Shown one piece after another: positions 1-32,511 of a stretch of 32,511 bases of DNA (position 1 is the stretch's first letter; every line of letters begins with the position of its first letter). The notes below the pieces were generated by a model that made no database searches, was not told the origin of the DNA, and saw only the letters and a list, made by a program, of their open reading frames with translations. The position numbers were made by a program, and so were the translations under genes. This stretch comes from a virus. The stretch covers positions 1 to 32,511 of the IMG/VR virus record IMGVR_UViG_3300031857_000813, one strand, 5' to 3'.

Positions 1-3000
1 TTGGCGATGTTAACATTGCAGATACAATAATATTAAAAGGCCAAGCAAATTCTGCTAATGGATATATTATATTTGGTACTAGTAACAACAGTCAAAGTTT
101 AGGTCGTGCAGGAACTGGACCACTTACTTGGTCAAGCGACATGTCACTTGTTGGTAATGTTACTGCAAATAATTTTGTAGGTAACTTTAACTTTAGTAGT
201 GGTGATTTAAGTGCAAATAGTTTCACATCAAATACATTTGTTGGTGGTAATTTCAGAGGTAGGTTAATCACAGCTAATCTAACAGGCACCAATACAGCAG
301 AGTTAATAAGAGCTAATATTGCTGATAATGATGTATTCACTGTGACAGCTGGAGGATTCGGGGTCAATCAAGGCTACGTTGAATTTGCTACAAGAGATGA
401 AGGTAATGAACCAATTTTCTTTAGACAGTATACTGGTGGCACTGCTTCAAGTAATCTAACTCTTTTATCTACAGCTGGTGATACGATACTAAACAAAAAC
501 TTGTCTGTACCAGGAAATATTACTACTAGCGGTAGCATAACAGCAAGTAGTATTATTGGTACTCTTACTGGAATCGCTAACACAACTAGCACTACAGCTC
601 TTGTTAGTGCAATTATGGCAAATGGTGGCGCCGGACAGGACTTCTTCAGACTGGCAGTTGGTGGCACTGGAACTGATCAAGGTTTCGTAGAAATTGCGAC
701 TGGTGATAATGCTGCAGAACAAATATATGTAAGGCAATATCAAAATATAAGTGGCAACCCTTTTGGTGGTATTGTAAAAGAAGCTACGTTATTAGATAAT
801 ACTGGAAATACTATATTCCCAGGAACTGTACAAGCAAATCTTGGCATAAGATCACTTGGTGCTTTATCTGTGTTTGGTGCAGCCACCGTACAAGGGCAAT
901 TATCTGTGACAAGTGGCGGAGATGTTGTTGTCAGTGGCGGCGGAGATGTTGTTGTAAGTTCAGGTGGTAATGTTACTGCAAATAATATTAACGCAACTAA
1001 CCAAATACGAGGTAGTTCACTTGTAGCAAATAGTTCAATAACACTTGGATCTTCAAATGCAATAATGTATGCTAATGGAGTTATTATTACAAATGGATCT
1101 ATAACTTCATATGATAGCCTTAATACAACCGGTAACGTAATAGCAGGTAATTTAAGAGCGAATAGTAACATCACTGCAACTGGTAATATAACTGCAACCG
1201 GTAATATAACTGCAGTTGCAAATATACATGCTTCAAGTGTATTTGGTAATTTATCTGCTACTTCTGCTGTAGTTAGCAGCGTAACAGGTACAACCTCAAG
1301 TGTAACCGGCAACGTTACAGGAAATATGTTTATTTCTACAGCAACTGGTACTGGAAATAATTATAGAATAGGTTCTGCTGCATGGTTAGGTGATATATCT
1401 AGTTCTGACACTGTAAGAATAACTGGATTTACTGATCCTGCTAATGGGTACATAGTATTTGGTAATGGTAATAACGCTGCTAAATTAGGTCGTGCAGGAA
1501 CTGGTTCGTTGACATATTCAGGTGATATGTCATTAACTGGAAATTTAACAGCAAACAATTTAGTAGGTAATCTAAACTTAGCATCAGGAAATGTAACTGC
1601 TGCAAACTTCATTGCCACACATAGTTTTTGGGGCGGCAATTTAAATGGTACACTTACTAGAAATAATTTAAGTGGAACAAGCAATGCAAACTTAATATTT
1701 GCAAATATTGCTGACACAGATTTCTTTAAATTAACTATCGGTGGTACATCAAGTGATGCCGGATTTGTTGCTATTGATGTAGGTGACAATGGTAATGAAC
1801 AAGTATTTGTAAGACAGTTTACAGGCACGAATCCAACTCGTACATTAACGTTACTAGATACAGACGGCAACACACAGATACCTGGCAATTTAAATGTAAC
1901 AGGAATTGTTTCAACGACTTCAAATATCGTTGCTAATAATTTTGTTGGTAATCTTGCTATGTCTGTAGGGGGTGGAGTCACAGCAAATATTATTAATACA
2001 ACTGTCGCAGGTACTGATTTCTTTAGAATTCAAATAGGCGGAGATACTAATAACGGATATGTTTCTTTTGATACAGCCAATGAAGGTAGTGAACCAATAT
2101 ATGTAAGACAATACAATTCTTCGCAAGTTACTCCATTTAACTCACTAGAACGTGAATTAATACTTCTTGGACCAACTGGAAATAGTAGATTTCCAGGAAG
2201 TGTATCTGTAGTTGGTAGTATTTCGGCAGGTGGTAATATAACTGCACCTACCCTAAGTCTCACCGGAAATATAGTTACGAGTGGCAGTATTACAGCAACA
2301 GGAAATGTAAATGTTTCAACAAATCTAAGTGTTGTTTCAAGTATTACAGGTGGTTCAATACTATCACAAGGAACATTAAGTGCAACAGGTGCTATATCTA
2401 CTCCTTCTACTATTACCGCAACAGGAATAATCAGTGCGACCGCAAATATTGTAAGTGCATCTAATTTAATTGTTGGAACTAATATACATGCTACATTTGG
2501 AAATCTGTTTATTAACAGTGTAATTGGTAATGTAGTATCCACAACAGGAAATGTGACTGCAGCTAACCTAGTTGGTAATCTAACTGCAACATCAGCAGTT
2601 ATTACTAGCGTAACAGGTATAAGTTCAAGTGTAACAGGGAATGTAACTGGTGGTATCATTGTATCAACTGCTACTAGCACAGGTCAAAACTTTAGAGTAG
2701 GCACTACAACTTGGTTAGGTGATATAGGTGTTACTGAAACATTGATGATCAGTAGCCAAACTAATGCTGCAAACGGTTATGTTGTATTTGGTAATGGAAA
2801 TAATTCAGCTAAGTTAGGACGTGCTGGCACTGGCCCATTGACTTACACAGGTGATATGTCGTTAACTGGTAATATCACTGCAAATAATTTATTTGGTAAT
2901 GTAACTATTAGTGGTGATTTAGTTGCGAATAACTTCACAGCTAACAATTTTATTGGTGGTAACTTAGTTGGTACTTTAACATGTAACAATTTGACAGGTA

Positions 3001-4232
3001 CAAACAATGCTAACTTAATACTTGCAAATATTGCTTCAAGCGATTACTTTAGATTAACAGTTGGTGGTACTGGAGCAGATTCAGGATTCGTATCATTTGA
3101 TATAGGTGATAATGGTAATGAACCAATCTACTTTAGGCAATATAGTGGTCTCACTCCAAGAACATTGACATTATTAGATAGTGCAGGCAATACACTATTA
3201 CCAGGTAACTTATCACTATCCGGTAGTATTACAACTACAGGAAATGTGACTGCAAATACGTTTACGGGTAATTTACAAATAAGTTTGTCTGGTACAAATA
3301 CAGCAAATATTATTAATACAACTATTGCAGATAATGATTACTTTAGAATTCAAGTAGGTGGCACAGGACCTAGTGGTGGATATGTAGAAATAGCTACAGC
3401 AAATGAAGGCACTGAACCAATATATGTAAGACAGTATGCTGAACTTAGTGGTAATCCTTATGGTAACATTCAAAGAACTCTTACATTATTAGATGCTAGT
3501 GGTAATACACAAATACCTGGTAATTTAAGTGTTACTGGAAATATAAGTTCAGCGAATATTATTAGTGCTTCAAGTGTAATTGGTAGTGTAGTTACACCTG
3601 GTCTTACTGCAAGCATGACTGCAAATGCTCTATATGGTGTCATTGCATCAGATGACTACTATAGAATACAAGTTGGCGGTACAGGCGCAAATGCTGGATT
3701 CATATCTATTGATACTGCTGACAACGGTGATGAACCAATTTATGTAAGACAATATACAAACAGCGGTGGAAACCCATTTGGTACTAAGTCACGTGAACTT
3801 ATTTTGTTAGATAGCGGTGGTAATACAACATTACCGGGCAACTTATCAATAACTGGTGGATATAGTAACATAGGAGTACCAGTAATAGGTGGTTCAGCTC
3901 AAATTGGTTATAGAATCGCTCCTTTAAACACAAAAAATGCTAGTTACACATTAACTAGTGTTGACACAGGGACGTTAATTTACTATACAGGGCAACCAGG
4001 AGGAACGATTTTAAATGTTCCTAACGATACGACTCAAACAATACCTCCTGGAACTCAGCTTCGTATTATAAATGGTGATAGTACTCAGAACTTAACTGTA
4101 GCTCCTGGATTAGGTGTTACAATGAGATACCAAGGAAGTACTGGTACTAGAACATTATCAACACATGCTGATGTAACGATTATAAAAGTAGCAGCGAATA
4201 CTTGGTACATTGACGGATACGGCATAACCTAA
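1..4232 (+). CDS. Giant repetitive tail-fibre protein (5' end outside window)
   Basis: The frame is open from base 3 with no stop, and the residues before the first ATG (141) match internal repeats, so this is the 3' part of a larger gene; at least 1,400 residues are present. The protein is built from short Gly/Asn/Thr/Ser beta-type repeats (variants of 'TGNVTANN') alternating with a ~70-residue module, present seven times, with the pattern D-F/Y-F-R...VGGTG...G-F/Y-V...E-P-I-Y-V-R-Q-Y...LTLLD..GNT..PGN. The last ~110 residues (from about base 3900) form a different, non-repetitive end. This is typical of long fibres or fibre-shaft proteins of aquatic T4-like phages, so a role in host adsorption is inferred. 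Cysteine and charged residues are scarce. The receptor and exact fibre position are unknown. It ends about 110 bases before the next structural gene. Confidence 0.8.
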   Translation, partial: GDVNIADTIILKGQANSANGYIIFGTSNNSQSLGRAGTGPLTWSSDMSLVGNVTANNFVGNFNFSSGDLSANSFTSNTFVGGNFRGRLITANLTGTNTAELIRANIADNDVFTVTAGGFGVNQGYVEFATRDEGNEPIFFRQYTGGTASSNLTLLSTAGDTILNKNLSVPGNITTSGSITASSIIGTLTGIANTTSTTALVSAIMANGGAGQDFFRLAVGGTGTDQGFVEIATGDNAAEQIYVRQYQNISGNPFGGIVKEATLLDNTGNTIFPGTVQANLGIRSLGALSVFGAATVQGQLSVTSGGDVVVSGGGDVVVSSGGNVTANNINATNQIRGSSLVANSSITLGSSNAIMYANGVIITNGSITSYDSLNTTGNVIAGNLRANSNITATGNITATGNITAVANIHASSVFGNLSATSAVVSSVTGTTSSVTGNVTGNMFISTATGTGNNYRIGSAAWLGDISSSDTVRITGFTDPANGYIVFGNGNNAAKLGRAGTGSLTYSGDMSLTGNLTANNLVGNLNLASGNVTAANFIATHSFWGGNLNGTLTRNNLSGTSNANLIFANIADTDFFKLTIGGTSSDAGFVAIDVGDNGNEQVFVRQFTGTNPTRTLTLLDTDGNTQIPGNLNVTGIVSTTSNIVANNFVGNLAMSVGGGVTANIINTTVAGTDFFRIQIGGDTNNGYVSFDTANEGSEPIYVRQYNSSQVTPFNSLERELILLGPTGNSRFPGSVSVVGSISAGGNITAPTLSLTGNIVTSGSITATGNVNVSTNLSVVSSITGGSILSQGTLSATGAISTPSTITATGIISATANIVSASNLIVGTNIHATFGNLFINSVIGNVVSTTGNVTAANLVGNLTATSAVITSVTGISSSVTGNVTGGIIVSTATSTGQNFRVGTTTWLGDIGVTETLMISSQTNAANGYVVFGNGNNSAKLGRAGTGPLTYTGDMSLTGNITANNLFGNVTISGDLVANNFTANNFIGGNLVGTLTCNNLTGTNNANLILANIASSDYFRLTVGGTGADSGFVSFDIGDNGNEPIYFRQYSGLTPRTLTLLDSAGNTLLPGNLSLSGSITTTGNVTANTFTGNLQISLSGTNTANIINTTIADNDYFRIQVGGTGPSGGYVEIATANEGTEPIYVRQYAELSGNPYGNIQRTLTLLDASGNTQIPGNLSVTGNISSANIISASSVIGSVVTPGLTASMTANALYGVIASDDYYRIQVGGTGANAGFISIDTADNGDEPIYVRQYTNSGGNPFGTKSRELILLDSGGNTTLPGNLSITGGYSNIGVPVIGGSAQIGYRIAPLNTKNASYTLTSVDTGTLIYYTGQPGGTILNVPNDTTQTIPPGTQLRIINGDSTQNLTVAPGLGVTMRYQGSTGTRTLSTHADVTIIKVAANTWYIDGYGIT
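3..3880 (+). repeat. Nested coding repeats of the fibre gene
   Basis: Two repeat levels are visible. A block containing 'GRAGTG' followed by 'GDMSL' occurs with its GRAGTG codons at 102, 1488 and 2817, giving superrepeat periods of 1386 and 1329 bases (462 and 443 codons). Within these lie seven copies of a ~70-residue module, beginning near 318, 627, 1707, 1998, 3033, 3318 and 3642. Copies are diverged at DNA level but clear at protein level, which points to old internal duplications that are kept in frame. Confidence 0.8.
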
Positions 4233-4238
4233 AAACAC

Positions 4239-4300
4239 CAGTTGGGGATAAATACATATGTTCTCTCTCTATATGGGAGACTTATGCAGTTCCCCAACTG
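4239..4300 (+). promoter_or_regulatory. Long-range hairpin enclosing a late promoter
   Basis: A perfect 10-bp inverted repeat (4239-4248, CAGTTGGGGA, and 4291-4300, TCCCCAACTG) encloses 42 bases. The late-type octamer GATAAATA lies at 4247-4254, overlapping the end of the left arm. A pyrimidine-rich stretch in the loop can pair weakly with GGGAGA. No T-run follows, so it does not look like an intrinsic terminator. Confidence 0.55.
4247..4254 (+). promoter_or_regulatory. T4-like late promoter, GATAAATA
   Basis: One mismatch to the T4 late octamer TATAAATA, followed by C as in several others in this window. It sits 87 bases before the structural gene starting at 4342. That gene has a good AAGGAG ribosome binding site at 4326-4331. 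Confidence 0.55.
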
Positions 4301-4341
4301 CGTAGGACCTAGAACGTTCACACTTAAGGAGATGAAACAAA

Positions 4342-5451
4342 ATGGGACGCCCTTTAAAAATAGCAAAAACAAACGCAGCAGTTAGCCCAGACGGAATTAC
4401 CGATGAAGGTTATCCAAACGATGGCACTACAGACAATGGTTTTACAACTAGCGCACCTGGCGTAGTTGGTGGTATAGAAGCTGTTACTGTATATGGTTAT
4501 GCAGCAGTAGAACAACAGCAACAAGGTACAATTGTTGCTTCAACAGCAACAACTACTGTAAGTGGATTCAGCACACAATTTAGTGATGTATTAAGTGTAG
4601 GTTCATTACTTTATGCAAACGATGTAGAATTAGGTGCAGTAAGTGTAATCAACGCATCAGCAAGTGATACAGTAACAGCAACTACAGCAAGTAACGACCG
4701 TTTAACAGTTACAGATTCAAGTCAATTTGTAGTTGGTGGTGCAGTCACAGTAGCTGGTAATATGGGTAATTTAATAGCAGGTACTGTATATTATGTATAT
4801 GATTTACCAACAGCAACAACATTGCGTGTTAGCGAAACACCTGATCTTGCAGCAGTATTCCAATTAGCCGACGATGCTGTTGGACCAGTCGGAATAACAC
4901 AAGGCGATACAGTTACTTTAGGAGCAGTTTCAAACGGAAATGCCTCAAATGTATCTTACACAAGTGCAACTTCAGACCGTTGCTGGATCTTACGTCAAAA
5001 AGGTAAGAGAAAGCATTTAGTAGTCAGAAATCAGAATATTGAAGATGAATTTATGGCTAATGGACAAGCATACTATATTGTTAGTGTTAGTAACACTAAT
5101 TGGGAAGCATTAGGAGCAGGCCCAGATGCAGGAGTAGGTAAACTATTTACTTGTACAGGTGCAAATGCTAGCTTAACAACTAATGGTTATGGATATGCAG
5201 CTGGTGTTTGTACATTAGTAAATAAAGCTTCAAATGCTTTAGTGAGAAATGAAATGACAGTTACATTAGACAAAGCTTCAGGTGGTGATCCATATTGCCA
5301 AAGCTTAACTGATCATTTTGCAATTGACTTTACTAATAATGGCACAGATGAAAATTCAGGAGTTAAGTATATTGCTTCATTTGATGATAAGACAGATACA
5401 CCTGATCCAGCAACTGGTCTTATTACGATTGATATTGATTACGCTTGCTAA
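4342..5451 (+). CDS. Virion structural protein
   Basis: 369 residues starting MGRPLKIAKT, a start I associate with virion structural proteins of T4-like cyanophages. The start is supported by AAGGAG ten bases upstream. The N-terminal ~45 residues are Gly/Asp/Thr-rich. Next come a beta-rich segment (about residues 60-190) with a 'VVGGAVTVAG...GTVYYVYDL' module, a short basic patch with RQKGKRKHLVVR (about 218-230), then a 'YYIVSVSNTNWEALG' module of a type that recurs in aquatic phage structural proteins. No enzyme motifs, membrane segment or signal peptide are seen. It lies between a giant fibre gene and a strong terminator, behind a late promoter. A head-decoration, fibre-associated or other surface role is possible but cannot be chosen from sequence alone. 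Confidence 0.65.
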   Translation: MGRPLKIAKTNAAVSPDGITDEGYPNDGTTDNGFTTSAPGVVGGIEAVTVYGYAAVEQQQQGTIVASTATTTVSGFSTQFSDVLSVGSLLYANDVELGAVSVINASASDTVTATTASNDRLTVTDSSQFVVGGAVTVAGNMGNLIAGTVYYVYDLPTATTLRVSETPDLAAVFQLADDAVGPVGITQGDTVTLGAVSNGNASNVSYTSATSDRCWILRQKGKRKHLVVRNQNIEDEFMANGQAYYIVSVSNTNWEALGAGPDAGVGKLFTCTGANASLTTNGYGYAAGVCTLVNKASNALVRNEMTVTLDKASGGDPYCQSLTDHFAIDFTNNGTDENSGVKYIASFDDKTDTPDPATGLITIDIDYAC

Positions 5452-5471
5452 GCTTAATTTACTATCAATAA

Positions 5472-5493
5472 AAAAGCGGCGCAAGCCGCTTTT
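5472..5493 (+). terminator. Intrinsic terminator
   Basis: A perfect 9-bp stem AAAAGCGGC / GCCGCTTTT with a GCAA tetraloop (5481-5484), preceded by an A-run and ending in TTTT. The stem is symmetric, so it could act on both strands. It ends the structural unit 21 bases after the stop at 5451 and separates it from the pirin-like gene. Confidence 0.85.
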
Positions 5494-5495
5494 CC

Positions 5496-5503
5496 ATTAA
5501 ATA
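5496..5503 (+). promoter_or_regulatory. Late-promoter-like ATTAAATA abutting a start codon
   Basis: The octamer ends 5 bases before the ATG at 5509. With T4 spacing (+1 six bases after the octamer) transcription would begin on the A of the ATG. No Shine-Dalgarno is present in the short space after the terminator. Confidence 0.4.
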
Positions 5504-5508
5504 AACTT

Positions 5509-6192
5509 ATGATTACACATAGACTACCTGAAACAAGAGGGCATTTCAACTTTGGTTGGATAGATAGTTATCGTTCATTCAGCAACAATACATACAACGA
5601 CCCTAATTATATCCACTATAGCGACTTAGAGGTTATTAATGATGATAAAGTTAAACCACATAACTTTACTCCTATTCATCAACATATGGATATGGAAATC
5701 ATAGGTTATGTAATTAAAGGTCCTTGCTTTCATAATGATAATTTGACCAATGTACTAGAAGTGCCTAGTGGTGCTGTACAAAGAATGAGTACGGGTACAG
5801 GCATTTGGCATTGTGAAGGTAATAATTCAGATGAAGAAATTCATTATTTGCAAATATGGATGCGTCCAAATAGACATAACTTTCAACCTCAATATGATGT
5901 TTGGATGTTTGACAGAGAAGAAAAGTTAGATAATTTCTGTCCTATTGCAAGTGATAAAGGTCCATTAATAATTCAAAGTGATGTTAAGTTAAGTGCAGGT
6001 ATTTTTACTAAGGATCATATAGAACAGTTAAATTCTAATCGTAAGTATTATCTTTATATAATAAACGGTTCTGCTTATATTAATGGTATTGAAGCATATA
6101 CAGGTTCTGGATTTAGTTTTGAAAATGAAACTGAATTAGTCATCACTAATCCAGAAGAAGAACCTGAGATATTACTCTTTAACTTGCGTTAA
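5509..6192 (+). CDS. Pirin-family bicupin protein (YhhW/quercetinase-like)
   Basis: 227 residues with the pirin signature. The start MITHRLPETRGHFNFGWID corresponds to the conserved 'RGHF-xx-GW-L/ID' entry of the family. The cupin metal ligands are all present as H57, H59, H101 and E103, in PIHQHMDMEIIGYV and RMSTGTGIWHCE. The family binds Fe(II) or another metal in the N-terminal cupin; some bacterial members oxidise quercetin-like flavonoids, others bind transcription or metabolic proteins. The second cupin (about 130-227) lacks obvious ligands, as is usual. Full length for the family. It follows a terminator, has no ribosome binding site, and its 3' end overlaps the convergent Nudix gene by 21 bases. 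It looks like an acquired host-type accessory gene (a moron); the substrate is unknown. Confidence 0.88.
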   Translation: MITHRLPETRGHFNFGWIDSYRSFSNNTYNDPNYIHYSDLEVINDDKVKPHNFTPIHQHMDMEIIGYVIKGPCFHNDNLTNVLEVPSGAVQRMSTGTGIWHCEGNNSDEEIHYLQIWMRPNRHNFQPQYDVWMFDREEKLDNFCPIASDKGPLIIQSDVKLSAGIFTKDHIEQLNSNRKYYLYIINGSAYINGIEAYTGSGFSFENETELVITNPEEEPEILLFNLR

Positions 6193-6594
6193 TTGTTCTA
6201 ATTTATCTTTCACAACATCAAAGTTCACGGTATTAAACAATCCAGGATGCAATGGCTTAGGATAGTTGTTAACATCTACCCAACAGTATCCTATGTGTTC
6301 TTCATTTAATATTGGGATAAACTCATTCTCTATTGGACAAAAGAATGTATGATATGTGAATGTATTGTTGACAAATTTTTGAATTGGAATCAGTTTAGGA
6401 GTAGTAGGAAAAAACTGTATTTCTTCATGACATTCACGTTCTAGTCCTTGAATAATAGTTTCGTTCTTCTCAAGTTTCCCACCTGGAATTCCCCAATAGG
6501 TTGTTTCTTTATTGTCGTTGCGTAACAAAAATAAAAATCTATTGGTAGATGTAGAATAAAAGAAGATTCCTGCACTGATATTTGCTTTACTCAT
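6172..6594 (-). CDS. Nudix hydrolase
   Basis: 140 residues from the ATG at 6594; a TTG five codons further upstream (6609) is possible but less likely. The Nudix box is G39-x5-E45-x7-R53-E54-C55-x-E57-E58-x-Q60-F61. All metal-binding glutamates are kept; the usual glycine near the end of the box is Q60. Nudix enzymes hydrolyse nucleoside diphosphates linked to another group (ADP-ribose, mutagenic dNTPs, dinucleoside polyphosphates, RNA caps). The substrate cannot be assigned here. The YWGIPGGKLE stretch resembles the small single-domain NTP-type members. It is the last gene of the minus-strand gp14-gp15 block, 17 bases after gp15, and overlaps the 3' end of the pirin-like gene. The octamer GATAAATT lies 5 bases before its ATG. 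Confidence 0.88.
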   Translation of the reverse strand: MSKANISAGIFFYSTSTNRFLFLLRNDNKETTYWGIPGGKLEKNETIIQGLERECHEEIQFFPTTPKLIPIQKFVNNTFTYHTFFCPIENEFIPILNEEHIGYCWVDVNNYPKPLHPGLFNTVNFDVVKDKLEQLTQVKE

Positions 6595-6599
6595 ATAAT

Positions 6600-6607
6600 A
6601 ATTTATC
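6600..6607 (-). promoter_or_regulatory. Weak late-promoter-like GATAAATT before the Nudix gene
   Basis: Minus-strand octamer matching TATAAATA at 6 of 8 positions, ending 5 bases before the ATG at 6594. It has the same spacing as the octamers before the pirin-like, HNH-like and 32361 genes. No Shine-Dalgarno is present. Confidence 0.3.
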
Positions 6608-6611
6608 AAAT

Positions 6612-7988
6612 TTAAATTACTATACTAAAATCTCCAGCACTATACCATCCTTCCCATGACTTCATCCATGCATTATTCACAAATCTATATTGGAGACCTG
6701 ATGTAAGATTAGTCACGTACTGAACATTAGTCAATAATGTACTATCAAAACTCACAAACCATTCACCAATAACACCGTCATATTCAATAATGTCATTTTC
6801 GTGAGCAACAAGTGCGCCCCAACCTTCTGTAGAACTTAATGGTATATCACTCCCAATATCTTCAACAATTAAATAACGCTGCCCTGCTGTGGCATTCGGT
6901 AATCCATTACCAGGTGACTTAACTGATGGATTAATAACACTATCTACTGCTCCTAATGTATTTTGTGGTAGTGTATCAGGATCAACATTGTATATTAATA
7001 GTCTATCATCGGTTGGATTAAACGCTATTGTACCAACTATTTCAGTATCCATGTATGGATTTTCTAGCCATATCTGACTAATACCAGGACGTACTGTACC
7101 GTATACATTTAAGAACGCTTGCCAATATACATTAGTATTTGGATTCGTAGGTAAGTCCATACTTTCGTTATTAGGATAGAATGGCTGACCATCTGGAAGT
7201 ATTTGTAATGAATTGCCTAGCAATAGTAATTTATAACCATATGGGGTAATTTTCTGTCTTGTACCCAATAATAAATCATCATCTTGCATATCAGTAAGTG
7301 CGTTACCTTGGAATATACTTGCAATAATTTTATATATAACTCCAAGCTTCTTAATTTTAGCACTAGAACTAATCCATATAGGCATGTAAAAAGTCCATGT
7401 CATTATGTCAATTGGATTGCCTGATCCTATTGGTATGACTCTACTACTAAACGTTAATCTATCTTGATAAACTACACTTAAGCTTGTCCAATCAATAAAA
7501 TTATCAGTACTCTGAATTTCCATTGATGGATTAAACAAGACACCTAACTGCTCTAACAATTCTAATTTTTGATTATAGTTACTAGTCCAAAAATCTACGG
7601 TAATACGTAATGTATATGGCACGGGCATTAAACGTTCAACAGTAAATGCATCACCTTGTGTTTGTTCAAATTGTTGTGTATCTTCATTAAATGTTCGTCT
7701 ACGTACACTTGTTTTGTCAGTAAAATAAGGACTTTGAGTTCTTGTCTGATCATATTCAAGTGCAGAAATATAATAGGTAATCATAGGCGTACTAGGTAAA
7801 CTGCTTGGACTATTATTAGCAATTACAGTAGATACTTGTCTACTCTGATCTCCGTATTGTATTGGAACTCTAACAAGAATATCATTACCTGCAGGATCTT
7901 TACCCTTAGTAACATACCAGTTACTAAAAATTCTTGCAAACTGCACTAAAAATCGTCTTATCTGATTGTCATAAAAATATTGTGCCAT
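6612..7988 (-). CDS. 15: Tail sheath stabiliser / tail completion protein, gp15-like
   Basis: 458 residues. The N-terminal half matches the T4 gp15 pattern: MAQYFYDNQIRRFLVQFARI with SNWYV, then RVPIQYGD, MITYYISALEYD, the PVPYTLRITVDFWTSNYNQK region and LEQLGVLFNPS (T4: YFY..FRR..., RVPITY, SIFTRYEDD...VEQILPYFQP). gp15 forms the hexameric ring capping tail tube and sheath, where the tail joins the neck. T4 gp15 is 272 residues; the extra ~190 residues here are C-terminal, Gly/Asn/aromatic-rich, and include a 'DIIEYDGVIGEWFVSF' module similar to one at the end of the gp14-like protein. The start has AAGGAA (plus-strand 7993-7998) overlapping the end of the upstream gp14 gene, so translation is probably coupled. 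Late virion gene. Confidence 0.78.
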   Translation of the reverse strand: MAQYFYDNQIRRFLVQFARIFSNWYVTKGKDPAGNDILVRVPIQYGDQSRQVSTVIANNSPSSLPSTPMITYYISALEYDQTRTQSPYFTDKTSVRRRTFNEDTQQFEQTQGDAFTVERLMPVPYTLRITVDFWTSNYNQKLELLEQLGVLFNPSMEIQSTDNFIDWTSLSVVYQDRLTFSSRVIPIGSGNPIDIMTWTFYMPIWISSSAKIKKLGVIYKIIASIFQGNALTDMQDDDLLLGTRQKITPYGYKLLLLGNSLQILPDGQPFYPNNESMDLPTNPNTNVYWQAFLNVYGTVRPGISQIWLENPYMDTEIVGTIAFNPTDDRLLIYNVDPDTLPQNTLGAVDSVINPSVKSPGNGLPNATAGQRYLIVEDIGSDIPLSSTEGWGALVAHENDIIEYDGVIGEWFVSFDSTLLTNVQYVTNLTSGLQYRFVNNAWMKSWEGWYSAGDFSIVI

Positions 7989-7996
7989 TTAATTCC

Positions 7997-9760
7997 TTAA
8001 TCTGGTGTAATTGTAAGTATTGATGAAAGCGGTTGTTGTTGTGGTATCGTACCACTTGTTGTAGCAGTAACATTGCTATTATTAATAAATGATGATAATA
8101 GTGATTCATCATCTGCTTCAAATGCTACACCTGTTCTGACGTTCTCACTTATTCTAACCCAAATAGCACCATCAAAACGGAACAGTTGTTGCGGTAGATA
8201 GTCTATTCGTAATACATATTGACCTGTAGTTGGATTAGGTGGAAACTCAATAGCTGATGTTACAGGTTCTCCGTTCGGAGCTTCGCCTGTACCAACTAAG
8301 TAACCTTCTAAGTAACCAAATCCTGTTGGACTACTTCTAACAATAAATCTAAATCGTGGATCACAGTCAGCACGGAAATCCATATCAGGTGTTAATTGTG
8401 TTGTATCAAAATTAGGCTGCTCAGGATCAGCATCAGCAAAAGCATATGTATTATCTGATGTACCAAACGGTACTGAAACAGGACCAAAAGCTTTAACTGC
8501 TAAAACAATATCAGGCTCAACTGCTCCTGATCCAGTGTCTGTTAATTCAGGTGCTATCTCTGCTAATTCTAAACTCATTTGTATAAATGCTCTAATTGCG
8601 TCATTGTCACCCACTTGTTCTTGTAAATTAGCTAGTGCTGCTGCACTTATTCGTATGATAGGACTAGGACTAAAGCCAGCTGGCTGAACAATTTCTAAAG
8701 AACCTAATGCTAATTCAGGATCACCATTGCGAATAATTAAACTAACAGGTGGTGCAGGTTGATCGGCTTCAGTAGGTAAAATGTATAATTGTGATCTGTC
8801 ATAACCTGTTTTAGGTACAACACGTTTTGCTTCAGCAATTGCCGCATCATTGATTTGTATGTTTTTATTGTACCTACTAATTATGTCTTTCAAGTTATCA
8901 GCAGTATCACGTTCCCAATATAATTCATAATAATTTGTATTTGTCACAGGTGTTCCTGCAGGAGTTAATTGTGTAGTTACATATGTTTTTCCGTCTTTTG
9001 TTACTGTAGTGCCAATAGGGTATTCTTTAGTTTGTGACCAAGCTACACCCTGACAAGGAATACCAGCAGGTACTTCTTTTACTGGAGTCCAGTTTGTGTC
9101 ACCATAAGTCACAACATAACCAGGTACATACGTTTTAGTCTTATCCCAATCACCTAAGTAATTTTCTTTATTAATTGGTTGCTCAAGTATGTCACTGAAT
9201 TCTTGACTATCAACTAATGGCTCGCACTTAATGCGCCATAAGTGTGGATACCATGTTTGACTAAAGCCCTCACTTGCATAGTTCGCATCCGTAATTTGGT
9301 AGTATCTGCGTAACCCCACAGGTATGGTGTCATTCAGTGGGTGATAATCTGTCAAATGAGGTAGTTCTAGTACATCACCAACCATCAACTTACGACCCAT
9401 TAGATCAATCATTGTGTTGTAATGAACTGTTATAAAAATTATATCATTATTTAAAAACAATCCAAATTGACTTAAATCAAAGTCTAGATTCTGTACATTA
9501 TAATGCCCACGAATTCTGTAAATGTCAGGGGCGTATTTTCTGTCACGGTTTTCTAGGAATAATAAATCCTGTATATTCAGAGGATCTAGATTATTGTATT
9601 GAGGTTGAGTAAAATCTTTACTTGGACCTTGATCCGCAGGCCCTAAATACTTGTGTATGTATAGGTCTGTTCCACCCACAGTGAACATTTCATTGATGGT
9701 TCTGTCCAAAAACTTATAGTCTTGGGTCTTTTCTGGACGGTAAAGGCTGAGGCGCGGCAT
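7997..9760 (-). CDS. 14: Neck protein, gp14-like, with tandem insert modules
   Basis: 587 residues. The first ~195 residues resemble T4-like gp14: YRIRGHYNVQNLDFDLSQFG, then KLMVGDVLELPHLTDY and LRRYYQITDANYASEGFSQT (T4 has an equivalent 'GD-I/L-x-F/L-P...' and '..R KIT..' region). With gp13 it forms the neck sealing the filled head and joining it to the tail. Residues 205-236 and 241-282 are two tandem ~40-residue copies of W..TK.Y..G..V...G, reminiscent of carbohydrate-binding type 5/12 domains. The C-terminal ~300 residues are beta-rich and acidic and end in a 'LFRFDGAIWVRI' module. T4 gp14 is 256 residues, so more than half is extra. AGGAA precedes the start. First gene of the minus-strand block. 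The gp14 call is a moderate-confidence motif match supported by neighbouring gp15. Confidence 0.65.
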   Translation of the reverse strand: MPRLSLYRPEKTQDYKFLDRTINEMFTVGGTDLYIHKYLGPADQGPSKDFTQPQYNNLDPLNIQDLLFLENRDRKYAPDIYRIRGHYNVQNLDFDLSQFGLFLNNDIIFITVHYNTMIDLMGRKLMVGDVLELPHLTDYHPLNDTIPVGLRRYYQITDANYASEGFSQTWYPHLWRIKCEPLVDSQEFSDILEQPINKENYLGDWDKTKTYVPGYVVTYGDTNWTPVKEVPAGIPCQGVAWSQTKEYPIGTTVTKDGKTYVTTQLTPAGTPVTNTNYYELYWERDTADNLKDIISRYNKNIQINDAAIAEAKRVVPKTGYDRSQLYILPTEADQPAPPVSLIIRNGDPELALGSLEIVQPAGFSPSPIIRISAAALANLQEQVGDNDAIRAFIQMSLELAEIAPELTDTGSGAVEPDIVLAVKAFGPVSVPFGTSDNTYAFADADPEQPNFDTTQLTPDMDFRADCDPRFRFIVRSSPTGFGYLEGYLVGTGEAPNGEPVTSAIEFPPNPTTGQYVLRIDYLPQQLFRFDGAIWVRISENVRTGVAFEADDESLLSSFINNSNVTATTSGTIPQQQPLSSILTITPD

Positions 9761-9782
9761 GTTATTTTTCCTGTTCTAATAC

Positions 9783-9790
9783 TATTTAGT
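9783..9790 (-). promoter_or_regulatory. Late-promoter-like ACTAAATA for the gp14-gp15-Nudix block
   Basis: Minus-strand ACTAAATA with its end 22 bases before the gp14 ATG; the leader would carry the AGGAA site. It is the only candidate promoter for the minus block in the 122-base divergent gap 9761-9882. Confidence 0.4.
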
Positions 9791-9825
9791 CATAAATCCG
9801 TTGTCTAAATGACAATTCCAAAAGG

Positions 9826-9854
9826 TTGTAATTAAATACAGGGTATGCTATAAT
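9826..9854 (+). promoter_or_regulatory. Sigma70-type promoter with extended -10
   Basis: TTGTAA at 9826-9831, a 17-base spacer, and a perfect TATAAT at 9849-9854 preceded by TG at 9846-9847. Expected start is near 9861, ahead of TAGGAG (9871-9876) and the ATG at 9883. ATTAAATA at 9831-9838 in the spacer could be a second, late-type site. This is the best host-type promoter in the window. Confidence 0.75.
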
Positions 9855-9882
9855 AGCAGTTCGTTAATAATAGGAGCAAAGC

Positions 9883-11082
9883 ATGTCCCGTAAGTCTAAG
9901 AATTCAGATCATGCAATGATCAAAGCACTTAATCCCAAAGACCCTGATACAAAATACACAGGGGAAGAGCCATTTTTTGCGGTACAACCCGATAGTGAAT
10001 TTCGTACTAGTGCAATGGCTAGGGCGTTCAGTTGGTACACAAGATTCTATGGTCGTAAAGAAGCCAAAGACTTACTAATTCAATATCTAGAACTTAATGA
10101 CCGTAAGGCAGATGCTAAGGTGATGGCAAAAGCACCTGAAAGTGAGATTTTAGGTACATATGGTTGGCTAGCACGTATGACATTGCGTGGACTACAACTA
10201 ACTGAGCATGAAGAAATGTCATTGCAAAATGAAATTACTAGGTTAATGACCTGTGTACATAAGCCTGAAACAGTTTTTAAATCTAATCTTACTCCTCAAG
10301 AAGTAGAAGTAGAAGTAGAAAAAGAAACTACTAATCGTCCTAATGTGCAAGAAATTATGCGTGAAAAAGCACGTGAGGCAACAGGGGAAATCATTGGACT
10401 GTTTGATGATTTTATTCAGGCTGGATTGAAGGGTAGTCTGCCAGGCAAACCCATTGATATTCTGTCAAAGCATAACATTCTTCCACAACATATCCCTATT
10501 ATTCTTGACGTTTGGAAGAAAGAACTTAATGAATGGTATGAAGTGCAAGAAGGTAAAGACCCACAACTTGTAGAGGGCTACAGTCAGTTCGGCAAGGTAC
10601 AAGTGAAAAATATGATTAAGGCTATTGAGCAAGTTATTAGTGACCTCAATAGTTATATCAGCATCAAAAAAGCAAGCAAGACACCTCGTAAGCGCAAGCC
10701 GGTGCCAGTAGAGAAGATTGTTAGCAAACTCAAGTATCTCAAAGAGTTTAAAGACGCTGCGGCTAAACTTGATTTGGTTAGCGTACATCCAACAAAGCTA
10801 CATGGTGCAAGTGAAGCATGGGTGTATGATACTGCAAAGCGCAAACTGCATCACTACATTGCCGATCAATACAGTCAGACATTTACTGTAAAAGGTAATA
10901 CTATCATTGGCTTTGATACAGGCAAGAGTGAGATTAAAACATTACGTAAGCCAGGTGAGCAACTTAAAGAAATTATGGGAAGTAAGCCCGCAGCACGTAA
11001 ATTCTTTGAGGGTATTAAAGCAACTGCGACTGTACCAAACGGTAGGTTTAACGAAAATATGCTAATACTGAAGGCATTCTAA
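9883..11082 (+). CDS. Conserved-looking phage protein, function unknown
   Basis: 399 residues, not recognised. The N-terminal ~130 residues are helical and basic/aromatic (MARAFSWYTRFYGRKEAKDL). Residues ~138-160 hold an acidic run (VEVEVEKETT). Residues ~265-285 are strongly basic (KKASKTPRKRKPV). The last ~100 residues form a compact-looking unit (WVYDTAKRKLHHYIAD, FTVKGNTIIGFD, then PGEQLKEIMG). The basic patch could bind nucleic acid, but no catalytic motif is evident. TAGGAG precedes the ATG at 6-base spacing and the stop overlaps the next start by one base (TAATG). It is first in an operon with a small ORF and a MazG-like enzyme, behind a sigma70-type promoter, which suggests an early or middle non-virion role. 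Confidence 0.85.
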   Translation: MSRKSKNSDHAMIKALNPKDPDTKYTGEEPFFAVQPDSEFRTSAMARAFSWYTRFYGRKEAKDLLIQYLELNDRKADAKVMAKAPESEILGTYGWLARMTLRGLQLTEHEEMSLQNEITRLMTCVHKPETVFKSNLTPQEVEVEVEKETTNRPNVQEIMREKAREATGEIIGLFDDFIQAGLKGSLPGKPIDILSKHNILPQHIPIILDVWKKELNEWYEVQEGKDPQLVEGYSQFGKVQVKNMIKAIEQVISDLNSYISIKKASKTPRKRKPVPVEKIVSKLKYLKEFKDAAAKLDLVSVHPTKLHGASEAWVYDTAKRKLHHYIADQYSQTFTVKGNTIIGFDTGKSEIKTLRKPGEQLKEIMGSKPAARKFFEGIKATATVPNGRFNENMLILKAF

Positions 11083-11303
11083 TGAACGAACGAATTAGAG
11101 AATTATACTATGAGTGTCAGGATGAAAGTCAAAGCACCGAGCAATGCTATCAAAAGTTCGCCGAGTTGATTGTGAAAGATTGTCTATCCATTGCGAGACT
11201 ACAGCGAAATAATATGCAATTCCTTGCATCAAACCCACCACAATCTGCTGCGGCATATGATATAGAACGAAATATTATGAATCATTTTGGAGTTGAGGAA
11301 TGA
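11082..11303 (+). CDS. Small conserved ORF of the 'MNERIRELYYE' type
   Basis: 73 residues, soluble, helical and acidic. The layout MNERIRELYYE...KFAELIVKDC...HFGVEE matches a small ORF I recall as recurrent in marine T4-like phages ('MNERIKELAEQA...KFAELIV...IKEHFGV'), whose function is not known. It overlaps the upstream gene by one base (TAATG) and the downstream MazG gene by four (ATGA), so its translation is almost certainly coupled. No zinc or catalytic motif. Confidence 0.8.
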   Translation: MNERIRELYYECQDESQSTEQCYQKFAELIVKDCLSIARLQRNNMQFLASNPPQSAAAYDIERNIMNHFGVEE

Positions 11304-11746
11304 ATATTGATTTAAACAAATACCAACACTTTGTAGAAAAAGTTACTAGTCAACCAAGTAATGATTTGACTACTTTTATGTCAACACTTGATAGACTAGA
11401 TGCAAACTATGAATTAGATTTAAATGATGGACAAATGAAACATGGTCCTGACGTTAATCTCCCACTACTTATTACAGCATGTATGGGTCTAGCAGCAGAA
11501 TCAGGTGAGTTCATTGAAATCCCTAAGAAAATTATCTTTCAAGGTAAGGCACTTACTGATGAAAACGTCCATCACATGAAACGTGAACTAGGTGATATCA
11601 TGTGGTACTGGGTAAATGCCTGTAGGGCACTTCAGTTAGACCCAAATGAAGTCATTGCTGAGAATGTCAGAAAGCTAGAATCAAGATATCCAGGTGGTAG
11701 CTTTGATGCATACTACAGTGAGAACAGAAAAGATAATGATCTTTAA
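11300..11746 (+). CDS. MazG-like nucleotide pyrophosphohydrolase
   Basis: 148 residues with the all-alpha NTP-PPase motifs: ExxE at 67-70 (GLAAESGEFIE) and ExxD at 96-99 (MKRELGDIMWYW). These glutamates and aspartate hold the Mg ions that activate water for cleavage of NTPs to NMP and pyrophosphate. The C-terminal VRKLESRYPGGSFDAYYS is typical of phage MazG proteins. Aquatic phages often carry one, proposed to act on (p)ppGpp or dNTP pools; the substrate is not deducible here. The start lies inside the ATGA overlap with the preceding gene. It is the last gene before the hairpin at 11756-11780. Confidence 0.88.
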   Translation: MNIDLNKYQHFVEKVTSQPSNDLTTFMSTLDRLDANYELDLNDGQMKHGPDVNLPLLITACMGLAAESGEFIEIPKKIIFQGKALTDENVHHMKRELGDIMWYWVNACRALQLDPNEVIAENVRKLESRYPGGSFDAYYSENRKDNDL

Positions 11747-11755
11747 TTAACCCTT

Positions 11756-11787
11756 CCCCAGATAAATATAGTATCTGGGGAATTTTT
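11756..11787 (+). terminator. Hairpin with T-run: terminator and likely gp13 RBS mask
   Basis: A 9-bp perfect stem CCCCAGATA (11756-11764) / TATCTGGGG (11772-11780) with loop AATATAG, followed by AATTTTT running into the gp13 ATG at 11788. The only Shine-Dalgarno-like sequence for gp13, GGGGA (11777-11781), lies in or next to the right arm. Readthrough RNA from the MazG operon can form it; RNA started at the late promoter inside it cannot. Confidence 0.7.
11761..11768 (+). promoter_or_regulatory. T4-like late promoter, GATAAATA, inside the hairpin
   Basis: GATAAATA followed by T. The predicted start (six bases beyond) is near 11774, within the right arm of the hairpin, leaving a leader of about 14 bases before the gp13 ATG at 11788. 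Confidence 0.6.
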
Positions 11788-12552
11788 ATGCCAATATCAC
11801 AAAGTTTACAGCAATTAAAAGACGAATTATTTAAAAACTTACGTTATCGTTTGGGTGACGGAATAGTAGATGTAGAACTGGATCCTGAACACTACGAAGC
11901 AGCCTATCAATATGCAATTAAAGTTTATCGTCAACGTGCGCAGAACGCTACGATAGAGTCCTATACTCTATTTGAAATACATAAAAATACAAACGTTTAT
12001 ACTTTACCGGATGAGTTTATCAATGTTAGACAGTTGTTTCGTAGAACTGTTGGACTTGAGACAGGTCCATCTTCTAGTAGCTTTGATCCTTTTAGTAGTG
12101 CTATATTAAACACATACCTACTTAACTACAATTATGCAGGTGGTTTAGCAACATACGATTTTTATGCAGGATATATAGAATTAGCAGCACGTATGTTCGG
12201 TGGATATGTAATTTACACATTTAACCCTGTAACTAAAGAATTACGTATCGTGCGTGATCCAAAAGGTTCAGGTGAAAAAGTTTTAATTTGGGCTGACATT
12301 CAAAGACCTGAGATAGAACTATTGCAAGATCCGGGAGCAGGAGTTTGGATTGGTGATTGGACACTTGCGCAGTTAAAGAGTATCTTAGGTGAAGCACGTG
12401 AAAAGTTTGCAAGCATTGCAGGACCAGCTGGTGGCACAACATTAAATGGTACTGCTCTCAAAGCAGAAGCAAAAGCGTCACAAGATCAACTTATTGAGGA
12501 TTTGCGTAGATACGTAGATTATAGCCAACCGTTAACTTGGATACAAGGTTAA
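11788..12552 (+). CDS. 13: Neck protein gp13-like
   Basis: 254 residues following the T4 gp13 plan: an N-terminal 'LK..L...LG..I..VEL....Y..A...A...Y' helix pair (LKDELFKNLRYRLGDGIVDV, ELDPEHYEAAYQYAIKVYRQ), a central strand region with LPDEFINVRQLFR, then WADIQRPEIELL, and a C-terminal helical part with a GTTLNGTALKAEAKAS segment equal to T4 'PGGVTIDGQRLIEEA'. gp13 sits on the portal side of the neck with gp14 and closes the DNA exit after packaging. T4 gp13 is 309 residues. The start ATG follows GGGGA and a T-run within the late-promoter hairpin. In this genome it is on the strand opposite to gp14 and gp15. Confidence 0.82.
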   Translation: MPISQSLQQLKDELFKNLRYRLGDGIVDVELDPEHYEAAYQYAIKVYRQRAQNATIESYTLFEIHKNTNVYTLPDEFINVRQLFRRTVGLETGPSSSSFDPFSSAILNTYLLNYNYAGGLATYDFYAGYIELAARMFGGYVIYTFNPVTKELRIVRDPKGSGEKVLIWADIQRPEIELLQDPGAGVWIGDWTLAQLKSILGEAREKFASIAGPAGGTTLNGTALKAEAKASQDQLIEDLRRYVDYSQPLTWIQG

Positions 12553-12584
12553 CCTTTAACTTATGAAATATTTCTTTATTGTAA

Positions 12585-12590
12585 TATAAT
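12585..12590 (+). promoter_or_regulatory. -10 box TATAAT before dNMP kinase
   Basis: Perfect TATAAT 18 bases before the dNMP kinase ATG at 12609; the -35 region (TTATGA at 18-base spacing) is poor, so an activator or low strength is likely. No ATAAATA motif occurs in this 56-base gap. Confidence 0.45.
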
Positions 12591-12608
12591 ATGTTACAAG
12601 GAGATAAA

Positions 12609-13244
12609 ATGCTAGTAAGCGTTACTGGATTCATCGGATCAGGCAAAGATACTATTGCCGACTACCTCATCACAGAACACGGATTCAAAAAAGAAAGTTG
12701 GGCTGGCAGTCTTAAAGACGCAGTATCACACATCTTTGGTTGGGAACGTGAATTACTTGAAGGCACTACAAAATATAGCCGTGAATGGCGTGAACAAGTT
12801 GATCTTTGGTGGAGTGAGCGATTAGGAATTGAGAAACTTAGTCCACGCTGGGTCTTACAACAGTGGGGAACTGAAGTAGGCCGTCAAAGCTTTCATAACG
12901 ATATTTGGATAGCAAGTTTAGAAAATAAATTGCGTCAAAGTAGGGATGATATTGTTATTACTGACACACGTTTTGCTAATGAAATGGAAGCTATTAAAAG
13001 ACTTGGTGGCATAACAATTAGAGTACATCGTGGACCTAAACCTGACTGGTATGATGATGCTATATCAGTTAATAAAGGACCTAGGCATATTGGTTGGTCA
13101 CTAAGCAAAGATAGACTTGGGAAATTAGGAATACACCCTAGCGAATATAGCAGTGTAGGACTAGATTTTGATCATGAAATACATAATGACAGCACAATTG
13201 ACGATTTATTTGACTGTGTTAAACACATGCTCAATTTGCCTTAA
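12609..13244 (+). CDS. 1: Deoxynucleoside monophosphate kinase (T4 gp1-like)
   Basis: 211 residues from the ATG at 12609, chosen over an in-frame ATG at 12591 because AAGGAG (12598-12603) lies 5 bases before it and the upstream ATG sits directly after the -10 box. The P-loop is GFIGSGKDT at residues 7-15, as in T4 gp1 (GVKRSGKDT). Further matches are LSPRWVLQQWGTEVGRQ, the DTRFANEMEAIKRLGG segment (T4 DTRQDHEMDAARAMGA) and the terminal IHNDSTIDDLF (T4 ITNDGSLEELF). The enzyme phosphorylates dNMPs to dNDPs in the cytoplasm to feed phage DNA synthesis. It ends three bases inside a convergent HNH-like gene. A nucleotide-metabolism gene placed between gp13 and gp18. Confidence 0.88.
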   Translation: MLVSVTGFIGSGKDTIADYLITEHGFKKESWAGSLKDAVSHIFGWERELLEGTTKYSREWREQVDLWWSERLGIEKLSPRWVLQQWGTEVGRQSFHNDIWIASLENKLRQSRDDIVITDTRFANEMEAIKRLGGITIRVHRGPKPDWYDDAISVNKGPRHIGWSLSKDRLGKLGIHPSEYSSVGLDFDHEIHNDSTIDDLFDCVKHMLNLP

Positions 13245-13585
13245 TCGACTTCTAAATCCCCACGTTTCCAAATAGTTTCTCTACGTTTGACTATTTCCAC
13301 ACAATTTAAACATACTGTACGTAGATTAAATAGGTCTACGTTGTTTAAATTTCCGTCAATGTGAAATACTAATAACTGACTATCGTAGAGTTTTTTAAAC
13401 CCGCATATATCACATGTGGGTTTTTTCTTGTACCCTACTAGCTTCCATTTGGGCTGCTGCGGAGTTAGCTTTTTATTCTTTCTCCTGCATTCCTCACACT
13501 TGCTTCTGTAATGTCTGACACCATCCCTGTAATAATTTGCAGCACATGGGTTTTTATTACAAACTTTACAAATAGGTCTTTTCAT
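13241..13585 (-). CDS. HNH-like zinc-binding protein
   Basis: 114 residues from the ATG at 13585; a TTG at 13603 would add six residues but would lie upstream of the promoter. There are four CxxC pairs: C6/C9, C30/C33, C58/C61 and C92/C95. The second half, CDICGF...VFHIDGN...NLRTVCLNC, follows the HNH fold (H75, D77, N79, N87), but the usual His after the last CxxC is replaced (CLNCVE), so nuclease activity is uncertain. Small HNH-like proteins of this type are common in aquatic phages as homing-type or free-standing nucleases. It is divergent from the sheath gene, convergent with dNMP kinase (4-base overlap), and has a perfect TATAAATA 5 bases before its ATG. Confidence 0.7.
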   Translation of the reverse strand: MKRPICKVCNKNPCAANYYRDGVRHYRSKCEECRRKNKKLTPQQPKWKLVGYKKKPTCDICGFKKLYDSQLLVFHIDGNLNNVDLFNLRTVCLNCVEIVKRRETIWKRGDLEVD

Positions 13586-13590
13586 ATTCT

Positions 13591-13598
13591 TATTTATA
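13591..13598 (-). promoter_or_regulatory. Perfect T4 late octamer TATAAATA
   Basis: Minus strand, 8 of 8 match to the T4 late consensus, ending 5 bases before the HNH-like ATG at 13585. T4 geometry puts the start on the A of the ATG. A 7-bp hairpin (13602-13608 / 13613-13619, AACTCTT / AAGAGTT) lies just upstream. Confidence 0.6.
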
Positions 13599-13646
13599 GC
13601 CAACTCTTCCCAAAGAGTTCACAGAACCGTAAATTCTAGAAAATTT

Positions 13647-13654
13647 AATAAATA
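13647..13654 (+). promoter_or_regulatory. Late promoter AATAAATA for tail sheath
   Basis: AATAAATA overlapping a TATAAT (13653-13658), 53 bases before the gp18 ATG. AAAGGAA (13694-13700) is the ribosome binding site. GGG..CCC (13666-13677) could form a small leader stem. Confidence 0.5.
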
Positions 13655-13707
13655 TAATTATACTAGGGAGTTAACCCTCAAAATCATAACATTAAAGGAA
13701 ATATAAA

Positions 13708-16700
13708 ATGGCTCTAACATCACCAGGCGTAGAAGTAACAATTATCGATGAAAGTAACTACGCACCAGCCCAAACGAATTCAGTACCCTTTGTTCTTCTT
13801 GCTACAGCACAAAATAAATCAAATGCTGCAGGAACAGGAGTAGCTCCTGGTACAATCGCAGCTAATGCTAATAAAGTATACAAAGTAACAAGTCAGCGTG
13901 ACTTAGTTTCTCTATACGGTAATCCGTTCTTCTATAAGACTACAAATGGTACTCCTATTCAAGGATATGAATTAAACGAATATGGACTACTTGCAGCTTA
14001 CTCTACTCTTGGTGTTACAAACGGTATTTGGGTTCTACGTGCTGACATTGATTTAGCAAGTTTAGTAGGAACATTAACACGTCCTAGAGGCAATCCAGCA
14101 GATGGTACATATTGGTTAGACACAACTACATCAAGTTGGGGTATATATGAATTCAACAAATCAACTGGAAAATTTACACAACAAACTCCTATAGTACTTG
14201 TAAACCCAAGTGATTTATCCGGTGGTTATCCATTACAAAGTATTGGAAATATAGGCAGTTACGCAGTTTATCCGGTACAGCCTGCAACTGTCAATCCATA
14301 TATCCAAAGCATGATGTTTTATAAGAATTCAAGTAACACTTGGGTACAGTTAGGAACTATTGAATGGGCAAAGAGTGTACCTGCAGTGATTGGTACTGTA
14401 TCAAATCCAACGTTGGCCGCAGGTTCTACTTTTACAACTGCAGTAATAGGACCAAAAGTAAACTATAGTTTCGTAGTACAAGTTCCAGCCGCCCCAAATA
14501 ACAATGTAGAAGGTGTTGCTGCAGCAATTAACGGACTAAACCTAGGCGATATTTCAGCGAGTGTTATTAGTGGTAGATTAAATGTTTACTATAGTCCTCA
14601 AGTAGAATATCCACCAGAGAATACATCTTATCTTCAATTTAGTTCAAGTGATACTGTTTTAGCTGATATGGGTATTTCAAGTACAAGTAAATTTTATCCA
14701 CCTGAAATCATTGCAGGTGGTTCATCTCAAATGCCTCTGTGGACCTCAGGTCAGAGCAGACCTCATCCAACTGGAAGTGTTTGGATAAAAACTTCAGTAG
14801 CAGGCAACGGAATGAATATTGTAATGCAAGAGTTTGTAACTACGGCTTCTGCGTTTGTACAAAGACCGGTTGGAATTTATCCTAACGTATCTCAAGCTAC
14901 ATTTGAAATAACTGGGACAGCAGGTGGTCAAAACATTCCGGCTGGTACTTTAATTGGAATATTTGCTTCATTAGGAAACGTATCAACAAATATATGTAAC
15001 AACTTATACTTTTTTAAGAGACTCGTAACAGGACCTACAGTAATAACAGGTACAGTAAAAAATCCAGTATTACCTAATAGTGCTTCTTTTTCTGTAGTTT
15101 TACCTGTAAATTTAAATCAAGTATACAACATAACATTACCTGCAGCAGGAACTGTCGGTGCTGCTGAATTTGTAATAGCATGGCAAAATGCAAATATACC
15201 TAATACAAGTGCATCAGTAACAACAGATGGATCAATTCAACTAACTCAAACGATAGGCGGAGAAGTATACTTAATTCCGAATTTCAATTATCCTGACTTG
15301 TTGGATTTAGCAGGACTATCATATTCTGTAAATTCAGCAGTTCAACCATTTGTATTTCCTAGTTTACCTATTTTAAATGCACCTCAGTATAGTACAACTG
15401 GAACAGGAACTGGATGCAGTATAAATTTAACTTATAGTGGAGATGGATATATACCATATGGTGTTGCAACAGGTGGCTCATCGTACAATGTAGGGGATGC
15501 TATAACGATACAGGGTTCGGATTTAGGTGGAATAACTCCTAATAATAATTTAGTAGTAAGAGTTATGTCAGTTAATTCAGGTGCTGTAACTTCCATTGCG
15601 TATGTTTCAGGATCTGCAGCATCCGAATATTTCAGTGTATTGTCTAATTGGAGAAAGATTGATTATGTTGCAAATGAAGGAGCACCGTTTACTAATCCAA
15701 TAAACAACACTAATTGGTTCTATAGTACAATTGATCAAGTTGACATTATGATTCAGCAAGCAGGCGCTTGGACAGGTTATAGAAATGTAAATTATGATTC
15801 TTCAGGTAATCCTGTAGCGACAGGGACAAATACAACAGACCCTAATGGAGTTATAGTAAGCGCAACTGCTCCAACTGTTCAAAGTGATGGTACTAATTTA
15901 GCATACGGAGACTTATGGTTAGATAGTAGTGATCTAGAAAATTACCCAGTGCTGAGTCGTTGGCAGAATTCAGATGGTATCGATCAATGGATATTGATTG
16001 ATAATACAGATCAAACCTCAGGTGACGGTATACTTTTTGCCGATGCACGTTGGGCAGGAAACGGAACCACTGATCCTATTAGTGATCCTATTCCTAGTGT
16101 AGTAAGCTTATTAACCAGTAACTATCTTGATTTAGATGCACCTAGTCCAGCTCAATACCCAACTGGTATGTTATTATTCAACACACGTAGATCAGGCTAC
16201 AACGTAAAACAGTTCAGATCAAATTATTTCAATGGTCAAACTTTTGGGGAAGTAACACTTCCGGTTGTCAAGAATGCTTGGGTAAGTTCAAGTGGATTAC
16301 AAACTGACGGAAGTCCTTACATGGGTAGAAAAGCACAACGTTCTATGGTTGTAAAAGCACTTATTGCATCTATATCTACCAATCAAACAATACGTGAAGA
16401 AGATAACTTCTTTAACTTAATGGCATCTCCAAACTATCCTGAGTTACAACCTCAAATGGTAGCTCTAAATAATGAACGTGGTAATACTGCGTATATATTA
16501 GGAGATACACCAATGAGACTAAGCGATCAAGCTACTGACATTGAAGCTTGGGCTAAAAATACAGCAGGTGCAGCAAGCACAGGTGAAGATGGATGTGTTA
16601 CCCGTGATGAATATATGGGATTGTTCTATCCAAGTGGTTTAAGTACAGACTTAACCGGTACTCCAGTAGCAGTTCCACCAAGTCACATGATGCTACGCAC

Positions 16701-17283
16701 ATTCCTACGTAATGATACAATCGCTTATCCTTGGTTAGCACCAGCAGGTACTCGCCGTGGTACGATTGACAATGCATCAAGCATTGGATACGTAGACGCA
16801 GCTACCGGTGAATTCCAAGTTATTAAGAATCGTGTAGGAATACGTGATGTTTTATATAGTAACTTTATTAATCCTCTTGCATTCTTTACTAGTGTAGGAT
16901 TATTGAATTATGGCAACAAGAATAGTAAAGACACTCAATCAGCACTTGATCGTATTAATGTCGCTAGACTTGTTAATTACATCCGTGAAAAACTAACTAT
17001 ATTAGCACGTCCGTTCGTATTTGAACCTAACGATGCATTAACAAGAAGTCAAATTACAAGTGTAGTACAGACCTTGTTTGTAGACCTTGTCGCTAAGCGT
17101 GGTATATATGACTATTTGGTTGTTTGTGATGGTACAAATAATACTCCTGCTCGTATAGATGCAAATCAACTATGGATTGACATTGCGATTGAACCTGTTA
17201 AGGCAGCTGAGTTTATTTACATACCTGTAAGAATTATGAATACAGGTGAAATAGCTGAAAGAGGTTCAACTATTTTCGGTTAA
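13708..17283 (+). CDS. 18: Contractile tail sheath protein gp18-like, greatly enlarged
   Basis: 1191 residues; T4 gp18 has 659. The N-terminus MALTSPGVEVTIIDES and the next ~125 residues are sheath-like. The conserved core returns at about 900-1191: FYPSGLSTDL with VPPSHMMLRTFLRNDTIAYP, WLAPAGTRRG, the NRVGIRDVLYSNFINPLAFF segment, and a C-terminal domain with YIREKLTILARPFVFEPN. The sheath polymerises around the tail tube and contracts on infection. Roughly residues 130-880 are an inserted beta-rich region with several 'G..W.D' modules (PADGTYWLDT, PTGSVWIKTS, YGDLWLDSSD) and a GGSSYNVGDAITIQGSDLGG module near residue 585, which should decorate the outer tail surface. AAAGGAA precedes the ATG. 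It is followed by gp19 after 43 bases with its own late promoter. Confidence 0.9.
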   Translation: MALTSPGVEVTIIDESNYAPAQTNSVPFVLLATAQNKSNAAGTGVAPGTIAANANKVYKVTSQRDLVSLYGNPFFYKTTNGTPIQGYELNEYGLLAAYSTLGVTNGIWVLRADIDLASLVGTLTRPRGNPADGTYWLDTTTSSWGIYEFNKSTGKFTQQTPIVLVNPSDLSGGYPLQSIGNIGSYAVYPVQPATVNPYIQSMMFYKNSSNTWVQLGTIEWAKSVPAVIGTVSNPTLAAGSTFTTAVIGPKVNYSFVVQVPAAPNNNVEGVAAAINGLNLGDISASVISGRLNVYYSPQVEYPPENTSYLQFSSSDTVLADMGISSTSKFYPPEIIAGGSSQMPLWTSGQSRPHPTGSVWIKTSVAGNGMNIVMQEFVTTASAFVQRPVGIYPNVSQATFEITGTAGGQNIPAGTLIGIFASLGNVSTNICNNLYFFKRLVTGPTVITGTVKNPVLPNSASFSVVLPVNLNQVYNITLPAAGTVGAAEFVIAWQNANIPNTSASVTTDGSIQLTQTIGGEVYLIPNFNYPDLLDLAGLSYSVNSAVQPFVFPSLPILNAPQYSTTGTGTGCSINLTYSGDGYIPYGVATGGSSYNVGDAITIQGSDLGGITPNNNLVVRVMSVNSGAVTSIAYVSGSAASEYFSVLSNWRKIDYVANEGAPFTNPINNTNWFYSTIDQVDIMIQQAGAWTGYRNVNYDSSGNPVATGTNTTDPNGVIVSATAPTVQSDGTNLAYGDLWLDSSDLENYPVLSRWQNSDGIDQWILIDNTDQTSGDGILFADARWAGNGTTDPISDPIPSVVSLLTSNYLDLDAPSPAQYPTGMLLFNTRRSGYNVKQFRSNYFNGQTFGEVTLPVVKNAWVSSSGLQTDGSPYMGRKAQRSMVVKALIASISTNQTIREEDNFFNLMASPNYPELQPQMVALNNERGNTAYILGDTPMRLSDQATDIEAWAKNTAGAASTGEDGCVTRDEYMGLFYPSGLSTDLTGTPVAVPPSHMMLRTFLRNDTIAYPWLAPAGTRRGTIDNASSIGYVDAATGEFQVIKNRVGIRDVLYSNFINPLAFFTSVGLLNYGNKNSKDTQSALDRINVARLVNYIREKLTILARPFVFEPNDALTRSQITSVVQTLFVDLVAKRGIYDYLVVCDGTNNTPARIDANQLWIDIAIEPVKAAEFIYIPVRIMNTGEIAERGSTIFG

Positions 17284-17300
17284 ACTTGAGAATTTTTTAA

Positions 17301-17308
17301 GATAAATA
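17301..17308 (+). promoter_or_regulatory. Late promoter GATAAATA for tail tube
   Basis: GATAAATA followed by C, 18 bases before the gp19 ATG, with AAGGAG at 17313-17318. A start near 17314 would place +1 within the ribosome binding site, so a slightly earlier start or readthrough from gp18 may contribute. Confidence 0.55.
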
Positions 17309-17326
17309 CATTAAGGAGATACACAA

Positions 17327-17956
17327 ATGGCAACAGCATCACAATCATTGTTCAATATGTCTGTAGGGCAAGACAACACGCCCAGCACAGCAGCACTGTT
17401 GATGCCAAAATTACAATACAGATTTAGAGTTTTATTTTTAAACTTTGGTGTGGGCGGTTCTACTCAAGAATTAACCAGACAGGTTATAGACGTAGCAAGA
17501 CCTCAGGTAAGTTTCACTGAGATTCCAATCGACATTTATAACTCTAAACTATATTTGGCAGGAAAACATGAGTGGCAGATGACCACAATAAACCTACGTG
17601 ACGATGCAACAGGCAGTGTTGCAAGATTAGTAGGCCAGCAAATACAAAAGCAAATGGACTTTGTTGAGCAAGCAAGTGCAGCAACAGGTCAGGATTATAA
17701 ATTCCAAATCAATTATGAAGTATTAGATGGTGGCAACGGTACAGCAACCCCAACAGTTTTAGAAACATGGGAAATGTATGGTTGCTTCTTGCAAAACGTA
17801 AACTATAATACTTTAAATTACGGTACTAATGAACCTGTAACGATTGCCCTATCAATACGATTTGACAATGCGATTCAGAGTCCTCTTGGTTCTGGTATTG
17901 GTGTTGCAGTTGGTCGTGCTTTAGGTGGAACAACAATCACTGGTATTGGTACTTAA
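17327..17956 (+). CDS. 19: Tail tube protein gp19-like
   Basis: 209 residues (T4 gp19: 163). Features of the T4-like tube family: an N-terminal PKLQYRFRVLFLNFG strand, VARPQVSFTEIPIDIYNSKL with a following AGKHEWQMTTINLRDD, and a C-terminal ETWEMYGCFLQNVNYNTLNY strand before a Gly-rich tail (LGSGIGVAVGRALGG). The protein stacks as hexameric rings to form the inner tube through which DNA leaves. It has a strong AAGGAG site and a late promoter, and lies directly after the sheath gene as in T4. The extra length is mostly the Gly-rich C-terminus. The next gene starts 7 bases on without its own ribosome binding site. Confidence 0.9.
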   Translation: MATASQSLFNMSVGQDNTPSTAALLMPKLQYRFRVLFLNFGVGGSTQELTRQVIDVARPQVSFTEIPIDIYNSKLYLAGKHEWQMTTINLRDDATGSVARLVGQQIQKQMDFVEQASAATGQDYKFQINYEVLDGGNGTATPTVLETWEMYGCFLQNVNYNTLNYGTNEPVTIALSIRFDNAIQSPLGSGIGVAVGRALGGTTITGIGT

Positions 17957-17963
17957 AATTTAA

Positions 17964-19130
17964 ATGGCAGGATTTTTTGATAATCTACTTGGTGAAAATC
18001 TCGGGCAAGGTGTTCTAGGCGGTTTATTCGGCACAGAATATCTCCGAGATTTCCAACATGCAAGTAGAGTTTTTCGTAGCGATGGCTATGCTTATAGTCC
18101 TAAGTTTAAGTTTTTATTCCATGTAACATTTGATATTAACACAGAACTAGTAGGGGCTAAAGCATTTTTCCCTGAAGGAACAAATACGCACTTTGGTTTA
18201 GCTGTAAAAACAGTGCAATTACCTACTTATACGTTTGATACATCAACACTAAATCAATACAACAGAAAACGTATAGTTCAAACAAAAGTAAAATATGATG
18301 ATATCAATATTACCTTTCATGACGATAACGCTAATTTAATAAGAAATCTTTGGTATGGATACTTTACATACTATTACAAAGACTCTACACAAAATGCAGC
18401 ACAAACTCAAGGGGTAGTACCTGACTTAAATCCTCAATTTGTAAATCAGTTTGCTACAAGTAGCAATGTGTTCGATTACAACAGAAGAAATACATATGAT
18501 AATTCTATCTACGGTGATGATGAGTGGGGTTACATTGGGCAAAGTACAAAAGATCAATTAACAGCATTAGCTAACACGTTAGGTGTAAGTAAAGCACCTT
18601 TCTTTAAAGCTATTAACATTTATGGATTTAATCAACGTAATTTTGTACAATATAGATTAGTAAACCCAATGATTACTAATTTTAAACATGATTCATACGA
18701 CTATTCAAGCACTAATGGCACGATGGAACATACAATGACAATAGCCTACGAAGGAGTACAGTATTTTGATGGCGCTGTTGACGGTAGTGCTATCATGACA
18801 AATGGCACTTCACCTAACGCTAAACCAGTTGTTGGTGATTTTGGTATGCATCTATATGATACTGTTATGAGTCCTATTGCTAGACCTGGTGCTAATCAAA
18901 AAATATTAGGTCAAGGTGGGTTAATTGATGGCGCAGGTGGTGTCTTAAATAGTTTAGGTGGCGGCGACTATTTAGGTGCTATAATGACCTCAGGTAGAGC
19001 ATACAACACTTTTAAAACGGCGGACTTAGCTAAATTAGGAATTAATGAACTTAAAACAGGAGCTATTAATTCAACACAGGGTACTCCTAATAGAAACGCA
19101 CTCTTTAGTTTTCCATCTTTCAGTAAATAA
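17964..19130 (+). CDS. Second tail-tube-fold protein (gp54/gp48-like or gp19 paralogue)
   Basis: 388 residues. Residues ~40-135 carry tube-family features: YSPKFKFLFHVTFDI, VKTVQLPTYTFDTSTLNQYN and VKYDDINITFHDDNANLIRN, parallel to gp19 'YRFRVLF...RPQVSFTEIPI...W.MTTINLRDD'. Residues ~230-260 contain the returning strand (PMITNFKHDSYDYSS, TMEHTMTIAYEGVQY). Short Gly/Leu-rich segments occur at both ends. In T4, gp48 and gp54 use this fold to start the tube on the baseplate; a tube terminator or cyanophage-type gp19 paralogue is also possible. It lies 7 bases after gp19 with no Shine-Dalgarno, suggesting coupled translation. The exact tail position is inferred. Confidence 0.6.
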   Translation: MAGFFDNLLGENLGQGVLGGLFGTEYLRDFQHASRVFRSDGYAYSPKFKFLFHVTFDINTELVGAKAFFPEGTNTHFGLAVKTVQLPTYTFDTSTLNQYNRKRIVQTKVKYDDINITFHDDNANLIRNLWYGYFTYYYKDSTQNAAQTQGVVPDLNPQFVNQFATSSNVFDYNRRNTYDNSIYGDDEWGYIGQSTKDQLTALANTLGVSKAPFFKAINIYGFNQRNFVQYRLVNPMITNFKHDSYDYSSTNGTMEHTMTIAYEGVQYFDGAVDGSAIMTNGTSPNAKPVVGDFGMHLYDTVMSPIARPGANQKILGQGGLIDGAGGVLNSLGGGDYLGAIMTSGRAYNTFKTADLAKLGINELKTGAINSTQGTPNRNALFSFPSFSK

Positions 19131-19133
19131 ATT

Positions 19134-19490
19134 ATGCCAACTAACGATTTAACAAGCCAACTTGATAATACAGTCAAAGTTTTTGATAGATTTTACTCAC
19201 AAGATGTAAATGTAAACGCATCAGAATTTGATGTAGTGTATAGTTACTTTAAAAACGTATGCCAAAGCGAAAATACTGCTAAGAATTTTACTGCAATTAT
19301 TTTCAGAATGGCAGCATATACAGGTGAGTCTGCAATTACCTTGCTTGAGTTTGTTCAAGGTAAGCGTGGACTTGAGCTTAACGCAACAATGGCTTATTAT
19401 TTGAATAGCCTAAAGTCAAAAACAACACTATATGGTGTTGCAAATTTACCAGTGCCAAATCCAACTGTTCAAAGAAACGTAGTAACTTAA
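19134..19490 (+). CDS. Small phage protein of unknown function
   Basis: 118 residues, soluble, mostly helical, with a conserved-looking core NFTAIIFRMAAYTGESAITL. It starts 3 bases after the stop of the tube-like gene. There is no Shine-Dalgarno. AGTAAATA (19122-19129) ends 4 bases before the ATG, which is near the spacing seen at the leaderless candidates, but it overlaps the preceding stop and may be chance. The next gene, gp4, begins one base after its stop. Position among tail and head-completion genes and co-transcription suggest a virion or assembly role; a tail chaperone is one guess without motif support. Confidence 0.75.
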   Translation: MPTNDLTSQLDNTVKVFDRFYSQDVNVNASEFDVVYSYFKNVCQSENTAKNFTAIIFRMAAYTGESAITLLEFVQGKRGLELNATMAYYLNSLKSKTTLYGVANLPVPNPTVQRNVVT

Positions 19491-19491
19491 A

Positions 19492-19929
19492 ATGGCTAAG
19501 TGGGCTCAAGGCATATATGAAGTGAAGAATCCAGATAAGTATGTAGGTAATCATAAACCTAAATACAGATCAGGATGGGAATTAACTTTCATGATGTTTT
19601 GTGATAACAACAATAGTGTTATCAAATGGGCAAGTGAATCAATAAGAATACCCTATCGCAATCCTCTCACAGGAAAGCAAACAATCTATGTCCCTGACTT
19701 CTTTATTCTATATGAAAATAAGTTCGGACAAAAACACGCTGAAGTCGTAGAAATCAAACCCAAAAAACAAAGTCTTATTGAAAGTAAAACAGCAAGTGCA
19801 AGAGATCGGGCTACCGTAGCAGTCAATCATGCAAAATGGCAGGCAGCAACAGCATATTGCAAATCCCAAGGTCTTACATTTAGAGTGATAAATGAGGACG
19901 CTCTATTTTATAATGGTAAGAAAAAGTAA
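19492..19929 (+). CDS. 4: Head completion protein gp4-like (PD-(D/E)xK nuclease fold)
   Basis: 145 residues, close to T4 gp4 (150) and strongly similar to my memory of it: MAKWAQGIYEVKNPDKYVGN, then KPKYRSGWELTFMMFCDN, WASESIRIPYRNPLTGKQ and IYVPDFFILYENK. Nuclease-type residues are visible: E30, D69 (VPDFF) and E87-x-K89 (VEIKPK), matching the PD-(D/E)xK arrangement. In T4, gp4 acts after packaging to finish the head so that tails can attach; gp4-defective heads fail to join tails. Start is one base after the upstream stop (TAAAATG). It is followed by a late promoter overlapping its stop codon. Confidence 0.9.
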   Translation: MAKWAQGIYEVKNPDKYVGNHKPKYRSGWELTFMMFCDNNNSVIKWASESIRIPYRNPLTGKQTIYVPDFFILYENKFGQKHAEVVEIKPKKQSLIESKTASARDRATVAVNHAKWQAATAYCKSQGLTFRVINEDALFYNGKKK

Positions 19930-19936
19930 ATAAATA
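19929..19936 (+). promoter_or_regulatory. Late promoter AATAAATA for gp16
   Basis: AATAAATA followed by C, overlapping the gp4 stop, 20 bases before the gp16 ATG. No clear Shine-Dalgarno; only AGAG close to the ATG. Confidence 0.45.
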
Positions 19937-19956
19937 CTACTATTATAACATAGAGT

Positions 19957-20448
19957 ATGACTAAAAAACTTAGCGAATTATTTGACCTCCCCATTGATGA
20001 AATCTCTCATGCTGATGATATCATTCCTGTTCCTGAAGATGTCACTACCCAAGCTTACAACAACCTAGAAAAAATTGAAAATGCACTACCTCAGGTTCGT
20101 GGATTAGAAGCCAGTGACACTGAAATAGATGAATTAGCTGAATTAGCTAAAAATAGTTATAGTGATTTAATGGAGCTTGGTATGCAGGTGGATAGTAGAT
20201 TTGCTGCTGAGATTTTTGGTACTGCAGGGACAATGCTAGGACATGCAATTACAGCCAAAACAGCTAAAGTCAACAAGAAGATAAAAATGATTGAATTGCA
20301 GTTAAAGAAAGCAGCATTAGACGCTAAATTGAATGAAAAGACTAAAGAAATAGAGAATATTCCTCAGGGAAATGGGTCAACACTGATAGATCGTAACGAA
20401 TTACTGAAATCTTTAATCGCAAGCAAAAACGGAAATAATGATAAATAA
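19957..20448 (+). CDS. 16: Terminase small subunit, gp16-like
   Basis: 163 residues against 164 in T4 gp16. An acidic N-terminus (~1-30) is followed by the helical core typical of T4-type small terminases: TQAYNNLEKIENALPQVRGL, NSYSDLMELGMQVDSRFAAE, EIFGTAGTMLGHAI and a helix to residue ~135, with a polar C-terminus. The protein forms rings that recognise phage DNA and stimulate the gp17 motor-nuclease. The large subunit is not in this window; in T4 it is the next gene, but here a different gene follows. The late promoter of that gene overlaps the stop of gp16. Assigned on helical pattern, length and neighbourhood, so moderately sure. Confidence 0.68.
   Translation: MTKKLSELFDLPIDEISHADDIIPVPEDVTTQAYNNLEKIENALPQVRGLEASDTEIDELAELAKNSYSDLMELGMQVDSRFAAEIFGTAGTMLGHAITAKTAKVNKKIKMIELQLKKAALDAKLNEKTKEIENIPQGNGSTLIDRNELLKSLIASKNGNNDK
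20440..20447 (+). promoter_or_regulatory. Late promoter GATAAATA
   Basis: GATAAATA overlapping the gp16 stop codon, 19 bases before the ATG at 20467, with a TAGGAAT Shine-Dalgarno-like site between. Confidence 0.5.
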
Positions 20449-20466
20449 TACTATAGGAATTGAACC

Positions 20467-21069
20467 ATGAAAACCTTTCGCCAATATTTAGTAGAAAGTG
20501 TACGTACATACAAGTACACACTTAAGATAGCAGGAGATGTCGATAATAAGTTTTTAGACTTGTTGCGCATGAACCTTAAGAAGTTTGATCCAGTAAAAAT
20601 TGAGGATCCTAAAACTACCCCCATTCAAAAAGATCCATATGGATTTCCTGACGTACACAACGAATCAGTGACGATCATTAAATGTGAGTTTAAGTATCCA
20701 GCTACAGAACCGATGATTCAGCAAATGGTTCAATTAATGGGAAAAAATGTTAATCAGGTTCGTCTAATCACAACAGAATATAACGATAGCATAAATCACG
20801 AAGTAGAGCAATATGCTAACGAAGCAAGTCACAGTCCATTATTATTGCATACTGAATTAGAAGATGACGGTAAAGAAGCAAGTAAAGAGTATGCAAATCA
20901 GTATCTAGATAAAGTTGTACCTAAAAAGCCAACATTTGATTATCAGTATGCTGCTACAAAAACACCTGACAGCCCTAACAAAACAAAAGAAGGCATACAA
21001 ACAAAGAGTCCAATGACTAACATGACTAGACAGCCTAAACCAAAAACAGGAGCTAGTTTTAACAAATGA
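20467..21069 (+). CDS. Putative prohead internal/core protein with capsid-targeting-like N-terminus
   Basis: 200 residues. The start MKTFRQYLVES closely resembles the capsid-targeting sequence of T4 internal proteins (MKTYQEFIAEA in IPII and IPIII). It includes a gp21-protease-type site L8-V9-E10 / S11 (consensus L/I-x-E). The body (~12-110) alternates strands and helices (YKYTLKIAG, SVTIIKCEFKYPATEPM, QVRLITTEYN) and could be a ferredoxin-like unit; the C-terminal ~60 residues are polar, Lys/Pro/Thr-rich and probably disordered. It overlaps the next start (ATGA) and is late-expressed. Inferred role: a protein packaged in the head or part of the scaffold core. Direct function is unknown. Confidence 0.6.
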   Translation: MKTFRQYLVESVRTYKYTLKIAGDVDNKFLDLLRMNLKKFDPVKIEDPKTTPIQKDPYGFPDVHNESVTIIKCEFKYPATEPMIQQMVQLMGKNVNQVRLITTEYNDSINHEVEQYANEASHSPLLLHTELEDDGKEASKEYANQYLDKVVPKKPTFDYQYAATKTPDSPNKTKEGIQTKSPMTNMTRQPKPKTGASFNK

Positions 21070-21281
21070 TTGATTTTACAACAAGCCAATTAACTTGGAT
21101 AGTAGTCGGAGCTTGTAGCTTAGGTGGAGGCGGCTATTTAACAATGACCTCTACTGTAGGTGATTTAGATAAAAAGATTGAAGTATCTAATGCTAGAGCA
21201 GAAGCAATGAATGAAAAACTTTCATCACTAAAACAGCAATTAGATAGAATAGAAAATAAGATTGATTCAGGTAGAAAATGA
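21066..21281 (+). CDS. Small single-span membrane protein, possible holin or spanin-type
   Basis: 71 residues: one hydrophobic Gly-rich segment at about residues 9-27 (LTWIVVGACSLGGGGYLTM), then a charged coiled-coil-like helix at 33-66 (DLDKKIEVSNARAEAMNEKL). No lipobox or cleavable signal. Small phage membrane proteins of this form are often annotated as holins, but the single span and long cytoplasmic or periplasmic helix also fit a membrane anchor for another protein. It overlaps the upstream gene (ATGA) and the downstream giant gene (4 bases), so the three are translationally coupled. The endolysin lies 7 kb away. Confidence 0.7.
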   Translation: MIDFTTSQLTWIVVGACSLGGGGYLTMTSTVGDLDKKIEVSNARAEAMNEKLSSLKQQLDRIENKIDSGRK

Positions 21282-24200
21282 AATCAAAAGACATTACTAA
21301 CAAATTAACCGAATGGCGTGATCCAATGGATATGTTAAATCGTGGCCGTTCAGGTCCTGAAATGGGACCGTCTGGAGGTTTTGGAGGTTATGCAGGCGGA
21401 CGAAGTGATATTTTTGGATTAGGCGGAAGAGGTGGAGCACCGCAACAAATTGACATAGGCTTAGGTGGGGCCGGTGGTAAGAGTATTAGCAGAAGTGCTG
21501 CAAAAAAAGAATTTGGTAAAGAACAAACACGTACAGCAACAATGTCTCCGGCACAAAAACAGGCTGAAAAAGAAGTAAGAAGTGGACAATATACTCCTTC
21601 TCCAGCACCTAAAAAAGGTGAAGCACCTCCTGCTAAGCGTGAAGAACCTGCTTTGTCTACCCAACAAAGGAATTATAAAGAATTAGATCGTCCTGCTGTT
21701 CAAAGAAAAGCAGAGGCAGATAAGACAGCAAAAGATGCTGCAGCAAAAGATAGAAGTTCTCAACCGCATTATACAATAGATCCAAAAACAGGTAAACCAA
21801 TTCCTGCTAATGTGCAAGCACAATTACAACAAAAATTACAAGGTAAAGGATTTAAAGATCCTGAACCAGGAAGCATAAGTGGATTTAGACCTAAAAGTGA
21901 TAAAGGTGCTACTGATACAAGGGCACAACTTCAACAAAAATTACAAGGTAAGGGGTTTAAAGAACCAGCAAAAGTAGAACCAGCAAAAGTAGAACCAGCA
22001 AAAGTAGAACCAGCAAAGGCAGAACCTAACCCACTATTTCCAGGAGATCGTGCATCCCGTCCTCCTAAGGAAAAATTTGATAAAAAATCTGCAGCACAAA
22101 GTGTTGGGTTACATGCTGCATTATTAGCTGCGATAGCTAATATGACTGCAGACGAGAAAAAATCAGCAGCAGAAAAATCAACAAGTGCGCAGCAAGGAAA
22201 TTCAAATACTCCTGTTACTATTGATTTTATAGATCCTGGATCAGAAAAAGCTGCCGACGCACCCGCAACAACAATGCCAGATTCTACCACAACAACCCAA
22301 ACAGCATCCAACTCAGGTGATAAAACATCATCGCCACCAGTTGTTGTAACAGCTAAAGAAAAGCCAATCCCACAAAAGAATCAACCAGAGAAGGTAGAAG
22401 ATCCAACTAGAAAAGCTGATCAACCGAAAAAAGATTATGATATTGCAGTACAAGATCCTGACATTGTAACAACAAACTCAGAAAAACCAAATGCCGAAGC
22501 AGATACAGTTAATGACAAAGAAAGTGCTGCAACAACACAAGCAGCGATAGAGCCTAGTAAAGATGAAAAAAATGAAGAAGATGTACTAGAAAAACTTAGA
22601 AAATTATTAGGTCTCGATAAGAATGCAGAACAACAGGCTAAAACTGAACCCGCTAAAGAACCAGCCAAAGAACCTGAAGCTAAAAAGGATGATCCTAAGC
22701 CAGAACCTGAAAAGGTCGCACAAGATGGGCCAGGTAAAGCCGATGCAGAAAAAGGTGATGCTGGCAAAAGAGGTGATGAAAAAGAGGCCTTTCCTAAATT
22801 TAAAAGAGATGAAAAAACAGAAAAACCTGAAGATACAGAAAAAAAAGGTGATGACGAAATCACTAGAAAAACTGATAGTCCTGTAAATAAGGGTCCTGCA
22901 GCAACGGGAACAGATAACGCTATAAATTGGGCTCCTCCCCCACCAGAAAGAAAATACGAACCTGACGAGAGAGCAAATAGAGACCGTGCTAATCTTATCA
23001 GAAGGCAACAGCAGCAAAACAGAGAGGCCGAGCTTCAAGATATAAAAAGAATGACCCCTGATGTGAATGAATCACTCAATCATATTTTAGGTTTAGCAAA
23101 TATTACAAAGAAAGAAATTGTGGAGTCAACTACTATGAACTTAGACATGAGACAAATGATTGCTTTATTAGATGAAGCAACTAAAATGGCCGATATCAAA
23201 GGCAAAAAGCATACTGGTAAGTATGGCAAAGAATACGACACCGATGAAGAAGGTGACGACAAGCCAAAAGCTAAGGAAAAAAACAAGCGCGGTAGGCAAG
23301 AAAGTGAAGCAACTAAAGATGCTAAAAAATGGCAGGGCGCAGATGCAGCTGGTGCTGCAATTATTGGTGGCAAAGCTCCATCTAGTGCAGCAAAAGGCAC
23401 AAAGCATGGTTTCACCGCTGGTGAAAAAGCAGCTAAAAAAGCAGAAAAGGCTAAGTCTAAAAAGAATCTTAAAGATTGGTTTGACTCTACTGAAGAAGCC
23501 ATACTAGAAGGTGCTAAGGTTGATCGTATGGTAAAACATATTGCAAAATCAGAACGTGATTTAGGCAAAGGCAAAAAGGAAGCAGAAAATATTGCATGGG
23601 CAACTGCTAATAAGCGTGGATACCTAGACAATAAGAATAAGAAAAAAGTTAAAGAAGAATCATATACAGTAAACAAAAAACCTGTCAGCAAAGGTGAATA
23701 TGATGCCACTATGAAAGCAGCAGGAAAATCACCTAGTCCACCAGAGAAAGTTAAAGAAGAACTAAAAGGTGATCAAAAGAACCTAGACGTAGCTGCACCA
23801 AAAGGTAAATTAGATGCTAAAGATTTTGCTGCATTAAGAGCAAAGAAAAAAGTCAGCGAGGCAGAAAAAGCTAAAAAAGATTATGATGGTGATGGTAAAG
23901 TTGAATCACCAAAAGATGAAGTATGGGGGAGCCGCATGAAGGCAGCTAAAAAAGCAGGCAAGTTAAAAGAAGGTGTTAACTTTGCTGAGATGATGAAAGA
24001 AACACAAATGAGCATTGAAGAAATGCTTGAAGGTTTACAACAAGAGATTGCTGAATTTAAAGCTACAGGCCACATGGGTGATAACTTACGTGATGCGTTA
24101 GAAATTCATCGTTACAAAGGTAAAGATAAATTAATGGGCGAATCTCCTATGATGTCACAAACTGTTGTAGAAGAACCATTAGAAGAAAATCCATTTACTT

Positions 24201-26308
24201 ATGCAGCAAGACAGGCCAAAGCATCAGGTGATGATAGCTTTAAATTAGGCGGAGAAACTTTTCCTGTTAAGGAAGCAATGAGCAGACATGCTAAAGGTTA
24301 TGCAAAGTTTGGTCCAGAAGGAATGAAAACTCTTGCACGTTTGGGACAACAAGGTGCTAGTGAAAAGACAATGGACGCTGCTAGAAAAGAGTTTAACAAA
24401 TACGATAATGATGAAAAGGTAGATGAAGACGGACCTGGCGCAGCAAGAATGTACGGTGACGATGAAAAATCAGATTTTGACGTTGTAGACTCAATGAAAA
24501 AATTTGCGAATAAAGGAATAGATGCATGGAATGATTACGAGCAAAGTAAAAAAGATGCATGGGACTCACGTAGATGGAATGATGGTTCAGGAGGAAAACC
24601 TGGTAGTAGTGGGTATAATCCGTCAAAACTACCTAGATTCGACACAAAAGACGACAATTATCCAGATGAATTAAAGCGCGGAATTAAATCTGCTTCAACT
24701 ACTCCTTCACCAAAAAGAGAGCCAGAATCTGATATTTTTGATCGTGAAAAACCATATAGAGATAAAACAGGTAAAATGGTTACACCACCAAAAGGTTTAA
24801 GCATCAGCGAACCATATGGCAAAAAAGGGTATCCAGATGCAGTAGATGTAAATGCACCATCAAAAAATAAGGATCGTAAACCTATGAAAGAAAATTTTGA
24901 CTTTTCACTATGGGACAGCCAATTAGAAAAAATGATAAACGAAAGTTTAACTGTTACTACGACTCAAGGTGATAATGATACAGAAAATAGTGTTAGTATT
25001 ACAGCGAGTGGGGAACAAGCCGGTGAAATAATGGCTTTATTAAGAAATGCAGGAATGGATTCAATGTCAGGTCCTGCAGTAAATGAACCAGTTGTTGTAG
25101 AACCAGAACAACTGTTATCAGCATATGGAGTTCCAATGTCACAAGATGACAATTCAGGTTCAGGGCATGATGATATTGTTTCATTGATGCAAAAGCTAAG
25201 TGGTATGTCAGATCATGGACAAGAAGGTATAGAAATGTCAAATGATTCGGAACACGAAGAACATGACGACCAAAATTCACACGATTATGAAGATGAGGGA
25301 AGTGAAGATGAAAACGAGGAGAAGGATGAGGCTGAAGAAGGCTCTGATGAAGAAGATAATAATGATGAAGAAAAAGTAAATGAAGAACGTGAAATATCGA
25401 CTTCAGTAGACGATGAAGGCCGTATTCATTACATGAGAGATCCAAAAAATCCTAGTCCACAAAAATCATCTGTAGATGATAGAGGTAGATTACAATTTAA
25501 AGATACTGATAGACCAAATTCTTCATCGGTTGATGATCAAGATCGTATTCATTACATGAGAGATCCTAAAAATCCATCACCGCAGCGTTCATCAGTAGAC
25601 GACAAGGGTCGCCTGCAATTTAAAGATACTGACAGACCACAGCAATCCTCAGTAGATGATAAAGGCAGACTGCAATTTAAAGGTGACACAGCAGGTCCAC
25701 AGCGTTCATCAGTAGATGATAAAGGTAGATTACAGTATAAAGGACCTTCTGCTGGGGCTCAACAATCGTCAGTTGATGATCAGGGTCGTCTACGTTTTGT
25801 TAAAGAATATGATGAAGAAATGACCAATGAAGGTATGTGTCAAGAATGTGGTATGTATGAAGGTGAATGTGGGCATAGAATGAATGAAGCTGAAGGTACA
25901 TACGCTGATCCTAAAGGACACATTTTTTCATCAAACGGAAAAACAGAATACGTACCAGCTCCGGGTTATCGTGTGAGAACAACTTTTACTCCAGGTAGAG
26001 ATGATCCTACTACAACTTTTGTAAAAGCTGACTCTACTTCAAAGGAAACATCAAAAGATCAAAATTCAAAGGAAACATCAAAAGATCAAAAAAATGAAAA
26101 TCTTGAGAGCGCCCGCCCTATTGAAGAAGAATTAGCGAATGGAGCTGATGATACTACGATGCAAGATATTAAGTATTTGATACGAACACTTGCAGGTGGA
26201 CTCAATAAAGAAAAGCGTGATCAAACAACATTACCTCACACTGCTGTAAAAGTTACAGAAAGTAGAGAAATGCTTAACGAATGGAAAAAACTAAGTGGTA
26301 TAAAATAA
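21278..26308 (+). CDS. Giant low-complexity charged phage protein, possibly scaffold/core-like
   Basis: 1676 residues, mostly predicted disordered by eye. In order: Gly-rich start (~20-65); Lys/Pro/Ala/Glu-rich region with PAKVE repeats (230-249); a short hydrophobic helix (LHAALLAAIANM, ~278-290); KE/DP-rich region to ~550; more structured units with NESLNHILGLANI (~597), DRMVKHIAKSERDL and KKEAENIAWATANKRG (~750-785), an EF-hand-like DYDGDGKVESPKDE (868-881), and FAEMMKETQMSIEEML; a very acidic stretch (~1325-1372); seven SSVDD repeats (1375-1509); a CxxC-x6-C-x-H knuckle (1521-1533); and a conserved-looking end (MQDIKYLIRTLAGGL, MLNEWKKLSG). Possible gp21-type sites: LTE12, IVE616, ILE744, INE1222. 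Follows a capsid-targeting-like protein and ends at a strong terminator. Function unknown. Confidence 0.85.
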   Translation: MKSKDITNKLTEWRDPMDMLNRGRSGPEMGPSGGFGGYAGGRSDIFGLGGRGGAPQQIDIGLGGAGGKSISRSAAKKEFGKEQTRTATMSPAQKQAEKEVRSGQYTPSPAPKKGEAPPAKREEPALSTQQRNYKELDRPAVQRKAEADKTAKDAAAKDRSSQPHYTIDPKTGKPIPANVQAQLQQKLQGKGFKDPEPGSISGFRPKSDKGATDTRAQLQQKLQGKGFKEPAKVEPAKVEPAKVEPAKAEPNPLFPGDRASRPPKEKFDKKSAAQSVGLHAALLAAIANMTADEKKSAAEKSTSAQQGNSNTPVTIDFIDPGSEKAADAPATTMPDSTTTTQTASNSGDKTSSPPVVVTAKEKPIPQKNQPEKVEDPTRKADQPKKDYDIAVQDPDIVTTNSEKPNAEADTVNDKESAATTQAAIEPSKDEKNEEDVLEKLRKLLGLDKNAEQQAKTEPAKEPAKEPEAKKDDPKPEPEKVAQDGPGKADAEKGDAGKRGDEKEAFPKFKRDEKTEKPEDTEKKGDDEITRKTDSPVNKGPAATGTDNAINWAPPPPERKYEPDERANRDRANLIRRQQQQNREAELQDIKRMTPDVNESLNHILGLANITKKEIVESTTMNLDMRQMIALLDEATKMADIKGKKHTGKYGKEYDTDEEGDDKPKAKEKNKRGRQESEATKDAKKWQGADAAGAAIIGGKAPSSAAKGTKHGFTAGEKAAKKAEKAKSKKNLKDWFDSTEEAILEGAKVDRMVKHIAKSERDLGKGKKEAENIAWATANKRGYLDNKNKKKVKEESYTVNKKPVSKGEYDATMKAAGKSPSPPEKVKEELKGDQKNLDVAAPKGKLDAKDFAALRAKKKVSEAEKAKKDYDGDGKVESPKDEVWGSRMKAAKKAGKLKEGVNFAEMMKETQMSIEEMLEGLQQEIAEFKATGHMGDNLRDALEIHRYKGKDKLMGESPMMSQTVVEEPLEENPFTYAARQAKASGDDSFKLGGETFPVKEAMSRHAKGYAKFGPEGMKTLARLGQQGASEKTMDAARKEFNKYDNDEKVDEDGPGAARMYGDDEKSDFDVVDSMKKFANKGIDAWNDYEQSKKDAWDSRRWNDGSGGKPGSSGYNPSKLPRFDTKDDNYPDELKRGIKSASTTPSPKREPESDIFDREKPYRDKTGKMVTPPKGLSISEPYGKKGYPDAVDVNAPSKNKDRKPMKENFDFSLWDSQLEKMINESLTVTTTQGDNDTENSVSITASGEQAGEIMALLRNAGMDSMSGPAVNEPVVVEPEQLLSAYGVPMSQDDNSGSGHDDIVSLMQKLSGMSDHGQEGIEMSNDSEHEEHDDQNSHDYEDEGSEDENEEKDEAEEGSDEEDNNDEEKVNEEREISTSVDDEGRIHYMRDPKNPSPQKSSVDDRGRLQFKDTDRPNSSSVDDQDRIHYMRDPKNPSPQRSSVDDKGRLQFKDTDRPQQSSVDDKGRLQFKGDTAGPQRSSVDDKGRLQYKGPSAGAQQSSVDDQGRLRFVKEYDEEMTNEGMCQECGMYEGECGHRMNEAEGTYADPKGHIFSSNGKTEYVPAPGYRVRTTFTPGRDDPTTTFVKADSTSKETSKDQNSKETSKDQKNENLESARPIEEELANGADDTTMQDIKYLIRTLAGGLNKEKRDQTTLPHTAVKVTESREMLNEWKKLSGIK
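21820..21963 (+). repeat. Direct repeat encoding AQLQQKLQGKGFK
   Basis: Two copies of a ~40-base unit (about 21820-21859 and 21925-21963) encode AQLQQKLQGKGFK followed by D or E and P; few base differences, so a recent duplication. Confidence 0.7.
21965..22024 (+). repeat. Four 15-base tandem repeats (PAKVE)
   Basis: Unit ccagcaaaagtagaa repeated three times identically with a fourth diverged copy (ccagcaaaggcagaa), encoding PAKVE x3 and PAKAE, residues 230-249 of the giant protein. Confidence 0.9.
25400..25803 (+). repeat. Seven tandem SSVDD-x-GRL repeats
   Basis: Residues 1375-1509 of the giant protein. Two alternating forms occur: SVDDxGRIHYMRDPKNPSPQ (copies 1 and 3) and SSVDDKGRLQFKDTDRP (copies 2, 4 and variants 5-7). 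Period is 19-22 residues. DNA copies differ at synonymous positions, so the repeat is kept at protein level. Confidence 0.9.
26039..26092 (+). repeat. Two 27-base tandem repeats (SKETSKDQN)
   Basis: tcaaaggaaacatcaaaaga-type unit repeated twice with one base difference at the end, encoding SKETSKDQN and SKETSKDQK. Confidence 0.9.
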
Positions 26309-26324
26309 TAAAACCACGCTTTAT

Positions 26325-26352
26325 ATAGCCCGGTTTTACGGGCTATTTTTTT
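26325..26352 (+). terminator. Intrinsic terminator
   Basis: 8-bp perfect stem ATAGCCCG (26325-26332) / CGGGCTAT (26339-26346), loop GTTTTA, and a run of seven Ts (26346-26352). It lies 16 bases after the stop of the giant gene and closes the gp18-to-giant-protein region. Confidence 0.92.
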
Positions 26353-26375
26353 GGGCAGAAGCTTTATAAAAATAC

Positions 26376-26383
26376 GATAAATA
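26376..26383 (+). promoter_or_regulatory. Late promoter GATAAATA for the fibre-lysis cluster
   Basis: GATAAATA followed by C, 23 bases before the ATG at 26407, directly downstream of the terminator. AAAGG (26390-26394) is a distant ribosome binding site. Confidence 0.6.
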
Positions 26384-26406
26384 CACTATAAAGGTAGAAA
26401 TTTAAA

Positions 26407-28500
26407 ATGGCTCAAGAAATTATCGACTTCGGTTCATATCCCAACGATCCTGATTCAGATGCTATACGTGTAGCTTTTCAAAAAACACAGAACAATTTTA
26501 ATGAATTGTTCTCGATCCAGTACCAAACTGGAGTTTCTCAGGTACTTGCAGGGTCAGGTATATCCGTAAATCAGAATACAGGCAATGTTACAGTAACAAA
26601 TAGGATAGCTACAATTACTATTCAGACTGATGCAAATTTTAGAGTAGGTGTTACAACTGCAACAAGTAATACTGCTACTATTAACTCAGGAACAACGCCC
26701 TTTGTAATAAACCTAGCTAATACAATAAGCACAGGGAATATTACTGCAACTGGAGCTATTCAAGGTACGATTAGTAACTTATCAAGTAATCAACCCAATA
26801 TAACTGGAGTAGGAAGTTTAGGTAATCTATCAGTTGTTGGTACGATTAGATCAAACAGCATAGTAAGTAATAATATCAATGTGTTAAATTTAAATGCTAC
26901 ATACATGACTTCTCCCGGTAGCAATAATCAAGTGTTGTTTAACAATTTAGGTAATATTGATGCAACTTCAAATTTAACTTTTAATGGTAATTTACTAACG
27001 GTAACAGGTGGTATTTCAGCGACTGGAAACATTGTTGCTCAAAATTTTGTTAACTCAGGAAATGTATCAGTAACTGGTAGTATTTTATCAAATGCAAATA
27101 TTACATCCAATTTAAACATAAGTGCGAATGGTAATATTACCGCAGGAAATCTTTTAGGACGTTTTGCTAACGGGACTTCTAATATAGCGATTTCTAACGC
27201 TAATGGAAATATAGTTTTAAGTGTGGCAGGTGTTTCAAATGTTTTACAAATCACTTCAACTGAAGTTGATATAAATGGACTATTAGATGTTTTAGGTAAT
27301 GCGAATGTCGGTAATTTATCCACCACTGCTTTAAGCGCAACAGGAAATGCAAATGTAGGGAATTTATTTGCCTCTTTATCAGTTAGTGCTACAGGTAATG
27401 TTATTGGAAGCAATTTCCTTACAGGTGGACTAATAAGTGCGACTGGAAATATAACAGCAAACAACATAACTATAGGTAACACAATAAGTGTAATTGGTAA
27501 TGTTATAGGCGCTAATCTAACGACCGCTGGTAATGTAAGTGCGACTGGTACAATTTTTTCAAATTCAAGTTTTGCTACAAACGGCATAATAAGTGCAAAT
27601 GGAACCGTAACTGCAGGTAATGTAACTACAGTTACGGTCAGTGCGACAGGTAATGTACAAGCACAAAATTTACGAACGACTGGAGTTATCAGTGCGCAAG
27701 GCAATTTAACAGCAAGCACTGCAAACTTGGGTAATTCAGTCACAGCTAACTTTTTTATTGGTAGTGGTAATAATTTAAGTAATATTCAAGGTGCTAATGT
27801 TAATGGAAATGTACTTGCTGCGAATGTGAGTTATTTTGCAAACGTAACAACCACGGCGAATGCTAATATAATTACTTATTTACCATTTGTAAACACTACG
27901 TCAGGTAACGCTAATTTAGTTGCAGATGCCTTGCTTACCTATAATGCAAATTCTAAGGTGTTGAGTGCTGGTGCTTTAAGTGTGACTGGAAATATTGTCG
28001 CGGGAAATATTAATGTACAAACTGGTACATTAACAGGTAGAAATTTAAGTACAGGGGCAAACACAACTCAAGGTAATATTATAGGAAATTGGGTATTAAC
28101 AGCAGGATCGTTGCTCAATGCAACTTATGCTGACTTAGCAGAATATTACGCAGCGGATACAGAAATTGATCCCGGTACTGTTGTAGAGTTCGGTGGCGTT
28201 GCTGAAATTAGACAATGCAATACTGAAATGAGTAATAGAATAGCAGGAATTGTTTCTACTAATCCAGCATATGTTATGAATAGTACAATTGAGGCTGAAT
28301 ATCCAACTATAGTAGCACTGCAGGGAAGAGTACCTGTTAAAGTAATTGGAATAATATCAAAAGGCGATATGTTAGTAAGCGCCGGTAATGGATACGCCAA
28401 ATCTAATTCAAATCCTGTAATAGGATCGGTTCTTGGTAAAGCACTAGAAGATTTTACTGGAGTTGCAGGAGTTATAGAAATAGCAGTAGGAAGATTATAA
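26407..28500 (+). CDS. Tail fibre protein with peptidase-G2-like C-terminus
   Basis: 697 residues. The N-terminal ~40 residues (IIDFGSYPNDPDSDAIRVAF, QKTQNNFNELF) resemble the start of the protein at 31323 and are a likely virion-attachment module. Residues ~90-565 consist of 'SATGNV.A.N' beta-type repeats like those of the giant fibre at the window start. The C-terminal ~125 residues (ADLAEYYAADTEIDPGTVVE, IAGIVSTNPAYVMN, LQGRVPVKVIGIISKGDML, VLGKALED) fit the peptidase G2/intramolecular-chaperone type domain found at the ends of phage fibres, which in some phages cleaves itself off after trimerisation. Whether the catalytic residues are intact cannot be judged by eye. It is followed 9 bases on by the endolysin gene. 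Host adsorption role inferred. Confidence 0.8.
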   Translation: MAQEIIDFGSYPNDPDSDAIRVAFQKTQNNFNELFSIQYQTGVSQVLAGSGISVNQNTGNVTVTNRIATITIQTDANFRVGVTTATSNTATINSGTTPFVINLANTISTGNITATGAIQGTISNLSSNQPNITGVGSLGNLSVVGTIRSNSIVSNNINVLNLNATYMTSPGSNNQVLFNNLGNIDATSNLTFNGNLLTVTGGISATGNIVAQNFVNSGNVSVTGSILSNANITSNLNISANGNITAGNLLGRFANGTSNIAISNANGNIVLSVAGVSNVLQITSTEVDINGLLDVLGNANVGNLSTTALSATGNANVGNLFASLSVSATGNVIGSNFLTGGLISATGNITANNITIGNTISVIGNVIGANLTTAGNVSATGTIFSNSSFATNGIISANGTVTAGNVTTVTVSATGNVQAQNLRTTGVISAQGNLTASTANLGNSVTANFFIGSGNNLSNIQGANVNGNVLAANVSYFANVTTTANANIITYLPFVNTTSGNANLVADALLTYNANSKVLSAGALSVTGNIVAGNINVQTGTLTGRNLSTGANTTQGNIIGNWVLTAGSLLNATYADLAEYYAADTEIDPGTVVEFGGVAEIRQCNTEMSNRIAGIVSTNPAYVMNSTIEAEYPTIVALQGRVPVKVIGIISKGDMLVSAGNGYAKSNSNPVIGSVLGKALEDFTGVAGVIEIAVGRL

Positions 28501-28509
28501 GGAATAAAA

Positions 28510-29127
28510 ATGATAACACTAGAAATATTAAAACAAGTTTGTCCAAAAACAAAAGAAGCAGTTCTTAAAAAGTACGCATTGTCATTGCATGAAACAGCAG
28601 AGTACTATGACATGTACGTTAATAAAAAACGTGCAGCAGCATTTATAGCACAAACTGCACATGAAAGCGGTGGATTTAATTTTGTAAAAGAAAATTTAAA
28701 TTACAGTGCTAAAGGATTAATGACTACATTCAAAAAGTATTTCCCAAATGAAGCGATTGCAAAACAGTATGAAAGACAGCCTGAAAAGATTGCAAATCGT
28801 GTTTATGCTAATCGTATGAGCAACGGTGATGAGGCAAGTGGTGATGGATATAAGTTTTGTGGTCGTGGATTGATTCAATTAACTGGTCGTGCTAATTATA
28901 CAAAATTTGCACAAGATTTAGGTATAAGTTTAGATGAAACTGTAGCATATCTAGAAACACCAGAAGGTGCTGTTAGTAGTGCAGGTTGGTTTTGGGATCA
29001 AAACAACTTAAATCAATGGTGTGATAAAGATGATTTTGTAACACTCACTAAGCGAATAAATGGCGGAACGATTGGTTTAGAAGATCGTAAGCATCACTAT
29101 GAAATAGCATTAAAAGCCTTAACTTAA
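28510..29127 (+). CDS. GH19-family endolysin (chitinase-like lysozyme)
   Basis: 205 residues, a single glycoside hydrolase family 19 domain. The catalytic pair is probably E52 (FIAQTAHESGGF) and E61 (VKENLNYSA). The substrate-cleft motif KFCGRGLIQLTGRANY follows at about 116-132, and a conserved end WFWDQNNLNQWCD, LTKRINGG. Family members in phages cleave the glycan of peptidoglycan for lysis. There is no signal peptide or SAR anchor, so export should need a holin. AAGGAA (28499-28504) is its ribosome binding site; the next gene starts one base after its stop. Being inside a fibre operon, it could also act at entry as a virion-associated enzyme, but lysis is the simpler reading. Confidence 0.9.
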   Translation: MITLEILKQVCPKTKEAVLKKYALSLHETAEYYDMYVNKKRAAAFIAQTAHESGGFNFVKENLNYSAKGLMTTFKKYFPNEAIAKQYERQPEKIANRVYANRMSNGDEASGDGYKFCGRGLIQLTGRANYTKFAQDLGISLDETVAYLETPEGAVSSAGWFWDQNNLNQWCDKDDFVTLTKRINGGTIGLEDRKHHYEIALKALT

Positions 29128-29128
29128 T

Positions 29129-31291
29129 ATGTCACAACCAATTTGGGAAACCCCTGCAGGACTGTTAGGAAGCTATTCTTCAACATCGCCATTTAATGTT
29201 GAAATAAGAGCCTTACCAGTATATCCAGCTTTACTATTAGACTACAAGTTATTAAATGGAAAACTTCCAGATAATTTTAAAATTAGTAATATAAACAATA
29301 CTTGCGTAATATCTGGTATACCAACAGGTGTCAATAAAAATACTACCTACACTTTTACGATCCGTGTTAATGATGAAATTGGTAATTTTGCTGATAGATC
29401 ATTTTCAATAGAATTATTGACAGCAGGGTTTCCAAAATTAACCACTCCTTCAGGTAATTTAGCGACAATTTTTGATAGTGAATTTTTTTCAATTGAAATT
29501 TCATATACTATTCCCATTAAAACTAATTCAGTCAAATTTTTCTTAGCTTCTGGTAATTTACCTGAAGGGTTATTTTTAGATGAAAACACTGGGATAATTT
29601 CAGGGTATCCAGTACCACCTATAGGTATTAACGGAATACCTACTTCAAGGAAAAGTGATTTTACAATTACATTGATAAGTGTATTAGGTAGTGTATCGTC
29701 ATCATATAGCATCACTGTAAAAAATGTTGAATTAGTTAATTCCACTATCAGTCCAAGAAGACCGGTTATCTTAAATTATTTTCCTAAAAGAATTCCGATA
29801 GACGAAACTGATCCTTATTATGAATATTACTTAGTTGATGGAAATACTATTCCAGTATTAAAAAGCGGTGATTTTTTCTCATTTAAAATAATAGGTTACG
29901 ATTTTGATGGTACAACGGTATCTTATTTTTTCGCAGATTTACCTCCTGGTCTTGTTGCTGACGTAAATACAGGTTGGGTAACTGGTACAATTAATATCGC
30001 CAAAGGAATAAGTCAATACATTTTTAAAGTGTTTGCATATAAATTAAATGGATTGTTTAGTGAAACATATCAATTTTATATTACTGTATCCAATGAGGTT
30101 GTTAATGATATTGTTTGGGAAACTGATAATTATTTAGGAACAGTTTATAATAACTCTATAAGTACATTAAAGATTAAAGCTACTTCAGATCAAACGCTTA
30201 CGTATAGACTAGTAGATGGAAAATTACCATCACAATTAGTTTTGGATACTGCAGGAGAAATCATAGGTCAAGTTGCATATCAACCCACAAGTGAATTATT
30301 AAAACAATTTACAAACACTACCTTTACATTTACAGTTGAAGCAACATCTTTAGATTACCCACTGGTATCAAGTCGAAAAACTTTTACATTAGATATATAT
30401 CAATTTTACGAAAAAGTTACGGAAAATGTTTATTTGAAGGCTTCACCTCCCTTAGCACAGAGATCGGTAATACAATCTTTATTAAATGACAATTCACTTA
30501 TTCCAAACGATTTTTTATATAGAGCAAATGATTATAATTTTGGTAAAGCAAGAGATGTTTCGTTTGTTCATGCATATGGTATCGAAGCAAGCAGTGCTGA
30601 AAATTACATAGAGGCGATGAAAAAAAATCACTATTGGAGAACTTTAACTTTAGGTGAAATAAAAACCGCAATAGCTAGAGATGAAAATAGTGACATAATT
30701 TATGAGGTTGTCTATAGTCAAATAATTGATAATTTAATTAATGAAAAGGGAGAAAGTATTTCTGAACAAATTAGGTGGCCCACTATTGTAAGTTTAGAAT
30801 TAGGTCCTTACCTAACCAGTGAAGATTTCCTGTATACAAGTTTTTCAAACGTTCAAAGTAATTTATTTTACACCAGTTTGACTCCAGGATCTACTAATGT
30901 ATTTTATCCAGCTAGTTTAGATAATATGACTGAGCAACTTATAAATAATTTGGGTAGTGATCGAAATAGTAATTTATTGCCAAAATGGATGAATACGCAA
31001 CAAGCAGATGGCAACGTTTTAGGATATACAAGAGCTTGGGTAATCTGCTACACATTGCCCGGTAAAGCAACTACTATCGCTAATAATATTAATCAAAATT
31101 GGCCTTATAAATTAAATGCAATTGATTTTACGATTGACAGATACTATATAGATAAGAGCAACACTTATAATTGGAACGACAATTTAAATATACCAAGTTG
31201 GAGTGATCTACCGAGTGCTACTCCTACACCTAATCCTATTAATTCAAAAGATTTTGTAATTACGTTCCCGCAAAAAACGATCACCCCATAA
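29129..31291 (+). CDS. Virion structural protein with Ig-like (putative He_PIG) repeats
   Basis: 720 residues. Residues 1-425 form about four ~100-residue Ig-like repeats with the putative-Ig pattern 'LP.....L....G.ISG.P': KLPDNFKISN..CVISGIPTG, NLPEGLFLDENTGIISGYP, DLPPGLVADVNTGWVTGTI, and KLPSQLVLDTAGEIIGQV. The phrase IWETPAGLLGSY at the start recurs as IVWETDNYLGTVY (~325). The C-terminal ~290 residues are a separate globular part (DVSFVHAYGIEASSAENYIE, VLGYTRAWVICYTLPGKA, LNAIDFTIDRYYID) of a kind I recall in large cyanophage structural proteins. Probably baseplate or fibre-linked. No Shine-Dalgarno: the start lies one base after the endolysin stop, so translation is coupled. Confidence 0.75.
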   Translation: MSQPIWETPAGLLGSYSSTSPFNVEIRALPVYPALLLDYKLLNGKLPDNFKISNINNTCVISGIPTGVNKNTTYTFTIRVNDEIGNFADRSFSIELLTAGFPKLTTPSGNLATIFDSEFFSIEISYTIPIKTNSVKFFLASGNLPEGLFLDENTGIISGYPVPPIGINGIPTSRKSDFTITLISVLGSVSSSYSITVKNVELVNSTISPRRPVILNYFPKRIPIDETDPYYEYYLVDGNTIPVLKSGDFFSFKIIGYDFDGTTVSYFFADLPPGLVADVNTGWVTGTINIAKGISQYIFKVFAYKLNGLFSETYQFYITVSNEVVNDIVWETDNYLGTVYNNSISTLKIKATSDQTLTYRLVDGKLPSQLVLDTAGEIIGQVAYQPTSELLKQFTNTTFTFTVEATSLDYPLVSSRKTFTLDIYQFYEKVTENVYLKASPPLAQRSVIQSLLNDNSLIPNDFLYRANDYNFGKARDVSFVHAYGIEASSAENYIEAMKKNHYWRTLTLGEIKTAIARDENSDIIYEVVYSQIIDNLINEKGESISEQIRWPTIVSLELGPYLTSEDFLYTSFSNVQSNLFYTSLTPGSTNVFYPASLDNMTEQLINNLGSDRNSNLLPKWMNTQQADGNVLGYTRAWVICYTLPGKATTIANNINQNWPYKLNAIDFTIDRYYIDKSNTYNWNDNLNIPSWSDLPSATPTPNPINSKDFVITFPQKTITP

Positions 31292-31296
31292 TTTGT

Positions 31297-31304
31297 AATA
31301 AATA
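31297..31304 (+). promoter_or_regulatory. Late promoter AATAAATA
   Basis: AATAAATA followed by G, 18 bases before the ATG at 31323; a weak GAAAG site lies between. Confidence 0.45.
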
Positions 31305-31322
31305 GTTACGAAAGAATAAAGT

Positions 31323-32348
31323 ATGAGTTCAATAAACACAAACAACATTAATGTAAATTATCCTGTTCCGGGTATAAACAACAGTACCCAAGGATTTAGA
31401 GACAATTTTACCTCAATTAAAACTAACCTTAATACAGCAGGTACTGAAATAACAGACTTGCAAAACAAGGTTGTGTTAAAAGCAGCACTAGATGGGGAAA
31501 CTCTTAACAATGATATGGCAAATACTTTAATTAGTAATGCTACTACTAGATCATTTAGAGCAAGTACTTATAATTTAGGTAATAATGTACAGGGAACAAC
31601 AACCATAAATGTAAGTCAAGGTGATGTTCAGTATGGAACTATAACAGCAAATACTACTTTTAATTTTGGTGGGTGGGCACCTGTTGGAACTCAGAGCAAT
31701 GTTGAACTATTTTTAACTATAGCAAATTCAAGTGCTTTTATTACCTTTCCCACTACAACAAATGATGGAAGTAATATACCTACAGTAGGTCTGTCATACA
31801 CTGCATTTCAATTAGAAAACTATGTAAGTAATACTACACCTACTCCTGGAAATACGTATACTAATCAAGTATCTATACCTGCTGGTGTTACACAAGTAAA
31901 TTATCTTATTTCTACTACCAATTGCGGAACATTGATGGATATTTATCCTATTAATAGGCCTAAAAAATCTACTGCAATTATAAATGGCACACCTGTTGTA
32001 ACAAATGTAGCAGCGACAAATACTATTACTGCTGCCACTAACAGCACAACGGTAACAGGCAGTGGTACTATATTTTTGACAGAACTAGTAGCAGGAAGAG
32101 TAATATTAAATTCTTCTAATGTTGTTATTGGTACTGTAAGTTCAATATCAAGTAATACTTCATTAACACTAACTGCTAATGCTAATGTGGCAGTTTCAGG
32201 AGCAGCTTATCATAGACAGTTACCAATTGGTAGTCCAGGAGATGTCACTGGAACAATCGAAACTGATGGCACATATATATACCTATGTACCGCGAACTAT
32301 GACGGCACAACCGCAATTTGGAAAAGAGTAACGCCTAGTTCCTACTAA
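31323..32348 (+). CDS. Fibre-like virion structural protein
   Basis: 341 residues. The first ~50 residues (NYPVPGINNSTQGFRDNFTS, IKTNLNTAGTEI) form an attachment-type module like the N-terminus of the fibre at 26407. Residues ~80-215 are beta-rich with few charges; ~215-300 contain Thr/Asn/Ala-rich repeats (NTITAATNSTTVTGSGTIF). The end is a short 'SPGDVTGTIETDGTYIYLC...AIWKRV' module, a common terminal cap of aquatic phage fibres and related to 'WxD' modules in gp14 and gp18 here. No enzyme motif is visible. Likely a short fibre or baseplate-attached protein. Confidence 0.75.
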   Translation: MSSINTNNINVNYPVPGINNSTQGFRDNFTSIKTNLNTAGTEITDLQNKVVLKAALDGETLNNDMANTLISNATTRSFRASTYNLGNNVQGTTTINVSQGDVQYGTITANTTFNFGGWAPVGTQSNVELFLTIANSSAFITFPTTTNDGSNIPTVGLSYTAFQLENYVSNTTPTPGNTYTNQVSIPAGVTQVNYLISTTNCGTLMDIYPINRPKKSTAIINGTPVVTNVAATNTITAATNSTTVTGSGTIFLTELVAGRVILNSSNVVIGTVSSISSNTSLTLTANANVAVSGAAYHRQLPIGSPGDVTGTIETDGTYIYLCTANYDGTTAIWKRVTPSSY

Positions 32349-32355
32349 CTAAATA
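32348..32355 (+). promoter_or_regulatory. Late-promoter-like ACTAAATA abutting a start codon
   Basis: Octamer ends 5 bases before the ATG at 32361, with predicted +1 at the ATG. It overlaps the stop of the upstream gene (32346-32348) by one base. No Shine-Dalgarno is present. Confidence 0.4.
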
Positions 32356-32360
32356 AATGA

Positions 32361-32511
32361 ATGCAACATCCATTCATTACAGACTTGTCAGACAAATCTT
32401 TGGAAGACCTTTCCAAAACTATATCTGATCTTAACCAAAAACTTAACTTTGCTTATCGTATGCAAAATGGTGCATTGATAAATCAATTACATATGGCTAT
32501 AGAAAGTTATA
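32361..32511 (+). CDS. Start of a small conserved-looking phage ORF (3' cut by window)
   Basis: At least 50 residues, open to the window edge. MQHPFITDLSDKSLEDLSKT is followed by ISDLNQKLNFAYRMQNGALI, an amphipathic helical pattern I recall as a small ORF of T4-like aquatic phages with no known function. There is no Shine-Dalgarno. An 8-bp hairpin, AATGAATG (32356-32363) / CATTCATT (32371-32378), covers the ATG. Confidence 0.72.
   Translation, partial: MQHPFITDLSDKSLEDLSKTISDLNQKLNFAYRMQNGALINQLHMAIESY

Follow-up and report, generated by a model that had tools for sequence, protein, structure and literature searches.

Genomic context of the leader gene

The DNA analysed here, referred to as the window, is a virus fragment of 32,511 bases from IMG/VR, and its origin is read as a large myovirus of the T4 superfamily. 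Within a cluster of neck, tail-tube and head-completion genes (Table 1), it encodes a 200-residue protein that begins with MKTFRQYLVES. The open reading frame is preceded by the ribosome-binding sequence aggaatt, and the same ATG is used by the relatives examined. The gene order of the window is that of gp291 to gp282 in Pseudomonas phage PA5oct. The succession of a gp4-like gene, a PHROG 16202 gene and the leader gene is shared with GAP32, CBB, RaK2, 121Q, BF and PA5oct, and the GAP32 neighbour of the family gene matches PHROG 16202 with an E-value of 1.5e-100. A gp4-like gene lies ahead of the family gene, normally one gene apart, in most lineages examined, among them PA5oct, the RaK2-like phages and many of the environmental clades whose flanks were long enough. 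Ribonucleotide reductase genes separate the two in Atu_ph07 and Phosso, and in some environmental clades a simple gp4 motif gave no match upstream of the family gene.

Table 1. Features of the window discussed in the text (single positions as reported).
Feature	Position	Strand	Evidence or remark
Head-tail adaptor	11788		
dNMP kinase	12591		
Tail sheath	13708		
Tail tube	17327		
Second tube-like protein	17964		
118-aa protein	19134		
gp4-like head closure / head completion protein, TnsA-like fold	19492..19929	+	phrog_218 E 1e-42; PF08722 E 2e-21
163-aa PHROG 16202 protein, directly upstream of the leader gene	19957..20448	+	phrog_16202 E 1.5e-16
Leader gene, 200-aa virion-protein family	20467..21069	+	distant link to PHROG 14802 via orthologues
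Leader MKTFRQYLVES	20467..20499	+	candidate capsid-targeting helix and candidate cleavage site L8-V9-E10 / S11
S6-like (ferredoxin-type) domain, residues 14-107 of the 200-aa protein	20506..20787	+	AlphaFold2 model
71-aa membrane/coil protein	21066-21281	+	
1676-aa low-complexity protein	21278..26308	+	scaffold-like C-terminal tail

Several other genes of the window are worth recording. A pirin/quercetinase-type bicupin gene at 5509-6192 on the plus strand (PF02678 E 2e-19, PF17954 E 1.5e-10) is unusual for a phage structural region. On the minus strand, in the gap between the dNMP kinase and tail sheath genes, a Cys-rich, HNH-like open reading frame of 120 codons (13241-13603) has no Pfam match; it is also kept in relatives (L100 2489-2830, L086 2677-3021). 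The 71-residue protein encoded just after the leader gene combines one hydrophobic stretch with a coiled coil and weakly matches an Rz-like spanin (E 1.4e-4). Its gene is found in only part of the clade, and elsewhere the leader gene and the gene for the large protein are nearly adjacent.

The leader and the T4 capsid-targeting sequence

Work on T4 has shown that the first 10 residues of internal protein IPIII alone are needed for its incorporation (review, PMC9026906). Mutants of IPIII attribute targeting mainly to residues 4 and 7 and processing to residues 8 and 10, and Asp at position 10 blocks processing and not targeting (PMC9026906). Read from NC_000866, the N-termini of ipII and ipIII are MKTYQEFIAEA and that of ipI is MKTFKEF. 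The initial annotation had drawn a parallel between the window leader and the IPII/IPIII form, and this parallel holds in exact register: K2, F/Y4, F/Y7, L/I8, E10 and a small residue at 11 coincide. The window leader fits both the targeting half (F4, Y7) and the processing half (L8-V9-E10-S11) of the T4 sequence.

The likeness was measured against 2392 ATG-initiated N-termini, taken from open reading frames of at least 60 codons in the window, PA5oct, part of T4 and two relatives. The pattern M[KR]x[FYL]xx[FY][LI]xE, which was composed after the leader was known, though on the T4 register, matched five of them against 0.06 expected for independent sites; the five are T4 ipII, T4 ipIII and three members of the window family. 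By itself, L/I-x-E near an N-terminus is weak evidence, since 48 of 343 PA5oct non-virion reading frames, mechanically called, have it; among the virion proteins of that phage it is not enriched (8/81).

What places the likeness above chance is its conservation. The family is large, with 66 loci in a first scan and at least 591 matching stretches in a profile scan. In an alignment of 72 relatives, M1, Y7, E10 and S11 are invariant (72/72 for E10 and S11) and position 9 is free. Among the relatives, AGY as well as TCN codons encode Ser11, so the constraint acts on the amino acid and not on the DNA. Because one search (A4) had been queried with leader residues, which biases its leaders at positions 1-8, two body-only searches (A5 and A6) were run with alignments stripped of the first 11 residues, and the leader was then read upstream of each match. 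All 109 distinct relatives with a complete 11-residue leader (61/61 and 48/48) keep it, with L/I8-x-E10 followed by S, N or G, as in MKNFQQYLAES and MKTFKEYLTEN. With the start Met counted, the leader is the best-conserved 11-residue stretch of the protein, and its identity to the window protein exceeds that of residues 12-107 in 118 of 118 comparisons.

Among isolated phages, orthologues were reached by chaining, with PA5oct, Atu_ph07 and Phosso first, followed by GAP32, CBB, RaK2, 121Q, BF, XaC1 and a Vibrio phage. The targeting positions hold in all lineages read (F/L at 4, Y/I/F/V at 7), and position 8 is likewise hydrophobic or aromatic. Position 10 is less uniform: E is present in the window clade, Atu_ph07, GAP32, CBB, 121Q and the Vibrio phage, and is replaced by D in RaK2 and BF, by A in PA5oct and XaC1, and by S in Phosso. 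At this site CBB and 121Q read L-T-E, and PA5oct reads Y-D-A. RaK2-like leaders take the forms MNKLQKILTEL/TDL.

Protease and capsid cleavage sites

A protease of the Peptidase_S77 (gp21) family was found in all 13 genomes searched, namely 12 relatives and T4; within the window, which is a fragment, no gp21-type protease was seen. L-x-E precedes a conserved SATAG-like stretch in the capsid proteins of PA5oct, the Vibrio phage, BF, GAP32, CBB, XaC1, 121Q, Atu_ph07, Phosso and RaK2. The corresponding capsid motif of two close relatives is LAE/S, and L8-V9-E10/S11 of the leader matches this inferred L-x-E/S site. Consistent with cleavage, the RaK2 capsid protein migrates lower than predicted (PMC3622015).

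These observations refine the earlier proposal that L8-V9-E10/S11 is a gp21-type site. The match to the capsid proteins of close relatives supports it for the window lineage; cleavage of the leader is not a family-wide property, because five isolate lineages have lost E10 while their capsid proteins keep L-x-E. As the capsid sites retain this motif where the leader has lost it, the specificity of the protease is apparently unchanged in those phages.

Other short leaders were noted as well. In one relative (L149, 11091-11858 and 11865-15512), the genes that follow the family gene start with the distinct leaders MKITEIITEAE and MKIKDINIYEAV, again with I-x-E followed by Ala, in the manner of T4 gp24 (MAKINELLRES). 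The PA5oct (NC_071039) virion proteins gp246, gp247, gp333 and gp105 (loci L076, L074 and L073), whose short leaders include VKIKDILVES, MFLKDVKITES, MKINDIITEG and VRLNEINLIET, are candidates for gp21-type processing.

Virion presence and predicted structure

Isolate orthologues match PHROG 14802, a 'virion structural protein' of the head and packaging category, with E-values of 7e-8 for PA5oct, 6e-10 for Atu_ph07 and 4e-16 for Phosso. The window protein itself matched no PHROG family directly, and it is tied to this group through PA5oct (E 1e-6). The PA5oct orthologue, gp282, is marked as detected by ESI-MS/MS. In CBB, both gene position and the PHROG match identify CBB_210 as the orthologue; 13 unique peptides, covering 60.5% of it, were recovered from virions (PMC5259590). 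In the MIJ3 and RaK2 papers, supplements aside, peptide data for an orthologue were not found, and the literature search returned no paper linking 'capsid targeting' with RaK2. The PA5oct and CBB orthologues make it very probable that the window protein, too, is packaged in virions.

The AlphaFold2 model (72 sequences, mean pLDDT 67.9) places a separate helix at residues 4-12 and a beta-alpha-beta domain from residue 14 to about 107, the S6-like portion having a pLDDT of about 70-85. A cut after E10, as judged from this model, would spare the S6-like domain. Among solved structures, ribosomal protein S6 folds come closest, with middling Z-scores of about 8-9; this arrangement is common, and the fold search gave an S6-like/ferredoxin fold without a relative of informative function. 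A sequence search of solved structures returned only chance-level matches. A weak BFVD match to an 'Ip7' protein (rank 18, TM 0.25) was set aside and not counted as evidence, because such folds are common.

The large downstream protein

The 1676-residue protein encoded shortly downstream ends in EWKKLSGIK. Such a tail occurs in 7 of 1574 open reading frames examined: in three phages on the gp22-like scaffold, in three on the large protein that follows the family gene, and once on a Phosso protein near the terminase. Scaffold tails of relatives read DLRRLAGL and ELRRLAGIK. Most relatives of the large protein start with M[DN]F[RK]xxL and carry L/I-S/N-E inside about the first 17 residues. The large protein may belong to the prohead core or be an internal protein of the head, encoded together with the leader gene. 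A tentative extension, rather doubtful at present, is that the two genes make up a module for the prohead core or inner body, conserved among non-phiKZ large phages, in which one protein carries a T4-type head-entry tag and the other an L/I-x-E leader together with a tail otherwise found almost only on gp22-like scaffolds. The processing half of the tag would have been lost several times, leaving natural separation-of-function variants.

A probable head-targeting leader on a core virion protein

On balance, and with moderate confidence, the leader is regarded as a head-targeting sequence resembling that of T4, probably processed in the window lineage and carried by a conserved core virion protein. 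This protein probably aids the building of the particle. In the mechanism proposed, an amphipathic N-terminal helix, hydrophobic at positions 4, 7 and 8, would dock the protein during head assembly, either into the prohead core or at the vertex on the portal side. In the window lineage, a gp21-type protease would then cut after E10, so that the mature protein would begin at S11, just ahead of the S6-like domain, and remain in the virion. The RaK2-like and PA5oct-like phages and a few further lineages have kept the targeting half and lost the processing residue, so that in them the protein is probably packaged uncut. Its proposed place is inside the head; mass spectrometry of the orthologues speaks for presence in the virion and not for location, and the protein could reside in the neck, because its gene lies within the neck, tail-tube and head-completion cluster.

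Alternative explanations

The alternative that survives best, although it is judged unlikely, holds that the leader is a permanent assembly helix, never cleaved, which binds a fixed partner such as the gp4-like protein, the product of the neighbouring PHROG 16202 gene, or the portal or neck. The likeness to T4 would then reflect a similar helix and no head-entry tag. The PA5oct, RaK2, BF, XaC1 and Phosso members, which keep the helix without the cleavage motif, are consistent with such a role, as are the presence of the PA5oct form among virion proteins and a gene order that recurrently places the family beside gp4 and its PHROG 16202 neighbour. However, a purely structural helix hardly explains why E10 and a small residue at 11 are kept around a free position 9 in so many phages, or why they match the cleavage site of the capsid proteins in the same lineages.

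A second alternative, which is very improbable, follows the initial annotation more closely and takes the protein for a genuine internal protein of the T4 type that is packed into the head, enters the host with the DNA and acts against host defences. Of that proposal, packaging in the virion is very probable; membership of the T4 internal proteins is not supported. The T4-like leader, the presence of orthologues in virions and the slightly basic character of the window form and one close relative (pI 8.4 and 8.7) are in keeping with it. Against this, the isolate orthologues are acidic (pI 4.5-5.4), and the internal proteins of T4 are basic accessory proteins with poor conservation (PMC9026906), whereas the family gene is core, syntenic and single copy. 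A profile of 72 members found no T4 homologue at E-values up to 10, and the S6-like fold offers no informative relative.

The leader is also not reused within the genome, although a search for further genes sharing it had been suggested as a check. Pattern scans of 14 relatives, three jumbo isolates, T4 and 20 further large records gave essentially one match per genome, on the family gene, with very few others, at about the level of reversed-pattern controls, and no reuse by other genes was found. As a control, the scan of T4 returned ipII, ipIII and the early gene 61.1. The latter (NC_000866 18966-19130, minus strand; locus L168 667-831) encodes a hypothetical protein of 54 residues that starts with MKTFKEFIKE, a form resembling the capsid-targeting sequence outside the internal-protein genes; since an early gene has such a leader, the leader is no proof of a head location. 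Delivery into the host and counter-restriction found no support, and an anti-restriction function was rejected because no feature of any kind speaks for it.

Least probable of all is an ordinary N-terminus of a structural domain, resembling the targeting sequence by coincidence and common descent of one helix, a view that accords with the presence of the leader on a single gene and the frequency of L/I-x-E near N-termini but runs against the rarity of the register among the 2392 N-termini, the greater conservation of leader than body across subfamilies and the separation of the leader helix from the folded domain in the model.

Comparison with known systems

If the preferred reading of a T4-like head-targeting leader is correct, it would assign a role to a widespread, uncharacterised virion protein and provide natural variants that separate targeting from cutting. 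Capsid targeting in T4 has so far been known from accessory cargo proteins. The same tag as the most conserved segment of a core virion protein, across hundreds of large phages from the environment, would point to an old element of head assembly that cargo proteins use as well.

Several known systems bear on this reading. The window leader shares with the capsid-targeting sequence of T4 IPII/IPIII its length, register, hydrophobic positions 4, 7 and 8, E10 and small residue at 11, and the setting of a gp21-type protease and L-x-E capsid sites, as seen in relatives of the window virus. In T4, several proteins share the leader, whereas in the window family it occurs on one conserved core protein per genome and its processing residue has been lost in several lineages; targeting and cleavage in the family are, moreover, predicted. 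Relative to IPI-III as proteins, the window family has the leader and virion orthologues in common, but it differs in having no homology of the body, a conserved, syntenic, single-copy gene, isolate forms that are not basic and no sign of an anti-restriction function. The leader of T4 gp24 is similar, a short helix at the N-terminus with L/I-x-E and then a small residue behind it, although gp24 is a vertex capsid protein and the window protein has another fold. A further counterpart is PHROG 14802 of RaK2, GAP32, CBB and 121Q: the window protein has diverged too far to match its profile directly and RaK2-like leaders are of another form, but the order of head completion gene, PHROG 16202 gene and family gene is the same, and the PA5oct, Atu_ph07 and Phosso orthologues link the two.
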